Assembly (NCBI RefSeq): GCF_014648575.1
Contig: NZ_BMRJ01000002.1
Span: forward strand, 228,128-292,127
Length of the DNA: 64,000 bases
Source of the DNA: Agromyces mediolanus
GTDB lineage: Bacteria; Actinomycetota; Actinomycetes; Actinomycetales; Microbacteriaceae
Reading direction: 5' to 3'
Shown here: piece after piece, positions 1-64,000 of the stretch
Position numbering within the stretch: position 1 is the stretch's first letter
How the letters are laid out: each line of letters begins with the position of its first letter
The notes under the pieces: model-generated
Database searches by the model: none
What the model was told of the DNA's origin: nothing
Seen by the model: only the letters and a program-made list of their open reading frames with translations
Position numbers and translations under genes: made by a program

Positions 1-839
1 GCGACGGCGGCGCGGTACTCGGGCGCCGCCTCCTTGATGCCGAGCAGGTGACCGGTCGGCAGCTCGGCCACCCGTGCGTGCGGGTAGCGCGCGCCGAGGG
101 CCCGCACCTGGGCGGGGTCGAGCACCTCGTCCTCGGTGCCGACGAGGAAGAGCATCGGGGTGGTGCCCGACGCCGAGCTCGCGGGGTCCGGCGGCCACGT
201 GGCGCCGAGCATGGAGACGGCGGTCGAGGCGAACGCGGCGACCGCGGCCGGATGGCGCAGCGCCGAGCGGGCGGCGGCGGGCAGCTGCGCGCCGCCGTCG
301 ACGACGAAGCGCCGGAGCATCGGCTCGAGCTCCAGGCCGGGGCCGCTGTCGCAGAGGATGGCGTGGATCGGCGTCGCGGGGGTGCGCAGAGAGTAGAGCG
401 TCGGGAACGTCGAGAAGGAGAAGCCCCACACGACGACGGGGCCGGCGTCCGGCCATCGCTCGGTCGCCGTCTCGATGCAGGCCGCGATGTCCCGGCTGAA
501 CCGATCGGCGAGCCCGCTCCGGCTCCGGTCGGAGCCGGAGCGACCGTGGTTGCGGTGGTCGAACAGCAGCACGTGATAGCCGAGCTCGTGCAACAGCTCC
601 GCGTGCCGCAGGCTCGCCGACTTGGTCAGCCCGATGCCGTGGCCGACGATCGCCGTCCCGGCGCCGCGGCCGGGCACGAGCCAGACGTGGAGCTCGATGC
701 CGTCGGCCGTGCGGACGGTGTCCGCGCTCGCCTCGAGCCCGAGGTCGGCCGGCCGGCGATGGTGGGGCCTCCGCGGCGGTCGGAAGAGCCGTGCAGCGAG
801 TCGGCGCCCGATCAGCGCGCCGAGGCGCTCGCCGATCAC
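1..839 (-). CDS. alpha/beta hydrolase (3' end beyond the window)
   Basis: An open frame of about 279 codons runs off the left edge, so the C-terminus is missing. The likely start is a GTG whose GTGA overlaps the TGA of the TetR gene upstream, suggesting co-transcription. Visible alpha/beta-hydrolase features are the oxyanion segment GHGIGLTKS, the turn DHRNHGRS, an acid loop GTEDEVLDP and a late histidine in PTGHLLG. The nucleophile elbow reads GFSFS, so the last glycine of the usual GxSxG is a serine. The substrate is unknown. A short hydrophobic and basic N-terminal stretch precedes the core. It probably belongs to the same unit as the TetR and SRPBCC genes. Confidence 0.8.
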   Translation of the reverse strand, partial: MIGERLGALIGRRLAARLFRPPRRPHHRRPADLGLEASADTVRTADGIELHVWLVPGRGAGTAIVGHGIGLTKSASLRHAELLHELGYHVLLFDHRNHGRSGSDRSRSGLADRFSRDIAACIETATERWPDAGPVVVWGFSFSTFPTLYSLRTPATPIHAILCDSGPGLELEPMLRRFVVDGGAQLPAAARSALRHPAAVAAFASTAVSMLGATWPPDPASSASGTTPMLFLVGTEDEVLDPAQVRALGARYPHARVAELPTGHLLGIKEAAPEYRAAV

Positions 840-1456
840 GCGGCGGCCCCGTCGCCGCCCGCGGAGGCATCCGCGTCCGCCTCGAGCACGGCGGCCGAAG
901 CGGCGAGCACCGAGCGCATGAGCCAGGGCGGCTGCGCGGCCTCCCGGATGATGAGGCGCGCGGCGGAGTACGGGAGGTCGATCAGGGCGAGCCGGGCGCG
1001 GCCGAGCGTCGCCGAGTCGACCCGCTCGAACCGCGCTGCCGCGAAGCCACGGACCGCGCGGGCGACGTCGTCGTTCAGAGTGCGCAGCTCGTCGCCGAGC
1101 TCGTCGGGCCAGAGCGCGATGAGGTCCTCCCGGCGGTGCCGGGTGAGCAGCTTCGCCTCGGTCGGATGCGCCGTGCTCCAGTCGAGCGTGTGGCGGACGG
1201 CGCGCTCGGCGGCGATCCGCGGGTCGGGCGAGGCGAGGGCGTCGAGGAAACCGCGCTGGAACCGCTGCACGGTGCGCACCCAGAGTGTGGCGACGAGCAG
1301 GTCCCGCGAGGGGAAGCGGTGGTAGATCGAGCCCGACGGCGCCCCGAGTCGCTTGGCGACCGCGACGGCGGTGGCCGCGTGGGCGCCGTCCTCGGCGATC
1401 AGCTCGAGCGCGGCATCCAGCATGTCCTGCTCCGAGTACTTCGCGGTCCGGCCCAT
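836..1456 (-). CDS. TetR/AcrR family transcriptional regulator
   Basis: This 206-residue protein is of normal TetR length. The N-terminal 55 residues form a TetR-type helix-turn-helix with the hallmark stretch GAPSGSIYHRFPSRDLL. The rest is a helical ligand-binding and dimerisation domain without a recognisable ligand class. It lies 1 bp after the SRPBCC gene and overlaps the hydrolase start by 4 bp, so the three genes are probably one transcript. The palindrome at 2049-2064 in front of the first gene of this unit is a plausible operator for autoregulation, which is inferred rather than shown. Confidence 0.9.
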   Translation of the reverse strand: MGRTAKYSEQDMLDAALELIAEDGAHAATAVAVAKRLGAPSGSIYHRFPSRDLLVATLWVRTVQRFQRGFLDALASPDPRIAAERAVRHTLDWSTAHPTEAKLLTRHRREDLIALWPDELGDELRTLNDDVARAVRGFAAARFERVDSATLGRARLALIDLPYSAARLIIREAAQPPWLMRSVLAASAAVLEADADASAGGDGAAA

Positions 1457-1457
1457 C

Positions 1458-2021
1458 TCAGCGGACCTCCTTCCTGGTCGGTGCCTCCTGCTCGGCGAGC
1501 CGGCTCAGCTCGCGCAGCTGCTTGCGCATCATGACGAGGTCGCCCCAGGCCAGGGCGGTGTTGCGCGCCGCGGCCCCGCGGCCGGCGCTCGGCATGCGGA
1601 GGATGGCGCCGAGCTGACGCTCGTTGCCGGGGAGCCGGTCGATGCGGTACTCCACGACGAGCGCGCCGAAGAGTCGGGACGGCGCGCCGGGTCGCATGCC
1701 GAGGGCGATCGAGCGCCCGGGCTCGAAGGCGAGGAGGGTGAAGATGGTCATGAACCGTTGGCCCAGGGCGAGCCGGGTCATCGCCGGGTCGGCGCGCTGC
1801 GGGCTGCGGCGGGCGAAGTTGTCGATCCAGTCGTGGCTGTACGGAGCGCGGCGCAGCTGGCACAGCCAGAGGAACAGCGCCTCCGGTGTCGCGCTCGTGC
1901 GCACCGCCCGGGTCGCGATCGTCTGCGGATCGGGGAGGTGCGCGCCGGCGCTCGTGGCACCGGGGATCGGCGGCCCCCAGCTCCACGGGCGTCCCGGCCG
2001 GAGACGAGTCGACGAGATCAT
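1458..2021 (-). CDS. SRPBCC-fold (START-like) protein
   Basis: The protein has 187 residues. I chose the ATG at 2021 because AAGGAG lies 5 nt upstream of it; a TTG at 2045 would only add eight residues. The sequence, with segments PEALFLWLCQLRRAPYS, DWIDNFARRSPQ and LGQRFMTIFTLLAFEPG, resembles actinobacterial SRPBCC/polyketide-cyclase-like proteins, which form a hydrophobic ligand-binding cup. No catalytic function can be assigned. It is the first gene of a minus-strand unit with a TetR regulator and an alpha/beta hydrolase, so it may bind or process a lipophilic compound handled by that hydrolase. Confidence 0.75.
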   Translation of the reverse strand: MISSTRLRPGRPWSWGPPIPGATSAGAHLPDPQTIATRAVRTSATPEALFLWLCQLRRAPYSHDWIDNFARRSPQRADPAMTRLALGQRFMTIFTLLAFEPGRSIALGMRPGAPSRLFGALVVEYRIDRLPGNERQLGAILRMPSAGRGAAARNTALAWGDLVMMRKQLRELSRLAEQEAPTRKEVR

Positions 2022-2048
2022 GGGGGCTCCTTGCATCCGGCTCAATAT

Positions 2049-2064
2049 TAGAGATTAATCTCTA
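2049..2064. promoter_or_regulatory. perfect 16-bp palindrome, probable TetR operator
   Basis: TAGAGATTAATCTCTA is a perfect 16-bp palindrome in an AT-rich patch that stands out from the surrounding GC-rich DNA. It abuts a minus-strand -10-like TAATAT (2050-2045) and lies just upstream of the SRPBCC-TetR-hydrolase unit, which would allow autorepression by the TetR protein. The assignment to that regulator is by position only. Confidence 0.6.
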
Positions 2065-2169
2065 TTAAGTCGAGCGTCTCACCGCGCGGGAGGAACGCGG
2101 CGCCCGTCGAGGGGTAACGTCGGGTGCGGCGCACCGCCGCCCGCACTCCCCGCCGAACGAAGGATCCGG

Positions 2170-3126
2170 ATGACCGCCACCGCCACCCCCGAGCCCTCCA
2201 TGAAGCGCGTGGCGCTCGGCGGCACCGGCCTGGAGGTGCCGAACCTCCTGCTCGGCGCCATGCGCATCGAGGACCTCGACGACGCCGCCATCCGCGAACT
2301 CGTCGATACCGCGCGCGCCGCGGGCGTCACGTACGTCGACCACGCGGACATCTACGGTCGGGAGCTGCACGGGTGCGAACGCCGCTTCGCCGAGGCGCTC
2401 CGGCTCAGCCCCGCCGAACGCGACGAGCTCACGCTGCAGACGAAGTGCGGCATCGTGAAGGGCGAGGCCGCCTTCGACTTCTCCTACGAGCACATCGTCG
2501 CCTCGGTCGAGGGCTCGCTCGACGCGCTCGACACCGACCGCATCGACGCGCTCCTGCTGCACCGGCCCGACGCACTGGTCGAGCCCGACGAGGTCGCCCG
2601 TGCCTTCGACGAGCTGCACGCCTCGGGCAAGGTGCGCGCATTCGGGGTGTCGAACCACACGCCCGGACAGATCGAGCTGCTCCAGCGCTCGCTCGACCAG
2701 CCCATCGTCGTGAACCAGATCCAGCTCTCGCTCGCCCACGCCTCCGCGATCGCCCAGGGCATCGCCGCGAACATGAGCGACGAGCAGTCCGTCGTGCGCG
2801 ACGGCGGCGGCATCGTCGACTATGCCCGCCTGCACGGCATCGCGCTGCAGGCGTGGGCGCCGTTCCAGGGGCCGGCGGGCGTGTTCCTCGGCTCCGAGCA
2901 GTACCCCGAGCTCAACGCGGTGCTCGAGCGGATCGCGGCCCGGTACGGCGTGGAGCCCATCGCGGTCGCGACCGCGTGGCTCACCCGGCATCCCGCCGGC
3001 ATCCAGGTCGTCCTCGGCACGACGAAGCCGGCCCGACTGGCCGCCGCCGCGCGCGGCTCCGATCTCCGGCTCAGCCGCAGCGAGTGGTACGAGCTGTTCC
3101 GCGCGGCCGGGTACCACGTGCCCTGA
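2170..3126 (+). CDS. aldo/keto reductase
   Basis: This 318-residue protein is of standard length for the family, with a TIM-barrel NADPH-dependent oxidoreductase sequence. Recognisable features are the N-terminal GGTGLEVPNLLLGAMR, the Asp and Tyr of the active site in YVDHADIYG, a Lys in LQTKCGI, the HRPDALVEPDEVARAF segment and the GVSNHTPGQ motif. It resembles YdhF-type reductases, which reduce small carbonyl compounds. A -10-like TAACGT (2115-2120) and an AAGGAT ribosome-binding sequence precede the ATG. It stands alone, diverging from the TetR unit and converging with the MHS transporter, so its substrate cannot be inferred. Confidence 0.92.
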   Translation: MTATATPEPSMKRVALGGTGLEVPNLLLGAMRIEDLDDAAIRELVDTARAAGVTYVDHADIYGRELHGCERRFAEALRLSPAERDELTLQTKCGIVKGEAAFDFSYEHIVASVEGSLDALDTDRIDALLLHRPDALVEPDEVARAFDELHASGKVRAFGVSNHTPGQIELLQRSLDQPIVVNQIQLSLAHASAIAQGIAANMSDEQSVVRDGGGIVDYARLHGIALQAWAPFQGPAGVFLGSEQYPELNAVLERIAARYGVEPIAVATAWLTRHPAGIQVVLGTTKPARLAAAARGSDLRLSRSEWYELFRAAGYHVP

Positions 3127-3148
3127 CCGCGCGGAACGACCTGCCCGG

Positions 3149-4486
3149 TCAGGCGGACACGGCCTCGCGCCGCGCCTCCTCGATCTGCGCCGCCACCTTC
3201 GCGCGCTGCGCCCGGCCCCAGGTCTCGCGGGCGGTCAGGATGCCGGCGAGGCCGATCACGGCGGCGAGGATGTAGAGCATCGCGGCTCCGGGCCATCCGA
3301 ACACACCGGTCAGCAGCGTCGCGAGCAGCGGGGCGAAGCCGCCGAGCGAGGCCGCGACCTGGTAGCCGATCGACGCGCCCGAGGTGCGCCTGGTCGTGCC
3401 GAACTGCTCCGACAGCAGCGAGCCCTGCACGCCGGTGAGCGTGGCGTGGATGAAGGCGATGCCGAACACGAAGACGGCGAAGATGAGCGCCGGCACCCCG
3501 TCGTTCGTGAGCCAGTACATCGGGAACGCGAACAGGATCGCGGTCACGCACGCGGCGATGTACAGCGGCCGGCGGCCGAAGCGGTCGCTGAGCGAGCCGG
3601 CGAGGAAGGTGGTGCCGATGGCGACGACGCTCGCGACGGTGATCGCGGCGAGCGCGACCGAGCGGGTGTCGGGATGGTTCGTGGTGAGGTAGTTGAGCAG
3701 GAACGTCGCCGTCAGGTAGTAGGCGAACGACTCCACGATGCGCAGCGCGATGACGCGCAGGATGCCCCGCCAGTCCTTGCGGAGCGTCGCGAGGAACGGG
3801 TTCTTCTCGATCTTGCCGGTCTCCTTCGCCGCCTCGAACTCCGGCGACTCCGACAGCCGTGCGCGCACGATCAGGCCCGCGACGACGAGGACGAGGCTCA
3901 GCAGGAACGGCACCCGCCAGGCCCAGTCGCCGGGGAGGTTGGCGCAGACCAGGAACATGAGGCTCGCGAGCGCGATGCCGAGCGGGTTGCCGGACTGGGG
4001 GATCGCGGCGAACATCCCGCGCCGGTTCCACGGCGCGTGCTCGTACGCCATCGTGACGGCGCCGCCCCACTCCGCGCCGAAGGCGAGCCCCTGGATCATG
4101 CGGATGGCGACGAGGAGGATCGGGGCGAGGATGCCGACGGTCGCGTAGGTCGGCAGCACGCCGATCACGAAGGTCGCGCCGCCCATGACGAGCATGGCCC
4201 CGACGAGCACGGGCTTGCGGCCGAAGCGGTCGCCGAGGTATCCGCCGATCGCGCCGCCGATGGGGCGCATCAGGAAGCCGACGGCGAGGGTCGCGAACGC
4301 GAGGAGCGTGCCGACGACGGTGTCCTCGTTCGGGAAGAACACCGGGCCGAAGTACAGGGCGGCGGCGGTGCCGTAGGCGATGAAGTCGTAGTTCTCGACG
4401 CTCGTGCCGACGGCGGCGGCGATCGCGGTCTTCACCCGGTCGGGCGAGCCCAGGGGGCTCGGGGCGGTGCTGGTCGTGCTGGTCAT
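3149..4486 (-). CDS. MFS transporter, metabolite:H+ symporter (MHS) family
   Basis: The protein has 445 residues and about 12 membrane segments. The frame stays open far upstream, but the ATG at 4486 is preceded by GAAGGAG and begins a normal MHS N-terminus (VENYDFIAYG, then RPIGGAIGGYLGDRFGRKPVL). The motif GDRFGRK between helices 2 and 3 and a second DRFGRRP in the middle are family signatures. Members carry small organic acids or polyols with protons into the cell. It follows the RpiB-type isomerase by 32 bp and both lie downstream of LacI-type operators, so it probably imports the compound whose phosphorylated form the isomerase handles. Confidence 0.92.
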   Translation of the reverse strand: MTSTTSTAPSPLGSPDRVKTAIAAAVGTSVENYDFIAYGTAAALYFGPVFFPNEDTVVGTLLAFATLAVGFLMRPIGGAIGGYLGDRFGRKPVLVGAMLVMGGATFVIGVLPTYATVGILAPILLVAIRMIQGLAFGAEWGGAVTMAYEHAPWNRRGMFAAIPQSGNPLGIALASLMFLVCANLPGDWAWRVPFLLSLVLVVAGLIVRARLSESPEFEAAKETGKIEKNPFLATLRKDWRGILRVIALRIVESFAYYLTATFLLNYLTTNHPDTRSVALAAITVASVVAIGTTFLAGSLSDRFGRRPLYIAACVTAILFAFPMYWLTNDGVPALIFAVFVFGIAFIHATLTGVQGSLLSEQFGTTRRTSGASIGYQVAASLGGFAPLLATLLTGVFGWPGAAMLYILAAVIGLAGILTARETWGRAQRAKVAAQIEEARREAVSA

Positions 4487-4518
4487 ACCCAATCTCCTTC
4501 GATTGCGCGGTGGTGGGG

Positions 4519-4995
4519 TCAGGGGGTGGTGTCGTTCAGGTAGTCGGTGAGCGTGCGCTGCTCGAGCAGCCGGAGCTTCCGCACCCGGCGCCGGGTGTCC
4601 TCGTCGTCGTCGAACGTCGCCGTGAGGAAGGCGTCGAGGATGTCGCGGATGAGCGCGCGCGGCGCGAGCCACGCGCCCATCGCGATCAGGTTCGCGTCGT
4701 CGTGCTCGACGGCCTGATGGGCGGAGTACGGCTCGTGCGTCAGTGCGCAGCGGATGCCGTCGATCTTGTTCGCGGCCATGATCGCGCCGGCGCCGCTGCC
4801 GCAGACGAGCACCCCGCGCTCGGCCGCGCCCGACAGCACGGCGTGCGCGGTGCGGGCGGTGATGTCGGGGAAATCGACGGGGGTCTCGTCGAAGGTGCCG
4901 ACGTCGACGATCTCGTGGCCGAGGGCCGTCAGCTGCTCCTTCACGAACCCGGTCAGCGGGAACCCCGCGTGGTCGGCGCCCACAGCAACTCTCAT
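4519..4995 (-). CDS. RpiB/LacA/LacB family sugar-phosphate isomerase
   Basis: The protein has 158 residues, the usual size of RpiB-type isomerases, which interconvert aldose and ketose phosphates. It begins MRVAVGADHAGFPL, the substrate-binding start of the family, and has the catalytic-cysteine loop VLVCGSGAGAIMAANK followed by GIRCALTHEPYSA and HDDAN. The GSGAGAI loop differs slightly from classical ribose-5-phosphate RpiB (usually GTGIG), so another C4-C6 sugar phosphate is possible. It is the first gene after the operators at 5023-5048, with an MHS transporter behind it and a LacI regulator in front. No sugar kinase is visible nearby. Confidence 0.88.
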   Translation of the reverse strand: MRVAVGADHAGFPLTGFVKEQLTALGHEIVDVGTFDETPVDFPDITARTAHAVLSGAAERGVLVCGSGAGAIMAANKIDGIRCALTHEPYSAHQAVEHDDANLIAMGAWLAPRALIRDILDAFLTATFDDDEDTRRRVRKLRLLEQRTLTDYLNDTTP

Positions 4996-5022
4996 CCGGC
5001 AACTCCTTCATCCGCGGCGAGT

Positions 5023-5048
5023 GTGAACGTTTACATGGAAACGTTTAC
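5023..5048 (-). promoter_or_regulatory. two tandem LacI-type operators
   Basis: Two 12-bp boxes with the AACGTT core lie 14 bp apart, at 5023-5034 (GTGAACGTTTAC) and 5037-5048 (GGAAACGTTTAC). They sit 28 bp upstream of the isomerase ATG and resemble the perfect box at 6081-6092 before the LacI gene. Paired boxes imply cooperative repression of the isomerase-transporter unit by the adjacent LacI protein. This is inference from sequence similarity. Confidence 0.75.
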
Positions 5049-5100
5049 ATGACTGCAGAGAGTTAACCTCCGCGGGCTCCCGCTGTCAAGTCGCGCGGGA

Positions 5101-6066
5101 TCAGCCGCGAGCGATGAGCCGCGTGGGCAGGGTCACCGATCGGGGGTGACCGCCGTCGATCAGCTCGAGCAGCAGGCGCATCGCGACCGCGCCCATGTGC
5201 GCGGCGTCCTGCTCGATCACCGAGAGCGGCGGGTCGACCAGGCGCATCCAGTCCTGATCGTCGAACGAGACCAGCTCGACCGCCGCGCCGCTGCCGCGGA
5301 TCGCCTCGAACGCCCCGGAGCTCATCAGCGCGTTCGAGGACAGCACCGCCGTCGGCGCCGGACTCAGGGCGAGCAGCCGTTCGGCCGCGTCCGCGCCGCC
5401 GCCGCGCCGGCCGTCGGCGAGCTGCACGAGCTCCGGCGCGGGATCCAGTCCGAGCTCGTCGCGGATCGCCTCGAACGCCGAGACCCGCGCCCGCCCCGTC
5501 GAGACCGAGACCGGTCCCGCGATCAGGCCGATGCGCCGGTGCCCGCGATCCCGCAGGTGGGTGATCGCCTGCTCGATCCCCTGCCGCACGTCGAAGGTCA
5601 CGACGGGGGCGTCGACGCCGTCGAGCGTGCGGTTCAGCAGCACCACCGGGATCCCGGCCTCGACGAGCGACCGCGCGCCCTCGGCGCTGCCGCCCTGCGG
5701 TGACATCAGCACGCCGTCCACGCGCTGCGCGCGGAACGCCCGGAGATACCTGGCCTCGATCGCGGAGTCCTCGTCCGCATTGGCGAGCATCGTCACCCGT
5801 CCCGCCGCGAGCGCCTCCTGCTCGGCCCCGTGCGCGGCGTCGGCGAAGAACGGGTTCCGCACGTCGGAGATCGACAGGCCGATCACCCCCGTGCGCGCCA
5901 GGCGGAGGGACTGCGCCCGCGCGTTCGGGGTGTACCCGAGCTGCAGGGCGGCCTCGCGCACGCGTTCGCGCGACTCGGGGGAGGTGGCGGGGTTCCCGCT
6001 CAGCACCCGCGACACCGTGCCGATCGAGACGCCCGCGAGCCGCGCGACATCATGAATCGTGCTCAT
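5101..6066 (-). CDS. LacI family transcriptional regulator
   Basis: The protein has 321 residues. Residues 1-50 are the LacI helix-turn-helix and hinge (TIHDVARLAGVSIGTVSRVL), and the rest is a periplasmic-binding-protein-like sensor domain that binds a sugar or related ligand. It starts at an ATG 15 bp from a perfect GGAAACGTTTCC box, so it probably represses itself. The same core occurs twice upstream of the isomerase gene that follows in the same direction. It is therefore the likely local regulator of the isomerase and MHS transporter. The effector is unknown. Confidence 0.93.
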   Translation of the reverse strand: MSTIHDVARLAGVSIGTVSRVLSGNPATSPESRERVREAALQLGYTPNARAQSLRLARTGVIGLSISDVRNPFFADAAHGAEQEALAAGRVTMLANADEDSAIEARYLRAFRAQRVDGVLMSPQGGSAEGARSLVEAGIPVVLLNRTLDGVDAPVVTFDVRQGIEQAITHLRDRGHRRIGLIAGPVSVSTGRARVSAFEAIRDELGLDPAPELVQLADGRRGGGADAAERLLALSPAPTAVLSSNALMSSGAFEAIRGSGAAVELVSFDDQDWMRLVDPPLSVIEQDAAHMGAVAMRLLLELIDGGHPRSVTLPTRLIARG

Positions 6067-6080
6067 CCAGGTCCCCGCTC

Positions 6081-6110
6081 GGAAACGTTTCCACGTGCGC
6101 GGTCACGGTA
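6081..6110 (-). promoter_or_regulatory. LacI promoter and operator
   Basis: GGAAACGTTTCC at 6081-6092 is a perfect 12-bp LacI-family palindrome. A minus-strand -10-like TACCGT (6110-6105) lies just upstream of it, placing the box about at or after the transcription start, a roadblock arrangement typical of autorepression. No convincing -35 was seen. Confidence 0.65.
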
Positions 6111-6173
6111 CCACGCCGCCGGCACGGTGACCCGCGGCGTCACACGCGCGCTGCGGGGTGGTGCTCACCGGTC

Positions 6174-7169
6174 TCAGAGCGGTGCTGCTGCGGTTCGGAC
6201 GAGCCGCCGCCCGGTCGCCGCCCGGCGCAGTGCTACGACCGCGTCGACCGCGATGGCGATCACGAACGCGACGAGGATGAACTTGGTGGTCTCGTCAGCG
6301 GCTGCCGTCGCGAAGATCGGGCCGCCGAGCACCCACCAGAGCAGGAGTGCGATGAACACCAGGTCGAGCGCGCCCCTGACGGCCTGGGTGATCGGACCCC
6401 ACCGGCCTGTGAGGAGGACGGCGATGAAGAGGGCGAGTTCCGCGGCCCACAGGAGCAGCAGCCACGGCGCCCGCCACTGCAGGAACTCGGGGTCGAGGGC
6501 GAGTGCGGCGAGCACGGGCTCGGGAAGGTCGGGTGCCCACGAGCCCAGCCAGGGCAGGGCGAGCAGCGCGCTGGCGCCCAGCAGGGCGAGTGCGAGGAAG
6601 AGCACCCCCAGGGGGCGGTTCACGAGGTCGCGGTCGATCGCGTTCCTCGGTACGGGAGCCGGGGTCGGCGCCCACGCCGTCGTCACGGACTCGCGGCGAC
6701 GGGTGGCGAGCACCGAGAGGAGCGTGAACGTGATCAGTACGCCCGGCCACCAGAACGCGCCGAGGCCGGGGCCGAACCACCAGACCGTGAGTCGTCCCCA
6801 CCAGGCGTCGGCGCCGTACTCCCAGCCGACGACCGGCGGCACGCCGAGCAGCGCGGCGGGAAGCGTGATCAGCCAGATCACGGCGATGCCGCCGAGTGCG
6901 AACCACGTGAAGCGCGGGGCATCCGATGGTCGGATCACGGTGAAGCCGGCGGGCCGGTAGCGGTCGGCCACGTCGGCCGGGCGACCGAACGCGGCGAGCA
7001 GCTCCATCGTCACGTCGGCGTCGACGGGGCGGCCGCCGTCTGCGGCGCGGCCCGCGACCTCCTCGCGGAGGAGCGAGCGGAGCTCGCGCGCCACATCGGT
7101 GCGCTGTCGTCGCGGCAAATGCCGCACGACGTCGCCGACGTAGCTGTCGATGATGGCGTTGGGGTCCAT
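6174..7169 (-). CDS. HAAS-domain integral membrane protein
   Basis: The protein has 331 residues. The first 75 residues (YVGDVVRHLPRRQRTDVARE, then a helix ending AFGRPADVADRY) resemble the HAAS/permease-prefix domain that commonly follows PadR regulators. About seven hydrophobic segments follow, from WFALGGIAVIWLITLPAAL to AFVIAIAVDAVVAL. The start is 1 bp after the PadR stop, so the two genes form an operon. HAAS proteins are thought to be membrane partners in PadR-controlled envelope-stress or signalling units; the precise role is unknown. Confidence 0.8.
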   Translation of the reverse strand: MDPNAIIDSYVGDVVRHLPRRQRTDVARELRSLLREEVAGRAADGGRPVDADVTMELLAAFGRPADVADRYRPAGFTVIRPSDAPRFTWFALGGIAVIWLITLPAALLGVPPVVGWEYGADAWWGRLTVWWFGPGLGAFWWPGVLITFTLLSVLATRRRESVTTAWAPTPAPVPRNAIDRDLVNRPLGVLFLALALLGASALLALPWLGSWAPDLPEPVLAALALDPEFLQWRAPWLLLLWAAELALFIAVLLTGRWGPITQAVRGALDLVFIALLLWWVLGGPIFATAAADETTKFILVAFVIAIAVDAVVALRRAATGRRLVRTAAAPL

Positions 7170-7170
7170 G

Positions 7171-7524
7171 TCACTCCTCCTCGTGGTCGTTCTCGTTCAA
7201 CAGCACGTCCATCACCGACACGAGTGACCCCCAGGCGGAGGTGAGCTCGCGGTAGGCCTCGGCGCCCTGCGGGCTGAGTCGGTAGTAGCGGCGTGGTGGT
7301 CCGTCGTCCGCCTGCCAGTGCGACTCGAGCAGGCCCTGGCCCTCGAGTCGACGCAGCAGCGGGTACAGGGTGCCCTCCTCGATGGGCATGCCGTGCCGGG
7401 CGAGCTCCTGCCGCAGCGAGTACCCGTACTGCGGGGTGCGCAGCCGCGAGAGCGCGGAGAGCACCAGCACGCCTTTGCGCAGGTCCTGCTCGAGCTTCGG
7501 CAGCTGCCCGGCGTCATCTACCAT
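7171..7524 (-). CDS. PadR family transcriptional regulator
   Basis: From the ATG at 7524 the protein has 117 residues, with the PadR winged helix (GVLVLSALSRLRTPQYGYSLRQEL, then GTLYPLLRRLEGQGLL, then the wing GPPRRYYRLSPQG). A longer frame starting at 7560 is possible but would begin inside the promoter. With the ATG at 7524, the -10 TAGTGT ends 7 nt before the start codon, which indicates a leaderless transcript. The HAAS membrane protein follows 1 bp later and is likely the regulated partner. PadR proteins usually repress their own operon until a ligand binds. Confidence 0.9.
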   Translation of the reverse strand: MVDDAGQLPKLEQDLRKGVLVLSALSRLRTPQYGYSLRQELARHGMPIEEGTLYPLLRRLEGQGLLESHWQADDGPPRRYYRLSPQGAEAYRELTSAWGSLVSVMDVLLNENDHEEE

Positions 7525-7560
7525 GCGCCACACACTACATAGCGCCGCACAGTATGGCAA
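7525..7560 (-). promoter_or_regulatory. promoter of the PadR-HAAS operon, leaderless
   Basis: On the minus strand a -35 TTGCCA (7560-7555), a 17-bp spacer and a -10 TAGTGT (7537-7532) precede the ATG at 7524 by 7 nt. The expected transcription start coincides with the A of the ATG, so no ribosome-binding site is needed. Confidence 0.6.
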
Positions 7561-7642
7561 TGGGCTCGACGAAAGACGACTCCCTCCGAGCCACCCTGGG
7601 GGTGAACGTGTCGCCGTCCCGCGGAGTACTCACTGGTGCCGA

Positions 7643-8179
7643 CTACTCGGCGATGCGCGCTCCCGGCAGCGGTTCGAGCTCGGGTCTCCCATCGGCGAGC
7701 GCGCCCGCGCGGTCGCGCAGCGCGGCGAGGGCGGCGTGCAGGCCGAGCCCGAGGCGGTGCAGCGAGTTGAGGCCGCGCGACTCCCAGATCACGAGTTCGC
7801 CGTGCGCGTCCCGCGAGCCGAGCTCCCAGAGCAGCGCGTCGCCGTTCTCGCTCCAGGCGAAGACCTGCAGGCGCTCGGCGAGCGGCCAGTCACCGTCGGG
7901 CTCGACCATCCAGTCGTACCCCTCGGTGCGCCCGTCGGCGTAGGACTCGTGGAACCGCTCGGTGAGTCGAGTCGTGCGCCCGGGCCAGCCGTCCGCGTAG
8001 CCGGCCACGACGGGTGGGTAGACGAGCCACAGCCCGAAGAGCCGACCCCACCCTGCCGCCCGCACGAACTCGACATAGGAGGGTGGGAACGGCCCGCCGT
8101 CGGGCAGGACGGTCTGTTCGAGCGCCGCGATGTCGACGTGGTCGAGCGTCGGCGTGGCGGGCGGAGTGAATACCGGCAT
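7643..8179 (-). CDS. SMI1/KNR4-like protein
   Basis: The protein has 178 residues. Its beginning, with IAALEQTVLPDGGPFPPSYVEFVRAAGWGRLFGLWLVYPP, matches the SMI1/KNR4 (SUKH) fold, which in bacteria often occurs as an immunity protein against contact-dependent toxins but is also found alone. Later segments such as LQVFAWSENGDALLWEL fit the same family. No toxin gene or polymorphic-toxin cassette is visible next to it, so an immunity role is only a possibility. It is soluble, with no signal peptide. Confidence 0.7.
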   Translation of the reverse strand: MPVFTPPATPTLDHVDIAALEQTVLPDGGPFPPSYVEFVRAAGWGRLFGLWLVYPPVVAGYADGWPGRTTRLTERFHESYADGRTEGYDWMVEPDGDWPLAERLQVFAWSENGDALLWELGSRDAHGELVIWESRGLNSLHRLGLGLHAALAALRDRAGALADGRPELEPLPGARIAE

Positions 8180-8268
8180 CGGACCCCTTCGCAGCGTGCG
8201 TCAGGACGACCCTACCCGCGCGCGTTCGTCGGCGCCGGTAGCTGCGCCAACCGGTGGTCGCGCCAGGC

Positions 8269-8577
8269 TCAGGCCGCGAGCACGCGGTGCCGGTCGGACG
8301 TGCCGGATGCCGTGAAGGCGACGGCCTCGTGCAGCCCGGCGTCGGCGGCCGCCGGCACCACCGACTCGGCATTGCGCCGTGCCTCTCGGAGCACGTCGGC
8401 GCGCGAGGTGTGCCACGTCGGCGCCGAGCGGCGTGCGATCCAGACAGCCTCGTAGCCGCCGCGCTCCCCGCGCTCCACGTAGGCGACGAGTCGCTGCACC
8501 TGCCCCACCGGGTACCGCGAGTCGCAGAGCCGCCAGCCCCCCGGTGCGAGCGGCTCCCAGATCAGTGTCTGCTCCAT
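8269..8577 (-). CDS. small hypothetical protein
   Basis: The frame gives 102 residues from the ATG at 8577, chosen because GGAGGT lies 8 nt upstream; another ATG at 8583 is only 2 nt from that site. The protein begins MEQTLIWEPLAPGGWRLCDS and contains RLVAYVERGERGGYEAVWIA. It is soluble with no signal peptide or known motif. I do not recognise the family. It diverges from the phytochrome gene, and the two share a roughly 130-bp intergenic region. Confidence 0.6.
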   Translation of the reverse strand: MEQTLIWEPLAPGGWRLCDSRYPVGQVQRLVAYVERGERGGYEAVWIARRSAPTWHTSRADVLREARRNAESVVPAAADAGLHEAVAFTASGTSDRHRVLAA

Positions 8578-8632
8578 GTTCATCGACCTCCCGAAGGCAT
8601 CATGCAGGCGGAAAGCCCCGCGCACGGGGCCC

Positions 8633-8669
8633 TTGACACGGAGGGGTTTTCAGCTAAATCGGCTACGCT
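8633..8669 (+). promoter_or_regulatory. probable promoter of the phytochrome gene
   Basis: A consensus -35 TTGACA (8633-8638) is followed at 16 bp by TAAATC (8655-8660) and further on by TACGCT (8664-8669), either of which could serve as the -10. The segment lies 43-80 bp before the GTG start chosen for the phytochrome-GGDEF gene. Spacing to TACGCT (25 bp) is long, so the exact -10 is uncertain. Confidence 0.5.
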
Positions 8670-8712
8670 GGCCACACCGGTCGCTCTACCCCTTCCGGCA
8701 GACGGAGTGACC

Positions 8713-10641
8713 GTGGACCCGGCCCAACTCGCCCTCGACCCCGACGAGCTCCGCAGGCTCGACGAGTGCGCGAAGGAGCCGATCCGAACGCCAGGCTCGA
8801 TCCAGGCGCACGGTACCCTGCTCGGCATCGACCGCACCGGCCTCATCGCGGTGGCGAGCGAGAACGCGAGCGACTGGCTGGGGCATCTGGTGGCCGAGCT
8901 CGGCAACACCGAGCTCGAGTACGCGGTGCGCAGCGGCCAGGCGATCGACCCGGTGCGGATCACCTGGCAGGGCGAGGCGTGCGACGCGATCGTGCACCAC
9001 CGCGACGCCATCACGATCGTCGAGATCGAACCCCTCCCGGAGAGCGGCGAGTACGCCCGCACGGCGGTCGTCGGGGCGATCATGCGCACCTCGCAGATGA
9101 GCTCCGAGGACGAGTTGCGCGCCGCGGTGGTCGCCGAGATCCGCGAGATCACCGGCTTCGACCGCGTCATGATGTACCACTTCCACGACGACGGCCACGG
9201 CGAGGTCGTGGCGGAGGCCCGCGCGGAGGAGCTGCCGCCGTACCTCGGCCTGCACTTCCCCTCCTCGGACATCCCGCCGCAGGCGCGCGCCCTCTACATC
9301 TCGAAGATCGGGCGCACGATCGCGAGCACCGAGGCACCCGGCATCCCGCTCGTCGCGCTCGCCGACGACCCGCTCACGATCGATCTGTCGGATGCCGAGC
9401 TGCGCACGGTCTCGCCCTACCACCTGCAGTTCATGCGGAACATGGGCCAGGCTTCGAGCTTCTCCCTCTCGATCGTCGAGAGCGGCCGGCTCGTCGGCAT
9501 GATCACCTGCGCCGACCGGGGCGAGCGGCGGCTGCCCGTGCTGCTCCGGCGGGCGCTCGAGGTGCTGGCGGGACAGATCGCACTGCAGCTCGCCTCGATG
9601 CGGCAGATCAGCCGCCTCCAGCACATGGTCGACGTGCGCGCGCGGCGGGCGGAGCTGCTCGCCCCGCTCTACGCGTCCGACGACATCCACGCCGCGCTGC
9701 TCGGCGGCACCGCGACGGTGCTCGACCTCGTCCCCGCCGACGGCGTGCTGGTGCGGATCGCGGGCACCTCGCGGATGGCGGGCGAGACGCCCGCGCTCGG
9801 GCCGATCCTGCAGGTGCTCGAACGGGTGGGCAGCACGCCCTTCGTGTCCGAGTGCCTGCTGACCGAGCGGCCCGATCTCGCCGAGCTCATCCCGGGCGTC
9901 GCCGGGCTGCTCGTCGTGCCGCTCGCGGAGTCGGGCGACGTGCTCGTGTTCTTCCGCGGCGAGCTCGCACGCGAGATCTCCTGGCTCGGCGACCCCGGCG
10001 GCACGAACCGGCCCGACGAGCTGTCGCCGCGCACCTCGTTCGCCGCATGGAAGCGCACGGTGCGGGATCGCAGTGCGCCATGGGGCACGGTCGTCGAGGA
10101 GGCGGCGGAGCTCGGCCACGAGCTGGAGGTCGCCCTGCAGCGGCGGGCCGAGGCCCAGCTCGCGGAGCTCGCGATGCGCGATGCGCTCACCGGGCTGTAC
10201 AACCGGCGCTACCTGGTGGAGCGTCTGGCCACCCGGGGGCCGGTGGGCGAGGCCGGCAAGGCGATGCTCTTCGTCGACCTCGACGACTTCAAGAGCGTGA
10301 ACGACGCGCACGGGCACGACGCCGGCGACGCGGTGATCCTCGAGGTCGCGAACCGCCTCATCGAGTCCTCGCGCGAGCAGGACGTCGTGGTGCGCCTCGG
10401 CGGCGACGAGTTCGTGGTGCTGCTCGACGGCGTCATCGGCGAGGATGTCGAGGCGATCGCCGACCGGCTCGTGCAGTCGATCGCCGTGCCCATCGTGACG
10501 AGTCGTGCGGTGCTCTCGGTGACGGCGTCGTGCGGCGTCGTCGTGGCCGAGCCGGGCTCGCCCCGGGTCGGGCTCCTCGAGGCGGCGGACGCGGCGATGT
10601 ACCGCGCCAAGCATGCCGGACGGAACCGCGTCTCGCTCTGA
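8713..10641 (+). CDS. bacteriophytochrome with C-terminal GGDEF diguanylate cyclase
   Basis: From the GTG at 8713 (GGAG 5 nt upstream) the protein has 642 residues. It has the PAS-GAF-PHY photosensory core. The bilin-attachment Cys is at residue 19, followed by EPIRTPGSIQAHG. The GAF domain has FHDDGHGEVVAEA, the signature PSSDIPPQARALY and SPYHLQFMRNMG. A PHY tongue contains SPRTSFAAWKRTV and RSAPW. The output is a GGDEF domain (about residues 480-642) with intact GGDEF and the inhibitory RxxD site (REQD). It should make c-di-GMP under red/far-red control. No heme oxygenase gene is visible in the window. An EAL protein lies 0.7 kb away. Confidence 0.95.
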   Translation: MDPAQLALDPDELRRLDECAKEPIRTPGSIQAHGTLLGIDRTGLIAVASENASDWLGHLVAELGNTELEYAVRSGQAIDPVRITWQGEACDAIVHHRDAITIVEIEPLPESGEYARTAVVGAIMRTSQMSSEDELRAAVVAEIREITGFDRVMMYHFHDDGHGEVVAEARAEELPPYLGLHFPSSDIPPQARALYISKIGRTIASTEAPGIPLVALADDPLTIDLSDAELRTVSPYHLQFMRNMGQASSFSLSIVESGRLVGMITCADRGERRLPVLLRRALEVLAGQIALQLASMRQISRLQHMVDVRARRAELLAPLYASDDIHAALLGGTATVLDLVPADGVLVRIAGTSRMAGETPALGPILQVLERVGSTPFVSECLLTERPDLAELIPGVAGLLVVPLAESGDVLVFFRGELAREISWLGDPGGTNRPDELSPRTSFAAWKRTVRDRSAPWGTVVEEAAELGHELEVALQRRAEAQLAELAMRDALTGLYNRRYLVERLATRGPVGEAGKAMLFVDLDDFKSVNDAHGHDAGDAVILEVANRLIESSREQDVVVRLGGDEFVVLLDGVIGEDVEAIADRLVQSIAVPIVTSRAVLSVTASCGVVVAEPGSPRVGLLEAADAAMYRAKHAGRNRVSL

Positions 10642-10699
10642 GCCGGGCGCGCCCTCGGGCGGGGCGCGTCAGGCGCCACCGCTCAGGCGGCGCACGCCG

Positions 10700-10990
10700 T
10701 CAGGCCTTCGGCTCCGGCGTGACGCGCATGCCGGCGGCGCCGTTGGCGGAGTCGATGAGCTCTTCGAGCCAGACCCGGTTGATCTCGCCGGGGGCGCCGT
10801 CGAACTCGAAGCGCAGCGTCGAGGACGGATTGATCCACACCTGCTGGCGTGCGCCCCCGTCGCCGTCGATGGAGAGCGCGAACGCCTCTTTGCGGCGGAG
10901 CTTGGCGAGCACGACGAACTCGATGTGCGCGAGGGTGCGATCGGGGATCGCGAACGAGGCCGGCGGCGAGCCGTAGTGCAGATGTCCCAT
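10700..10990 (-). CDS. DUF7882-type small protein, copy 1
   Basis: The protein has 96 residues. It follows a pattern shared with the genes at 12280 and 12649: a short beta start (MGHLHYG), RTLAHIEFVVLAKLRRKEAFAL, a hydrophobic WINPSS segment, then NRVWLEELIDSANGAAGMRV and a final PEP. Such proteins are typical of Microbacteriaceae and are sometimes mislabelled as DNA ligase. The function is unknown. The ATG lies 7 nt after a minus-strand -10 TAGGAT, so the mRNA is probably leaderless. It diverges from the small gene at 11034. Confidence 0.85.
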   Translation of the reverse strand: MGHLHYGSPPASFAIPDRTLAHIEFVVLAKLRRKEAFALSIDGDGGARQQVWINPSSTLRFEFDGAPGEINRVWLEELIDSANGAAGMRVTPEPKA

Positions 10991-11033
10991 TGTTCCGATC
11001 CTATGCGGAAGCGAGCCGAGGTAGCCTGAATCG
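10991..11033. promoter_or_regulatory. divergent leaderless promoters
   Basis: The 43-bp gap between the divergent start codons contains two TAnnnT elements. TAGGAT on the minus strand (11003-10998) ends 7 nt before the ATG at 10990. TAGCCT on the plus strand (11022-11027) ends 6 nt before the GTG at 11034. Both genes would therefore start translation at the mRNA 5' end. Neither has a clear -35, and the two promoters are close enough to interfere with each other. Confidence 0.55.
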
Positions 11034-11300
11034 GTGACCCTTGTGCACCGACTGACCGTAGACGGCCGAGACTACTTCCTTCCCGACCCCGTGACCGAGC
11101 TGAAGCAGCAGGTCCTCGAGGCGATCAAGGCGGGCGGCGGGTACGTCAACATCCCGCCGCTGCGCGGCGGCCCCGGCATCGACATCCTCTTCTCGCCGGG
11201 CATGCCCGTGACCTGGTCGCAGATCGACGTGGGCGGCGACCTGAGCGAACGCGACGACGAGAAGCCCGCCGGCGCATCCGGCGACGAGATCGTCCTTTAA
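11034..11300 (+). CDS. small hypothetical protein, partner of DUF7882 gene
   Basis: The GTG-started protein has 88 residues: a beta-rich start (TLVHRLTVDGRDYFLPDP), a short helix (TELKQQVLEAIKAGGGYVNI) and a hydrophobic strand segment (DILFSPGMPVTWSQID), ending in an acidic tail. I recognise it only as a small protein of the kind found next to DUF7882 genes in Microbacteriaceae; no function is known. It is probably translated from a leaderless mRNA and shares the intergenic region with the DUF7882 gene transcribed the other way. Confidence 0.7.
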   Translation: MTLVHRLTVDGRDYFLPDPVTELKQQVLEAIKAGGGYVNIPPLRGGPGIDILFSPGMPVTWSQIDVGGDLSERDDEKPAGASGDEIVL

Positions 11301-11345
11301 CGGCGGGATGCCTCGGGGCCCGGCGGCCTCGCGCCCGGCGCGAGG

Positions 11346-12125
11346 CTAGGCGACGCTGAGCAGCCGTTCCGCCTCGGCCGCGGGCAGCGCGGGGGAGAAG
11401 TAGAAGCCCTGCCCGCGATCGCAGCCCCACCGCCGAGCGCGGTCGAGATCGTCCGCCGTCTCGATGCCCTCCGCGACCACCACCGCGCCGCGCTCGTGCG
11501 CGACCTCCACCGCCGCACGCGCGAGCGCGTCCGACTCCGAGGCCTGGTCGCGCATGAGCGAGCGGTCGATCTTGACCTCGGTGAGCGGCATGCGCCGGAG
11601 CGCCTCGATCGAGGTGAAGCCGGCGCCGAAGTCGTCGACGGAGACGCCGATCCCGCCGTCGATGAGCATCTGCAGGGCCTCGACCTCCTCGCAGCTCTCG
11701 GTGAGGGCGGGGGTCTCGGTGATCTCCGCGGTCACGGTGCCCGCCGGGAGCCCGAGCTCGCCGACCAGCTCCAGCACGGCCGCCGCGAAGTCCGGGCGGA
11801 GTTGCGTCGGGGAGACGTTGACCGCGAGCCCGACGTGGCGGCCGTGGCGGTGCCACTCGGCGACGCGCCGCCCGGCCTGCTCGAACATGGCGCGGCTGAG
11901 CTCGCCGATGAGGCCGGTGCGCTCGGCGACCGGGATGAACAGGTCGGGCATCACCAGGCCGCGAGCGGGGTGCAGCCAGCGGCACAACGCCTCGACCACC
12001 ACCGGCTGACCGGTCGCGAGTTCGTACTCGGGTTGGAAGTAGGCGACCAGCTCGCCCCGCCCGACGGCGCGACGGAGTTCTTCGGCCGACCGGTCGGCGA
12101 TGGGATGCGATGCGCGGCGCTCCAT
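11346..12125 (-). CDS. EAL-domain c-di-GMP phosphodiesterase
   Basis: This 259-residue protein is a stand-alone EAL domain. The EAL signature is at residues 45-47 (VVEALCRW). Other metal- and substrate-binding motifs are present: VNVSPTQL, EITET, DDFGAGFTS, VKIDRS, AEGIE and GQGFYFS. All residues needed for hydrolysis of c-di-GMP therefore appear intact. No sensor or membrane domain is attached. It lies between DUF7882 paralogues and 0.7 kb from the phytochrome-GGDEF gene, so the two enzymes may control the same c-di-GMP pool. Its promoter is not clear. Confidence 0.93.
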   Translation of the reverse strand: MERRASHPIADRSAEELRRAVGRGELVAYFQPEYELATGQPVVVEALCRWLHPARGLVMPDLFIPVAERTGLIGELSRAMFEQAGRRVAEWHRHGRHVGLAVNVSPTQLRPDFAAAVLELVGELGLPAGTVTAEITETPALTESCEEVEALQMLIDGGIGVSVDDFGAGFTSIEALRRMPLTEVKIDRSLMRDQASESDALARAAVEVAHERGAVVVAEGIETADDLDRARRWGCDRGQGFYFSPALPAAEAERLLSVA

Positions 12126-12266
12126 CCCACAAGACTCGTCCTGTCAACCCCCTTGCGCAAGGATCGCTCGTTCACAGCTCGGGGGTGTACCGTACCGCCT
12201 CGCGGCTTCTGCACCCGCCGGGCGTGCGCCCAGCGGGCCGATGCCGGCGAGCGCTCGTCCTCCGGG

Positions 12267-12279
12267 TATCCTTCCTCTG
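12267..12279 (+). promoter_or_regulatory. -10 element of DUF7882 copy 2, leaderless
   Basis: TATCCT (12267-12272) lies 7 nt before the ATG at 12280. This spacing puts the transcription start at the start codon. No -35 of recognisable quality was found, so this rests on the -10 and on the same layout at the sister gene 10990. Confidence 0.45.
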
Positions 12280-12603
12280 ATGGGCACGCTCACCTACGAC
12301 TCCAAGCTGGTCGTCTCGTTCGACGATCGGGTGCTCGCGCACCTGCAGGCGGCGATCTGGGCGAAGCTGCGACGCGGCGAACCGTTCGCCTTCACCTGGA
12401 CCGAGTCCGCCTCGGCCAGCGGCTTCGGTCGGACCTCGGTCTGGCTGTCGCCGGCGATCCCGGTCGCGTTCGAGTACTTCGGCGGCCGCGCCCCGCGCCT
12501 CAACCCCGCCTGGGTGCAGGCGATGAACCGCTCCGCGAACTCCGCAGGAGGCCTCACGATCGTGCCGGAGCCGCTCGAGGCCGGGCGCGAGCCCACGGGC
12601 TGA
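12280..12603 (+). CDS. DUF7882-type small protein, copy 2
   Basis: The protein has 107 residues and the same pattern as the other two copies: MGTLTYDS, DRVLAHLQAAIWAKLRRGEPFAF, WLSPAIPVAFEYF, LNPAWVQAMNRSANSAGGL and VPEP. The frame stays open upstream, but the conserved N-terminus and the leaderless-type spacing fix the start at 12280. The function is unknown. It converges with copy 3, and the EAL gene diverges from it upstream. Confidence 0.87.
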   Translation: MGTLTYDSKLVVSFDDRVLAHLQAAIWAKLRRGEPFAFTWTESASASGFGRTSVWLSPAIPVAFEYFGGRAPRLNPAWVQAMNRSANSAGGLTIVPEPLEAGREPTG

Positions 12604-12648
12604 GCGCCGAGGCATCCGCCCGGTCGCGCCGAATGGGGTGCGCCCCGC

Positions 12649-12966
12649 TCAGTGCTCCGTCACGCCCTGACCGGACGGCTCGGGAACGAGGCTGAGGCCG
12701 GCGGGCGAGTTCGCCGCCCGCGTCAGATCGCGCAGCCAGAGCGGGTTCAGCCGCGGCTCCCGAGCGTCGAAGAACTCGAAGACGACCGGGATGTCGGGGC
12801 CGAGCCAGATCGAGTTGCGGCCGCTGCCCTGCTCGGCGGGCACCTCCCAGGAGAACGCGAAGGACTCGCCGCGTCGCAGCTTCGCCAGGATGACGCTGCG
12901 GAGATGGGCGAGCGACCGGTCCTCGATCTCGACGGTCCGGATGAAGCGATAGGTCAGGATGCCCAC
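12649..12966 (-). CDS. DUF7882-type small protein, copy 3
   Basis: The protein has 105 residues, starting at a GTG with GGAG close upstream and a CATGCT -10-like sequence. It has the family pattern MGILTYRF, DRSLAHLRSVILAKLRRGESFAFSW, SIWLGPDIPVVFEFFDA, LNPLWLRDLTRAANSPAGL and VPEP. It is closer in length and sequence to copy 2 than to copy 1, as expected from a local duplication. The function is unknown. The MFS gene at 12991 lies 24 bp upstream on the same strand, so a shared transcript is possible. Confidence 0.87.
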   Translation of the reverse strand: MGILTYRFIRTVEIEDRSLAHLRSVILAKLRRGESFAFSWEVPAEQGSGRNSIWLGPDIPVVFEFFDAREPRLNPLWLRDLTRAANSPAGLSLVPEPSGQGVTEH

Positions 12967-12990
12967 CGCTCCAGCATGCCACCCCCGCGG

Positions 12991-14268
12991 TCACTCGGCC
13001 GCCACCCGGGTCGCAGGATCGGCGCCCGCGGCGCCCGCGCCCGGCTCGGGGAGCTCGCGCACCCGGGGAAGCCGCGAACGCAGCACGTACAGCAGCTGCG
13101 CGGCGAACAGCACTGCGCACCCCGCGATGCACCACTCGATGCCGGCCGTGGCGGCCAGGGCTGCGCCGAGGCCGGCGCCGATCGGGCGGGCGCCGTACGT
13201 GGCGACGACGAGCACGGCGGAGACCCGGCCGATCATCCGGGTCGGGGTGACCGCCTGGCGAAGTGAGGTGGTGCCGATCGTCCAGAGCACCGGGCCGAGC
13301 CCGAACAAGAAGTAGGAGAGCACGGCGAGCGCGGGGATGGGGAACCAGAGCGTCGCCGCGACGAGCAGCGCGGCCGCGAAGCCGCCCATCGGCCCGAGCA
13401 GCGCCATCCGGCCCAGCGGGACGCGCGACGAGAGCCAGCCCGCGCTCAGTGCGCCGAGCACCATGCCGACGCCGAACGCGCCGAGCGCCACGCCGATGAG
13501 CTCCGGGGTCATGCCGAGCCGCTCGAGCGCGTACACGACGAAGACGGACTGCAGCAGGAACCAGCCGACGTTGAAGAGGAGCGAGGTGACGATCATGGCT
13601 CGCAGCAGCGCGTGCGTGAAGACGAAGCGCAGGCCGTCGCCGACCTCCCGCCACGGGCGGCTGCGCGGCGCGAGCTCACCGCGCGGGACTCGCGTCGTCG
13701 CGAGCAGGGCGAGCGCCGCCGCGCAGGCGATCGTCGCGGCGACGAACGCCGTCGTGCCACCGCCGGCGGCGACGGCCGCTCCGCCGAGCACGGGCCCCGA
13801 GATGAACGCCGCGCTGCGGCCGAGTTCGAGCCAGCGGTTCGCCGGGACGAGCTGCTCGCGCCCCACGAGCCGCGGCACGGAGGCGGGGACGGCGACGCTC
13901 AGACCCATCGTGCCGATCGCGCCGACGAAGCCGAGCGCGAGCAGGGCCGGGAACGTCAGGGACTCGAGGAGGAGCAGGCCGACGACCGCCGCGAGGGTCG
14001 TCGTGCGCAGGGCCTCGGAGCCGAGCAGCACTCGGCGCGGGGCGGTCCGGTCCACGAGCAGCCCGAACGGCACCGCGAGCAGGAGGAACGGCAGCGTCTG
14101 CGCCACTTGCAGCAGGGCGGTCTCCGCCGCGCCCACGCCGAGCGCGAGCACCGCGAGCAGCGGTGCGGCCACGAGCACGAGCTGCTCGGCGAGCTGGGTG
14201 AGGACGCTCGCCCAGGACAGTCGGGTGAAGCCGGAGGGGAGCGGGACGCGTTCGGGGGAGAGCGGCAT
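12991..14268 (-). CDS. MFS transporter (MFS_3/EntS-like)
   Basis: The protein has 425 residues and about 12 membrane segments. The start (LSWASVLTQLAEQLVLVAAPLLAVLALGVGAAETALLQVAQ) and LAVPFGLLVDRTAPRRVLL are typical of the MFS_3 group, which exports siderophores, macrolides or other small molecules. Half-way through there is a weak repeat (FGVGMVLGALSAGWLSSRVPLGRM). A substrate cannot be inferred. It stands between the DUF7882 gene and soxR on the same strand, with a 189-bp gene-free gap before soxR that holds only short scattered inverted repeats. Confidence 0.88.
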   Translation of the reverse strand: MPLSPERVPLPSGFTRLSWASVLTQLAEQLVLVAAPLLAVLALGVGAAETALLQVAQTLPFLLLAVPFGLLVDRTAPRRVLLGSEALRTTTLAAVVGLLLLESLTFPALLALGFVGAIGTMGLSVAVPASVPRLVGREQLVPANRWLELGRSAAFISGPVLGGAAVAAGGGTTAFVAATIACAAALALLATTRVPRGELAPRSRPWREVGDGLRFVFTHALLRAMIVTSLLFNVGWFLLQSVFVVYALERLGMTPELIGVALGAFGVGMVLGALSAGWLSSRVPLGRMALLGPMGGFAAALLVAATLWFPIPALAVLSYFLFGLGPVLWTIGTTSLRQAVTPTRMIGRVSAVLVVATYGARPIGAGLGAALAATAGIEWCIAGCAVLFAAQLLYVLRSRLPRVRELPEPGAGAAGADPATRVAAE

Positions 14269-14457
14269 TCCCCTACCCCACCACCGCGGGCGGCGCCGCT
14301 CCGGCGGAAATCGGACTGAGCGTGGGTCCTGTCCCGGCGAGGCCGGGCACCGGATTCGACCGGATCGTGCGGACGGTGTGCGTCGCGATCCGACCGGAGC
14401 GGGCGGCGCCGCCGGATCCCGGATGACCGATTCCGCCCGCTCGGCCCCGAGGGCGCC

Positions 14458-14898
14458 TCAGATGCGTCGCGGGCCGGGGCCGTCGGCGCTCAGGGCGTCG
14501 TCGGGGTTCAGCAGCCGGCAGGCCTTCAGCGAGAGGCATCCGCAGCCGATGCAGCCCGTGAGCTCGCGCTGCAGGTGCTCGAGCTGGGTGCGGCGGGCGT
14601 CGAGCTCGGCGCGCCAGATCTTGGCGAGCCGCCGCCAGTCCTGCTGCGACGGCGCGTGGTCGAGCGGGAGGCCGGCGAACAGCTCCTGCACGTCGCTGAG
14701 CGGGATGCCGAGCCGCTTCGCCACGACGATCAGGGAGATGCGTCGGAGCATGTGCCGCGGGTAGCGGCGCTGGTTGCCGGCCGTGCGAGTCGACGCGATG
14801 AGCCCGAGCTGCTCGTAGAAGTGCAGCGCCGAGGCGGGCACGCCGGTGCGGCGGGAGACCTCGCCGATCGCGAGCAGGTCGTCGGGTTCCAGGGACAT
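14458..14898 (-). CDS. soxR: redox-sensitive activator SoxR (MerR family)
   Basis: The protein has 146 residues. It has an N-terminal MerR helix-turn-helix (AIGEVSRRTGVPASALHFYEQLGLI), a dimerisation helix, and the [2Fe-2S] cluster motif with Cys at 116, 119, 121 and 127 (CIGCGCLSLKAC). This is the SoxR pattern CxxCxCxxxxxC. SoxR senses superoxide or redox-cycling compounds through its cluster and twists the promoter DNA to activate transcription. The gene diverges from an MFS exporter across a canonical SoxR box at 14912-14929, so that exporter is the obvious target. In actinobacteria SoxR commonly controls efflux and quinone-modifying genes. Confidence 0.95.
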   Translation of the reverse strand: MSLEPDDLLAIGEVSRRTGVPASALHFYEQLGLIASTRTAGNQRRYPRHMLRRISLIVVAKRLGIPLSDVQELFAGLPLDHAPSQQDWRRLAKIWRAELDARRTQLEHLQRELTGCIGCGCLSLKACRLLNPDDALSADGPGPRRI

Positions 14899-14907
14899 GG
14901 CACCTCC

Positions 14908-14938
14908 TTGACCTCAAGTTTACTCGAGGTATTACCGT
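14908..14938 (+). promoter_or_regulatory. SoxR box within a 19-bp-spacer promoter
   Basis: The 18-bp box CCTCAAGTTTACTCGAGG (14912-14929) has 7 of 9 matching positions between its arms and fits the SoxR consensus. It lies between a -35 TTGACC (14908-14913) and a -10 TACCGT (14933-14938). The spacer is 19 bp, the over-long spacing typical of MerR-family promoters that need activator-induced DNA distortion. It points toward the MFS gene at 15004. Confidence 0.88.
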
Positions 14939-15003
14939 GGCCCGCGGCGCCGCATCGGCGCCCGGATGCCGCGGCATCCGCCCCTCGACACGAAGGACGG
15001 ACC

Positions 15004-16419
15004 ATGACCGAGATCGACCAGGACTCGACCGCCACGGGCACGTGGCGCGAACTCCTCGGCAGCCGGTACGCACCGATCGCCGCCGTCCTCGCCGGCGGCG
15101 TGCTGCTCGAGGCGAGCAACGTCTACCTCACCACCAGCCTGCTGCCGACGATCGTCGCCGAGATCGGCGGAGCCGAGTTCTACGCGTGGACGATGACGGT
15201 GTTCCTGCTCGCCTCGGTCGTCAGCTCCATGCTCGTCAGCCGCGTGCTCACCCGGCGCGGAGCGGTGCAGGCCTATCTGCTCGCGCTCGGCCTCTTCGCC
15301 GTGGGCTCGCTCGTCTGCGCCGTGAGCCCGTCGATGCTGGTGCTGCTGCTCGGCCGCGCGGTGCAGGGCCTCGGCGGCGGCCTGCTCGCCGGACTCGGCT
15401 ACGCCCTCATCCAGCGCGCCCTGCCCGAACGGCTCTGGGCCCGGGCCGCCGCACTCGTCTCGGCCATGTGGGGCGTCGGCAACATCGTCGGCCCCGTCGT
15501 CGGCGGCGGCTTCGCCCAGCTCGACGCGTGGCGCTGGGCCTTCGCCCTGCTCGCCATCGTCTCGGCCCTGATCGCCCTCCTCGTGCTCCGCCGGATGCCC
15601 CGCACCGCGACCTCGCCGTCGAGCGACGCCCTGCCGTGGGCCTCGCTGCTGCTCCTCGCGGGCGCCGTCGGCGCGGTCGGCGTCGCCAGCATCCTGCCCG
15701 CCGGCGTCTGGACCGCGGTCGTGCTGATCGCCGGTGTGGCGCTCGCCGCCGGCTTCGTCGCGCACGAGCGGCGCACCGGCAACGGCATCCTGCCCCGCGT
15801 CACCTTCGCACGGAACTCCTCGCTGCGCTGGGTCTACCTCACCGTCGCCGTGCTCGCCTTCGGCATCGGGACGGAGGCCTTCATCCCCCTGTTCGGTCAG
15901 GAGATCGGTGGAATGGCCCCCTTCACCGCGGGCCTGCTCGGCGCGGCGCTCTCGCTCGGCTGGTCGGCCACCCAGGTGGTGGCTGCGAACGCCTCGACGG
16001 CGACCGCGCGCCGGGCGCTCATCCTCGTCGGCCCGCTCGTGCTCGCCGCGGGCCTCGCGGCGTACGGGCTGCTGCAGCACGAGGACCCCTCGCTCGCGGT
16101 GATCGTGGTCTGGTTCGTCGCACTGTTCGTCGCGGGTGCCGGCATCGGGCTCGGCTTCCCGCACCTGACCGTCGCCGCGCTCGGCAGCACGAGCGGCGAG
16201 GAGGAGGGCGCGAAGGCCGCCGCGGCCGTCAACACCGTGCTCCTGATCGCGAGCGCGTTCGCCGCCGCGCTCGCCGGGGTGCTCGTGAACCTGGCCGCTC
16301 CCGATCTCGTGCGCGCAGCTCAGCTGCTCATGCTCGTCTTCGCGGGGCTCAGCGTGCTCGGCCTGGTGCCGGCCCGCGGCGCGGGGCGGGGCATCCGTCG
16401 CGGCGCGGCGGCGGAATGA
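15004..16419 (+). CDS. SoxR-controlled MFS drug efflux transporter
   Basis: The protein has 471 residues and 12-14 membrane helices. It starts at the ATG at 15004; upstream sequence in the same frame belongs to the soxR region. DHA-type drug transporter features are NVYLTTSLLPTIVAEIGG, the motif C-like GVGNIVGPVVGGGFAQ and LGRAVQGLGGGLLAGLGY. Proton-driven export of toxic redox-active or cationic compounds is expected. The promoter in front carries a SoxR box, so the gene should be induced when the SoxR cluster is oxidised. Confidence 0.93.
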   Translation: MTEIDQDSTATGTWRELLGSRYAPIAAVLAGGVLLEASNVYLTTSLLPTIVAEIGGAEFYAWTMTVFLLASVVSSMLVSRVLTRRGAVQAYLLALGLFAVGSLVCAVSPSMLVLLLGRAVQGLGGGLLAGLGYALIQRALPERLWARAAALVSAMWGVGNIVGPVVGGGFAQLDAWRWAFALLAIVSALIALLVLRRMPRTATSPSSDALPWASLLLLAGAVGAVGVASILPAGVWTAVVLIAGVALAAGFVAHERRTGNGILPRVTFARNSSLRWVYLTVAVLAFGIGTEAFIPLFGQEIGGMAPFTAGLLGAALSLGWSATQVVAANASTATARRALILVGPLVLAAGLAAYGLLQHEDPSLAVIVVWFVALFVAGAGIGLGFPHLTVAALGSTSGEEEGAKAAAAVNTVLLIASAFAAALAGVLVNLAAPDLVRAAQLLMLVFAGLSVLGLVPARGAGRGIRRGAAAE

Positions 16420-16426
16420 GCACCCC

Positions 16427-16471
16427 TCGACCAGCTCGGGAATCCGCGACCCGGTTCGCCGAGCTGGTCGA
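16427..16471. repeat. 13-bp inverted repeat after the MFS gene, possible terminator
   Basis: TCGACCAGCTCGG (16427-16439) and CCGAGCTGGTCGA (16459-16471) are perfectly complementary with a 19-nt loop. The sequence resembles the repeat family at 41362-42218 (CTGAGC..GTCGAAG). It begins 8 bp after the stop codon, so it could form a terminator hairpin, although no T-tract follows. Confidence 0.55.
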
Positions 16472-16559
16472 AGCGACTGATGCGCTGGTGACCGGATCGT
16501 ACCGAGTCGTGGCCGGATCCGGCCTCGTCGGAGGCGCCCGCGGAGCACAGGATGATTCC

Positions 16560-17138
16560 ATGACCCCTCGTTCCGACACCGCCTTGCTCGTCATCGATGT
16601 GCAGGAGTCGTTCCGCCAGCGCGCTGATGACTGGGCGGCGACGGCCAACCCCCGGGCCGTGCCGAACGTCGTCCGGCTCGTCGAGCGGGCCCGCGAAGCC
16701 GGTGACCTGATCGTGTGGGTCACCCACGCGGAGCCCGGCACCGGCCACGTGTTCGACCCGGCGCTGGGCTTCGTGCGGGTGATGGACGAGCTGCAGCCCG
16801 GCCCCGACGAGCCGCGGGTGACGAAGACCTCCATCAACGCGTTCACGACGACGAATCTGCAGCAGCAGCTGACGGCCGCCGGCATCCGCCGACTCGTCGT
16901 CTGCGGCATCCGCACCGAGCAGTGCTGCGAGACCACCGCCCGCGTCGCGAGCGACCTCGGCTACGACGTCCGGTTCGTCATCGACGCCACGACGACCTCC
17001 CCGATCCGCGCCGGCGAGGGATACTCCGAGATCTCCGGCGAGCGGCTGATGGCGCGCACGGCGTCGATCCTCGGCGGCCGCGGCTTCGCGGAGATCGTGA
17101 CGACCGAGCAGCTCGCGGGGGTGGCGGTCCCAGCATGA
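16560..17138 (+). CDS. isochorismatase-family cysteine hydrolase
   Basis: The protein has 192 residues, typical of the isochorismatase/nicotinamidase fold. The catalytic triad is visible: Asp13 in LLVIDVQESF, Lys89 in RVTKTSINAF, and a nucleophilic Cys122 in GIRTEQCCETT. The motif GIRTEQCCETTAR is characteristic of a subgroup of uncharacterised hydrolases whose substrate may be an amide or N-carbamoyl compound. The next gene, a GlxA-type regulator with a DJ-1/PfpI sensor domain, overlaps by 4 bp (ATGA), so the pair form an operon and the regulator may respond to the hydrolase substrate. Confidence 0.9.
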   Translation: MTPRSDTALLVIDVQESFRQRADDWAATANPRAVPNVVRLVERAREAGDLIVWVTHAEPGTGHVFDPALGFVRVMDELQPGPDEPRVTKTSINAFTTTNLQQQLTAAGIRRLVVCGIRTEQCCETTARVASDLGYDVRFVIDATTTSPIRAGEGYSEISGERLMARTASILGGRGFAEIVTTEQLAGVAVPA

Positions 17139-18073
17139 CCCGCGTCGTCTTCCTGCTCGCGCCCGGCGTGATCCTGCTGGATCTCGCCGGGCCGGCGCAG
17201 GTGTTCGCGACGGCGGCCTCGGCCGGCGCGGATTACCGTCTCGACTACGTGGCCGAGACCGCGAGGATCCCCTCCGGGCACGGGCTGATGCTCGAGGCCG
17301 CCGTCGAGCGACCCGAGCTCGACCCGGCGGACCTCCTCGTCGTCCCCGGCTGGCGTGCTCCGCTCGAGCCCGGCAGCGGCGCGTTCGCCGAGGCGACCCT
17401 GCGCTGGATCCGCGAGCACCACGAGCGCGGCGGCACCGTGGTGAGCGTGTGCTCCGGCGCATTCGCGCTCGGCCGCGCCGGGCTGCTCGAGGGGCGGCGC
17501 TGCACGACGCACCACGACATCCAGCACGAGCTGCAGCGCCGGAACCCGGGCGCCAGGGTCATCCACGACGTCCTCTACGTCGATGACGACCGCGTGCTCA
17601 GCTCGGCCGGGATCGCGAGCGGGATCGACCTCGCCCTCTTCCTGCTGGCGCAGCGCCACGGGCCGGCCCTCGCCGCGCGGGTCGCGCGCGAGATGGTCGT
17701 CTACGCGCGCCGCAACGGCGACGCGGCGCAGCTCAGCGCGCTGCTGCGGCACCGCTCGCACGTCGACGAGCTCGTGCACCGCGTGCAGGACCTCATCGAC
17801 CGCTCCTTCGACCAGCCGCTGCCGCTCGCCGAACTCGCGGAGGGGGTCCACGCGAGCCCGCGCACTGTGACGCGGGCGTTCACCGCAGCTACCGGCCTCA
17901 CGCCGCTGCGCTACCAGCAGCTGCTGCGACGGGAACGGGCCGAGCACCTGATCGCGCAGGGATACACCGCCGAGGCGGCCGCGCGGGAGGTCGGCTTCGA
18001 GGATGCGCGGATGCTGCGGCGGATGCGGGCCGCGGTGCGTCCCGCGGCTATGCCGGCCGCCTCGGCGGGATGA
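17135..18073 (+). CDS. GlxA-type AraC regulator with DJ-1/PfpI domain
   Basis: The protein has 312 residues. Residues 1-170 form a DJ-1/PfpI-like amidotransferase-fold domain (FLLAPGVILLDLAGPAQVF, and VVSVCSGAFALGRAGLL with the nucleophile-elbow Cys). Residues 210-305 form the AraC helix-turn-helix pair (LAELAEGVHASPRTVTRAF, GLTPLRYQQLLRRERA). Proteins of this architecture sense small nitrogen-containing metabolites in some bacteria. It overlaps the isochorismatase-like gene by ATGA and probably regulates it. The second HTH helix is followed by an unusual low-complexity Ala/Arg tail (MRAAVRPAAMPAASAG). Confidence 0.9.
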   Translation: MTRVVFLLAPGVILLDLAGPAQVFATAASAGADYRLDYVAETARIPSGHGLMLEAAVERPELDPADLLVVPGWRAPLEPGSGAFAEATLRWIREHHERGGTVVSVCSGAFALGRAGLLEGRRCTTHHDIQHELQRRNPGARVIHDVLYVDDDRVLSSAGIASGIDLALFLLAQRHGPALAARVAREMVVYARRNGDAAQLSALLRHRSHVDELVHRVQDLIDRSFDQPLPLAELAEGVHASPRTVTRAFTAATGLTPLRYQQLLRRERAEHLIAQGYTAEAAAREVGFEDARMLRRMRAAVRPAAMPAASAG

Positions 18074-18088
18074 CCTCGGGCTGCCGGG

Positions 18089-18128
18089 CGACGTTGTGAC
18101 CAAAACTGCTACTCTGGTCACAACGTCG
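18089..18128. promoter_or_regulatory. TetR operator with perfect 14-bp arms
   Basis: CGACGTTGTGACCA (18089-18102) and TGGTCACAACGTCG (18115-18128) form a perfect inverted repeat with a 12-bp spacer. A -10-like TACTCT (18110-18115) sits inside the spacer and reaches the right arm, so a bound repressor would cover the promoter. It precedes the TetR gene at 18145 by 16 bp and is a strong candidate for autorepression. Confidence 0.8.
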
Positions 18129-18144
18129 GAACGGAGCCGCAGCC

Positions 18145-18747
18145 ATGCCACGACCACTCGTCCCGAATCGCCGCGAGCGCATCCTCGACGCCGCGGAGCA
18201 GCTCGTGCTCGACCGCGGGTTCGATGCGATGAGCGTCGCCTCGGTCGCCGAGCGCGCCGGCATCGCCAAGGGCGCCGTGTACCGCGAGTTCGCGAGCAAG
18301 CACGAGCTCCGCGAGGCGCTGCTCCGCCGGGGCGCCGAGCGCATGCGCGCCCGGGTCGAACAGGAGCTCGGCGAGCAGCCCCTGCTCAGCGAGGGCTACC
18401 GTGCGACGATCCGCGCGCTCCTCGGCGACCCGCTGATGACCGCCGCGTACCTCGACGACGAGGGGGTGCTCGGCACCCATGCCGACGCCGTGAGCGACGA
18501 GCGCTTCCGGGTGCACTTCGAGGGCACCGCCGAGTGGATCCGCCAGCTCCAGGAGCGCGGCGCGTTCAGCTCGGCGGTCGACGCCGAGCAGCTCGCGCTC
18601 GCCCTGTCGTGCGCGACGATCGGCCTGCTCTCGGCGGCGAAACGGCTCGGGCCGCTGAGCCCGGCGCAGCTCGGCGGGGCGATCTCCGTGCTCGCGACGA
18701 TGGTGGCCGGATTCGAGCAGACGGATGCGCCCGCGACCGGCGCGTGA
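18145..18747 (+). CDS. TetR family transcriptional regulator
   Basis: The protein has 200 residues. The N-terminal HTH is typical (RRERILDAAEQLVLDRGFDAMSVASVAERAGIAKGAVYREFASKHEL). The helical C-terminal half is of unknown ligand class. It follows a perfect palindromic operator and lies 13 bp before an alpha/beta hydrolase gene on the same strand, so the hydrolase is probably the controlled enzyme. The GGAG of CGGAGCC upstream of the ATG is a reasonable ribosome-binding site. Confidence 0.93.
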   Translation: MPRPLVPNRRERILDAAEQLVLDRGFDAMSVASVAERAGIAKGAVYREFASKHELREALLRRGAERMRARVEQELGEQPLLSEGYRATIRALLGDPLMTAAYLDDEGVLGTHADAVSDERFRVHFEGTAEWIRQLQERGAFSSAVDAEQLALALSCATIGLLSAAKRLGPLSPAQLGGAISVLATMVAGFEQTDAPATGA

Positions 18748-18760
18748 CGAAGGGGCGGGC

Positions 18761-19501
18761 ATGTACGCGAGTGTGACGAGCGGGCGGGCCGATCGGACGG
18801 TGCTCCTGCTGCACGGCGGCGGCGTCGGCGGGTGGATGTGGCGGCCCGCGATCGCCGAGCTGCGCTCCGATCCCACCCTGATCGTCCCCGACCTGCCCGG
18901 CCACGACCGCAGCTCGGCGACACCCTACGTCTCGCACGCGCAGACCGTGCACGAGCTCGCGGAGCTGATCGAGCGGCGTGCCGAGGGGCCGGTCGCGGTG
19001 GTGGGCTTCTCGCTGGGTGCGCAGCTGGCGGCACTCCTCGCCGCCGAGCGGCCTGAGCTCGTCGACCGCGTCGCGGTGGTGAGCGCGCAGGCCGAGCCGA
19101 CCCCGGCGCCTGGCCTCGTCCTCGGCCTGCTGGGCCTGACCGCGCCGCTCGCGCGGCGGCGCTGGTTCGCGACGCTGCAGGCGCGGGAGCTCTTCGTCCC
19201 GGCATCCCTGCTCGACGACTACCTGCGCACCTCGGCGAGCGTCTCGCGCGCGACGCTCCTCGCGGCCGTCGGCGAGAACCTCCGCTTCACCGTCCCAGCC
19301 GGCTGGGCGGGCTTCCCCGGCCGCGCCGTCGTCCTCGCCGGGGCGAAAGAGCGCGCGGTCATGCGCCGCTCCGCCCGTCGTCTGGCCGAAGCCCTGCCGA
19401 GCAGCGAGCTGGAGATCGTGGACGGATGCGGCCACGGCATCCCGCTCCAACGCCCCGACTGGTTCGCCCGGCGGCTGGAGCGCTGGCTGGCCGAGGACTA
19501 G
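18761..19501 (+). CDS. alpha/beta hydrolase
   Basis: The protein has 246 residues from the ATG at 18761, which follows GAAGGGGCGGGC; a start at 18725 would overlap the TetR gene. It has the alpha/beta-hydrolase oxyanion loop LLLHGGGVGGWMW, the turn PDLPGHDRSS, the nucleophile elbow GFSLGAQLA and the late His in DGCGHGIPLQRP. The acid residue is not certain: the segment VVLAGAKERAVMRRS lacks the usual Asp at the expected spot. It is probably an esterase or related lyase with an unknown substrate, and is regulated by the TetR gene just upstream. Confidence 0.85.
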   Translation: MYASVTSGRADRTVLLLHGGGVGGWMWRPAIAELRSDPTLIVPDLPGHDRSSATPYVSHAQTVHELAELIERRAEGPVAVVGFSLGAQLAALLAAERPELVDRVAVVSAQAEPTPAPGLVLGLLGLTAPLARRRWFATLQARELFVPASLLDDYLRTSASVSRATLLAAVGENLRFTVPAGWAGFPGRAVVLAGAKERAVMRRSARRLAEALPSSELEIVDGCGHGIPLQRPDWFARRLERWLAED

Positions 19502-19532
19502 CGAGCGCGCCCGGATTCGCGGCCCGCCGCCG

Positions 19533-20318
19533 TCACAGCCCGCCGTCGATGCGCAGCACCTGGCCGGTGAGGTACTCGGAGCCGGGTTCGAGCAGGAAGC
19601 GCACGAGCGGGGCCACATCGGCCGGGGTGCCCAGCCGGCCGAGGGCGTTCCGCACGTTCGCGTTGGCCTCGGGGCGCTCCGCCATGCGGCGGAGCAGGCG
19701 GCCCGTCGCGATCGGGCCGGGCGCGATGCAGTTGACTCGGATGCCCTCGGGCCCGAGGTCCTTCGCGAGGTAGCGCGAGTAGTGCGCCACGGCGGCCTTC
19801 GCGACCCCGTAGTGGGCGTAGCCGCCGTGCTCGGTCGGCTCGATCCCGTTGAGCGAGGACATGGTCACGATCGCGCCGCCGGGCGTCGCACGGAGCAGCC
19901 CGAGGTGCGCCTGCACGGTGCGCACCGTGCCCAGGAGGTTGCGCTCCAGCATCTCGGCGAGGTCGGCGGGCGAGACCTCCGATGCCCGGTTGCCGTCGAG
20001 TTCGCCGGAGCCGCCGCCGGCGTTGCAGACGAGGCCGTCGAGCGAGCCCCACCGCGCCCGGAGCTCGGCGGCCACCGCGTCGAGCGCGGCCCGGTCGGTC
20101 ACGCTCGCCTCGAAGCCGACGGCGTCCGCCCCGAGCTCGCGGAGGACGTCCACGACGGGGGCCGTGAACGGCTCCTCGGGGAACTCGCGGTAGCCGTCGA
20201 GGTCGAGGTCCAGCACCGCGACGTCCCAGCCGGCGCCGGCGAGGTGCTCGGCGAAGGCGCGGCCGAGCCCCCGGGCGCCGCCCGTGACGAGCACCCGGCG
20301 CCGCTCGCTCGGGCTCAT
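19533..20318 (-). CDS. short-chain dehydrogenase/reductase
   Basis: The protein has 261 residues, a typical SDR length. The frame is open into the aminotransferase gene upstream, but the ATG at 20318 overlaps the aminotransferase TGA (ATGA) and starts a normal N-terminus with the cofactor motif TGGARGLGRAF. The acidic VLDLDLDGY after beta-strand 2 suggests NAD preference. The NAGG motif, a Ser in TMSSLNG and the catalytic YGVAK (YxxxK) are present. It would reduce or oxidise an alcohol/ketone linked to the aminotransferase reaction. It is the second gene of the minus-strand arm of the 19.5-30.7 kb locus. Confidence 0.92.
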   Translation of the reverse strand: MSPSERRRVLVTGGARGLGRAFAEHLAGAGWDVAVLDLDLDGYREFPEEPFTAPVVDVLRELGADAVGFEASVTDRAALDAVAAELRARWGSLDGLVCNAGGGSGELDGNRASEVSPADLAEMLERNLLGTVRTVQAHLGLLRATPGGAIVTMSSLNGIEPTEHGGYAHYGVAKAAVAHYSRYLAKDLGPEGIRVNCIAPGPIATGRLLRRMAERPEANANVRNALGRLGTPADVAPLVRFLLEPGSEYLTGQVLRIDGGL

Positions 20319-21664
20319 GCGACCGGGACGGCCGCGCCGAGGCGTTCGGCCGCGAGCGAGCGGATCGTCTCGCCGAGCAGTTCGAGGGCCCGCGCCGCCT
20401 CCTCGGCGGTGACGGTCATCGGCGGCGTGACCCGCAGCACGTTGCCGTACAGGCCGCCGCGACCGATCAGCAGGCCGAGTTCCCTGGCCCGCTGCACCGC
20501 TGCGACGGCGAGCGCCGGCGCGGGATCGCTCGTGCCCGGCTCGACGAGCTCGACGCCGATCATCAGCCCGGCCCCGCGCACCTCGCCGACGATCCCCTGC
20601 GAGTCGGCCGCGATGGCGCGGAGCCCGCGCTGCAGGAGCTCGCCCATGCGGTCCGCCTGCTCGATGAGGCCGCGCTCCTCGATGTAGTCGAGCGTCGCGT
20701 TGGCCGCGGCCATGACCACGGGGTTGCCGCCCGCGGTGGAGATGCTGTTGGCCGGGAGGCTGTTCATGATCTCCGCCTCGGCGACGACGGCGCCGATCGG
20801 CAGCCCGTTCGCGATGCCCTTCGCGAGCGTGAGCAGCTGGGGCACGACGCCGTGCGCGTGCATGCCGTACGGCCCGCGGCCCGTGCGGCCCCAGGCGGTC
20901 TGCACCTCGTCGGAGATGAGCGGGATGCCGTACTCGTCGAGCACCGCCTTCGTGCGCTGGAAGAAGCCGGGCGGCGGTTCGGCGAAGCCCCCGGCGCCCT
21001 GCACCGGCTCGGCGAGCATGGCCGCGACCCGGCCGCTCGTGCTCGTCTCGATGATGGTGCGCATCTCCTCGATGCACGCGTCGACGAAGCGGGCGTCGTC
21101 GAGGTCGCGGAAGGGGCTGCGGTAGCGGTAGCCGCTGTGCAGGTAGCTCACCTGCAGCGGGCTGAAGCCGGTCGCGGACCAGGCGCGGATGCCGGTCGTC
21201 GCGACCGTGCCGAAGCTGCGGCCGTGGTAGCTGCCGCGCAGCGCGAGCACCTGGTTGCTCGACGCGTGCGCCGTCGCGATCAGCAGGGCGGCCTCGACCG
21301 CCTCCGTGCCGGAGTTCACGAAGAACACCCGCGGGTCGGCCATCCGGCTCGCGGCGGCCAGCCGCTCGGCGAGCCGCACCTGGCCGCTCAGCAGGTACAG
21401 CGTCGAGGAGTGCAGGATGCGCTCCGACTGACGGCGGATCGCCTCGGTGATCTCGGGGATGTCGTGCCCGACCATGGTCGCGAGCAGGCCGCCGAAGCAG
21501 TCCAGGTACTCCCTGCCGTCGCTGCCGAGTACGGTGCGGCCGCGGCCCGAGACGAGCTCCAGCGGCTCGTCGTAGTACAGCGACATCCAGTCGGGCATCA
21601 CGGCGCGGTGGCGCTCGAGGAGCGTGCGCCCGTCGGCGTCGGGCGTGGGGTGCGCGTTCGTCAT
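20315..21664 (-). CDS. class III (PLP) aminotransferase
   Basis: The protein has 449 residues, the usual length of omega-amino acid/beta-alanine or AGXT2-like aminotransferases. Visible are NSGTEAVEAALLIATA (PLP phosphate region), SYHGRSFGTVATTG, AEPVQGAGGF, the PLP-Asp region ISDEVQTAWGRTG and the Schiff-base lysine in LLTLAKGIANGLPIGAV. Such enzymes transfer a terminal amino group to pyruvate, 2-oxoglutarate or glyoxylate. It is the first gene of the minus arm, divergent from the M20-led nine-gene unit, with a 137-bp shared regulatory region. Confidence 0.92.
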   Translation of the reverse strand: MTNAHPTPDADGRTLLERHRAVMPDWMSLYYDEPLELVSGRGRTVLGSDGREYLDCFGGLLATMVGHDIPEITEAIRRQSERILHSSTLYLLSGQVRLAERLAAASRMADPRVFFVNSGTEAVEAALLIATAHASSNQVLALRGSYHGRSFGTVATTGIRAWSATGFSPLQVSYLHSGYRYRSPFRDLDDARFVDACIEEMRTIIETSTSGRVAAMLAEPVQGAGGFAEPPPGFFQRTKAVLDEYGIPLISDEVQTAWGRTGRGPYGMHAHGVVPQLLTLAKGIANGLPIGAVVAEAEIMNSLPANSISTAGGNPVVMAAANATLDYIEERGLIEQADRMGELLQRGLRAIAADSQGIVGEVRGAGLMIGVELVEPGTSDPAPALAVAAVQRARELGLLIGRGGLYGNVLRVTPPMTVTAEEAARALELLGETIRSLAAERLGAAVPVA

Positions 21665-21710
21665 GCGCCCACGGTAGGGCCGGGGCCCGCGGGCGGCGGG
21701 GTCGCAGCGG

Positions 21711-21749
21711 CGATATTTCGGATAATCGAAAAGCTTGTTCGGAATATCG
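21711..21749. promoter_or_regulatory. imperfect inverted repeat between divergent operons, possible IclR site
   Basis: CGATATTTCGGA (21711-21722) and TTCGGAATATCG (21738-21749) match as inverted arms in 10 of 12 positions, in an AT-rich patch between the aminotransferase (21664) and M20 (21802) start codons. A nested TTCG..CGAA arrangement lies at 21717-21730. A GATAAT at 21721-21726 could be a plus-strand -10. It is a plausible operator for the IclR regulator encoded in the plus-strand unit. The protein-site link is inference. Confidence 0.5.
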
Positions 21750-21801
21750 ATGAGCTCGGGCCCCGCCCCGATGATGATCCAGACCAGAGAGGGAAGCCAG
21801 C

Positions 21802-23043
21802 ATGACTGCAGAGGAAACGCACGGTCTCGACGACGAGATCGCGGCGCGCGGCGAGGCCATCGCCGCCCTCCTCGCCGACTCCGTGCGGCGGCCGAGCGTG
21901 ACCGGCGCCGAGCGCGCCGTCGCGGACTTCTACGCCGACTGGATGCGGGCGCACGGCTGGGACGTCGAGCTCCAGCCCCTCTCCGGCACCGGCTTCGCCG
22001 CGAGCGAGGAGCACGTCGGCGACCGAGCGAACGTGATCGGCTACCCGTTCGGCCGCCCGCAGCCGGGCGACCGCACGATCGTCTTCAACGGCCACCTCGA
22101 CGTCGTCCCCGAGGGGGACCACGCCGCCTGGACGCATCCGCCCTTCGACGGCGTCCGCGCGGACGGCCGCGTGCACGGACGCGGAACGGTCGACATGAAG
22201 GGCGGCATCGCGGCCGCGCTGGTCGCCCTCGAGGTGCTCCGCGAACGCGCCGAGCCGCTGCGTCATCTCCCCGTCGTCCACCTCGTGATCGGGGAGGAAC
22301 GCACCGGGGTCGGCACCCGGCTCGCGCTCTCCCTCGCCGAACCGCCCGCCGCGGCCGTCGTGCTCGAGCCGACGGGCAACGCCCTCGTCACCGCCTGCAC
22401 GGGGCTCCAGTTCTTCCGCGTGGAGGCGTCCGGCGTCGCCGCGCACTCCTCGGCCCCGTGGCTCGGGATCGACGCGCTCGCGCGACTCCTCGTGCTCCGG
22501 GAGACGATGCTCGCCACCGCGGCCGCCCGCTCCGCCGGCTTCGCCCACCCCCGCTTCGCGGAGGTGCCCACCGGCATCCCGTTCAACATCGGCCTCCTCG
22601 AGGCCGGCGAGTACCAGGCATCCGTGCCGGCGCGCGCCCGGATGACCGGACGGATCGGACTGAAGCCCGGTGAGGACCCCGAGGACGCGCGGGCGGCGTT
22701 CGCGGACGCGCTCGCCGCGGCGGTCCGAGACGACCCGCACGAGCGCGAGCACCCGCACCGCCTCGAGTGGCTCGGGGCGCCGTACCCGGGATGGGAGACG
22801 TCGGAGTCGGGCGAGCTCGCCACCGCTTTCGTCCGCGGGCTGGAGCTCGTCGACGGCGCCGCCGAGCTCCGCGGTTTCACCGCCGGGAACGACGCCGGCC
22901 AGTACGCCGCCCTCGGCGTGCCGACGCTCGTCTTCGGCCCGGGGGACACCTCGCTTGCGCACACCGCGAACGAGTCCGTCGCGGAGGCCGAGCTGCTGCG
23001 GGCCGCACGCACCATCACCCACGCCCTGCGGGTGCTGCCGTGA
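21802..23043 (+). CDS. M20 family amidohydrolase/deacylase (ArgE/DapE-like)
   Basis: The protein has 413 residues and no signal peptide. It has the M20 dinuclear metal site: NGHLDVVP with His and Asp, RGTVDMKGG with Asp, IGEERTGVG with the catalytic Glu and neighbouring Glu, LEPTG and the C-terminal HTANE. Family members remove acyl, succinyl or carbamoyl groups from amino compounds. It is the first gene of the nine-gene unit and may generate the free amine used by the aminotransferases. A start of GTGA for the next gene overlaps its stop. Confidence 0.93.
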   Translation: MTAEETHGLDDEIAARGEAIAALLADSVRRPSVTGAERAVADFYADWMRAHGWDVELQPLSGTGFAASEEHVGDRANVIGYPFGRPQPGDRTIVFNGHLDVVPEGDHAAWTHPPFDGVRADGRVHGRGTVDMKGGIAAALVALEVLRERAEPLRHLPVVHLVIGEERTGVGTRLALSLAEPPAAAVVLEPTGNALVTACTGLQFFRVEASGVAAHSSAPWLGIDALARLLVLRETMLATAAARSAGFAHPRFAEVPTGIPFNIGLLEAGEYQASVPARARMTGRIGLKPGEDPEDARAAFADALAAAVRDDPHEREHPHRLEWLGAPYPGWETSESGELATAFVRGLELVDGAAELRGFTAGNDAGQYAALGVPTLVFGPGDTSLAHTANESVAEAELLRAARTITHALRVLP

Positions 23044-23870
23044 CCGCCGCGAAGTCGGAGATCCTGACCACGCTCAGCCGGGGCATGGCGGTCTTCGAGC
23101 ACCTCGTGAACGCCGGTCCCGCCACCGCGAAGCAGCTCGCCGCCGAGCGGGGCCTCTCGCTCGGCGTCTGCTACCACGTGCTGCGCACCCTCGAGGCCGA
23201 CGGCTACGTCATCCGCGGCGAGGGCGGCCGCTACGAGCTCGGCCCGCACGGCTTCGCGCTCGGCCGCGGCCTGCAACGCCACTCCGAGATCGCCCCCGAG
23301 CTCGCGGTCATCCTCACCCGGCTGTTCAACGCGACGGGCGAGACGGCGTTCATCGCGGAGTGGACCGGCGGCGCGGTGCTGCTGCGCCACTTCCTCACGA
23401 GCACCCACACCCTGAGCGTGGGCGGGCTCGAGGTCGGCTATACGGGCGACATGCACGCCAGGGCATCCTGCAAATCGATCCTCGCCCACCTCCCCGTCGA
23501 ACAGGTGGAGACCCTGTTCGCCGGGGTGACGCTGACCCGGCTCACGCCGCGCACCGTCACCGACCTCGACGGCCTCCTCATGGAGCTGGCGCGAGTGCGC
23601 AGCCAGGGCTACGCCGTCGACGAGGAGGAGTTCGCCGAGGGCATGCGCTGCGTCTCGGCCCCGTACTTCGCGCCCGACGGCACCCCCGCGGGCTCGTTCA
23701 CGGTCTCCGCCCCCGCCGAACGATTCACCCGCACGCGGCCGCAGCTCGTCGCCGCGGTCGGGGAGGCCGCCACCCTGGCGAGCTCGCTGCTCGCCTCCGG
23801 GCGCCTGCGCGCGCCCGCCGCAGTCCAGGAGGCCGCCCGAGCGGCCGCAGACCGGAAGGAGACCGCATGA
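23040..23870 (+). CDS. IclR family transcriptional regulator
   Basis: The protein has 276 residues with a GTG start that overlaps the M20 stop codon. The N-terminal winged helix contains TLSRGMAVFEHLVNAGPATAKQLAAERGLSLGVCYHVLRTLEADGYVI. The C-terminal GAF-like IclR effector domain contains GYTGDMHARASCKSILAHL and a GYAVDEEEFAEGMRCVSAP stretch typical of effector binding. IclR proteins usually control aromatic or short-chain acid catabolism. Its position as second gene in the unit indicates local control, perhaps by the inverted repeat at 21711-21749. Confidence 0.94.
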   Translation: MTAAKSEILTTLSRGMAVFEHLVNAGPATAKQLAAERGLSLGVCYHVLRTLEADGYVIRGEGGRYELGPHGFALGRGLQRHSEIAPELAVILTRLFNATGETAFIAEWTGGAVLLRHFLTSTHTLSVGGLEVGYTGDMHARASCKSILAHLPVEQVETLFAGVTLTRLTPRTVTDLDGLLMELARVRSQGYAVDEEEFAEGMRCVSAPYFAPDGTPAGSFTVSAPAERFTRTRPQLVAAVGEAATLASSLLASGRLRAPAAVQEAARAAADRKETA

Positions 23871-24820
23871 GCGAGGACACCCTGCTCGACGTGCTGGAGG
23901 TGATGCACCGCATCCGAGAGACCGAGGAGACGATCACCCGGCTCCGCCTCAGCGAGGACATCGTCGGATCGGTGCACCTCTGCAACGGCCAGGAGGCGAT
24001 CTACGCCGGCGCGGTCCGCGCGCTCGAGCTGAGCCGCGACGCGGTGTTCCCGACCTACCGGGGCCACGGCTGGGCGATCGCCTGCGGCGTCCCGCCGGAG
24101 GCCGTGCTCGCCGAGCTGCTCGGCCGGGAGAGCGGCATCAGCGGCGGCCGCGGGGGGTCCGCGTACTTCACGGCTCCCGCCTACGGCATGTACGGCGAGA
24201 ACTCGATCGTCGGCGCGGGCGCGCCGATCGCGTGCGGCGCGGCGCTCGCCGGCCGCTTCGACGGGAGCGGGCGGGTCGCGGTGGCGTCCTTCGGCGAGGG
24301 CGCGATGAACCAGGGCGCCGTGCACGAGGCCATGAACTTCGCCGCGGCGATGACGCTGCCGGTGGTCTTCCTCGTCGAGAACAACACGTACTCCGAGCTC
24401 ACCCCGACGCGGGACGTGGTGCGCAACGACCAGTTCTTCCGCCGCGCCTCCGCGTACGGCATGGCCGGCGTGCGCTTCGACGGCAACGACCCCGACGCGG
24501 TGCGCGACGCCGTCGCCGACGCCGTCGAACGGTGCAGGAACGGCGCCGGCCCGGTGCTGCTCGAGGCCATGACCCAGCGCATCGTGGGGCACTACATCGG
24601 CGACGTGCAGCACTACCGGCCGGCGGGCGAGCTCGACGCCGCCATCGCGGCCGAGCCGATCGCGAGGGCCGAGCGGATGGCCCGGGCGGCCGGCGTCGGC
24701 GACGCGGAGCTCGCGGCGCTGCGCCAGCGCGTGGTCGACGAGGTCGATCGCGCCGCCCAGGCCGCACTCGCCGCCCCGCTCGCAGACCCCGCCACCGTCG
24801 AGGAGCACGTCTATGCCTGA
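23867..24820 (+). CDS. TPP-dependent 2-oxoacid/acetoin dehydrogenase E1, alpha subunit
   Basis: The protein has 317 residues, similar to AcoA/PdhA-type E1 alpha chains. It has YRGHGWAIA, GGRGGSAYF and the TPP-magnesium motif, here GEGAMNQG with ENN 26-28 residues later (residues 143-173). The usual GDG is GEG (Glu144), a conservative change at a metal-contact position. HEAMNFAAAMTLPVVFLVENN is family-typical. It overlaps the IclR stop (ATGA) and the beta-subunit start by 8 bp. No E2/E3 gene follows, so the enzyme may act as a stand-alone C-C cleaving oxidoreductase or borrow another complex's E2. Confidence 0.93.
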   Translation: MSEDTLLDVLEVMHRIRETEETITRLRLSEDIVGSVHLCNGQEAIYAGAVRALELSRDAVFPTYRGHGWAIACGVPPEAVLAELLGRESGISGGRGGSAYFTAPAYGMYGENSIVGAGAPIACGAALAGRFDGSGRVAVASFGEGAMNQGAVHEAMNFAAAMTLPVVFLVENNTYSELTPTRDVVRNDQFFRRASAYGMAGVRFDGNDPDAVRDAVADAVERCRNGAGPVLLEAMTQRIVGHYIGDVQHYRPAGELDAAIAAEPIARAERMARAAGVGDAELAALRQRVVDEVDRAAQAALAAPLADPATVEEHVYA

Positions 24821-25844
24821 GATCATCGAGAAGACCCTGTCCTACGCGGAGAGCGTGAACGCGGCCCTCGCCCGTGCGCTCGAGGAGCGCCCCGAGACGC
24901 TGCTCTTCGGCGAGGACGTGGCGATCCCCGGCGGCGTGTTCGGCGTCACCAAGGGCCTGCGCCGCAAGTTCGGTGAGCGGGTGTTCGACACCCCGATCTC
25001 CGAGTCGGCGATCCTCGGCGGCGCGGTCGGCTCGGCGATGTTCGGCCGGCGGCCGATCGTCGAGATCATGTGGGCCGACTTCGCCCTCGTCGCGTTCGAC
25101 CAGATCGTGAACCAGGCGGCCAACGTGCGGTACGTCTCGCGGGGCGCGCTCACCGCGCCGCTGACGGTGCGCACCCAGCAGGGCAACGCCCCCGGCGCCT
25201 GCGCCCAGCACTCGCAGTCCCTGGAGGCGCTGTTCGCCCACATCCCCGGGATCCGCGTGTGCATGCCGACCACGAACCAGGACGCCTACGACCTGCTGCT
25301 CAGCGCCATCTGGAGCGACGACCCGACGATCGTGATCGAGAACCGCACGCTCTACCACGGCGCCAAGCAGCCGGTGCGGATCGGCGGTCCCGTGCAGGCG
25401 GTCGGCGGGGTCGGCCTGCGCCGCTCGGGCTCGGACCTCACCGTCGTCACCTGGGGCGCGATGCAGCACCGGGTGCTCGCCGCCGCCGAGCGCGCCGCGG
25501 CCGAGGGCATCGACGCCGAGGTGCTCGACGCCCGGTGGATCCGCCCGCTCGATCTCGACAGCATTCTCGCGAGTGTGCAGCGCACCGGTCGGCTGCTCGT
25601 GGTGCACGAGGCGCACACGATCGGCGGGGTGGGCGCCGAAGTGGTCTCCCGCGTCGTCGAGAGCGGCGTCCGGCTCAGCTCGCCGCCGGTGCGGATCGGC
25701 GCGCTGGAGACGCGGATCCCGGCGGCGGTGCAGTTGGCCGCCCGGGTGCTGCCGGCGGACGAGGACATCCTCGGCGCGATCCGCCGCGTCGCGCACGACG
25801 TGCCGGCCGGCCGCGTCGAAGCCATGCCGGTGGGTGCGCGATGA
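24813..25844 (+). CDS. TPP-dependent 2-oxoacid/acetoin dehydrogenase E1, beta subunit
   Basis: The protein has 343 residues. It begins with the E1 beta pattern (AARALEERPETLLFGEDVAIPGG is preserved in part), with FDTPISESAILGGAVGSAMFGRRPIVEIM, TQQGNAPGACAQHSQSLEAL (His133, the conserved active-site histidine region) and a C-terminal transketolase domain (WGAMQHRVLAAAERAA, VLDARWIRPLD, VVHEAHTIGGVGAEV). It pairs with the alpha gene to form an alpha2beta2 E1. It resembles acetoin dehydrogenase E1 (AcoB), and no lipoyl E2 is present in the locus. Confidence 0.93.
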   Translation: MPEIIEKTLSYAESVNAALARALEERPETLLFGEDVAIPGGVFGVTKGLRRKFGERVFDTPISESAILGGAVGSAMFGRRPIVEIMWADFALVAFDQIVNQAANVRYVSRGALTAPLTVRTQQGNAPGACAQHSQSLEALFAHIPGIRVCMPTTNQDAYDLLLSAIWSDDPTIVIENRTLYHGAKQPVRIGGPVQAVGGVGLRRSGSDLTVVTWGAMQHRVLAAAERAAAEGIDAEVLDARWIRPLDLDSILASVQRTGRLLVVHEAHTIGGVGAEVVSRVVESGVRLSSPPVRIGALETRIPAAVQLAARVLPADEDILGAIRRVAHDVPAGRVEAMPVGAR

Positions 25845-26659
25845 GCGCCGCCGCGCCGCTCGCCATGCCGGTCTTCGCTCCGCTGTTCACGCCAGGCACC
25901 GAGCGCGTCGAGGTGCGCTGGCTGACTGTGGAGGCGCCGATCGATGCCGACGTCGCCGCCCGGTGCCTGCCCGCCGGGCTGGGCGTGCCGGACTCGCCGA
26001 CCGTGGCGCTCTGGATCGCCCAGTTCATCGGCGCGGAGTTCGCCTCGCCCGACGGGGTCGAGCGTCGCCCGGACTACCTGCAGGGCGGCGTCTCGCTGCG
26101 CTGCGCCGGATACGGCGGCGGCCCGGACGGCGCCTACGCGATCGAGACCTTCGTCGAGGGCCTGAACCACGGCATCCTCGGCCGCGAGCTGTTCGGGCTG
26201 CCGAAGAAGCAGGCCCGAGCGGTCCGCCTCGACGAGCACGGCGACGGCGTCGCCTTCGCGATCGTCTCCGCCCTCGGCGAGGAGCTCGTCGCGGGGGAGG
26301 CGGTGCTCGGGCGCGGCTCGCAGGACGTCCCCGCCCCCGACTGGTTCGCCCGGCACTGCACGGTGAAGGCGATCCCGAGCGCGGAGGGCACCGGCTACGA
26401 CTTGTGCAAGCTCGTCGAGATCCCGTGGAGCCTCACCGCCCTCGGTCCCGCCCGCAGGGGCACCGCGGACTTCGTCTGGGGCGCGAGCGAGGCCGACCCC
26501 CTGCACGTCTTCGCCCCGAGCGGACCGGCGACGGCCGCCTACGGCCGCGCGGTGCTCGACATCGGTTACGGCCGGTACCTCGCCGACGTGGACCCGCCCG
26601 CGCCGCTCGGCCGCCCGAGCTGGACCCCGGTGCCGCCGCACGCGCAGCACGCGCCCTGA
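25841..26659 (+). CDS. acetoacetate decarboxylase-like protein
   Basis: The protein has 272 residues and overlaps the E1 beta stop by ATGA. It has the acetoacetate-decarboxylase fold sequence, including the pair of lysines in ELFGLPKKQARAV (Lys122 and Lys123), corresponding to the Schiff-base lysine and the neighbour that lowers its pKa, and the Glu-rich FVEGLNHGILGRELF before it. Members decarboxylate or hydrate/aldol-cleave 2- or 3-oxo acids. In this unit it could act on an oxo acid formed by transamination. Whether it truly decarboxylates is unknown. Confidence 0.85.
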   Translation: MSAAAPLAMPVFAPLFTPGTERVEVRWLTVEAPIDADVAARCLPAGLGVPDSPTVALWIAQFIGAEFASPDGVERRPDYLQGGVSLRCAGYGGGPDGAYAIETFVEGLNHGILGRELFGLPKKQARAVRLDEHGDGVAFAIVSALGEELVAGEAVLGRGSQDVPAPDWFARHCTVKAIPSAEGTGYDLCKLVEIPWSLTALGPARRGTADFVWGASEADPLHVFAPSGPATAAYGRAVLDIGYGRYLADVDPPAPLGRPSWTPVPPHAQHAP

Positions 26660-26709
26660 GGCACCGCAGCACCACCCGGCATCCGCCCCGATCGTCCCGG
26701 CGATCCTCC

Positions 26710-26760
26710 CGCGTCATCCGATCCATCCCACGCGTCACCCGATCCATCCCCCGCGTCACC
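26710..26760 (+). repeat. 21-bp tandem repeat (2.4 copies) upstream of MHS gene
   Basis: Two 21-bp units with a single A/C and A/C difference (26710-26730 and 26731-26751, CGCGTCAYCCGATCCATCCCM) are followed by a partial third (26752-26760). They end 20 bp before the MHS ATG at 26781, in the gap after the decarboxylase-like gene. The role, if any, is unknown; a variable spacer or mRNA stem is possible. Confidence 0.75.
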
Positions 26761-26780
26761 GAACAGCAAAGGAGCTCACG

Positions 26781-28130
26781 ATGACTGTCACGCACCCCCG
26801 CAACGCCCGCGAGAAGGGCCTGCAGCCCTCGCAGATGCGCGCGATCGTCGCCGCCTGCATCGGCAACTTCCTCGAGTGGTACGAATTCGTCCTGTACGGC
26901 TACTTCGCCGCGGTCTTCGCGGCGCTCTTCTTCCCCCAGGAGGATCCGGCCGTCGCCCTGCTGACGACGTTCCTCGTCTTCGGCATCAGCTTCATCATCC
27001 GCCCGCTCGGCGGGGTGCTGTTCGGCCTCGTCGGCGACCGGCTGGGCCGGAAGGCCGCCCTGTCGGCGATCATCCTGATGATCTCGATCGCGACCGCGCT
27101 CATGGGCCTCGTGCCGCCGTACGCGAGCATCGGCGTCCTGGCTCCGATCCTGATCTTCCTGCTGCGCCTGGTGCAAGGGCTCTCCGCCGGCGGCGAGTGG
27201 ATGGGCGCGGTCACGTACATCATCGAGACCGCCCCCGCGGGCAAGCGCGCCTGGTACGGCAGCTTCCAGACCATCACGATCGTGCTCGGCATGTTCGTCG
27301 CGGCGCTCACCTCGCTCTTCATCACCACCTCGATGAGCCCCGAAGCGGTGCTGGAGTGGGGCTGGCGCATCCCGTTCCTCGTCGCGCTCCCGCTCGGCCT
27401 GATCGGGCTGTACATGCGGCTCCGGCTCGCCGACCCCGCCGAGTTCACCGAGGCGAAGGCCGAGGTCGAGGCATCCGACGGCCGCCAGGCCGGCCGCTCG
27501 CCGCTCACCCGCGTGCTGCGCGAGAACTGGCGCTCGGTGCTGCTCGTCGCGGGACTCGTCGCCTCGCCCACCATGTGCACCTACGTGCTGCTCGTCTGGG
27601 GGCCGACATTCTTCGCGGGGCAGCTCGGGTACGCCGACACGGAGGCGCGCAACATCGGCCTCGTCTCGATGCTCGTGCTCGTCGCGCTGGTGCTCGCGTT
27701 CGCGAAGGCGTGCGACCGCTTCGGCCGGCGTCCGTTCATCCGCTGGGGCGCAGCGCTCGTGATCGTCACCACGCCGATCGGCTTCCTGCTGCTGCACACC
27801 CAGCAGCTCGGCCTCGCGATCCTCGGCATCGGGCTCATCCTCGTCGGCGACGCGATGATGCTCGCGGCCCAGCCCGCGCTCTTCGCCGAGCTCTTCCCGA
27901 CCGCGCAGCGGTACAGCGGCCTCGCGGTCGGCTACAACCTCGGCGTGGTGCTCTTCGGCGGCCTCGGCCCGCTCGTCGCGCAGGCCCTCGTCACGGCGAC
28001 GGGCTCGAGCTGGTCGCCCTCCTGGTACCTCGTGGGCGGTGCGGTCATCAGCCTCATCGCCGCCCTGTTCACCCCGGAGACGAAGCACGCCGAACTGCGC
28101 ACCGGCGCGATCCCCGCGGCGGGCGCATGA
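26781..28130 (+). CDS. MFS transporter, metabolite:H+ symporter (MHS) family
   Basis: The protein has 449 residues and 12 membrane helices. AAAGGAG lies 7-8 nt before the ATG. MHS signatures are CIGNFLEWYEFVLYGYFAAVFA, IIRPLGGVLFGLVGDRLGRKAAL and RLVQGLSAGGEWMGAVTY, plus DRFGRRPFIRWG. It resembles proton-coupled dicarboxylate, citrate or proline/betaine carriers. Its place inside the unit makes it the probable importer of the substrate degraded here. The next gene overlaps by ATGA. Confidence 0.94.
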   Translation: MTVTHPRNAREKGLQPSQMRAIVAACIGNFLEWYEFVLYGYFAAVFAALFFPQEDPAVALLTTFLVFGISFIIRPLGGVLFGLVGDRLGRKAALSAIILMISIATALMGLVPPYASIGVLAPILIFLLRLVQGLSAGGEWMGAVTYIIETAPAGKRAWYGSFQTITIVLGMFVAALTSLFITTSMSPEAVLEWGWRIPFLVALPLGLIGLYMRLRLADPAEFTEAKAEVEASDGRQAGRSPLTRVLRENWRSVLLVAGLVASPTMCTYVLLVWGPTFFAGQLGYADTEARNIGLVSMLVLVALVLAFAKACDRFGRRPFIRWGAALVIVTTPIGFLLLHTQQLGLAILGIGLILVGDAMMLAAQPALFAELFPTAQRYSGLAVGYNLGVVLFGGLGPLVAQALVTATGSSWSPSWYLVGGAVISLIAALFTPETKHAELRTGAIPAAGA

Positions 28131-29221
28131 CGGGCGCGGATGCCGGCATGCTGGCCCTCGTGCACAGCGGGTCGGCGGGGCTCGACGGGCTGCGCGTCGC
28201 GCGGATGCCGGCCCCGGAACCCGCGGCGGGGGAGGTGCTGCTCGCCGTCGAGTACGCGGGCCTGAACCGGCACGAGCTGTTCACCGCCGAGCGGCGCGAC
28301 GGCTCGGAACCGGCGCGGATCCTCGGCGCCGACGCGGTCGGCCGGGTGGTGGGCGTGGGGCCCGCCGCCTGGCCGGCGCACGGCAGCGACGGGCCCGCGC
28401 TCGGGGGCGACGGGCCCGCGCTCGGGGGCGACGCGCCCGCGCTCGGCGACCGGGTGCTGCTCGACCCCACCCTGAACTGGCCGGAGCGCGCCCGGGTGCC
28501 CGAGCACCCCGACCTGCTCGGCGGCCGCGCACCCGGGACCTTCGCGGAGTTCGTCGCCGTGCCGGTGGGGAACGCCCACCCCGTGCCGGCGCACCTCTCG
28601 GGGCCCGAGGCCGGGGCGCTCGGGCTCGCCGCGGTCACCGCCTACCGGGCGCTCTTCACCGTCGGCGAGCTGGTCGCGGGCGAGCACGTGCTCATCCCGG
28701 GCATCGGCAGCGGGGTCGGCCTTCTCGCGCTCGATCTCGCGCTCGCCGCGGGCGCCCGGGTCACCGTGACGAGCCGCTCGGCCGAGAAGCGCGACTTCGC
28801 GCTCGCCCGCGGTGCCGCCGCGGCGGTGCCGAGCGACGAGCTCGGCGCGGCCCGCCTGCCACCGGTGGACCTCGTCGTCGACACGGTCGGCGCCGCGAGC
28901 GTGCCGGCGGCGCTCGGCACGCTGCGACCCGGCGGCCGCGTCGTCACCCTCGGGGCGACGACGGGCGCGGAGATCCGGCTGTCGCTGCGCGAGCTGTTCT
29001 TCCGGCAGCTGAGCCTGCGGGGCACCTCCGTGGGCAGCGCGGAGGAGTTCCGTGACGCGCTCGCCTTCGTGCGCGAGCATGGGATCCGGCCCGTCGTCGA
29101 CGCGGTGCATCCGCTCGAGGAGGCCCCGGCCGCCATGCGCGCGAGCGCCGACGGACGGACGCTGGGCAAGACCGTGTTCCGGATGCCCGGAACGCTCGAT
29201 GAAGGAGGAGAACGGCCATGA
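28127..29221 (+). CDS. MDR-family (zinc-free quinone-oxidoreductase-like) dehydrogenase
   Basis: The protein has 364 residues. It has the MDR GroES-like domain ([27 protein letters not shown]) and a Rossmann domain ([39 protein letters not shown]). The structural and catalytic zinc ligands of classical alcohol dehydrogenases are not evident, fitting the quinone-oxidoreductase branch. Unusually, an insertion of 21 residues made of three 7-residue repeats (GDGPALG type, residues 86-106) sits between GVGPAAW and DRVLL, encoded by three 21-bp tandem repeats. It is translationally coupled to the MHS gene and overlaps the Rid gene. Confidence 0.88.
28382..28444 (+). repeat. in-frame 21-bp tandem repeat, three copies
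   Basis: Three 21-bp units (28382-28402, 28403-28423, 28424-28444) lie within the MDR dehydrogenase gene. They encode [14 protein letters not shown] and GGDAPAL. Because the unit is a multiple of 3, gain or loss of copies would keep the frame, so this is a likely length-variable loop. Confidence 0.85.
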
Positions 29222-29628
29222 TCGTCACCGGAGGCAACCCCGACGCGCTCGCCGCACCGATCGGGCAGTTCCGGCACTACACGGTCGTGCCGGACGACCA
29301 CCGCCTCGTGTACCTCTCGGGGCAGGTGGGACAGGACCGCGCCGGCGTGCTCGCTCCCGGCGGCTGCGGAGCGCAGACGGCGCAGGTCTTCCGCAATCTC
29401 GAGCTCCTGCTCGACGAGCTCGGCGCGACCCCCGCCCACATCGTGAAGCTCTTCACGATCGTCGCGGGCGAGGGGAGCTTCCGGGAGTTCGCGGGGGTCC
29501 GCACCGAGGTCTTCGGCCGTTGGTACCCGGACGGCGCCTACCCCGCGCACTCCGCGTTCGTGGCGGCCGAGCTCGCCGCCCCGGAGCTCCTCGTCGAGAT
29601 CGAGGCCGTGGTCGCGGTCCCGCGATGA
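29218..29628 (+). CDS. Rid-family protein (RidA/YjgF-like, active-site Arg replaced)
   Basis: The protein has 136 residues of the YjgF/YER057c/UK114 fold: [42 protein letters not shown] and [11 protein letters not shown]. Classical RidA enzymes, which hydrolyse enamines/imines made by PLP enzymes, have an Arg in the PARS segment; here it is His111 (PAHS). Like other Rid subgroups without the Arg, it may have another activity. It lies between the dehydrogenase and the class V aminotransferase, and overlaps both by ATGA-type junctions, so a role in clearing reactive imines is plausible but not supported by the key residue. Confidence 0.88.
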
Positions 29629-30728
29629 CGCCGGAGGAGTTCCGCGCGAGCTTCCCGGCGTTGGAGCGCTGGGCCTGGCTCGACACCCCCGGCTCGGCCC
29701 CGGCGGCGGCGCCGGTCGCGGCGGCCCTCCGGCGCGCGATCGACGGGCAGCTGGCCGGTGACTTCGACTGGGGCGACTGGGACGCGGCCTCCGAACGCGC
29801 CAGGGTGCGGTTCGCGGCCTGGTGCGGGGTACCGCGCGAATCGGTCGCGACGCTCGGCTCGCTCGCCGAGGCCGCCGCGACGGTCGCCCGCTTCCGACCC
29901 GCGGGCGTCGCGCTGCTCGCCGCCGACGAGTTCCAGAGTCTGCTGCTGCCCTTCGTCGCCGAGGCCGGCCGGGACCCCCGCCGCCCCGTCGGGCTCGTGC
30001 CGGTCGAAGCCGGCGAGAGCCGGAGCGACGCGCTGCTCGAACGGATCCGGCCGGGCGTCTCGCTCGTCGCGGTGTCGGAGACGACGACGCTCGACGGGGA
30101 ACGGATCGACCTCGCGGCGCTGCGGGAGCGCGCGAGCGAGGTCGGCGCCGAGCTCTTCGTGAACGCGACGCAGAGCCTCGGCGTGCTCCGTTCGCCGATC
30201 CCGGCGGCGGCGCCCGACTACCTCGCGGTGCACGGCTACAAGTGGATGCTCGCCCCGCGCGGCGCGGCGTGGCTCGTCGCGGCTCCCGCAGCGGCGGTTC
30301 AGCTGGAAGCCATCGCGCCGGGCTGGAAGACCGCCGAGGGCGCCGAGGGACTGTTCGGCGGCCGCCCGCAGCTCGGCGGCGGGCTCGCGCGGTGCGACAC
30401 CTCGCAGGCCTGGCTCTCCTGGATCGGGGCGGAGGCGGCGCTGGGCCTCCTCGCCCGGCTCGATCCGCTCGCGATCGAGGAGCGTGCGCTCGAACTCGCC
30501 GAGCTCTTCGAACGCGAAGCGCTCGAGCTCGGCGCCGTCCCCGCCCGGACCGGGGCGGGCTCGCACATCCGGGTGGTGCGGGTGGCGCGCCCCGAACGGC
30601 TCGCCGCCCGTCTCGCCGAGGCGGACGTGCGCGCACGCGTGACCGGCGATCGACTCCGCATCGGCGTGCACGGCTTCAACGACCTCCGCGATATCGAACG
30701 GGTGCTCGCCGCGATCCGGGCCGCCTGA
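29625..30728 (+). CDS. class V aminotransferase-fold PLP enzyme
   Basis: The protein has 367 residues. It resembles class V aminotransferases/cysteine-desulfurase-like enzymes: [48 protein letters not shown] with the PLP-binding Asp/Asn region, and the Schiff-base lysine in [15 protein letters not shown]. The C-terminal domain is present ([20 protein letters not shown]). The substrate is unknown; in such units these enzymes often convert an amino acid to a keto acid or cleave a C-N/C-C bond. It is the last gene of the nine-gene unit. Confidence 0.88.
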
Positions 30729-30830
30729 GCGGCCGGATGCCCGGAAGCGGGGAGTTCTCCCCATTCCGCACCGAGGCCCGAGCTGCTTGCATTGGAGCAC
30801 AAGGGACACCGAATCCGGGGGAGAAGAACC

Positions 30831-31091
30831 ATGAAGCGCAAGATCCGGCTGGCCACGACGACCGCGGCACTCGCTCTCGTCGTCACGGGTGGCGTGGCGA
30901 CTGCGGCACCGGCCCAGGCCGCCGACTGGAAGGCGTACAGCGTCAGCGTGCAGGGGCAGAGCGCCTGCAAGGGCATGCTGACGAGCGCCATCCGCGGCAA
31001 GCTGATGACCGGCTACAAGGTCGATCTGCGCCAGCCCTGCTACCACAGCGGCGGTGGCTACTGGAGCGCGTACTTTTACTACTCGCGCTGA
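30831..31091 (+). CDS. small secreted protein, about 56 residues mature, two cysteines
   Basis: From the ATG at 30831 (preceded by GGGGAGAAG) the product has 86 residues. The N-terminus is a Sec signal peptide: basic MKRKIR, a hydrophobic core and APAQA before the cleavage site (about residue 30). The mature part begins ADWKAYSVS and has two Cys (SACKGM and QPCYHS) that could form one disulfide, plus an aromatic tail GYWSAYFYYSR. An upstream in-frame ATG at 30792 would put a hydrophilic leader in front and is less likely. I do not recognise the family. It could be an extracellular peptide, inhibitor or bacteriocin-like factor; nothing in the sequence decides this. Confidence 0.7.
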   Translation: MKRKIRLATTTAALALVVTGGVATAAPAQAADWKAYSVSVQGQSACKGMLTSAIRGKLMTGYKVDLRQPCYHSGGGYWSAYFYYSR

Positions 31092-31137
31092 GCCCGCCGT
31101 CGGCGGCCCGAGGGGGTCGGGCCGCCGACTCGTGCGG

Positions 31138-32004
31138 TCACGCGCGCTCGACCGGGAGCCAGAGCTCGCACGTCGCCGTGGTGAAATCGTCCGCGCGGTC
31201 GAGCACGGCGACGATCGACGGGCCGGGGCGGAGCCGCCACGGGTTCGACGGGAACCAGTCCGTCGCCGTCGCGGCCCACGCGGTCTGCAGCGCGGCCGGA
31301 TACTCGCCGGCGACGCGGAACACGGCCCACTGACCGGCCGGGACCTCGATCGTGTCGAGGTCGTCGGGCGCTGCCGCGGCGTCCGCGAGCGCGACGCCGT
31401 GCAGATACGTCAGGGGCGTGCCCTCGCGGGCGTCGGGGTCCACGTCGGCGCTCACCTGGAGGAGTCCGCGCGGCTCGGTGTCGCCGAGCTGCTTCAACCG
31501 GGCGTGCTCGCTCGGCTCGATCGCCGCGATGTGCGCCTGGATGTGCGGATTCACCCCCTCGTGGATGAGCGGGACGCGCGCGGCGTGGCCGGCGAGCGTG
31601 AACGCGGGGCGATCGGTGATGCGGGTGTCCATCGGGGCACTCCCTTCGACGGTCAGGCGGAACCTGAGCTGCGGTTGCGTGCGAAGGGGGCCGCCGTCGC
31701 GACGCACCTCGGCCGGGGACGCCCCGTGCACCGCACGGAACGCCCGGCCGAACGCCTCCGTCGAGCCGTAGCCGTGGTGGACGGCGATGTCGAGCAGCTC
31801 GCCGTCGCCGAGGACCTCCGCCGCGGCGAGCGTCATCCGCCGCCGGCGGACGTACTCCGAGAGCGGCATCCCCGCCAGCGACGAGAACATGCGACGCAGG
31901 TGGTACTCGGTCGTGCCAGCCCGGCGCGCGAGCGCCGCCAGCTCCATCGGGCCGTCGAGGGTCTGCTCGACCAGCTCGACGACGCGGTCGAGCGTCGCGA
32001 TCAC
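31138..32004 (-). CDS. AraC-type regulator fused to a GyrI-like effector domain
   Basis: The protein has 288 residues. Residues 1-105 are an AraC helix-turn-helix (LAALARRAGTTEYHLRRMFSSLAGMPLSEYVRRRRM, then GYGSTEAFGRAFRAVHGASPAEVR). Residues 120-288 resemble the GyrI/SOUL-type effector-binding domain (TRITDRPAFTLAGHAARVPLIHEG, then GQWAVFRVAGEYPAAL and FELW-type end). Rob/SbmC-type regulators with this layout respond to small drugs or lipophilic acids. It diverges from the secreted peptide region and lies before the HxlR/MFS pair. Its targets are unknown. Confidence 0.9.
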   Translation of the reverse strand: MIATLDRVVELVEQTLDGPMELAALARRAGTTEYHLRRMFSSLAGMPLSEYVRRRRMTLAAAEVLGDGELLDIAVHHGYGSTEAFGRAFRAVHGASPAEVRRDGGPLRTQPQLRFRLTVEGSAPMDTRITDRPAFTLAGHAARVPLIHEGVNPHIQAHIAAIEPSEHARLKQLGDTEPRGLLQVSADVDPDAREGTPLTYLHGVALADAAAAPDDLDTIEVPAGQWAVFRVAGEYPAALQTAWAATATDWFPSNPWRLRPGPSIVAVLDRADDFTTATCELWLPVERA

Positions 32005-32095
32005 GGTTCCTCCTTCGCCGTCCAGCCTGCTCGTCGCGGCAGCCCGGTGCCCGACTTCCGCGGTCCGGATCGATCGGATGCCGACGGCTCCCGGG

Positions 32096-32476
32096 TCAGC
32101 CCGCGGTCGGCGCGGCGACCGCGGCCGTCGCGCGCTGGAGTCCCGCGTAGTGGCCGCCCCAGCGGGTCAGCGCCTCGACGAGGGGGCCCGCGCTCTCGCC
32201 GAGCTCGCTCAGCCGGTACTCGACCTTCGGCGGCACCTGCTGGTACACGGTGCGGGTGACGAGGCCGTCCTGTTCGAGCTCGCGCAGCTGGCGCGTCAGC
32301 ACCCGGGCGGTGGGGTTGTCGAGCAGGCGCCCGAGCTCGCCGAAGCGGAGCACGCCGTGCTCGGCCAGGGCTTTCAGGATGCTCGGCTTCCACGCGCCGC
32401 CGAGCACGGCGATCGAAACCTCGGCGTCGCAGGTGTCGGTCCATTCGCGGATGACGCGTTCGGTCTTCTCTCGCAT
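32096..32476 (-). CDS. HxlR family transcriptional regulator
   Basis: The protein has 126 residues from the ATG at 32476, which has GGAGGT 7 nt upstream; a GTG at 32485 would overlap that site. HxlR features are ISIAVLGGAWKPSILKALAEHGVLRFGELGRLL, VLTRQLRELEQDGLVTRTVYQQVPPKVEYRLSELG. HxlR proteins sense formaldehyde, quinones or other electrophiles, or redox state through a cysteine; here there is a Cys in TDTCDAEV. It diverges from an MFS drug exporter at 32595, its probable target. The intergenic region has CAGG/CCTG-type repeats. Confidence 0.9.
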   Translation of the reverse strand: MREKTERVIREWTDTCDAEVSIAVLGGAWKPSILKALAEHGVLRFGELGRLLDNPTARVLTRQLRELEQDGLVTRTVYQQVPPKVEYRLSELGESAGPLVEALTRWGGHYAGLQRATAAVAAPTAG

Positions 32477-32594
32477 CGGCTGCACCTCCGGGTGGCGATC
32501 GGATGACTCCTCGCGCCCATAGTATCCAAACAGGCACTACCTGACGAGAATGTCCGTACTTGTCCCTTCGTACTGTACTCCACAGAATGGAGCA

Positions 32595-33935
32595 GTGACC
32601 CTCTCTCCGGCCCTCCCCGACTCTCGTTCCTCGATCCGCCGGTGGGCCGCGATGGTGCCGATGCTGCTCGGCATCCTCATCGGCTCGCTCGCGATCAGCA
32701 GCGCCGCGACCGCGCTGCCCGCGATCCGCGCGGAGCTCTCGCTCGGCGACACCGAAGCGCTCTGGCTCGTCGACAGCTATTCGCTCGCGATGGCCGCGAC
32801 GCTCATCATCGCGGCGAGGATCGGCGACGCGTTCGGCCGCAAGCGGATCATCCTCATCGGACTCGCCGGCTTCGCCGTCCTGAACCTGGCCGGCGGCCTC
32901 GCCACCGGTGGCGCGATGCTCATCGGGGCGCGGGCGCTGCTCGGCATCGCGGAGGCGTTCGTGATCGCGGGCGTGGTCGCCACGATCGGCGCCCGCTACG
33001 CCGGGCGCGACCGTGTCGTCGCCTACGGCCTCTGGACCGCGACCTTCGGCGTGGGCAACGCGCTCGGGCCGGTGCTCGGCGGCGCGCTCGCCGAGGGCCC
33101 GGGCTGGCGCTGGCTCTTCCTCGGCAGCGTGCCGCTCGCGATCATCGCGATCGTGCTCGCGGCCTGGCTGGTGCCCGACTCGCGCAGCAGCGTCCGCCCG
33201 GGCTGGGACGTGCCGAGCATCCTCGCCTCGATGCTCGCCCTCGGCGGGCTGGTGCTCGCGCTGCACGAGGCGGTCGCCGCCCCGCTCGTGGCGATCATCG
33301 CCGGTGCGGTGGCCGTCGCGAGCCTCGTCTTCTTCATCGTGCGGCAGCGGCGGCTGCGCGAACCGCTCATCGACGTGCGGCTGTTCGGGCTCGCGGGGTT
33401 CTCGCCGGCGATCACCCGGATCCTCGTCAGCGCCGGCGCCTCGGCGGCCTCGGTGCTGCTCGTCAGCCTGCAGCTGCAGGACACCCGTGGCGCGAGCGCG
33501 GCGGAGGCCGGCCTCGCCCTGCTGCCGCAGGCGGCCGCGATCGCGGCGGGCGGCGTCGTCACGCCGCTGCTGCTCCGCTGGCTGTCCGCGAACACGCTGA
33601 CCGTGCTCGCCCTGCTCGCGCAGGCGGCCGGCCTCGGCTGGCTCGCGAGCGATCCGGGGCTCATCGCCGCCCCGCTCGTGCTCGTGGGCCTCGGCTTCGG
33701 CATCGCCGGCACGCTCGCCGCGACGGCGCTGTTCGAGGCGACCACCGAGGACCAGGCCGGGCAGGTCGGCGCGATCCAGGAGATCGGCTTCGCGCTCGGC
33801 TCGGGCCTCGGTATCGCCGTGTTCGGCACGATCGCCGCCGCCCTCGCGACGGGCGGGTTCGCGGTCGCGGTGCTCGTCGCGGCGATCGTGGTGGGCGCCG
33901 TGGCGGTGCTGCCGGAGCTGCGCCGCCGACGCTGA
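32595..33935 (+). CDS. MFS transporter, DHA2-type drug efflux
   Basis: The protein has 446 residues from a GTG at 32595, or 461 from an ATG at 32550; neither start has an ideal ribosome-binding site, and I prefer the GTG because it leaves more room for promoters between the divergent genes. It has about 14 helices. DHA2 features are GSLAISSAATALPAIRAELSLGDTEALWLVDSYSLAMAATLIIAARIGDAFGRKR and FGVGNALGPVLGGALAEGPGWRW. Multidrug export is expected. It is divergent from the HxlR regulator, which likely controls it. A terminator hairpin follows the stop. Confidence 0.9.
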   Translation: MTLSPALPDSRSSIRRWAAMVPMLLGILIGSLAISSAATALPAIRAELSLGDTEALWLVDSYSLAMAATLIIAARIGDAFGRKRIILIGLAGFAVLNLAGGLATGGAMLIGARALLGIAEAFVIAGVVATIGARYAGRDRVVAYGLWTATFGVGNALGPVLGGALAEGPGWRWLFLGSVPLAIIAIVLAAWLVPDSRSSVRPGWDVPSILASMLALGGLVLALHEAVAAPLVAIIAGAVAVASLVFFIVRQRRLREPLIDVRLFGLAGFSPAITRILVSAGASAASVLLVSLQLQDTRGASAAEAGLALLPQAAAIAAGGVVTPLLLRWLSANTLTVLALLAQAAGLGWLASDPGLIAAPLVLVGLGFGIAGTLAATALFEATTEDQAGQVGAIQEIGFALGSGLGIAVFGTIAAALATGGFAVAVLVAAIVVGAVAVLPELRRRR

Positions 33936-33941
33936 TCGCCG

Positions 33942-33968
33942 CCGGACCGTCCATGTCCGGAGGGTTTT
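33942..33968 (+). terminator. rho-independent terminator
   Basis: A 6-bp stem CCGGAC (33942-33947) and GTCCGG (33955-33960) with a 7-nt loop is followed by AGGGTTTT. It begins 6 bp after the MFS stop codon and separates it from the ROK gene. Confidence 0.7.
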
Positions 33969-34011
33969 CACAAAGCGATGGATGTTTTTCCCGGCGAATT
34001 CTGTCGGGTGG

Positions 34012-34047
34012 TTGACGGAAAAAATCGGCCCGCTTAGCGTTCAACGC
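34012..34047 (+). promoter_or_regulatory. promoter of the ROK gene, leaderless
   Basis: A -35 TTGACG (34012-34017), a 17-bp spacer and a -10 TAGCGT (34035-34040) precede the ATG at 34048 by 7 nt. Transcription should begin at or next to the start codon. No ribosome-binding sequence is visible. Confidence 0.65.
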
Positions 34048-35289
34048 ATGCCATTGCCCAGCGGAGTGCACACGCTCGTCAGACGCACGCACGAGGACCG
34101 CGTGCTGCAGCTGCTGCGCCAGCACGGCGGGATGACCCGCGGCGAGCTCGCGAAGCACATCGGGCTGTCGCGCACGACCCTCTCGGAGATCTCCGGCAAC
34201 CTCATCTCGCGCGGCGTCGTGTCGGTCACGATCGACGACTCGCCGCGCGTCGGCCGCGGCCGACCGGCCGAGATCCTGACGCTGGACCCGGCGGCGGGGC
34301 AGTACCTCGGCGTGGACTTCTCGCACCGGCGCGTCCGGGTCGCCGTGATGAACGCCGCGCACGAGCTCATCGCCTCCGACGTGGCGCCGTACGAGGAGCC
34401 GGCCGACTGGGGCACCCGCGTCGAGCTCGCCCTCGGGCTCATCGAGCGGCTCGCGGAGGCGCCCGAACTGCACTACGAGGGCATCCAGGGCGTCGCCATC
34501 GGCTTCCCCGGTCCGTTCTCGCCGCGCCTGCCGCGGCGGCGCGCCGAGCCGGTCGCCGAGGCCCGCCGGGTCGGGGCCGAACTGGTCCGCACGGCCTTCG
34601 AACGTCGCTTCGGCGTCCCCGTGCTCGTCGACAACAACACCCGCCTCGCGGCCCTCGGCGAGGCCGCCTGGGAACCGAGCACCGAGACCGAGCACCTGCT
34701 GTACGTGCGGCTGTCCGCCGGCATCGGCGGCGGGCTCGTCATCGGCGGCCGGCTCGTCACGGGCGCGGCCGGGTTCGCCGGGGAGTTCGGGCACATGAGC
34801 GTCGCCGGCAGCAGCGTCGACTGCCGCTGCGGCAAGCGCGGATGCCTCGAGACCATCGCCTCGATCGACGCGATCCTGCGGCGCTGCACCGAGACGGGCG
34901 CCGCCGTCACCACCCTGGCCGAGCTCGACGCCGCCGCCGCGAAGGGCGACCCGATCGTCATCGCCGCCCTGCGCGAGGCGGGGGAGGCCGTCGGCCAGGT
35001 GCTCGGTTCGCTCGCCGTCGCCACGAACCCCGCCGACATCGTCATCGGCGGCGAGGTGGCGCACGTGTCCGAGGTCGTCGTCGAGCAGATCGCCGCGACC
35101 GTCGCCTACGAGCTCGTCCCCGTGGGCGGCTCGACCCCGCGCATCCGGCGCGCCGTGCTCGGCGACGAGGGCGGCGCCATCGGCGGCATCATCGCGCTGC
35201 TGCGCAGCTCGCCGCTGCTCGCCGGCTACGCCACCCTGACCGCCGACGACGCGTCGGCCGAGACCCGATTGCGAAGGAGCAACGCCTAG
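34048..35289 (+). CDS. ROK family transcriptional regulator
   Basis: The protein has 413 residues from the ATG at 34048; the frame is open further upstream but that start would lie inside the promoter. The N-terminal part is a winged HTH ([32 protein letters not shown]). The rest is a ROK actin-like domain with [27 protein letters not shown] and the zinc motif [10 protein letters not shown]. The ROK kinase Asp in the NDA-type position is replaced here (Asn196/Asn197 in DNN), so it is a regulator, not a kinase. It precedes an ABC importer and two sulfatases, which it likely controls; the effector is probably a sugar or sugar phosphate. Confidence 0.93.
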
Positions 35290-35317
35290 TGTCCGCTTTC
35301 CCCCGAGGAGGACTCCG

Positions 35318-36187
35318 ATGGCCTCGATGACCGAGACCGTGACCGCCCGCGACGAGCCCGGCACCGCCACCTCGGCGAGCGCGCTCGCCGAGCCGAACGC
35401 CGAGCCGTCCCGCCGCACGCGCCGCGCGCGGCAGGACTCCGCGAAGCGCGCCCGCACCCTGCTGCTGAGCGCGATCAGCATCGCCGCCGGCATCGGCGTG
35501 TGGTGGTTGCTGTCGTCGATCGGCTTCAAGCTGCCCTCGCCCGCCGACGTCGTCGTGCGCGGCTGGGAGCTCACCGTCGACGGCACCCTCGGCGCCGATC
35601 TCGTCGCGAGCCTCACCCGCGTGCTCGTCGGCTTCGCGCTCGGCACGATCGTCGCCATCCCCGTCGGCTTCCTGATGGGCTGGTACGCCTGGGCGCGCGG
35701 GCTCATCGAGCCGTGGATCCAGTTCTTCCGGACCATCCCGCCGCTCGCGATCATCCCGCTCGCGATCGTGCTGCTCGGGATCGGCGAGGAGCCGAAGATC
35801 CTCGTGATCTTCCTGGCGGCGTTCTTCGCCTGCGTCATCTCGACGTTCCAGGGCGTCGTGAACGTCGACCGGACGCTCATCAACGCCGCCCGGGTGCTGG
35901 GCACCAAGGACGCCGGCATCTTCGTGCGGGTCGTCGTGCCGGCATCCGTGCCGTTCATCCTCGTCGGCATGCGCGTCGGCCTCGGCGCCGCCTGGGCGAC
36001 GCTCGTCGCGGCGGAGCTCATCGCCGCCCAGCAGGGCCTCGGCTACCGGATGCAGCAGGCCCAGCTCTACTACGACCTCCCGACGATCTTCGTCGGCCTC
36101 ATCGTCATCGGCGTGCTCGGCCTGGTCATGGACCGGCTCCTGCTGCTCGCCGAGAAGAAGCTCACCGGATGGCAGGAACGCCGATGA
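35318..36187 (+). CDS. ABC transporter permease, SsuC/TauC/NMT1-type
   Basis: The protein has 289 residues and about six membrane helices after a charged N-terminal extension (residues 1-45). GAGGAGGACTCC precedes the ATG. The BPD_transp motif is visible: [48 protein letters not shown]. It groups with nitrate/sulfonate/taurine/thiamine-precursor importers. The ATPase gene overlaps it by ATGA, and the lipoprotein follows, giving a complete importer. Confidence 0.93.
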
Positions 36188-37029
36188 CCACGACCACGCC
36201 CACCGCCGGCGGCCCCCGCATCTCGGTGCGGAACGTCACCCGTACCTTCGACCTCAAGGGCGAGGAGTTCGTCGCCCTCGACGACGTCTCGCTCGACGTC
36301 GCCGACAACGAGTTCATCACCGTCGTCGGGCCCTCCGGGTGCGGCAAGTCCACCCTCATGAACATCCTCGCCGGGCTTGACACCCCGACGAGCGGCGAGG
36401 CCCTCGTCGACGGCCGACCCGTCACCGGGCCGGGGCCCGACCGCGGCGTCATCTTCCAGCAGTACGCGCTCTTCCCCTGGCTCACGGTGCGCAAGAACGT
36501 CGAGTTCGGGCTGAAGACCGCCGGGCTGAGCGCGAAGGACCGGCGTGAGAAGGCCGAGCACTTCATCGAGATGGTCGGCCTCGGCGAGTTCGCCGACGCG
36601 CTGCCGAAGATGCTCTCCGGCGGCATGAAGCAGCGCTGCGCGATCGCGAGGGCGTACGCCGTCGATCCCAGCATCCTGCTCATGGACGAACCGTTCGGCG
36701 CCCTCGACGCCCTCACCCGCGTGAAGCTCCAGGAGCAGCTGCTCGACACGTGGAGCCGCGAGAAGCGCACCGTCATGTTCATCACGCACGACGTCGACGA
36801 GGCCGTCTTCCTCGCCAACCGCGTCGTCGTGATGGCGGCGCGGCCCGGTCGGATCTACGACGTCATCGACGTGGAGCTGCCGGGCCCGCGCACCGAGGAC
36901 CTGCGCCTCAGCCCCGAGTTCACCGAGCTCCGCAACCGGGTGTGGAGCGCCGTGTACCACCAGACCCCCGGCCGGCGCGTCGACGCCACCCACCGAGCCA
37001 TCGCACCATCCCCCACCGCCGTCGCCTGA
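36184..37029 (+). CDS. ABC transporter ATP-binding protein, SsuB/TauB-type
   Basis: The protein has 281 residues. All NBD motifs are present: Walker [11 protein letters not shown]-loop [13 protein letters not shown], signature LSGGMKQR, Walker [14 protein letters not shown] and the switch His in [10 protein letters not shown]. The sequence around [16 protein letters not shown] is typical of the sulfonate/nitrate/taurine branch. It overlaps the permease gene and is followed 22 bp later by the substrate-binding lipoprotein. Confidence 0.95.
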
Positions 37030-37050
37030 CGGCCAGAGCAGAGGACCCCC

Positions 37051-38076
37051 ATGCAGATCAGGACCACGCGCGGCATCGTCGCCGCCATCGCCACGGCGGC
37101 CGCCGCCGCCCTCGCCCTCGCCGGCTGCTCGAGCGCCGGCTCCGAGGCGCCCGCCGCGAGCGGCGACGCCGCGGCCGACTTCCCGAAGATCCGCTTCGGC
37201 TACATCGCCGACTTCAACGGCGGCAGCCTCCTCGCGATCGCCGAGGAGCAGGGCCTCTGGGAGAAGCAGGGGCTCGAGGTCGAGACCCCCGTCTTCACCA
37301 ACGGCCCGCTGCAGATCCAGGCGCTCGGCACGAACGACCTGGACTTCGGCTACATCGGGCCGGGCGCCATGTGGCTGCCCGCCTCGGGGCAGGCGGAGAT
37401 CGCCGCGATCAACGGCCTCGGCAACGCCGACCGTGTGATCGCGCAGCCCGGCATCGACTCGATCGAGGACCTCAAGGGCAAGAAGGTCGCCGTGCCCGAG
37501 GGCACCTCGGGCGACATGATCCTGACGATGGCGCTGAAGTCGGCCGGGCTCACCATCGACGACGTCGAGAAGGTCGCCATGGACCCGGCGACCGTGGTCT
37601 CGGCGTTCTCGTCGAAGCAGGTCGACGCGGCGGGCATCTGGTACCCGCTCATCGGCACGATCGAGCAGCAGGTGCCCGACCTCGAGATCCTCGCCGAGAA
37701 CGAGGACTTCGCCGAGGAGATCGCCTTCCCGAGCGCCTTCGTGGTCAGCCCCGCCTTCGCGGAGGAGCACCCGGAGGCCACGGAGGCCGTGCTCGCGGTG
37801 CTCCGCGAGGCGATGGACTACCGCGTCGAGCACCTCGACGAGACCGTCGAGCTCACGGCCGCGAAGCTCAAGGCCGACCCGAAGGGCTTCGCCGCGGATG
37901 CCGCGAACGCGAAGTACCTCTCGGCGAGCGAGCTCGACGAGCTCACCGAGGACGGCACGGTCGCCTCCTGGCTCACCGGCCTGAACGAGTACTTCGTCAC
38001 GGCGGGCAAGCTCGACGAGCCGACGGACGCCTCCACCTACTACCTCGGCGAGCAGTTCGTCGCTGCGGGGAAGTGA
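37051..38076 (+). CDS. ABC substrate-binding lipoprotein (NMT1/SsuA-type)
   Basis: The protein has 341 residues. It has a lipoprotein signal peptide with lipobox ALAGC (Cys26) followed by a Ser/Ala-rich linker. The mature part has the SBP fold of NMT1/SsuA/TauA proteins: IRFGYIADFNGGSLLAIAEEQGLWEKQGLEVE, IGPGAMWL, VAVPEGTSGDMILTMAL. Such proteins bind sulfonates, sulfate esters, nitrate, taurine or pyrimidine precursors. It is the third gene of the importer, immediately upstream of two sulfatases, which supports a sulfate-ester ligand. Confidence 0.93.
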   Translation: MQIRTTRGIVAAIATAAAAALALAGCSSAGSEAPAASGDAAADFPKIRFGYIADFNGGSLLAIAEEQGLWEKQGLEVETPVFTNGPLQIQALGTNDLDFGYIGPGAMWLPASGQAEIAAINGLGNADRVIAQPGIDSIEDLKGKKVAVPEGTSGDMILTMALKSAGLTIDDVEKVAMDPATVVSAFSSKQVDAAGIWYPLIGTIEQQVPDLEILAENEDFAEEIAFPSAFVVSPAFAEEHPEATEAVLAVLREAMDYRVEHLDETVELTAAKLKADPKGFAADAANAKYLSASELDELTEDGTVASWLTGLNEYFVTAGKLDEPTDASTYYLGEQFVAAGK

Positions 38077-38077
38077 C

Positions 38078-39592
38078 GTGACCGGGCGCAACATCCTCTT
38101 CCTGATGACCGACCAGCACCGGGTCGACAGCCTCGGTGCCTACGGGAACACCGCGGCGGAGACGCCCGCGCTCGACGCCCTCGCGGCGAGCGGCACCCGG
38201 TTCGACCGCTGGTTCACGCCCACCGCGATCTGCACGCCGGCGCGGGCGAGCCTGCTCACCGGGCAGGCGCCGTTCCGGCACAAGCTGCTCGCGAATCACG
38301 AGCGCAACGTCGGCTACATCGAGGATCTCCCGGACGGGCAGTTCGCGTTCTCCTCGGCACTGCGCGAGGCGGGCTACAACTGCGGCCTGCTCGGCAAGTG
38401 GCATGCCGGCACGAAGCGCACCGCGGCCGACTTCGGCTTCGACGGGCCGCACTTCGACGGCTGGCACAACGCGATCGACCACGAGGACTACCTCGCGTAC
38501 CTCGAGGAGCACGGGCTGCCGCCGTACGAGATCAGCGACCGCATCCGCGGCGTGCTGCCGAACGGCGGGCCGGGCAACCTGCTCGCCGCCCGCCTGCACC
38601 AGCCCGTCGAGGCGACCTTCGAGTACTACCTCGCGACGCGCACGATCGAGATGCTCGAACGCTACGCGGACGACTACCGCTCGGGACGGCGGCCGTTCTT
38701 CCTCGCGCTGCACTTCTTCGGCCCCCACCTGCCGTACATCGTGCCGAGCGAGTACTTCGACCGCTTCGATCCCGAGCAGATCGAGTTGCCCGTCTCGATG
38801 CTCGAGACGTTCGCGGGCAAGCCGCCGGTGCAGCGCAACTACAGCGCGCACTGGGCGTTCGACTCGCTGACGGTCGAGCAGAGCCGCAAGCTCATCGCCG
38901 TGTCCTGGGGGTACATCACCCTCATCGACGAGCAGATCGCCCGGGTCATGGCGGCGCTCGAGCGGCTCGGCCTCGTCGACGACACGGCGGTGTTCTTCAC
39001 GTGCGATCACGGCGAGTTCACCGGCTCGCACCGGCTCCACGACAAGGGGCCGGCGATGTACGAGGACATCTACCGCACCCCGGGCATCGTCCGGATCCCC
39101 GGGGCGCCCGCTGGGCAGGTGCGCGACGAGTTCGTCAGCCTGCTCGACTGCACCGCGACGATCCTCGAGCTCGCCGGGGTGGACCCGACGCCGGCGACGG
39201 ACTCCCGCAGCCTCGTGCCGCTCGTCGCGGGCGACTCGCCCGAGTGGCCCGACGACATCGTCTGCGAGTTCCACGGCCACCAGTTCCCGTATCCGCAGCG
39301 CATGCTGCGGAACGAGCGCTACAAGCTGGTCGTCAACCCGGAGTCGGTGAACGAGCTCTACGACCTCGGACTCGACCCCGACGAGCTGCAGAACGTCTAC
39401 GAACTGCCGGAGTACGGCGCGATCCGCCAGCGGATGCTGGAGCGGCTCTACCGACTGCTGCAGGAGCGGGGCGACAACTTCTCGCACTGGATGACCGCGA
39501 TGTACCCCGTCGGCGGGGTCGACTACGACCCCTCCTTCGGCGGCTTCGACGACGCGGCCTACACCCCCGAGCGCACGCTCGTGCACGAATGA
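38078..39592 (+). CDS. type I sulfatase (cytoplasmic), copy 1
   Basis: The protein has 504 residues with a GTG start 1 bp after the lipoprotein stop. It has no signal peptide, so it acts in the cytoplasm. The formylglycine site is CTPAR (Cys52), within ICTPARASLLTGQAPFR. Metal-binding residues are in LFLMTDQHRVDSLGAYG and FTCDHGEFTGSHRLHDKGP. FGly formation would require a formylglycine-generating enzyme elsewhere in the genome. It resembles choline-sulfatase/arylsulfatase-like S1 enzymes. Its location after an importer supports hydrolysis of an imported sulfate ester. Confidence 0.93.
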   Translation: MTGRNILFLMTDQHRVDSLGAYGNTAAETPALDALAASGTRFDRWFTPTAICTPARASLLTGQAPFRHKLLANHERNVGYIEDLPDGQFAFSSALREAGYNCGLLGKWHAGTKRTAADFGFDGPHFDGWHNAIDHEDYLAYLEEHGLPPYEISDRIRGVLPNGGPGNLLAARLHQPVEATFEYYLATRTIEMLERYADDYRSGRRPFFLALHFFGPHLPYIVPSEYFDRFDPEQIELPVSMLETFAGKPPVQRNYSAHWAFDSLTVEQSRKLIAVSWGYITLIDEQIARVMAALERLGLVDDTAVFFTCDHGEFTGSHRLHDKGPAMYEDIYRTPGIVRIPGAPAGQVRDEFVSLLDCTATILELAGVDPTPATDSRSLVPLVAGDSPEWPDDIVCEFHGHQFPYPQRMLRNERYKLVVNPESVNELYDLGLDPDELQNVYELPEYGAIRQRMLERLYRLLQERGDNFSHWMTAMYPVGGVDYDPSFGGFDDAAYTPERTLVHE

Positions 39593-39597
39593 GGACG

Positions 39598-41046
39598 ATG
39601 AGCACCGAGCATCCCCGACGGCCCAACGTCGTCATCATCCTGACCGACGACCACGCCGCGCACGCGATCGGCGCCTACGGCTCGGTCGTGAACCGCACCC
39701 CGCGGATCGACGAGATCGCCGAGGCCGGCGTCCGGCTCGACAACTGCTTCTGCACGAACGCGCTGTGCACGCCGAGCCGGGCCACGATCCTCACCGGGAC
39801 CTACAGCCACGTCAACGGCGTCACCACGCTCGAGACCCCGATCGACGCCTCGCAGCCGACCTTCGTCTCGCAGCTCAAGGAGGCCGGCTACCGCACGGCG
39901 ATCGTCGGCAAGTGGCACATGGGGGAGGGGCCCGGGCACGACCCGGAGGGCTTCGACTACTGGGCGGTGCTGCGCGATCAGGGCGAGTACTTCGATCCGC
40001 AGATCCGCACGGCGCAGGGCGTCGAGATCGTCGAGGGGTATGCGACCGACGTCATCACCGATCTCTCGCTCGACTGGCTGGACTCGCTCGAGGGGGAGGA
40101 GCCGTGGTGCCTGCTCGTGCACCACAAGGCGCCGCACCGCCCGTGGGAGCCGGACGAGCGGCACCGCGGCATGTACCGCGAGCCGATCCCGGTGCCGGCG
40201 ACCTTCGGCGACGACTACGCCACCCGGGGCTCGGCGGCGCACCGTGCGGCGATGCGGATCGCCGACCATCTGACGCTCGCGGACCTCAAGGAGCTGCCGC
40301 CCGAGGGGCTCGACTACGAGCAGGCCGCGCTGTGGAAGTACCAGCGCTACATGGAGGACTACCTCGCGTGCGTGGCGTCCGTCGACGACAACGTCGGCCG
40401 GGTGATCGACTGGCTGCGCGCGCACGACTCGTTCGACGACACGCTCCTGATGTACACCTCGGACCAGGGCTTCTTCCTCGGCGACCACGGCTGGTTCGAC
40501 AAGCGCTTCATGTACGACGAGTCGCTGCGGATGCCGCTGCTCGTGAGCTGCCCGTCGCGCATTCCGGCCCGCTCCGAACCGCTCGGGCAGATCGTCACGA
40601 ACGTCGACTTCGCGCAGACCGTGCTCGAGGCCGCCGGGGTCGCCCCGCATCCGCGGATGCAGGGACTCAGCATCTGGCCGCAGCTCACGAGCGAGCCGGA
40701 TGCCCCGACGCGCCCCGCGATGTACTACCGCTACTTCGAGAACGACGATGTGAACCATCACGCGCTCGCGCACTACGGCATCCGCACGGAGCGGTACAAG
40801 CTCATCTACTTCTACAACGACGGGATGGGGCTGCCGGGCAGCTCGCCGCACGTCTACCCGCCGGAGTGGGAGCTGTACGACCTCGAGCTCGACCCCGAGG
40901 AGCTGCGGAACGTCGTGCGCGATCCGGCGTACCGCGGCATCCGCGAGGAACTCGAGGTGCAGCTGTGGGAGCTCCAGGCGGAGCTGCTCGATGCGCCGCA
41001 CCCCTCGCAGCCCGTCCCGGAACGCGTGCGGGTCGCCGCTGGCTGA
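39598..41046 (+). CDS. type I sulfatase (cytoplasmic), copy 2
   Basis: The protein has 482 residues from the ATG at 39598 (GAGG 3 nt upstream); an ATG at 39589 overlapping the previous stop is also possible. The formylglycine motif is CTPSR (Cys57) in ALCTPSRATILTG, with VVIILTDDHAAHAIGAYG at the start and YTSDQGFFLGDHGWFDKRFMYDE for metal and substrate binding. It has no signal peptide. It resembles S1 sulfatases such as those acting on sulfated sugars. Copies 1 and 2 are clearly different in sequence, so they may act on different sulfate positions. Confidence 0.92.
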   Translation: MSTEHPRRPNVVIILTDDHAAHAIGAYGSVVNRTPRIDEIAEAGVRLDNCFCTNALCTPSRATILTGTYSHVNGVTTLETPIDASQPTFVSQLKEAGYRTAIVGKWHMGEGPGHDPEGFDYWAVLRDQGEYFDPQIRTAQGVEIVEGYATDVITDLSLDWLDSLEGEEPWCLLVHHKAPHRPWEPDERHRGMYREPIPVPATFGDDYATRGSAAHRAAMRIADHLTLADLKELPPEGLDYEQAALWKYQRYMEDYLACVASVDDNVGRVIDWLRAHDSFDDTLLMYTSDQGFFLGDHGWFDKRFMYDESLRMPLLVSCPSRIPARSEPLGQIVTNVDFAQTVLEAAGVAPHPRMQGLSIWPQLTSEPDAPTRPAMYYRYFENDDVNHHALAHYGIRTERYKLIYFYNDGMGLPGSSPHVYPPEWELYDLELDPEELRNVVRDPAYRGIREELEVQLWELQAELLDAPHPSQPVPERVRVAAG

Positions 41047-41089
41047 GAGCGCTTCCAAGCTGCCGCGGCGCGTCGCCCGTTCGGGGGTG

Positions 41090-41117
41090 TTGGCCGGGTG
41101 CCGCCTGGGAGTATGCT
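41090..41117 (+). promoter_or_regulatory. promoter of a candidate non-coding RNA
   Basis: TTGGCC (41090-41095) and TATGCT (41112-41117) with a 16-bp spacer form a plausible promoter inside a gene-free region. The predicted start, about 41124, is exactly where a 10-bp stem begins. Confidence 0.55.
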
Positions 41118-41123
41118 GACGCG

Positions 41124-41328
41124 CACTGCGGTGGTTGCGGCACGTCAACCGTTCGAGCGGCGTGCCGGCGCACCGCAGTGGGGGTCGACCCGGGCGAGAT
41201 CGGGGGGATGCTTGCCCGGGCCGGCCGTGCCATCGGAGCGGCAGGGAAAACGCCGGCCTCCGATGTCCTTCCGGGTGGGAACCACCCCGAAGGTAGGGGG
41301 ATCCTGCCAGAGTGCGGCCCCGGCCGCA
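41124..41328 (+). ncRNA. candidate structured non-coding RNA of unknown class
   Basis: A chain of strong complementary segments is visible: CACTGCGGTG (41124-41133) with CACCGCAGTG (41171-41180), enclosing GGCACG/CGTGCC (41139-41144, 41161-41166); CCCGGGC/GCCCGGG (41189-41195, 41214-41220); ATCGGAG/CTCCGAT (41232-41238, 41258-41264) enclosing CGGC/GCCG; CCTTC-C-GGGTGG/CCACCC-C-GAAGG (41267-41293) with a GAA loop; and TGCGGCC/GGCCGCA (41313-41328). A promoter-like sequence ends 7 nt before the first stem. It lies between convergent genes, so it is not a 5' leader of a coding gene. I do not recognise a known class (not SRP RNA, tmRNA, RNase P or c-di-AMP riboswitch by memory). Confidence 0.55.
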
Positions 41329-41361
41329 AATCGACGAACGCGGTCCGCTTCGGTGGTGGTG

Positions 41362-41520
41362 CGCTGAGCTTGTCGAAGCGGCGTTGGTGCGCTGAGCTTG
41401 TCGAAGCGGCTGTGGTCCGCTGAGCTCGTCGAAGCGGCGTTCCCTTCGACGGGCTCAGGGAACCAGGTGTTCCCTTCGACGGGCTCAGGGAACCAGCTGT
41501 TCCCTTCGACGGGCTCAGGG
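41362..41520. repeat. array of dispersed CTGAGC..GTCGAAG repeats, both orientations
   Basis: Three 19-bp copies of CGCTGAGCTYGTCGAAGCG (41362-41380, 41390-41408, 41418-41436) are followed by three copies of the opposite-orientation element CCCTTCGACGGGCTCAGGG (41442-41460, 41472-41490, 41502-41520), the last three as a 30-bp tandem with GAACCAG spacers. Opposite orientations can pair into hairpins. The last copy contains the stop codon of the minus-strand gene that ends at 41515. No mobile-element gene is present. Confidence 0.9.
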
Positions 41521-42105
41521 GGCCAGGGCGGCGGCGACCCGCTCGCGCAGCACGGGCAGCAGTTCGGCGGCGAACCAGGGGTTCCGCTGCTGCCAGGCCG
41601 TGTTGCGGGGGCTCGGATGCACGAGCGGGACGATCGCCGGCCCGAACTCGGCGAAGTCGCGCACCGTCCGGGTGAGACTGGCGCCGCCCCGCCGACCCAG
41701 GTAGTGCCGCTGCGCGTAGCCGCCGATGAGCAGGGTCAGCCGGAGCTCGGGCATCGATCGCAGGATCGGCGGATGCCACCTCGCGGCGAAGCCGGGCCGC
41801 GGCGGCAGGTCGCCGTTCGGGCCGCGACCCGGGTAGAAGAAGTCCATCGACAGGAACGCGAATGTCTCCGGCGCGCGGAAGGTGGGCTCGTCCACGCCGA
41901 GCCAGTCGCGGAGCCGCGCGCCGCTCGCATCGCTCCAGGGGAGGGCGTTGTCCTGCGCCTGCCTGCCGGGGGACTGCCCGACGACGAGGATGCGCGCGCG
42001 GGGGTCGGCGGTGAAGACGGGCTGCGCCCCGGCGTCCACGAACGCGCGGTTCGCCGGGTCCGCGACGATCGCGGCGCGGATCGACGCGATCGCCTCGGAG
42101 CTCAT
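41515..42105 (-). CDS. uracil-DNA-glycosylase-superfamily protein
   Basis: The protein has 196 residues. It has the family motif ILVVGQSPGRQAQDNALPWSD, in which VVGQSPG corresponds to the water-activating loop of UDG, and VHPSPRNTAWQQRNPW near the C-terminus. RHYLG is consistent with the uracil-DNA-glycosylase-like (UdgX/Udg5-related) YqiX group. It may remove uracil or other damaged bases from DNA; activity is not certain. Its TGA lies inside the last repeat copy (41502-41520), so the gene end coincides with the repeat array. Confidence 0.85.
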   Translation of the reverse strand: MSSEAIASIRAAIVADPANRAFVDAGAQPVFTADPRARILVVGQSPGRQAQDNALPWSDASGARLRDWLGVDEPTFRAPETFAFLSMDFFYPGRGPNGDLPPRPGFAARWHPPILRSMPELRLTLLIGGYAQRHYLGRRGGASLTRTVRDFAEFGPAIVPLVHPSPRNTAWQQRNPWFAAELLPVLRERVAAALAP

Positions 42106-42132
42106 GCGAACGATGATCTCACCCCGGTGGTC

Positions 42133-42218
42133 CGCTGAGCTTGTCGAAGCGGGGTGGGGGTTCCCTTCGACGGGCTCAGGGAACCAGGGGGGCTCAGGGA
42201 ACCAGGGGGCTCAGGGGT
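42133..42218. repeat. second cluster of the same repeat family
   Basis: CGCTGAGCTTGTCGAAGCG (42133-42151) is followed by CCCTTCGACGGGCTCAGGG (42163-42181) and two decaying partial copies (GGCTCAGGGAACCAGG at 42191-42206 and GGCTCAGGGG at 42209-42218). As at the first cluster, a minus-strand gene ends in the repeat (stop at 42211-42213). Confidence 0.88.
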
Positions 42219-43116
42219 CCAGGCGGGCGCGCAGCGCCTCGGCGGCGGCGCGGGCCTCGCTCGCCGCCCGGGCGGCCCGCGCGCGATCCCGTTCGAGCGG
42301 CGGCACCGCCTGCTCGGCGCGGGCCAGTTCGCCCTCGGCGTCGCTCAGTCGGCGTTCGAGTTCGCGGCGCTCGGCGAGCAGGGCGTCCCGCTGCGCGGCG
42401 GCGGCTCCGGCGGCGGCGCTCGCCGCGTCGACCAGCTCGGATGCCTCGGTCGCAGCGGCCTTGGCGGCATCCGCCCGCTCCTCCGCCTCGGCGAGCTCCC
42501 GCTCGGCGCGCGCCCTGGCCTCCCGCTGCTTGCGCGTGCGTCGCTCGGCGAGCTCGTCCGGCGGATCGGCCCGCCGCCGCGCGGCTGCCGGGGCGACACC
42601 TCCCGCGAGCCCGCCGGCGACGGCCCCGTCGAGCTCGACCTCGGTGCCGACGGCTTCGAGCGCCCGCACGAGCAGCCCCGTGCGCACGGCGTCGGCGGCC
42701 GAGGCATCCGTCATCGCCGCCTGCAGCGTCTCGGCGACCTCGTCGAGCACCGGCTGGCGCACGGGCGCGCCGAGCTCGTCGGCGACCGCGCCCGCCTCGC
42801 GGGCGAGGGCGGCGACCACGGTGCGCCGCTGCCGGGCGAGGGCGGTGAGCGAGGCCGCGTCGAGTTCGGCCTGGGCGGCCCGCAGCTCCTCGCCGAGTTC
42901 GAGGAGCTGCTCGAGCTCGTCCCGCCGGTGCCTGGCGAGCTGGTTCACGAGCCAGGCGGCCGGGGCCGGGCGGCGCAGCTCGGCGACCGCGGCCGCGAGC
43001 GCCGGGTCGTGCGGCTTCAGCTCCTTCGCCCGGGCGTTCCGGGCCGCGACGAACTCCGCGGGAAGCGTTCCGTAGAGCTCCCCGGCGATCTCGGCCAGTG
43101 CGTCGTCGTCGGCCAT
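42211..43116 (-). CDS. coiled-coil hypothetical protein
   Basis: The protein has 301 residues from the ATG at 43116; an in-frame ATG at 43161 lies in the palindrome and is less likely. Residues 1-150 include a helical region (PALAAAVAELRRPAPAAWLVNQLARHRRDELEQLLELGEEL). Residues 190-300 are an Ala/Glu/Arg-rich coiled coil (heptads of RKQREARARAERELAEAEERAD type). It has no signal peptide, enzymatic motif or transposase feature. The family is one I know only as actinobacterial hypothetical proteins. The stop codon lies inside a CTCAGGG repeat. The function is unknown. Confidence 0.75.
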   Translation of the reverse strand: MADDDALAEIAGELYGTLPAEFVAARNARAKELKPHDPALAAAVAELRRPAPAAWLVNQLARHRRDELEQLLELGEELRAAQAELDAASLTALARQRRTVVAALAREAGAVADELGAPVRQPVLDEVAETLQAAMTDASAADAVRTGLLVRALEAVGTEVELDGAVAGGLAGGVAPAAARRRADPPDELAERRTRKQREARARAERELAEAEERADAAKAAATEASELVDAASAAAGAAAAQRDALLAERRELERRLSDAEGELARAEQAVPPLERDRARAARAASEARAAAEALRARLDP

Positions 43117-43142
43117 GTCTTCATCCTGCCTCGCCCCGACCA

Positions 43143-43178
43143 GGAGTTGCCCGACTTTCATGAAAGTCGGGCAACTCC
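43143..43178. repeat. 36-bp perfect palindrome, first copy
   Basis: The sequence GGAGTTGCCCGACTTTCA at 43143-43160 is followed directly by its perfect reverse complement (43161-43178). A second 30-bp copy of the core lies at 45578-45607. It sits between the divergent coiled-coil and PadR genes, upstream of the PadR operator region. It could form a cruciform or a strong RNA hairpin. Confidence 0.92.
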
Positions 43179-43196
43179 GAAAAAGTTCGGTATTCG

Positions 43197-43249
43197 GTGT
43201 TGCTAAGTACCGGTACTCAGTGTTACTTTCTAGTGGTACTCAGCAACAC
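43197..43249 (+). promoter_or_regulatory. PadR operator region with three half-sites
   Basis: GTGTTGCTAAGTACC (43197-43211) is inverted relative to GGTACTCAGTGTTAC (43212-43226) and GGTACTCAGCAACAC (43235-43249). The first and third arms match in 14 of 15 positions; the first and second form a perfect AGTACCGGTACT (43206-43217). A possible -10 TACTTT (43224-43229) with a -35 TTGCTA (43200-43205) lies within. It precedes the PadR gene at 43285 and is a strong autoregulatory operator. Confidence 0.75.
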
Positions 43250-43284
43250 TGAATAGCAAAGCATGAAGAGAAGGGAGCATCCCG

Positions 43285-43614
43285 ATGGGCAAGCAGATGA
43301 CCGAGATGCTCAAGGGCACGCTCGAGGGCATCGTCCTCGCGATCATCGCGGTGCAGCCGGCCTACGGCTACGACATCACCGCGCGGCTCCGCGAGCGCGG
43401 CTTCACCGACATCGCCGAGGGCACCATCTACGCCCTGCTCGTCCGAGTCGAGCAGCGCGGCCTCGTCGACGTCGAGAAGGTGCCCTCCGAGAAGGGCCCG
43501 CCCCGCAAGGTGTTCACCCTGAACGCCAAGGGGCACGACGAACTCGAAGAGTTCTGGAGGACGTGGAGCTTCCTCGCAGAACGTATCGAACAGCTCCACG
43601 AAGGGGAGAAGTGA
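43285..43614 (+). CDS. PadR family transcriptional regulator
   Basis: The protein has 109 residues with the PadR winged helix: EGIVLAIIAVQPAYGYDITARLRERGF, AEGTIYALLVRVEQRGLVDVEK, and the wing GPPRKVFTLNAKG. It is followed by DUF1048, ABC ATPase and permease genes, a common actinobacterial exporter cassette. The operator at 43197-43249 suggests autorepression relieved by the exported compound. RBS: GAAGGGAG. Confidence 0.94.
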   Translation: MGKQMTEMLKGTLEGIVLAIIAVQPAYGYDITARLRERGFTDIAEGTIYALLVRVEQRGLVDVEKVPSEKGPPRKVFTLNAKGHDELEEFWRTWSFLAERIEQLHEGEK

Positions 43615-43616
43615 CC

Positions 43617-43981
43617 ATGGCTGCCAAGTGGATCGAAGCCTTGACCGGCTCGCTCGAGCAGAAGAAGCAGTACCGCCAGACGAAGGCCCGCCTCGAGGCG
43701 CTGCCCGAGCCGTACCGCACCGCCGCGAACGCCTGCCAGCGGTACTTCATGTACTACGGCGGCATCACCGACGGCGAGACCCTCGTGCAGATGTTCGTGG
43801 ATCTCGCCGACCTCTGGGAGCGCGCGGCCGTCGACGGCACCCCCGTCGCCGACATCGTGGGCGACGACCCCGTCGAGTTCGCCGAGGAGTTCGCCAAGGC
43901 GTACGGCGGCGCGCAGTGGATCGACAAGGAGCGCGCGCGCCTCGTCAAGGACATCGAGCAGGCGAAGCGAGGTGACCGGAA

Positions 43982-43985
<4 letters not shown>
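43617..43985 (+). CDS. DUF1048 family protein
   Basis: The protein has 122 residues from the ATG at 43617, 2 bp after the PadR stop. It resembles DUF1048 proteins that accompany PadR regulators and drug-type ABC exporters: SLEQKKQYRQTKARLEALPEPYRTAANACQRYFMYYGG, GDDPVEFAEEFAKAYGG. It is helical and soluble. The function is unknown; it may assist the regulator or the transporter. It overlaps the ABC ATPase start by ATGA. Confidence 0.9.
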
Positions 43986-44796
<811 letters not shown>

Positions 44797-44800
<4 letters not shown>

Positions 44801-45561
44801 CCACCCACGCCATCGCCGACACCGGCGTGCTCACCGGGCGCTCGCTGCGCCACATCCTCCGCAGCCCCGACACGATCATCACGACCGCGGTCACCCCGAT
44901 CGCGCTCATGCTGCTGTTCGTGTACGTGCTCGGCGGGGCGATCAACACGGGCTCCGACGAGTCGTACATCAACTACCTGCTGCCCGGCATCCTGCTCATC
45001 ACGATCGCCTCGGGCGTCGCGTACACCTCGTACCGGCTGTTCCTCGATCTGCAGGGCGGCATCTTCGACCGATTCCAGTCGATGCCGATCGCCCGCTCGA
45101 GCGTGCTCTGGGCGCACGTGCTCACCTCGGTGGTCGCGAACCTCGTCTCCGTCGCGATCGTCGTGGGCGTCGCCCTGATCATGGGGTTCCGCACGGGGGC
45201 GTCCGTGGGGGCGTGGCTCGGCGTCGCCGGCATCCTGGTGCTCTTCATCCTCGCGCTCACCTGGTTGGCCGTGGTGGCTGGGCTCTCGGCGAAGTCGGTC
45301 GACGGGGCGAGCGCGTTCAGCTACCCGCTGATCTTCCTGCCGTTCATCAGCTCGGCCTTCGTGCCGACCGATTCGATGCCGGCGCCGGTGGCCTGGTTCG
45401 CCGAGAATCAGCCGGTCACCTCGATCGTGAACACGATCCGGGCGCTATTCGCGGGCCAATCCGTGGGCGGCGAGATCTGGATCGCGCTCGCCTGGCTCGT
45501 CGGCATCCTGGTCGTCGCGTACGGCTTCGCGATCGCGATCTACCGGAAGAAGCTCAGCTGA
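44797..45561 (+). CDS. ABC-2 type permease (DrrB-like)
   Basis: The protein has 254 residues with six hydrophobic segments, typical of ABC-2 exporter permeases: LLPGILLITIASGVAYTSYRLFLDLQGGIFDRFQSMPIARS is the DrrB-type signature region, and AWFAENQPVTSIVNTIRALFAG follows the fourth helix. The start overlaps the ATPase stop. The exporter cassette ends 6-17 bp before the second palindrome, at 45567-45618. Confidence 0.94.
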
Positions 45562-45566
45562 GCCGC

Positions 45567-45618
45567 CCCAACGCGGTGTTGCCCGACTTTCATGAAAGTC
45601 GGGCAACTCGGCGTTGGG
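45567..45618. repeat. second copy of the palindromic repeat, nested hairpin
   Basis: A 30-bp perfect palindrome (45578-45607, core of the sequence at 43143-43178) is enclosed by CCCAACGC (45567-45574) and GCGTTGGG (45611-45618). It lies between convergent genes, where the permease stop is at 45561 and the minus-strand gene ends at 45590. The centre TTTCATGAAA supplies a TGA in each orientation; the minus-strand gene uses the TCA at 45590-45592. It probably serves as a two-way terminator. Confidence 0.88.
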
Positions 45619-46036
45619 TCGGCACGGCGCCGTGGGCGATCGGCACGGCGAGCAGATCCCCGATCCCGACGTCGCCGGGCAGCTCGGCGAGACATCCGCA
45701 CTCCGGGCCGCCGATCTCGAAGCGGGCCGCACGCGCTCGCGACGCCCGGCCGACGAGCCGGGTCTCGCCCGCGCAGACCGCCGCGGCGTCGAACTCGGCG
45801 TCGACGAGGAGGCGGCTCGGCACGCCGTCGACGCAGCCGGTCACCCGCATGAGCAGGATGCCGTCGGCCGCCGCGGGTCGGCAGGGGGTGCCTCGCGCCG
45901 CCGCCAGCGCGGACAGCGAGACGCCGGCGACGATCACGTCGGTCACCGTCATCCGCGTCTCCGCGGGCCAGAGCCCGGGGGTGTGCGGGTCGGGGATGCT
46001 GAGGCGGAGCGTCGGCAGGATGGTCGTCAGGGTCAT
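45590..46036 (-). CDS. hypothetical protein
   Basis: The frame gives 148 residues from the ATG at 46036, with the stop inside the palindrome. It contains ILPTLRLSIPDPHTPGLWPAETRMTV, VIVAGVSLSALAAARGTP and PAAADGILLMRVTGCVDG, and two Cys-containing segments (GGPECGCLAEL). It is soluble, with no signal peptide. I do not recognise it. It lies 110 bp after the toroid gene on the same strand. Coding is supported by codon bias (high third-position GC) but not by homology I can name. Confidence 0.5.
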   Translation of the reverse strand: MTLTTILPTLRLSIPDPHTPGLWPAETRMTVTDVIVAGVSLSALAAARGTPCRPAAADGILLMRVTGCVDGVPSRLLVDAEFDAAAVCAGETRLVGRASRARAARFEIGGPECGCLAELPGDVGIGDLLAVPIAHGAVPTQRRVARLS

Positions 46037-46146
46037 GCCGTCCGGTCTACGCCGGATCGAGGCCGGCCGACGGGGGCCCGACGGAGTCCGAACGGCCCGG
46101 CGCGCGATCCGAACGGAATCCTCACGCCCGCCGGCGGGCGGATGCC

Positions 46147-47097
46147 TCAGCGGCGCGTGAGCGCGGCGGGCTCCGCCCAGCGCAGCACCCGGAGCGCCCG
46201 CAGCGTGTTCCACCGGCTCGGCTGCCCCTCGGGCGCCTCGACGACGTAGCCGCGCAGCGTCGGCCGCTGCGGTCCGGCCGGCCAGCGGCCGTCGGGCAAC
46301 CGCTGCGCGAGCAGCAGCTCGAGCGCCGGGGCGAGCCGCGCGTCGGGCGCCCCGCCGTTCAACCGGAAGTGCTCGAGGGCGCGCAGCACGTCGTAGAACC
46401 AGTACATGGGGAACGCGAACGTCGCGTACTGCGGGTTCGCGAGTTCGCCGGTGCTCCGGCGGCGGAACAGGCTGCGCTCGAGCAGGTACTCCTCGCCCGT
46501 GCGCACGGCGTCGGCGATCGAGGCATCCGCCGTTCCGGTCTCCCGCTGGTACGCGCGCAGCCCCTCGAGCACGCAGAGCGTGCTGTCGAAGGAGGAGCGC
46601 ACCGACTCCTCGACGGGGTCGCAGTTCCAGCCGCCGTCGCTGAGCCGCTGGCCCAGCAGACGGTCGACCAGGCGATCGGATGCCTCGTCGAGCACCCCGA
46701 AGTACGCGGCGTACGCCAGCACGCCGCCGTTGACGCACTCCTCGATCTCGCCGGCGAAGAAGGGCCGGCCGCCGTCCTCCTCGGGCCAGTGCACACCCTC
46801 GCGCACGCGTTCGATCGCGGTGCGCACCTCCGGCGCCTTCGGGTCGACGCCGAAGCGGAGCAGCACGTGCAGGGTCCACATCACGCTGTCGCGCTCGCGC
46901 TGCGGCCCGTACGTGAAGCCGCCCCAGTAGCCCCGCTCGTCCTGCAGCTCGAGGATGCGCGCGGCGAGCCCCTCGCGCGTCGCGAGCGCCCGTTCGGCGG
47001 CGACGAGATCACTCGGCGAGTCGAGCAGATCGCGTTGCACCTGCCAGCGGATCGCGGGGTCGGCGTGCAGCAGCCAGTCGATGACGTCCTCGTCCAT
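46147..47097 (-). CDS. alpha/alpha-toroid protein (squalene-cyclase/prenyltransferase-like)
   Basis: The protein has 316 residues from the ATG at 47097. It consists of repeats of QDERGYWGGFTYGPQRERD, EDGGRPFFAGEIEECVNGG, RLSDGGWNCDPVEESVRSSFDS and RLPDGRWPAGPQRP, which resemble the QW/helical toroid repeats of terpene cyclases, prenyltransferases and alpha-alpha barrel enzymes. The DxDD or DxxDD acid motif of active terpene cyclases was not found. No terpene pathway genes are near. The role is unknown. Confidence 0.75.
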   Translation of the reverse strand: MDEDVIDWLLHADPAIRWQVQRDLLDSPSDLVAAERALATREGLAARILELQDERGYWGGFTYGPQRERDSVMWTLHVLLRFGVDPKAPEVRTAIERVREGVHWPEEDGGRPFFAGEIEECVNGGVLAYAAYFGVLDEASDRLVDRLLGQRLSDGGWNCDPVEESVRSSFDSTLCVLEGLRAYQRETGTADASIADAVRTGEEYLLERSLFRRRSTGELANPQYATFAFPMYWFYDVLRALEHFRLNGGAPDARLAPALELLLAQRLPDGRWPAGPQRPTLRGYVVEAPEGQPSRWNTLRALRVLRWAEPAALTRR

Positions 47098-47167
47098 GGG
47101 CGCGATGATGCCACCGGCCGCCGACAGCCGCATCCACCCGGACGGATCCCGGGCCCATCGACGGCAC

Positions 47168-47201
47168 TTTGTCCAACATTTGGCTCAATCGGGCGTAGGG
47201 T
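47168..47201 (+). promoter_or_regulatory. GntR operator and -10, leaderless
   Basis: The imperfect inverted repeat TTGTCCAA/TTGGCTCAA within 47168-47188 is typical of FadR-subfamily GntR sites. A -10 TAGGGT (47196-47201) lies 6 nt before the GTG at 47208, so the transcript is probably leaderless. The -35 is uncertain because TTGTCC (47169-47174) gives a 21-bp spacing. Confidence 0.55.
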
Positions 47202-47207
47202 GGTGCG

Positions 47208-47942
47208 GTGCCCGGAATCTCCCACAACACCCCGCTCTCCACGCAACTGGCCGACGAGCTCCGCCGCCGCATCGCCGAGGGGGAGTACGCCGTCGGCGCG
47301 CTCCTGCCGACCGAGGCCGAGCTGGCCGCCGAGTTCGAGGTGAGCCGCAACAGCCTGCGCGAGGCGATCCGCTCGCTCGTGCACGCCGGGCTCCTGGGCG
47401 CCCGCGCCGGCTACGGCACCTTCGTCGTCGCCGCGAGCGACGTCGCCCCGGCGCTCGCCCGGCGGCTCGACCACGACCGCGCCGAGGACGTCGCCGAGGT
47501 GCGGCTCCTGCTCGAGCGCGAGGGCGCCCGGCTCGCCGCCCTGCGTGCGGGTGAACCGGAGCGCCGGGCCATCCTCGAGGCGCTCGCCGCCCGAGCCGCC
47601 GCCGAGACGGCGCCGGAGTATGCGGCCGCCGACGTGCGCTTCCACCGCGCGGTGCAGGATGCCTCGGGCAACGCCCTGCTCGCCGAGCTCTACCGCGGGG
47701 TCGGCGGCAACGAGCAGGCCCTCGCACCGCTCTCGGGGCCCGAGGTCGACCTCGCCGCCCAGCGCGCCGCGTTCGGGCACGTCGACGACGCCCACGCCGA
47801 GCTCGCCGAGGCGATCGTCGCCGGCGAGCCCGAGGCCGCGGCCGCGGCCGCCGAGCGGATGGTGCGCCTCGCGCACGAGCAGACCGGATTCCCCGGCGCC
47901 GTCGCCGGCACCGCCGCGAGCGACGCCGAGGCCGCCCGATGA
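47208..47942 (+). CDS. GntR family regulator, FadR subfamily
   Basis: The protein has 244 residues with a GTG start. The N-terminal HTH is classic (LSTQLADELRRRIAEGEYAVGALLPTEAELAAEFEVSRNSLREAIRSLVHAGLLGARAGYGTFV). The helical C-terminal FCD-like domain contains metal-binding-type residues (DVRFHRAVQDASGN). It overlaps the CynX-type transporter gene by ATGA and likely controls it. The effector is unknown but probably a small organic or inorganic anion. Confidence 0.93.
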   Translation: MPGISHNTPLSTQLADELRRRIAEGEYAVGALLPTEAELAAEFEVSRNSLREAIRSLVHAGLLGARAGYGTFVVAASDVAPALARRLDHDRAEDVAEVRLLLEREGARLAALRAGEPERRAILEALAARAAAETAPEYAAADVRFHRAVQDASGNALLAELYRGVGGNEQALAPLSGPEVDLAAQRAAFGHVDDAHAELAEAIVAGEPEAAAAAAERMVRLAHEQTGFPGAVAGTAASDAEAAR

Positions 47943-49141
47943 GCCGCGGGGGAGCGGCCCGCGCCCTCAGCCCCGCGCTCGTGCTCGCGGGGCTGCTGCT
48001 CGTCGCGGCGAACCTCCGCGCCGGCATCACCACGGTCGGCCCGGTCCTCGGCGAGCTGCAGCAGGATCTCGGGCTGGCCTCGCTCGAGGCATCCGTGCTC
48101 ATCAGCCTGCCGCTCGTCGCCTTCGCGATCGTCTCGCCGATCGCGCCGGCGGTCGCGAGCCGCATCGGCCTCGAGCGCTCGCTCGGCATCGCCCTCGCCG
48201 CGCTCGCCGTCGGCCTCGTCGTGCGCTCCCTGCCCGGCCTGCCGCTGCTCTGGATCGGCACCGCCCTGCTCGGCGTCGCGATCGCCGTGCTGAACGTCGT
48301 GCTGCCCGCGGTCGTGAAGCGCGACTTCCCGAAGCGCATCGGCCAGGTCACCGGCACCTACTCGGCCGTGCAGGCCGCCTTCGCCGCGCTCGCCGCCGGC
48401 GTCGCGGTGCCCGTCGCGGGCGCGTCGGCGCTCGGCTGGCGGCTGCCGCTCGGCATGTGGGCCGGCCTCGCGCTCATCGCGATCGTCGTCATGCTGCCGC
48501 AGTTCCGGCGCACCACGCACCTCTCGGCGCAGGACCTCGCCGACGCCGAGCACCCCGACCTCTCGGGGCTGCGCTCGCCGTGGCGCTCGGCGATCGGCTG
48601 GCAGGTCACCGCGTTCATGGGGCTGCAGTCGCTCGGCTTCTACGTGCTGATCACCTGGCTGCCCTCGATCGAGGCCTCGGCGGGGATCGACCGGGCCTCG
48701 GCGGGCCTCCACCAGCTGCTGCTGAACGGGGCGGGCATCGCGGGGAGCCTCGCGGCATCCGCGCTCATCCCGAGACTCCGCGACCAGCGCTGGCTCGCCG
48801 CGGGCAGCTCGGCGCTCTTCCTCGGCTCGGTGCTCGGGGTGCTGCTCGCGCCGCAGCTCGCCGCCGGGTGGGCGATCCTCGCGGGCATCGCGGGCGGATC
48901 GAACATCGTGATCGCGCTGAGCTCGTTCGGCCTGCGCACGAGCCACCACGCGCAGGCGGCCTCGCTGTCCGGCATGGCGCAGTCGGTCGGCTATACGCTC
49001 GCGGCGATCGGGCCGATCGCGGTCGGCCTCATGCACGACGTCACCGGCTCGTGGACGCCGCCGCTGCTCGTGCTCGCCGGACTCGTGTGCCTCACGGTCG
49101 TCTTCGGCTTCCTGGCCGGGCGGGACCGCGTGCTCCGCTGA
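47939..49141 (+). CDS. MFS transporter, CynX/NimT family
   Basis: The protein has 400 residues and about 12 helices. The start (LAGLLLVAANLRAGITTVGPVLGELQQDLGLASLEASVLISLPLVAFAIVSPIAP) is typical of CynX/NimT proteins, which transport cyanate or 2-nitroimidazole and are often just annotated as MFS. It shares the transcript with the GntR regulator. The following gap to the serine hydrolase (49142-49260) is short and holds nothing obvious. Confidence 0.93.
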   Translation: MSRGGAARALSPALVLAGLLLVAANLRAGITTVGPVLGELQQDLGLASLEASVLISLPLVAFAIVSPIAPAVASRIGLERSLGIALAALAVGLVVRSLPGLPLLWIGTALLGVAIAVLNVVLPAVVKRDFPKRIGQVTGTYSAVQAAFAALAAGVAVPVAGASALGWRLPLGMWAGLALIAIVVMLPQFRRTTHLSAQDLADAEHPDLSGLRSPWRSAIGWQVTAFMGLQSLGFYVLITWLPSIEASAGIDRASAGLHQLLLNGAGIAGSLAASALIPRLRDQRWLAAGSSALFLGSVLGVLLAPQLAAGWAILAGIAGGSNIVIALSSFGLRTSHHAQAASLSGMAQSVGYTLAAIGPIAVGLMHDVTGSWTPPLLVLAGLVCLTVVFGFLAGRDRVLR

Positions 49142-49260
49142 GCACAGGGCGCCGCCCCGCTCAGCGCCCGGGCCCCGCTGGCCCGCCGAGGGGGTCGTTC
49201 TGCGACTTCCGTTCCGTCCCGGCGCGGCGCCAGCGTCGGAAAGCGACCCCCGCGGCGCGC

Positions 49261-50748
49261 TCAGGGGGTCGCCGCGCGGCGCCGCGCCCGCGCGTAGCCC
49301 GCGAGGCGGCAGACGAGGGCGGCGAGCCCGAGCCCGACGCACACCAGGCCGAGGATCGCCGCCATCGGCAGCAGCCACACCGTCACCACCCAGTTCGTGA
49401 CGAGCCCCGCGTTCGCGTTCATCAGCATCGGCAGCAGCGCCCCGGCGACGACGAGCAGCGCGATCGGCAGCAGCCGCAGCGCCACGAGCGGGCGTTTCGC
49501 GAACACGCGGCGGCGCGCCCAGCGCGGCGCCCGCACGATCGCGACGATCAGGAGGATGCCGATGACGAGCGTGAGCGCGAGCAGCACGGCGTTCAGCACG
49601 GTGAACGGATTCTCGATCGGCAGCACGGGGTCGCCCGTGACCGTCGCGAAAAGGTTCGCGGACAGCTCGCCCGGCGAGCCGGCCGCGTTCGTCAGCACGA
49701 CCACCGCGGTGCCGTCGCCGGGCGAGAAGACCACGTCGCCCGTCCAGGTCGCGAGCGTGCCGCCGTGCCCGACCAGCGGGATGCCCGACGGGGCGCGCCG
49801 ATCCTGCCAGCCGAGCGCGTAGCCGTCGCTCGCGGCCGTCGCGCGGTGCAGGGTCGCGAGCGAGTCCGCGCCGAGCGGACCGACGGTCGCGCCGGTGTTG
49901 AAGCGCATCCAGCGCACGAGGTCGTCGAGCGTCGAGATCACGCCGCCGTTGCCGGCGCAGAGGCCCGGCATCTCCGGCACGTCGACGGCGAAGCCGAGCA
50001 CGACCTCGTAGCCGTCGGCCACGCCGGGGACCTCGTCGGAGCAGCCCTCCGTGGCGAGCGTGTCCGCCATGCCCAGCGGCGCGAAGAGCTCCGTCTCGAG
50101 GAACTCGTCGAACGGCCGGCCCGAGACGTGTTCGACGAGCCGGGCGGCGATCGCGTAGTTCGTGTTGTGGTATTCGAACTGCGTGCCGGGGTCCCAGGCG
50201 AGGTGCCGGTCCGCGAGGCGTGCGACGGCCTCCTCCGCGCTGCCGGCGGGCGGCAGGGCGTACTCGTCGTTCGTGCGGATCGAGAGCCCGGAGCGGTGCA
50301 TCAGGAGCTGCCGCACGGTGACGTCGCCGGCGCGCGGGTCGTCGAGGCGGAACTCCGGCAGCAGGCCCGCCACAGGATCGTCGAGGCCGAACTCGCCGCG
50401 CTCGACGAGCAGCATGACCGCGGTCGCCGTCATCGACTTGCTGATCGAGGCGATCCGGAACGGGGTGCTCGCGGTCACCTCGCGGCCGTCGCCGTCCTGC
50501 CCGCTCGTCACCCGCTCCACCCCGTTGCCGGTGATGATCGCCGCGGCGACGCCGGGGGTGCCGTACACCGCCCGGTAGTCCTCGACGAGCTGGGCGGCGG
50601 AGGGGGCGGATGCCTCGGGCGGCTCGCTCGCCGCCTGCGCCGCCCCGGCGGGCGAGCCCACGACGAGGAGGAGCGCGGCGAGGGCCGCGGCGCCGCCGAG
50701 GGCGAGCCGGCGCGCGAGAGCGGATTCACGGGGGAGTGACTGGTGCAT
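49261..50748 (-). CDS. membrane serine hydrolase, beta-lactamase/class C fold
   Basis: The protein has 495 residues with a signal peptide (MHQSLPRES, then a hydrophobic stretch LALGGAAALAALLLVV and AQAAS cleavage). The catalytic domain has SxxK in FRIASISKSMTAT, the YxN motif in FEYHNTNY and HxG in VGHGGTLA. Three or four membrane helices follow in the C-terminal 120 residues, an architecture of D-aminopeptidase/esterase-like membrane enzymes. The substrate is unknown; a peptidoglycan or small ester is possible. It starts at 50748 without a clear ribosome-binding site and diverges from the histidine kinase. Confidence 0.9.
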   Translation of the reverse strand: MHQSLPRESALARRLALGGAAALAALLLVVGSPAGAAQAASEPPEASAPSAAQLVEDYRAVYGTPGVAAAIITGNGVERVTSGQDGDGREVTASTPFRIASISKSMTATAVMLLVERGEFGLDDPVAGLLPEFRLDDPRAGDVTVRQLLMHRSGLSIRTNDEYALPPAGSAEEAVARLADRHLAWDPGTQFEYHNTNYAIAARLVEHVSGRPFDEFLETELFAPLGMADTLATEGCSDEVPGVADGYEVVLGFAVDVPEMPGLCAGNGGVISTLDDLVRWMRFNTGATVGPLGADSLATLHRATAASDGYALGWQDRRAPSGIPLVGHGGTLATWTGDVVFSPGDGTAVVVLTNAAGSPGELSANLFATVTGDPVLPIENPFTVLNAVLLALTLVIGILLIVAIVRAPRWARRRVFAKRPLVALRLLPIALLVVAGALLPMLMNANAGLVTNWVVTVWLLPMAAILGLVCVGLGLAALVCRLAGYARARRRAATP

Positions 50749-50836
50749 GCCAGGAACGGTATGCATCTCCCGAGGGGTGGACATCACCCCGCGGGATGAG
50801 GCGGGCATCCGCCGCTCGTGGGATCGTTGCGGCAGC

Positions 50837-52018
50837 ATGCATCCCGAACCTCCGTCCGCCGTCCACCCCGCCGCGCAGCCCGGCCGGGGCTGGCGGCGCG
50901 CCGCGCTCGCGAGCCACCTCGTGCTCGCCCCGGCTTCGGCCGTGGCGATCGTGCTCATCGCCTTCAGCGGCGGCGGCCCCTGGCTCGTCGCTGCGACGGT
51001 CGCCGTGGCCGTCGCGCTGCACCTCGCACTCGTGCTCGCCGTTCGCTTCCCCGACGTCGGGTTCGCGCTCGCCTCAGCGGCGATGCTCGCGCTCGTGCTG
51101 CTGCCCATGCCCGGCTGGTCGCCGAGCCTGCTGCCCTCCGCGGGGTGCTTCCTGCTGGTGCTCTGGCGTCAGGCGGAGCTCGGCGCGCGCCTCCGGCGCC
51201 TCCTCGCGCTCGCCGTCGGCCTTCTCGGCGTGCTGCTCGCGGAGCTCGTTGCCGTCTCGCGCTCGAGCGAGGTCGAGCCGACGTGGATGCGGGTCACCGA
51301 GGGGGCGCTGCTCGCCGGCGCCGTCGTCGGCGTCTGGCTCGCGGCGATCGCGGCGACCCGACGACGCCAGCGCGCGGCATCCGCGCAGGCCGCCCGCATC
51401 GAGGAGGCGCGCCGGGCCGAGCGCGCCGGCATCCGCGGCGACCTGCACGACGTCATCGCCCACTCGCTCACGGTCATGATCGCGCGCGCCGAGGCCGCGG
51501 CGCTCGCCACCGTCGACCCGGGCGCCGAGGCGGAGCTGCTGGAGATCGCCGAGTCGGGGCGCGACGCCCTCGACGGCTTGCGCGCGATGCTCGCGGTGCT
51601 CGACGCCGATCCGGGCGCGACGCCCGAGCTGCCGCTCTCGCTCGAGGCGCTGCCGACGATGGTCGCCGCCGCGTCGACCTCGTTGCACACCGTCGAGCTC
51701 GTCGAGGAGGGCGAGCGCGGGCCGCTGTCCCTGCGCGCCGAGCTCGCGCTCGTGCGGCTCGTGCAGGAGGCGATCACGAACGCGCTGCGGCACGTGCAGC
51801 CCCCGCTCGCGGTGCGGGTGCGGCTGCGCTGGGAGCCGCACCGGGTGCTGGTGGTGGTGCAGGACGACGGCGGGAGCGGGCCGCGCCGGGCGCGCGGCTC
51901 TGGTTCCGGGCTGTCGGGCGTGCGCGAGCGGGTGCTCGCCGCGGACGGGACGTTCGAGGTGACGGAGGAGGGCGGATGGCGACTCGAGGCGATGCTCCCG
52001 GTGCGGGAGAAGCGATGA
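50837..52018 (+). CDS. sensor histidine kinase, NarL-partner (HisKA_3) type
   Basis: The protein has 393 residues from the ATG at 50837; a longer frame starting at 50747 is possible. Five or six membrane helices (residues 20-170) are followed by a HisKA_3 motif GIRGDLHDVIAHSLTVMI with the phosphorylated His at residue 204 and a HATPase domain (LVQEAITNALRHVQPPLAVRVRLRW, then GSGSGLSGVRERV). It is typical of DesK-like kinases in actinobacteria. The response regulator follows in an ATGA overlap. It diverges from the membrane serine hydrolase, so this pair may control it. Confidence 0.93.
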   Translation: MHPEPPSAVHPAAQPGRGWRRAALASHLVLAPASAVAIVLIAFSGGGPWLVAATVAVAVALHLALVLAVRFPDVGFALASAAMLALVLLPMPGWSPSLLPSAGCFLLVLWRQAELGARLRRLLALAVGLLGVLLAELVAVSRSSEVEPTWMRVTEGALLAGAVVGVWLAAIAATRRRQRAASAQAARIEEARRAERAGIRGDLHDVIAHSLTVMIARAEAAALATVDPGAEAELLEIAESGRDALDGLRAMLAVLDADPGATPELPLSLEALPTMVAAASTSLHTVELVEEGERGPLSLRAELALVRLVQEAITNALRHVQPPLAVRVRLRWEPHRVLVVVQDDGGSGPRRARGSGSGLSGVRERVLAADGTFEVTEEGGWRLEAMLPVREKR

Positions 52019-52695
52019 GGCCGGTGCGGGTGCTGCTCGCGGAGGACCAGGCCATGCTGCGCGGGGCGCTGCGCGCCCTGCTCGAGGTCGACCCGGGCAT
52101 CGAGGTCGCCTTCGACGTCGGCGACGGTGCGGCCGCCGTCGAACTCGTGCGCGCCCACCGCATCGACGTCGTGCTGATGGACCTGCGGATGCCCCGCCTC
52201 GACGGCGTGCGCGCCACCGCGGAGATCACCCGGCTCGCGCCGGCCACCCGCGTGCTCGTGCTCACGACCTTCGACGCGGACGAGCTCGTCGTCGCCGCGA
52301 TCCGGGCGGGCGCCTGCGGCTACGTCACGAAGGACATCCGGCCCGCCGCCCTGCGCCAGGCGGTGCTCGACGTCGCCGACGGCAGCGCCGCGCTCGCGCC
52401 GGGGGTCGCGGAGAAGGTGATCGGCCTGCTCCGGCAGGCCCCCGTCGCCGACCCCGACGCGCTCGCCCCGCTCACGGCGCGCGAGCGCGAGATCTTCGGG
52501 CTCATCGTCGCCGGTCGCTCGAACGACGAGATCGGGGCGAAGCTGCACCTCACCCGCAACACCGTGAAGACGCACGTGCGCGCGGTACTCGGCAAACTGG
52601 GGCTCCGCGACCGCGTGCACGCCGTGATCTACGCCTACGAGCACGGGGTCGCCCCCCGAGACGGGTTCTTGAGTCCGCCTCGCATCTCGCCCTAG
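52015..52695 (+). CDS. NarL/FixJ-type response regulator
   Basis: The protein has 226 residues. The receiver domain has the acidic pair EDQ, the phosphorylation Asp56 in VVLMDLRMP, a Thr/Ser and Lys in LVTKD region (YVTKDIRPAALRQAV). The LuxR-type HTH is APLTAREREIFGLIVAGRSNDEIGAKLHLTRNTVKTHVRAVLGKLGLRDRVHAVIYA. It is co-transcribed with the histidine kinase upstream. Confidence 0.95.
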   Translation: MRPVRVLLAEDQAMLRGALRALLEVDPGIEVAFDVGDGAAAVELVRAHRIDVVLMDLRMPRLDGVRATAEITRLAPATRVLVLTTFDADELVVAAIRAGACGYVTKDIRPAALRQAVLDVADGSAALAPGVAEKVIGLLRQAPVADPDALAPLTAREREIFGLIVAGRSNDEIGAKLHLTRNTVKTHVRAVLGKLGLRDRVHAVIYAYEHGVAPRDGFLSPPRISP

Positions 52696-52799
52696 GCTGC
52701 GAGCAGGCGAGGCGACGGCGGCGAACACGCCGCAGGATCCGGGGGGACGCGGTCGGCCCGCCCGCCGCAACGGCGCGGCACCGCGGAGTCGAGGTCGAC

Positions 52800-55136
52800 A
52801 TGACGGGCAAGCGCACATCAGTGATCGGGGAGGCGCTGCCCACGGCGCGCACGCTGCCGTTCCCGCCGAAGGCGTCGGGCAGCACCGCCGGGCGGACGCT
52901 GCAGGAATCCACGTACTCGCCGAGACCGCCCGAGCGGCGGCTCCCGGCCGACGCGCCGAACGTGCTCGTCATCCTCATCGACGACGCCGGCCCGGCGCTG
53001 CCGAAACCGCTCGGCGGACTCGTCGAGACGCCGACGCTCGCCCGAATCCGGGAGGGCGGCATCGGCTTCAACCGCTTCCACACCACCGCGATGTGCTCGC
53101 CCACCCGCGCCTCCCTGCTGACCGGACGCAACCACCACCGCGTCGGCAACGGCCAGATCGCCGAGCTCGCGAACGACTGGGACGGCTACTCGGGGCACAT
53201 CCCGAAGTCGAGCGCGACGATGGCCGAGGTGCTGCGCCAGTACGGCTACTCGACCGCGGCCTGGGGCAAGTGGCACAACACCCCCGCCGAGGAGACCACC
53301 GCGGCCGGCCCCTTCGACCGCTGGCCCACCGGCTACGGCTTCGAGTACTTCTACGGCTTCCTCGCGGGCGAGGCATCCCAGTACGAACCCAACCTCGTGC
53401 GGAACACGACGACCGTGCTGCCGCCGCGCGCGCCCGAGGACGGCTATCACCTGAGCGAGGACCTCGCCGACGACGCGATGCGCTGGCTGCGCGACCACAA
53501 GGCGAACGCGCCCGAGCAGCCCTTCTACCTGTACTGGGCGACCGGGGCCATCCACGGCCCGCACCACATCATGAAGGAGTGGGCCGACAAGTACGCCGGC
53601 GTCTTCGACGACGGCTGGGACGCCTATCGCGAGGAGGCCTTCGCCGGGGCGAAGGCGGCGGGCTGGATCCCCGACGACGCCGAGCTCACCCCGCGGCCGG
53701 AGAGCCTGCAGGGCTGGGACGAGATCCCCGAGCACCAGAAGCCCTTCCAGCGCCGGCTCATGGAGATCGCCGCCGGCTTCGGCGAGCACGCCGACGTGCA
53801 GGCCGGCCGGCTCATCGACGAGCTCGAGCGGCTCGGCTACCTCGACGACACGATCATCGTCTACATCTGGGGCGACAACGGCTCCTCGGGCGAGGGGCAG
53901 AACGGCACGATCAGCGAGCTGCTCGCGCAGAACATGATCCCGACGACCGTCGATCAGCACCTCGCCGCGCTCGACGAGCTCGGCGGCCTCGACGCGCTCG
54001 GCAGCCCGGCGACCGACAACCAGTACCACGCGGCGTGGGCCTGGGCCGGGTCGACGCCCTACCAGGGTATGAAGCTCATGGCCTCCCACCTGGGCGGCAC
54101 CAGGAACCCCATGTTCATCCAGTGGCCGGGCCGGATCGCGGCGGATGCCTCGCCGCGCACGCAGTTCCACCACGTCATCGACCTCGTGCCGACGATCTAC
54201 GAGATCATCGGCATCCAGCCGCCGGAGACGGTCAACGGCATCCCGCAGATCCCCATCGACGGCACGAGCTTCGCCTACGCGATCGACGACGCCGCGGCCG
54301 AGGGGCGGCACCGGGTGCAGTACTTCGAGATCATGGGCAGCCGGTCGATCTACGCCGACGGCTGGCTCGCCTCGGCGACGGGGCCGCGGCTGCCCTGGGT
54401 GCCCGGCGCCCCTCCCGGCATCGCGACCTGGACGCCGGACGCCGATCCGTGGGAGCTCTACCACCTCGACGAGGACTGGAGCCAGGCGCGCGACCTCGCC
54501 GCCGAGCACCCCGAGAAGCTCGCCCAGCTGAAGGAGCTCTTCGCGATCGAGGCGGCGCGCAACGAGGTGCTGCCCGTCGGCGGCGGACTGTGGGTGCCCG
54601 TCTACCACCCCGAGTACCGGCTCGGACCGGCCTACACGGAATGGGAGCTCTCGGGCGACACGGTGCGGATCCCCGAGTTCTGCGCGCCGGCGCTCGGGAA
54701 CACGCCGAACCTGGTCACCATCCGGGCCACGCTGCCCGAGCGGGCGAACGGCGTGCTCTACAAGCTCGGCGGCGCGGGCGGCGGTCTCACCGCGTACCTG
54801 CTCGACGGCGTGCTGCACTACGAGTACAACCTGTTCCTCGTGCAGCGGACGATCATCGCGGCGGACGCCCCGTTGCCCGCCGGCGAGGCGACGATCGAGA
54901 TCGAGACGGCGTACGTGGAGCGACGGCCGGGCGGCCCGCTCTCGGTCGAACTGCGAGTCGACGGTACCGAGGTGGCGAGCGGCACGGTGCCCGTGAGTGC
55001 ACCGCTGCTGTTCTCGGCGAACGACTGCCTCGACATCGGGCGCGCGTACGGCGGCGCGGTGTCGCGGGCGTACGCCGAGCGGATGCCGTTCGCCCTCGAC
55101 GGCACGATCGACACCGTGCACATCGCGTACCGCTGA
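52800..55136 (+). CDS. arylsulfatase of the PAS type
   Basis: The protein has 778 residues, longer than copies 1 and 2. The formylglycine motif is CSPTR (Cys99) in AMCSPTRASLLTGRNHHRVGNGQ, the signature of Pseudomonas-arylsulfatase-like enzymes (S1_4). Other residues are VLVILIDDAGPALPK, GKWHNTPAEETTAAGPFDRWPTGYGFEYFYG and WGDNGSSGEGQNGT. About 170 C-terminal residues (from about 610) form a beta-rich domain seen in this subfamily. It has no signal peptide. It is 103 bp downstream of the response regulator, with its own GAGGT ribosome-binding site. FGly-generating enzyme must be elsewhere. Confidence 0.93.
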   Translation: MTGKRTSVIGEALPTARTLPFPPKASGSTAGRTLQESTYSPRPPERRLPADAPNVLVILIDDAGPALPKPLGGLVETPTLARIREGGIGFNRFHTTAMCSPTRASLLTGRNHHRVGNGQIAELANDWDGYSGHIPKSSATMAEVLRQYGYSTAAWGKWHNTPAEETTAAGPFDRWPTGYGFEYFYGFLAGEASQYEPNLVRNTTTVLPPRAPEDGYHLSEDLADDAMRWLRDHKANAPEQPFYLYWATGAIHGPHHIMKEWADKYAGVFDDGWDAYREEAFAGAKAAGWIPDDAELTPRPESLQGWDEIPEHQKPFQRRLMEIAAGFGEHADVQAGRLIDELERLGYLDDTIIVYIWGDNGSSGEGQNGTISELLAQNMIPTTVDQHLAALDELGGLDALGSPATDNQYHAAWAWAGSTPYQGMKLMASHLGGTRNPMFIQWPGRIAADASPRTQFHHVIDLVPTIYEIIGIQPPETVNGIPQIPIDGTSFAYAIDDAAAEGRHRVQYFEIMGSRSIYADGWLASATGPRLPWVPGAPPGIATWTPDADPWELYHLDEDWSQARDLAAEHPEKLAQLKELFAIEAARNEVLPVGGGLWVPVYHPEYRLGPAYTEWELSGDTVRIPEFCAPALGNTPNLVTIRATLPERANGVLYKLGGAGGGLTAYLLDGVLHYEYNLFLVQRTIIAADAPLPAGEATIEIETAYVERRPGGPLSVELRVDGTEVASGTVPVSAPLLFSANDCLDIGRAYGGAVSRAYAERMPFALDGTIDTVHIAYR

Positions 55137-55182
55137 GCCTCGCCCCCGGGCATCCCCCGCTCCGCCTGGCCCAGCCGCCCGC

Positions 55183-55244
55183 GGCAAGACGTCAGTATTT
55201 GCGGGTGGGGAAGGCCGCGCACCCGCAGATACTGACTTCTTGCC
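55183..55244. repeat. 25-bp inverted repeat with 2 mismatches, possible terminator
   Basis: The arm at 55183-55207 and the reverse complement of the arm at 55220-55244 match in 23 of 25 positions (begin GGCAAGACGTC, end GCGGGTG), with a 12-nt loop. It lies 46 bp after the arylsulfatase stop and would make a very stable RNA hairpin, with a T-poor tail. Confidence 0.85.
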
Positions 55245-55260
55245 TCGGAGGTCGGGCCCC

Positions 55261-55320
55261 GCAGGGGTGGGTGGGCGCAGGGGTGGGTGGGCGCAGGGGT
55301 GGGTGGGCGCAGGGGTGGGG
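55261..55320 (+). repeat. G-rich 16-bp tandem repeat, four copies
   Basis: The unit GCAGGGGTGGGTGGGC occurs with a 16-bp period from 55261 to 55320 (3.7 copies, the last degenerate). The runs GGGG.GGG.GGG could form G-quadruplexes on the plus strand. It lies between the arylsulfatase and FAD-oxidase genes, both of which end here. Confidence 0.85.
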
Positions 55321-55377
55321 GCGCCGGGGCAGGATCCGCGAGACGATCTCCCGCGGGGGCGGGCCGCGGGGAGCGGC

Positions 55378-56730
55378 TCAGGCGAAGACGCGGTTGCCGC
55401 GGAAGCGGCCCTCCGGGTCGAGTCGGCGGCGCACCGCGTCGGCGCGCTCGACGTCGGCCCGATCGTAGGCGCCGAGGTAGCTCGGCTCGCCCTCGAGGAA
55501 CGTCGCGAAGGTACGCTCGACGACCCGCTCGCCGAGCGCCGCCGCAATGGCGGCGAACCCCGCCTGCACGGCCGGCTCGATGCCGGGCACGGCGACCGCG
55601 CGGGCGCTCACGACGTGCGAGTGCGGCACGGCCCCGGCGATCGCCGGACGCTCAGGCGCCTCGGCGAGCGCCCCGCCGAGCCCGCGGAACTCGATGAGCA
55701 TGACGGCCTGCCCCACGGGCGACTGCCAGGTCTCGAGCAGGGCGTCGAGGCCGGCCGCGTCGAGGTCGGCGAAGCGGCCCCAGCCGTAGCCCGCGCTCGG
55801 CTCGGTCGGTTCGTCGGCCACGACCGCGAGCTGCTCGATGCCGATCGGGGCGATCGTGTCGAGCTGCACGGTGCCGGCGGCCCGCACCGGGGCGAGCACC
55901 GCCTCGAGCGCCTCGGCGCCGTCGGTCGACACGGCCTGCACGGTGACGATCGTGCGACCGCGCAGTTCGGCGGGCACCGCCTCGACGTCGGGCAGCCGCA
56001 TCGCCCCGGCGTGCAGGGCGACCTCGCGCGGCGCCGTCGCCTGCGCCGCGAGCGCGGCCTGGAGCACGGGCGCCAGATCGGCGCCGTCGAAGGCGAGCCG
56101 ACCGCCGACGAGCTCGCGTGCGGGGTACAGCTCGAGCTCGACCGCGGTGACGACGCCCACGGCGCCGCCCGCGCCGCGGAGACTCCACAGCAGCTCGGGG
56201 TCGTCGGCGTCGCGCACCCAGCGGTGCTCGCCGTCGGCGGTGAGCAGCTCGACGGCGATGAGGGAGGCGGAGCCCTGCCCGTGCGCGCGGCTGAACCAGG
56301 AGTGCCCGCCCGCGAGCAGGAACGGCACGGTGTGCACGACGCGGTTGGACCCCGAGAGGGCGACGAGCCCGGTGCCCTCGAGTGCGGCGAGCACCCGGCC
56401 CCAGCCGACGCCCGCGCCGACGCGCGCCACCCGGCGCTCGACGTCGACCTCGACCGTGTCGAAGTGCGCCGTGCGCACGAGCACGGCCCCCTCGAGCGAG
56501 CCGGAGGCGCCGTGGCCGCCGGGCTGCACTGCGAGCTGCAGGCCGTCGGCGCGCGCCGCCTCGAGGAGGGCGCGGAGCTCGTCGACGTCGCGCGGGCTCG
56601 CCACCGCGGCCGGGCGCTGCTCGACCGCCCGGTTCCACGGCGCGCGCGCCTCGTCGTACGCGGGGTCGCCGGGGAGGACGAGGCGGTCGCCGAAGCGCTC
56701 GGCGAGAGCGGTGAGTGCCGTCGAGGTCAT
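55378..56730 (-). CDS. FAD-linked oxidase (BBE/VAO-like)
   Basis: The protein has 450 residues from the ATG at 56730; a longer frame at 56766 is less likely. The FAD-binding PP-loop includes QPGGHGASGSLEGAVLV (His near the flavin), SGSNRVVHTVPFLLAGGHSWFSRAHGQGSASLIAVEL and AVGVVTAVELELYP. It ends with the BBE-type tail (YDRADVERADAVRRRLDPEGRFRGNRVF). The bicovalent Cys of plant BBE is not evident. It has no signal peptide. Substrates of relatives are alcohols, sugars or alkaloids; here unknown. Confidence 0.9.
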   Translation of the reverse strand: MTSTALTALAERFGDRLVLPGDPAYDEARAPWNRAVEQRPAAVASPRDVDELRALLEAARADGLQLAVQPGGHGASGSLEGAVLVRTAHFDTVEVDVERRVARVGAGVGWGRVLAALEGTGLVALSGSNRVVHTVPFLLAGGHSWFSRAHGQGSASLIAVELLTADGEHRWVRDADDPELLWSLRGAGGAVGVVTAVELELYPARELVGGRLAFDGADLAPVLQAALAAQATAPREVALHAGAMRLPDVEAVPAELRGRTIVTVQAVSTDGAEALEAVLAPVRAAGTVQLDTIAPIGIEQLAVVADEPTEPSAGYGWGRFADLDAAGLDALLETWQSPVGQAVMLIEFRGLGGALAEAPERPAIAGAVPHSHVVSARAVAVPGIEPAVQAGFAAIAAALGERVVERTFATFLEGEPSYLGAYDRADVERADAVRRRLDPEGRFRGNRVFA

Positions 56731-56911
56731 AGCGCGACGGTAGCGGGGCCCGCCGACATGCGCCATCCCCGCCGGCCGCGACCGCGATCATGATGGCGAT
56801 CGCCTCGCGGTGCTTCCGCGCGGGCCATCCGCTCCACTACCGTCTGAACTGACCTCGGCCCGTCGCGCCATCCGCGCGAGGCGATCGGGGACCCTGCCGA
56901 GAGGACCCTCC

Positions 56912-57808
56912 GTGACCGACGCCCCCCTCGCCGACGCACCCGTCTCCGAGACCCGCGAGCGCGGCTGGCGCGCCTTCTGGAACCGGGGCGGCTGGTGGAA
57001 GGCCCTCATCGTCGTCGTGGCCTACCTCGGCGTCTACCAGCTGCTCCCGCTCCTCGCGCTGCCGCTCACGCGGCCGCTGATGGACGAGAACGTCTTCGCG
57101 ACGCCGGCGAGCGTGTTCGCCGGGCTCGCGCTGCCGGTCATCCTCGGCTCCATCGTGCTGCTCGTCTTCGCCTGGTCGCTCGGCTGGCTGCCGCGGCCGC
57201 TCTTCACCCGTCAGCCCGTGCGCGGCCGCTGGTGGATGTGGTTCGCGCCGGTGCTCGTGCTCATCCCGGTCGTGCTGCGGCTCTTCGGCACCGACTACGC
57301 GAGCTACTCCGCGGGCGTCATCGTGATGACCTTCGTCGCCGGCCTCTTCATCGGCCTCTCCGAGGAGCTCGTCACCCGCGGCCTCGTCGTGACTCTGATG
57401 CGCAAGGCCGGGCACGCCGAGTGGGCCGTGGCCGCGGTGTCGGCGCTGTTCTTCTCGCTCATGCACTCGGTGAATGCGCTGACCGGGCAGGGCATCGAGG
57501 CGGTCGGCTTCACGCTCGTCTACACCTTCGCCTTCGGCATCCTGATGTACCTGACGATGCGCGTGACGGGCAGCCTGATCTGGGCGATGGTGCTGCACGG
57601 CCTCACCGACCCGACCAGCTTCCTCGCATCGGGCGGCATCGACAAGGTCGGCGGCGCCGCCCCGGAGAGCCCGCTGCTCGCGCTGACCGCGCCGGCGACG
57701 ATCGTGCTGGTCATCGGCGGCTTCCTGCTGCTGATCTTCATCCGCGGGCGGGCGACCCCGCTCGCCGCGACGGTCGCCGGCGCGGAGGCCCCGGCGTCGC
57801 GGGGCTGA
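56912..57808 (+). CDS. CPBP family intramembrane metalloprotease
   Basis: The protein has 298 residues from a GTG with GAGAGGA upstream. It has eight or so hydrophobic segments and the CPBP (Abi) motifs: GLSEELVTRGLVVTLM (EExxxR), FFSLMHSVNAL (FxxxH) and MVLHGLTDPTSF. CPBP proteins are intramembrane proteases or bacteriocin self-immunity factors. No bacteriocin gene is visible next to it, so the partner is unknown. Genes for a glycosyltransferase-like protein follow 10 bp later. Confidence 0.93.
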   Translation: MTDAPLADAPVSETRERGWRAFWNRGGWWKALIVVVAYLGVYQLLPLLALPLTRPLMDENVFATPASVFAGLALPVILGSIVLLVFAWSLGWLPRPLFTRQPVRGRWWMWFAPVLVLIPVVLRLFGTDYASYSAGVIVMTFVAGLFIGLSEELVTRGLVVTLMRKAGHAEWAVAAVSALFFSLMHSVNALTGQGIEAVGFTLVYTFAFGILMYLTMRVTGSLIWAMVLHGLTDPTSFLASGGIDKVGGAAPESPLLALTAPATIVLVIGGFLLLIFIRGRATPLAATVAGAEAPASRG

Positions 57809-57818
57809 GCGCTCGAGC

Positions 57819-58766
57819 ATGACCGGCGCCGGAGGCATCCCCGAGCTCGACCGGGTGATGGCGGGCCTGCGCGCCCAGCTCGAGCGATCGGCTCGCTTCG
57901 AGGACACGATCGATCTGGCGGCCTCGCTGCGCACCTCGCTGCGCCTCGTGCAACTGCTGCAGCCGCGGCTCGGCGAGCTGCGGCTCGCGGCGGGGCTGCC
58001 CGAGTCGCCTCCGCTGTTCGCGAGCTGGCGGGCGCGGCGCTCGGCCCGCGCCTTCGCGGCGCGTCCGGTGCCGTCCGACCGCGTGTTCACGTTCTGGAAT
58101 CGGCCGGTCGCCGAGGCGCCGCCCCTCGTGCAGGCCTGCATCGCCCAGCTGCACCGCGCCTACCCGCACGTCCGGGTGCTCGACGGGGCCTCCGCGCGCG
58201 AGCTCGTCGAGATCCCCGAGCGCGTCGCGACCGTGCTGGAGGAGGCGCGCCCCGCCCACTTCTCGGACTACGTGCGCACCAGGGTGCTCGCCGAGCACGG
58301 CGGCGTCTGGGCGGATGCCACGGCCTGGGTCGACCGGCCGCTCGACCCGGAGCTGCACCGGCTGCTCCGCGCCGGGGTGGTGTTCCCGCGCTGGGCGAAG
58401 CGGCAGATCGCGAACTGGTTCATCGCGGCGCAGCCCGGCGCCGTGGTGCTCACCCTGCAACGGCTCGCCCTCGACGCCTGGTGGGAGTCGACGGACGAGC
58501 TGCCCGACTACTTCCTCTACCACCGCGTCTTCGAGGTGATCCAGGCGCTCGTCCCGGAGGCCCGAGGCCAGTGGAATGCCGTGCCGTCGCTCTCGGCGAC
58601 CTCCGCGCACCTGCTGCAGCTCGAGATGATGCAGCCCTGGCGCGCGACGACCGTGCGCCGCATCCTCGACGTCGCCCCGCTGCAGAAGCTCAGCTACAAG
58701 TACGACGCCGTGCCGCCGGGCTCGGTGCTGGAGCGGTTGCTCGCGGGCGACGGCCTCGGCGGCTGA
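57819..58766 (+). CDS. capsular-polysaccharide-type glycosyltransferase (GT32-like)
   Basis: The protein has 315 residues. A helical N-terminal region (residues 1-75) is followed by a capsule-synthesis/GT32-like domain: RVFTFWNRPVAEAPPLVQACIAQL, ARPAHFSDYVRTRVLAEHGGVWADATAWV, where GGVWADAT is the DxD-like metal-binding motif. It has no membrane anchor. The sugar donor and acceptor are unknown. It follows the CPBP gene with a 10-bp gap and may share a transcript. Confidence 0.85.
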   Translation: MTGAGGIPELDRVMAGLRAQLERSARFEDTIDLAASLRTSLRLVQLLQPRLGELRLAAGLPESPPLFASWRARRSARAFAARPVPSDRVFTFWNRPVAEAPPLVQACIAQLHRAYPHVRVLDGASARELVEIPERVATVLEEARPAHFSDYVRTRVLAEHGGVWADATAWVDRPLDPELHRLLRAGVVFPRWAKRQIANWFIAAQPGAVVLTLQRLALDAWWESTDELPDYFLYHRVFEVIQALVPEARGQWNAVPSLSATSAHLLQLEMMQPWRATTVRRILDVAPLQKLSYKYDAVPPGSVLERLLAGDGLGG

Positions 58767-58793
58767 GCGGCGGCTCGCGTCGGAGGCGTCGCG

Positions 58794-58805
58794 TATCGTG
58801 CTTGC
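58794..58805 (+). promoter_or_regulatory. -10 element of the GNAT gene, leaderless
   Basis: TATCGT (58794-58799) is 6 nt before the ATG at 58806, which fits a leaderless transcript. A -35 is not clear. Confidence 0.4.
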
Positions 58806-59273
58806 ATGGTACTCACGATCCGATCGGCTGCGCCGAGCGACCACCCGCGCCTGCTCGAGCTGTGGCGCGCGAGCGTCGAGGCGACCCACCACTTCCTCGC
58901 GCCGGCCGACATCGACTGGTACGAGGAGGTCGTCGCCGGCTATCTGCCGCAGCTCGGCGACCTGCGCGTCGCGGTCGACGAGGGCGGCGACGCCGAGGGC
59001 GAGGTCGTCGGCTTCATCTCGCACGACGACGGTGAGATCCACATGCTCTTCGTCGACCCGGCCGTGCACGGGCAGGGCGTCGGCACGAGCTTGCTCGAAG
59101 ACGTCGGCGCCGACGGGGGCGAACTGCGGGTCGACGTCAACGAGCAGAACCCCGTGGCGCGCGGCTTCTACCTCGCGCGCGGCTTCGTCGAGGTCGGCCG
59201 TTCCGAGCTCGACGGCGAGGGTCGCCCGTTCCCGCTGCTGCACCTGCGCCGCGAGGCGAGGGCCGCCGCGTGA
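58806..59273 (+). CDS. GNAT family N-acetyltransferase
   Basis: The protein has 155 residues with GNAT motif A MLFVDPAVHGQGVGTSLLEDV and the later DVNEQNPVARGFYLARGFVEVGR. The N-terminal part (IRSAAPSDHPRLLELWRASVEATHHFL) resembles YhhY/RimI-like acetyltransferases. The substrate is unknown. It overlaps the DUF1304 gene by 4 bp (GTGA), so they are translated together. Confidence 0.92.
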   Translation: MVLTIRSAAPSDHPRLLELWRASVEATHHFLAPADIDWYEEVVAGYLPQLGDLRVAVDEGGDAEGEVVGFISHDDGEIHMLFVDPAVHGQGVGTSLLEDVGADGGELRVDVNEQNPVARGFYLARGFVEVGRSELDGEGRPFPLLHLRREARAAA

Positions 59274-59662
59274 TCGTCGCCGGGCTCGTGCTCGCCGGCC
59301 TCGGCGGGCTGATCCACGTCTACATCTGGGTGCTCGAGTCGCTCGTCTGGACCGGCCCGCGCGCCCGCGCCACCTTCGGCATCCGCAGCGACGAGGAGGC
59401 GCAGCTCACGCGCGCCCTCGCGTTCAACCAGGGCTTCTACAACCTGTTCCTCGCGCTCGCCGTGTTCGCCGGCATCGTCGCGTTCGCGGCCGGCGCGGCC
59501 GCCGTGGGCGCGACGCTCGTCTTCGCCGGCGCGGGCATGATGGTCGGAGCCGGTCTCGTGCTGCTGCTGTCGAGCCCGTCGAAGGCGCGCGCCGCCCTCA
59601 TCCAGCTGGGGCCGCCGCTGCTCGGCGTCGTCGCGCTCTGGATCGGGCTCGCGACGGTTTGA
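59270..59662 (+). CDS. DUF1304 membrane protein
   Basis: The protein has 130 residues, almost entirely four hydrophobic helices. It has the DUF1304 signature VYIWVLESLVWTGPRARATFG and AFNQGFYNLFLALA. These proteins are inner-membrane proteins of unknown function, often near stress or transport genes. The GTG start overlaps the GNAT stop. An 11-residue polar segment lies between helices 1 and 2. Confidence 0.9.
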   Translation: MIVAGLVLAGLGGLIHVYIWVLESLVWTGPRARATFGIRSDEEAQLTRALAFNQGFYNLFLALAVFAGIVAFAAGAAAVGATLVFAGAGMMVGAGLVLLLSSPSKARAALIQLGPPLLGVVALWIGLATV

Positions 59663-59767
59663 CGCCCCGTCGCCTCGCGCGCGCCCGGCACCCGGGGCTG
59701 GCAAGCCGGTGTCCCCGCTCCGGCGTAGACTCCCGTGGTCACAACAGAACAGGGGAGGTTGCACACA

Positions 59768-60193
59768 ATGCAACGATTCATGACGACGACGGCACTCGTG
59801 TTCGCGGGTGCCCTGCTGCTCTCGGGCTGCGCCACGTCCGGTTCGGGCGACGCCGCTTCGACGTCCGCGAAGGACGGCTGCGACACGATCCGCAGCGAGG
59901 TCCGCAACGTGTCGAACGGCGCGCAGAACACGCTCGCGACCGCGACCGACGCTGCCGAGACGAAGACCTACCTCGAGGGCCTCGAGGACCGGGTCGACGC
60001 GCTCGACGAGCAGGCCGGCGACGACACCAAGGTCGAGGACGCGCTCGAGGGGCTGAAGGCCGCGCTCGGCGACGCAGCGGATTACGCCGCGACCATCCCG
60101 GCCGACGGCACCCAGGACCCGGAGGCGCTCGCCGCCCAGCAGACGGCCATTCAGACCGCTGCGAACGAGGTCAACACGGCCTGCGCCGCCTGA
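59768..60193 (+). CDS. small lipoprotein, helical
   Basis: The protein has 141 residues from the ATG at 59768, with GGGAGGT upstream. The signal peptide has lipobox LLLSGC (Cys about residue 20). The mature part is an Ala/Asp/Glu-rich helical domain (ATDAAETKTYLEGLEDRVDALDEQ) with two other Cys (GCDTIR and TACAA), possibly forming a coiled coil. I do not recognise the family. It is likely anchored to the outer leaflet. A TAGACT (59726-59731) may be its -10. Confidence 0.78.
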   Translation: MQRFMTTTALVFAGALLLSGCATSGSGDAASTSAKDGCDTIRSEVRNVSNGAQNTLATATDAAETKTYLEGLEDRVDALDEQAGDDTKVEDALEGLKAALGDAADYAATIPADGTQDPEALAAQQTAIQTAANEVNTACAA

Positions 60194-60282
60194 CGGCTGG
60201 CGCACCGACGCACGAGCGCGCGGCATCCCTCCCCGGGTGCCGCGCGCTCCGTCGTCTCCGGGGTTCAGCGTCCGGCGGCGAC

Positions 60283-60354
60283 GCGAGTTGCACGACGAAC
60301 AGCAGGGCGCGCCGGCGTGCACGGGCGCGCGGCCCGATTCATCGTGCAACTCGC
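60283..60354. repeat. 13-bp inverted repeat, possible two-way terminator
   Basis: GCGAGTTGCACGA (60283-60295) and TCGTGCAACTCGC (60342-60354) are perfectly complementary with a 46-nt GC-rich inner region. It lies in the gap between the lipoprotein (ends 60193) and the convergent TetR gene (ends 60369) and could terminate both. Confidence 0.75.
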
Positions 60355-60368
60355 CCCCGACCCGGGGC

Positions 60369-61055
60369 TCAGCGCGCGGCGGCGCGCTCGGCCGAGGCGA
60401 TGATGACGTCCATGCCGAGCTGGAACAGTTCGCGGTCCTCGAGCTCGACGAGGCGCGTGCCGTACTCGACGACGCGGGGGTGACTGCGGGCGTCCGCGAG
60501 GATGGGCCCGTCGAACCAGGGGCTCGTGCCGTCCTCGTTGGCCCCGCGTTCGCTGCGACTGCGTGCGATGCCGGCCGCGGTCGAGAGCACGTGCGAGGCG
60601 AGCAGGGCGTAGTGGCGCACGAGCTCCTCCTCGGCGAGGCCGGCGCGCGCGAAGGCGTCGAGCATGAGCTCGATCGCGTCGAGCTCGCCGCGGCCGTGCG
60701 TCGTGAGCACGACCGCTTCGGCGGCGACGGCCGGGTGGGCGCAGAAGAGCTCGAGCGTGGCGTCGCCGAGCTGGCGGATGCGTCCGCGCCAGTCGTCGAG
60801 CGGCGCGCGCACCGCCGCCACCGAGCGCGCGTTGAGCTCATCGAGCAGCGCCTGCATGAGCGCCTCCTTGTTGCGGAAGTGCCGGTAGATCGCCGTCGGA
60901 TCGGCGCCCAACCGGGCGCCGAGCTCCCGCACCGAGAGCGTGGTCGCCCGGGTCTCCGCGGCGAGCTCCAGCCCGGCGGCCACGATCGAGTCGTGGTCGA
61001 GCCTGGCCTTGCCGCGCGCGCTCGCGCCAGCCGTGGTCTCGGTGGCTGTCGTCAT
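60369..61055 (-). CDS. TetR family transcriptional regulator
   Basis: The protein has 228 residues from the ATG at 61055, with AAGGAG 5 nt upstream; longer starts lie in the operator region. HTH: SIVAAGLELAAETRATTLSVRELGARLGADPTAIYRHFRNKEAL. The C-terminal helical domain is TetR-like with unknown ligand. It diverges from the amidohydrolase gene; both promoters share the palindrome at 61141-61161, so it likely represses itself and the amidohydrolase-ABC unit. Confidence 0.94.
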   Translation of the reverse strand: MTTATETTAGASARGKARLDHDSIVAAGLELAAETRATTLSVRELGARLGADPTAIYRHFRNKEALMQALLDELNARSVAAVRAPLDDWRGRIRQLGDATLELFCAHPAVAAEAVVLTTHGRGELDAIELMLDAFARAGLAEEELVRHYALLASHVLSTAAGIARSRSERGANEDGTSPWFDGPILADARSHPRVVEYGTRLVELEDRELFQLGMDVIIASAERAAAR

Positions 61056-61117
61056 GGCGCTCCTTCGCTCCGCGTCGCCTCCATGCTGCCACGCCGGGGC
61101 GGTGCAGCGGCTCGGGA

Positions 61118-61183
61118 AGCGTAGCAAGTCCCGCATCAATGCTGTCAACAGTGTTGACAGCGGTGATGGGCGCTGAGTACGCT
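61118..61183. promoter_or_regulatory. shared palindromic operator between divergent promoters
   Basis: A perfect 21-bp palindrome (61141-61161, arms GCTGTCAACA/TGTTGACAGC around a central G) supplies TTGACA -35 elements to both directions: plus strand TTGACA (61154-61159), 18-bp spacer, TACGCT (61178-61183); minus strand TTGACA (61148-61143), 19-bp spacer, TACGCT (61123-61118). TetR binding would block both RNA polymerases at once. Confidence 0.88.
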
Positions 61184-61216
61184 CGCCTCGTCCGTTCGAT
61201 GAGGAAGCGAGGCGAC

Positions 61217-62878
61217 GTGACTGCCGACGTCCTGTTCACCGGCGGGTCCGTGTTCACCGGAACCGGATCCCCGCTCCGAGGCCACACGGTCGCCGTCGCC
61301 GGCGGCCGCATCACCGCGGTCGTCCCCGACGCCGACGCCGACGCCCTCCGCGGGCCGGGCACCCGCGTCGTCGAGCTCGAGGGCGCGCTCCTCGCCCCCG
61401 GCTTCCAGGACGCGCACATCCACCCGGTCGGCGGCGGCATCGAGCTGCTCCAGTGCGAGCTCAGCTCCGGCGCGAACGCCGAGGAGGCCGTCGCACTCGT
61501 CGCCGCCTACGCCGCGGCGAACCCCGAGGAGCCGTGGATCCTCGGCGGCGGCTGGTCGATGGACCACTACCCGGGCGGGGCGCCCACCCGCGGCCTCCTC
61601 GACGCCGCCGTCGGCGACCGTCCCGTGCTGCTGATGAGCCGCGACCACCACAGCGCCTGGGCGAGCACCGCCGCCATCCGCGCCGCGGGCCTCGACGCCT
61701 CCACCCCCGACCCCGTCGACGGCCGGATCGAGCGAGAGGCCGACGGATGGCCCGCCGGCACCTTCCACGAGGGCGCCATGGAGCTCTTCGCCGAGGTGCG
61801 GCCCGCCACGAGCGACGCCCTCGCGTACCGCGGCCTGCTCCGCGCCCAGGAGGAGCTGCTCGCGCTCGGCATCACCGGCTGGCAGGACGCCATGGTCGGC
61901 CAGGGCGGCGGCGTGCACGACCCCGTCGCCGTCTACCGCCGCGCCCTCGACGCCGGCGAGCTCAAGGTGCACGTCGTCGGCGCGCAGTGGTGGCGGCGCG
62001 ACGCCGGCCTCGAGCAGATCGACGGGCTCCTCGCCCTCCGCGACGAGATCGCGGCGCTCGGCCGGGAGGAGCGGCTCTCCCTCGCCACCGTGAAGATGAT
62101 GGTCGACGGCGTCGCCGAGAACCAGACCGCCGCGATGCTCGCCCCCTACCGCGACCACCACGGGCACGACACCGAGAACCGCGGGCTCTCCTTCATCGAC
62201 CCCGAGCTGCTCCGCGCGGCGGTCGAACGGCTCGACGCCGAGGGGGTGCAGGTGCACTTCCACGCCCTCGGCGACCGCGCCGTGCGCGAGGCGCTCGACG
62301 CCGTCGCCGCGGCCCGGGCGGCCAACGGCCCGAGCGACGGCCGCCACCACCTCGCCCACCTGCAGATCGTCGACGAGGCCGACACCGCGCGCTTCGCCGA
62401 GCTCGACGCCGTCGCGAACCTGCAGATGCTCTGGGCCACCCACGAGGACCAGATCGACGAGCTCACCCTGCCCTTCCTGCAGGACGGCGCCGAGGCCAGG
62501 CAGTACCCCTTCGGCGATCTCGTGCGCGACGGCGCCCGGCTCGCGGCCGGCAGCGACTGGCCGGTCTCGACCGCCGACCCGCTCGCCGCGATCCACATCG
62601 CGGTCACCCGGGTGGCCCCCGGCCTGGACGCCGAGCCGCTCGGCGGCGCCCACCAGCGGCTCGCGCTCGAGACGGCGTTCGCCGCGTACACCTCCGGCAG
62701 CGCCTATGTGAACCATCGCGACCACGACACCGGGCACGTGCGCGAGGGGTACCTCGCGAACCTCGTGGTCGTCGCGCCCGACCCCTTCGGGCTCGCGCCG
62801 GAGGAGCTCCACCGCGCCGCCGTGCGCTCGACCTGGATCGAGGGCGAGCGCGTGTACGCCGCCCCCGACGCGGGCTGA
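61217..62878 (+). CDS. amidohydrolase, YtcJ-like (amidohydrolase_3)
   Basis: The protein has 553 residues from the GTG at 61217 (GAGG 4 nt upstream). It has the amidohydrolase metal motif HIHP in FQDAHIHPVGGG, the middle Lys/His regions (MMVDGVAENQTAAML; VQVHFHALGDRAVREALDA), and SDWPVSTADPLAA. It resembles YtcJ/exoenzyme-type metallohydrolases that hydrolyse amides or N-substituted compounds. It lies downstream of the shared TetR operator and upstream of a peptide-type ABC binding protein. The substrate might be imported by that transporter. Confidence 0.92.
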   Translation: MTADVLFTGGSVFTGTGSPLRGHTVAVAGGRITAVVPDADADALRGPGTRVVELEGALLAPGFQDAHIHPVGGGIELLQCELSSGANAEEAVALVAAYAAANPEEPWILGGGWSMDHYPGGAPTRGLLDAAVGDRPVLLMSRDHHSAWASTAAIRAAGLDASTPDPVDGRIEREADGWPAGTFHEGAMELFAEVRPATSDALAYRGLLRAQEELLALGITGWQDAMVGQGGGVHDPVAVYRRALDAGELKVHVVGAQWWRRDAGLEQIDGLLALRDEIAALGREERLSLATVKMMVDGVAENQTAAMLAPYRDHHGHDTENRGLSFIDPELLRAAVERLDAEGVQVHFHALGDRAVREALDAVAAARAANGPSDGRHHLAHLQIVDEADTARFAELDAVANLQMLWATHEDQIDELTLPFLQDGAEARQYPFGDLVRDGARLAAGSDWPVSTADPLAAIHIAVTRVAPGLDAEPLGGAHQRLALETAFAAYTSGSAYVNHRDHDTGHVREGYLANLVVVAPDPFGLAPEELHRAAVRSTWIEGERVYAAPDAG

Positions 62879-62880
62879 GC

Positions 62881-62947
62881 CGCGCACACCGGCACCGCGC
62901 ACACCGGCACCACACACGCACCAGCACCGCACACGCACCAGCACCGC
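62881..62947 (+). repeat. short tandem repeats (15 bp x2, 17 bp x2)
   Basis: CGCGCACACCGGCAC occurs twice (62881-62895, 62896-62910), then ACACGCACCAGCACCGC twice (62914-62930, 62931-62947). They fill the gap between the amidohydrolase stop and the lipoprotein start (62986). Confidence 0.85.
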
Positions 62948-62985
62948 TGCATCCGTCCACCTACCAGTACCCAGAGGAGCCCCCA

Positions 62986-64000
62986 ATGTCAGTCCTCCGA
63001 CCCCGCACCGGCCGGCGCATCGTCGCGCTCACCGCCGGCGCCGCGGCCGCCGCGCTCGCGCTCAGCGCCTGCACGCCGGCATCCGACGCCCCCACCGCGG
63101 CCCCCGACTGGGAGCTGACCGCCGAGACGCCGGCCCCGTCCGGCGACATCGACTCGTTCACCTGGGCGAACTACGCCGAGCCGTACTCGCTCGACTACGC
63201 CTACGCGTTCGACTACGCCGACAACATGGTGCTCTCGAACGTCTGCGAGTCGCTGCTGCGGCTGAACCCCGACTACACGCTGAGCCCGGGCCTCGCCGAG
63301 GCGTACGAGCAGACGAGCCCGACCACCTGGGTCTACACGATCCGCGAGGGCGTCAGCTTCCACGACGGCACGCCGCTCACCGCGGCCGACGTCGTCGCCT
63401 CGATGAGCCGCCACCTCGACCCGGCCGTCGGTTCCTCCTGGTACTCCGTCTACCAGAACGTCGCGAGCATCGAGCAGACCGGCGACCGCCAGGTGACGGT
63501 GACCACGACGATCCCCGACTCCCAGTTCAACCTCGGGCTGGGCGGCTCGGCCGGCGTCATCGAGTCGGCGGCGACCCTCGCCGCCGACGGCACCGACTAC
63601 GGCAACTCGACCGGGCTGGTGAACTGCACGGGGCCGTTCGAGCTCAGCGAGTGGAAGTCGGGGGAGTCGATCACGCTCACCCGCTTCGACGGGTACTGGG
63701 ACGAGTCGCTCCGCGCGAAGTCGGGCGAGGTTCGCTTCGTCTTCATGAACGACGCGACCGCCCGCGTCAACGCGCTGAAGTCGGGCGACGTCGACGGCAG
63801 CTGGATGCTCCCCGTCGACGGCATCCCGCAGCTGCAGGCCTCGGGCGCGGGCGACGTGTACTTCGGGCTCAGCACCGCGACGTCGAACCTCATCGTCTCG
63901 AACCTCGACGGGCCGCTCGGCGACCTGCGGGTGCGCAAGGCGCTCATGTTCGCGCTCGACCGGCAGGGCATCCTGGATGCCGCGGCGAAGGGCTACGGCG
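62986..64000 (+). CDS. ABC transporter substrate-binding lipoprotein, family 5 (partial)
   Basis: The gene runs off the right edge with 338 codons visible. The ATG at 62986 follows GAGGAGCCCCC. A lipoprotein signal peptide has lipobox ALSAC (Cys about residue 27). The mature part is an SBP_bac_5 domain: NYAEPYSLDYAYAFDYADNMVLSNVCESLLRLNPDY, SFHDGTPLTAADVVASMSRHLDP and LRVRKALMFALDRQGI. Members bind peptides, nickel or sugars. It lies downstream of the TetR-controlled amidohydrolase and the rest of the transporter is outside the window. Confidence 0.9.
   Translation, partial: MSVLRPRTGRRIVALTAGAAAAALALSACTPASDAPTAAPDWELTAETPAPSGDIDSFTWANYAEPYSLDYAYAFDYADNMVLSNVCESLLRLNPDYTLSPGLAEAYEQTSPTTWVYTIREGVSFHDGTPLTAADVVASMSRHLDPAVGSSWYSVYQNVASIEQTGDRQVTVTTTIPDSQFNLGLGGSAGVIESAATLAADGTDYGNSTGLVNCTGPFELSEWKSGESITLTRFDGYWDESLRAKSGEVRFVFMNDATARVNALKSGDVDGSWMLPVDGIPQLQASGAGDVYFGLSTATSNLIVSNLDGPLGDLRVRKALMFALDRQGILDAAAKGYG

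Follow-up and report, generated by a model that had tools for sequence, protein, structure and literature searches.

A candidate structured RNA of narrow distribution between two convergent genes of Agromyces

Does a gene-free gap between two converging genes encode a structured RNA with a promoter of its own, or does it simply bring transcription to a halt? The question is raised by positions 41047-41514 of a 64 000-nucleotide stretch (hereafter the window; contig C2:228128-292127) from the 3.86-Mb genome of a soil bacterium closely related to Agromyces soli. As stated in the original prediction, the two flanking genes are convergent: a sulfatase gene on the plus strand has its stop at 41046, and a gene of the uracil-DNA glycosylase (UDG) superfamily, on the minus strand, ends at 41515. 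Our tentative answer, to which we give a probability of about 0.38, is that the gap holds a structured RNA, restricted to one lineage and some 190-225 nt long, that is transcribed rightward.

No protein gene was called in the gap by the codon-usage script, and neither tRNA nor tmRNA was found in the window. The nearest relative found (a genome taken as A. soli KACC 16215) carries a homologue at the collinear locus. This homologue has two 1-nt insertions, near 41060 and near 41180, that put the reading frames of the two species out of register, and the stretch is thus not a conserved protein gene. On the sulfatase side, the gap follows a cluster (34066-41046) that encodes a ROK-family regulator, parts of an ABC transporter together with an NMT1-like binding protein, and a pair of sulfatases. 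The two sulfatase genes are adjacent, and they overlap should the second begin with the ATG at 39589. A 17-nt inverted repeat (41023-41039/41531-41547, 94% complementary) also joins both convergent gene ends across the element; it is probably due to chance, as both arms encode similar C-terminal residues.

The features of the locus are gathered in table 1. The perfect 10-bp stem of the original prediction was recovered as the outer stem of hairpin H1 (CACTGCGGTG/CACCGCAGTG, 41124-41133/41171-41180), which begins 78 nt past the sulfatase stop. Further hairpins do follow this stem, three in number (H2-H4) where four had been announced, and the one described as an 11-bp stem with a GAA loop is interrupted by a C/C mismatch, leaving 6 bp and 5 bp (41267-41293). 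Compared with shuffled sequences, the stretch 41047-41345 reaches fold z-scores of -3.80 and -3.76 (plus and minus strands, respectively), and 41123-41345 reaches -3.25 and -3.85; the A. soli homologue has a z-score of -2.49. All 36 coding windows sampled fold more weakly than the element in the window (lowest z-score, -2.49).

Table 1. Features of the convergent gap and its flanks (positions in the window)
Feature	Position	Strand	Remarks
Sulfatase gene, second of an adjacent pair	39589..41046	+	upstream flank
Candidate promoter TTGGCC-16-TATGCT	41090..41117	+	TTGGCC 41090-41095, TATGCT 41112-41117, 16-nt spacer
H1: perfect 10-bp outer stem with inner 7-bp and 4-bp stems	41124..41180	+	fold
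H2: 18 pairs, all-G pentaloop 41202-41206	41183..41226	+	fold; all pairs unchanged in A. soli
H3: outer stem of 8 bp, perfect in the window	41231..41265	+	two pairs broken in A. soli
H4: 6 bp, C/C mismatch, 5 bp, GAA loop	41267..41293	+	fold
Short GC self-complementary stretch GCGGCCCCGGCCGC, without U-run	41314..41327	+	missing from the minimum-energy fold
Array of REP-like repeats, three of 28 nt followed by three of 30 nt, the two sets mutually inverted	41357..41527	.	dispersed through the genome
UDG superfamily protein gene	41515..42105	-	convergent flank

The density of perfect complementary pairs had been described as much higher than in other gaps. This claim is not upheld, because both stem counts and fold energies are matched elsewhere in the window. 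Indeed, the 299-nt stretch contains only two perfect stems that reach 8 bp or more (loop of 3-40 nt), and at least two such stems occur in 215 of 1274 sliding windows. Similarly, when intergenic gaps of at least 100 nt were compared (long ones being cut up, with 40 shuffles each), 3 of the 27 other stretches folded at or below the z-score of -3.35 obtained for the target, namely 43162-43284 (-5.17), 14899-15003 (-3.84) and 60194-60368 (-3.35). The first of these, which beats the element, and the second are divergent intergenic stretches with 93.5% and 98.1% identity in A. soli, respectively; 14899-15003 is possibly a conserved leader or operator.

Upstream of the hairpins, the promoter-like site TTGGCC-16-TATGCT is present at 41090-41117 as claimed. 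A start is predicted from it at about 41123-41125, that is at the base of the 10-bp stem of H1, in agreement with the original proposal that the expected start coincides with this stem (from 41124). TANNNT is the usual actinobacterial -10 element. The general pattern TTGNNN-16-TANNNT, counted at the 16-nt spacing alone, occurs at this single site in the 64 kb on both strands, against a chance expectation of 0.58, and at least one such site turns up in 43 of 100 shuffled versions of the window. The site fits 8 of the 12 sigma-70 consensus bases and is not listed by the promoter scan, which demands nine; the scan lists no site on either strand at the element. In A. soli, the counterpart reads TTGGCT-16-TATGCT, so that the TTG, the TATGCT and the spacing are retained with 3 of 28 bases different, a substitution rate equal to that of the surroundings (8/74). 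As evidence the promoter match is weak; it favours the plus strand.

At the other end, the gap closes on an array of REP-like repeats (core CTTCGACGGGCTCAGGGAAC, inverted form GCTGAGCTTGTCGAAGC), found at 41357-41527 and again at 42165-42184. The last array copy overlaps the UDG stop codon, and the array runs just beyond the end of the gap; its A. soli counterpart is shorter. When the own genome was queried with 41047-41520, 119 matches came back; apart from the self-match, all of them (118) fall in the final 195 query bases. A dispersed repeat was rejected for the element itself: within its own genome, 41047-41325 has no match other than itself (E up to 0.001). The array folds very strongly (z-score of -6.93) and is likely to act as a bidirectional stop for transcription entering it. 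The scan for intrinsic terminators, which looks for a GC hairpin with a U-run behind it, found none in 40950-41600, and hairpins lacking a U-run may still act there; the GC-rich stretch GCGGCCCCGGCCGC (41314-41327) could be a 3′ end signal, judging from its sequence.

These observations give substance to the main rival reading, which we consider possible if somewhat unlikely: tandem U-less hairpins and REP-like repeats would both end and protect the mRNA of the sulfatase operon, and the UDG mRNA from the other side, the hairpins being structures of a 3′ UTR or terminator and the promoter-like match being then a product of chance or of minor importance. The convergent arrangement, the lack of U-run terminators in 40950-41600 and the strong folding of the array all speak for it, as does the convergent gap 60194-60368, which is about equally structured. 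Moreover, according to a review, mycobacteria mostly use U-less, I-shaped terminators located within 50 bp of the stop codon, intrinsic terminators being scarce in these bacteria and Rho dominant (PMC12288462). The GC-rich hairpins without U-run placed here after a stop codon resemble such terminators. However, the 10-bp stem stands further from its stop codon than the 50 bp given in this review, and behind a promoter-like site (PMC12288462). The reading also leaves unexplained a TTG-16-TATGCT kept in both species with a predicted start at the base of H1, and the sequence identity of the element exceeds that of the three other convergent gaps for which more than 40 bases could be aligned (55137-55377, 76.4%; 49142-49260, 78.0%, aligned over 41 bases only; 60194-60368, 89.7%, aligned over 68 bases only).

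The comparison with A. soli bears on a further explanation, namely that the gap is ordinary intergenic sequence shaped by chance and by palindrome-prone mutation in a GC-rich context, with no selected function. Across the body of the element (41121-41345), the two species agree at 210 of 225 positions (93.3%), A. soli having one inserted nucleotide, versus 2468/2789 (88.5%) for other aligned intergenic sequence and 13851/15905 (87.1%) for third codon positions (one-sided Fisher test, p = 0.013 and 0.002, respectively). The excess is significant relative to third positions of the UDG gene (p = 0.001), and not relative to those of either sulfatase gene nearby (89.9 and 90.1%; p = 0.086 and 0.099). 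Among gaps with more than 40 aligned bases, 8 of 24 are at least as identical as the body (93.5-98.1%), none of the eight being convergent.

Substitutions within the hairpins were examined on a structure of 64 pairs drawn from the window alone, and the analysis compares two sequences that are 93% alike. Nine of the 11 substitutions fall in paired positions, which make up 128 of 183 bases. In two pairs both partners have changed and still match (41138/41167 in H1 and 41270/41290 in H4), two pairs of H1 have become G-U in A. soli, and three are broken there (two in H3, which refolds in that species, and one in H4). When the 11 substitutions were placed at random, at least two compensatory pairs arose in 1.2% of 100000 trials, and at least two together with at most three broken pairs in 0.46%; under the same random placement, broken pairs taken alone are not significantly few (p = 0.087). 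Sliding the partners by one to three columns left no double change. A column-shuffle control of the pair counter (131/500) is uninformative with two sequences, and H2, being invariant, provides no information for or against its own pairing.

We consider it unlikely that the gap is without function. Against a gap without selected function stand the two compensatory pairs, the unchanged TTG and TATGCT and an identity above that of third codon positions overall. That explanation draws support from the homologue being found in one sister species alone, from the gaps that are equally structured or equally conserved, from the mere two long perfect stems, and from statistics that derive from one comparison, with p-values mostly between 0.002 and 0.1. 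In addition, template-switch correction of quasi-palindromes could yield paired changes without selection.

The direction of transcription raises a further issue. Under random mutation, 34/200 mutants (41121-41345) and 46/200 (41124-41300) folded as low as the A. soli plus strand, compared with 13/200 and 8/200, respectively, for the minus strand; on the plus strand, A. soli is not significantly better folded than its random mutants. The upstream stretch 41047-41120 behaves alike in the same test (99/200 on the plus strand, 7/200 on the minus strand), so the minus-strand effect is not specific to the element. One-sided changes are balanced, two in H1 suiting the plus strand and two in H3/H4 suiting the minus strand. 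As far as the sequences of the two species go, structure does not settle the strand.

It seems quite improbable, yet worth stating, that the RNA is read from the minus strand, either as the 3′ UTR of the UDG gene or as an independent RNA exposing C-runs (the complements of 41180-41184, 41202-41207 and 41296-41300) that would pair with G-rich ribosome-binding sites by analogy with B11/6C RNA. The C-rich loops of B11/6C RNA are described as pairing with G-rich upstream regions, and B11 represses its targets in this way (PMC10470900). The minus strand of the element folds with a z-score of -3.85, presents a C-run in the terminal loop of H2 and outperforms most random mutants in A. soli, and two of the pairs broken on the plus strand, in H3 and H4, would be G-U on the minus strand. 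Against this, the two H1 changes that give G-U on the plus strand are mismatched on the minus strand, the upstream stretch displays the same mutant effect (7/200), the REP-like array sits between the UDG gene and the element, 6C is unmatched even at E up to 10, and the promoter scan lists no minus-strand site (nor a plus-strand one).

That no known RNA class fits, as first proposed, is in line with the Rfam searches, which gave no usable match at gathering or permissive thresholds. At the gathering score, Rfam 15 has no match in the 64 kb of the window, nor in a 19.9-kb stretch of A. soli. At E up to 10, the region 40900-41560 gives 16 sub-threshold matches, 12 of them to miRNA families and none within 41063-41334; the 6S, 6C, raiA and c-di-AMP families are absent from these 16. 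A 6C RNA was rejected, as its model matched neither strand at E up to 10. The 6S and Ms1 RNAs adopt the shape of a rod with a bubble and are of a size range similar to that of the element. The element differs from them in being a chain of separate hairpins, restricted to one lineage and without a HAD-hydrolase neighbour. Ms1 is reported from most Actinobacteria and synteny with a HAD-IB hydrolase gene serves as a criterion (PMC9130861). Ms1 was rejected here: the neighbours are the sulfatase and UDG genes, and a search with TIGR01490, the model chosen for HAD-IB, gave a sole match in the genome, on another contig and below the cut-off.

Like 6C/B11 RNA, the element possesses a hairpin whose loop is a homopolymer, which is all G on the plus strand and a C-run on the minus strand. 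It differs by its several longer hairpins, by the presence of G rather than C on the promoter-like strand, by its occurrence in only 2/60 genomes of the genus and by the absence of an Rfam match. The closest likeness in general organization is to lineage-specific intergenic small RNAs of actinobacteria, through a gene-free location, a promoter-like site, a folded body and a narrow distribution; unlike them, the element is a predicted RNA and lies between convergent genes, against a repeat array. Among the titles listed in literature searches on small RNAs of Microbacteriaceae and of Agromyces, none concerned small RNAs of this genus.

The distribution of the element is indeed narrow. Conservation in relatives, on whose absence the original prediction was to fall, is nearly lacking: blastn found the homologue in 1 of the 59 other genomes of the genus (2/60 counting the own genome). 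In the family and order samples, blastn retrieved the own genome alone (1/398 and 1/396, respectively), which is weak evidence of absence because few candidates were scored (two per genome) and A. soli, which is not among the 21 genomes listed in each, was either outside the samples or missed. Seven extra blastn matches (E of 4.5e-5 to 9.9e-4; six genus genomes and one order genome), spanning 24-44 bases, were judged to be chance. A covariance model (E up to 0.1) matched 3/60 genomes of the genus; the third match, a weak one (23.3 bits, E of 0.094 for one genome), was rejected for its many gaps and unpaired positions. In the family, where six candidates were scored for each genome, 1/398 matched. 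Allowing as many as three mismatches, the H2 stretch was found in 2/60 genomes of the genus, and a degenerate H2 pattern run against genome contigs recovered A. soli only. Phage and plasmid collections gave no blastn match to the element, and none of the viral contigs carries the exact 22-mer of the H2 loop region.

The flanking genes are more widespread in the genus, relatives of the sulfatase (E limit 1e-80) and of the UDG protein (E limit 1e-20) each occurring in 17/60 genomes, including the own genome and A. soli. In the 15 other genomes for each gene, the 1500 bases downstream of these relatives (445 bases in one case, at a contig end) gave no blastn match to the element better than E of 0.015. 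As far as searched, the element is confined to the species of the window and A. soli. Being found in only one close relative, it is at best a narrowly distributed and unproven candidate small RNA, and it may simply be a transcription-stop region.

If the structured-RNA reading holds, transcription would set out rightward from the promoter-like site (41090-41117) and halt in or before the REP-like array; the 5′ end of the RNA would fold into the stem of H1, and the chain H1-H4 would form its body. We infer its separate transcription, strand, 3′ end and mode of action alike. Should the RNA act in trans, our guess at the most likely action is that runs of G (41180-41184, 41296-41300 and the GGGGG loop of H2) would pair with C-rich stretches of mRNAs. 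By extension, one may imagine a new and young class of trans-acting RNA in the A. soli lineage, seeded by the homopolymer loop (GGGGG on the plus strand, a C-run on the minus strand) atop the invariant 18-pair stem of H2. Such a class would mirror 6C/B11 RNA or have converged on a similar solution; we regard this as a long shot.

If the element is not expressed, it illustrates that fold energy and a promoter match in a GC-rich gap are weak evidence on their own. If it is expressed, it would be an Agromyces small RNA outside every Rfam family, and an example of young RNAs arising beside repeat arrays at the ends of convergent genes.
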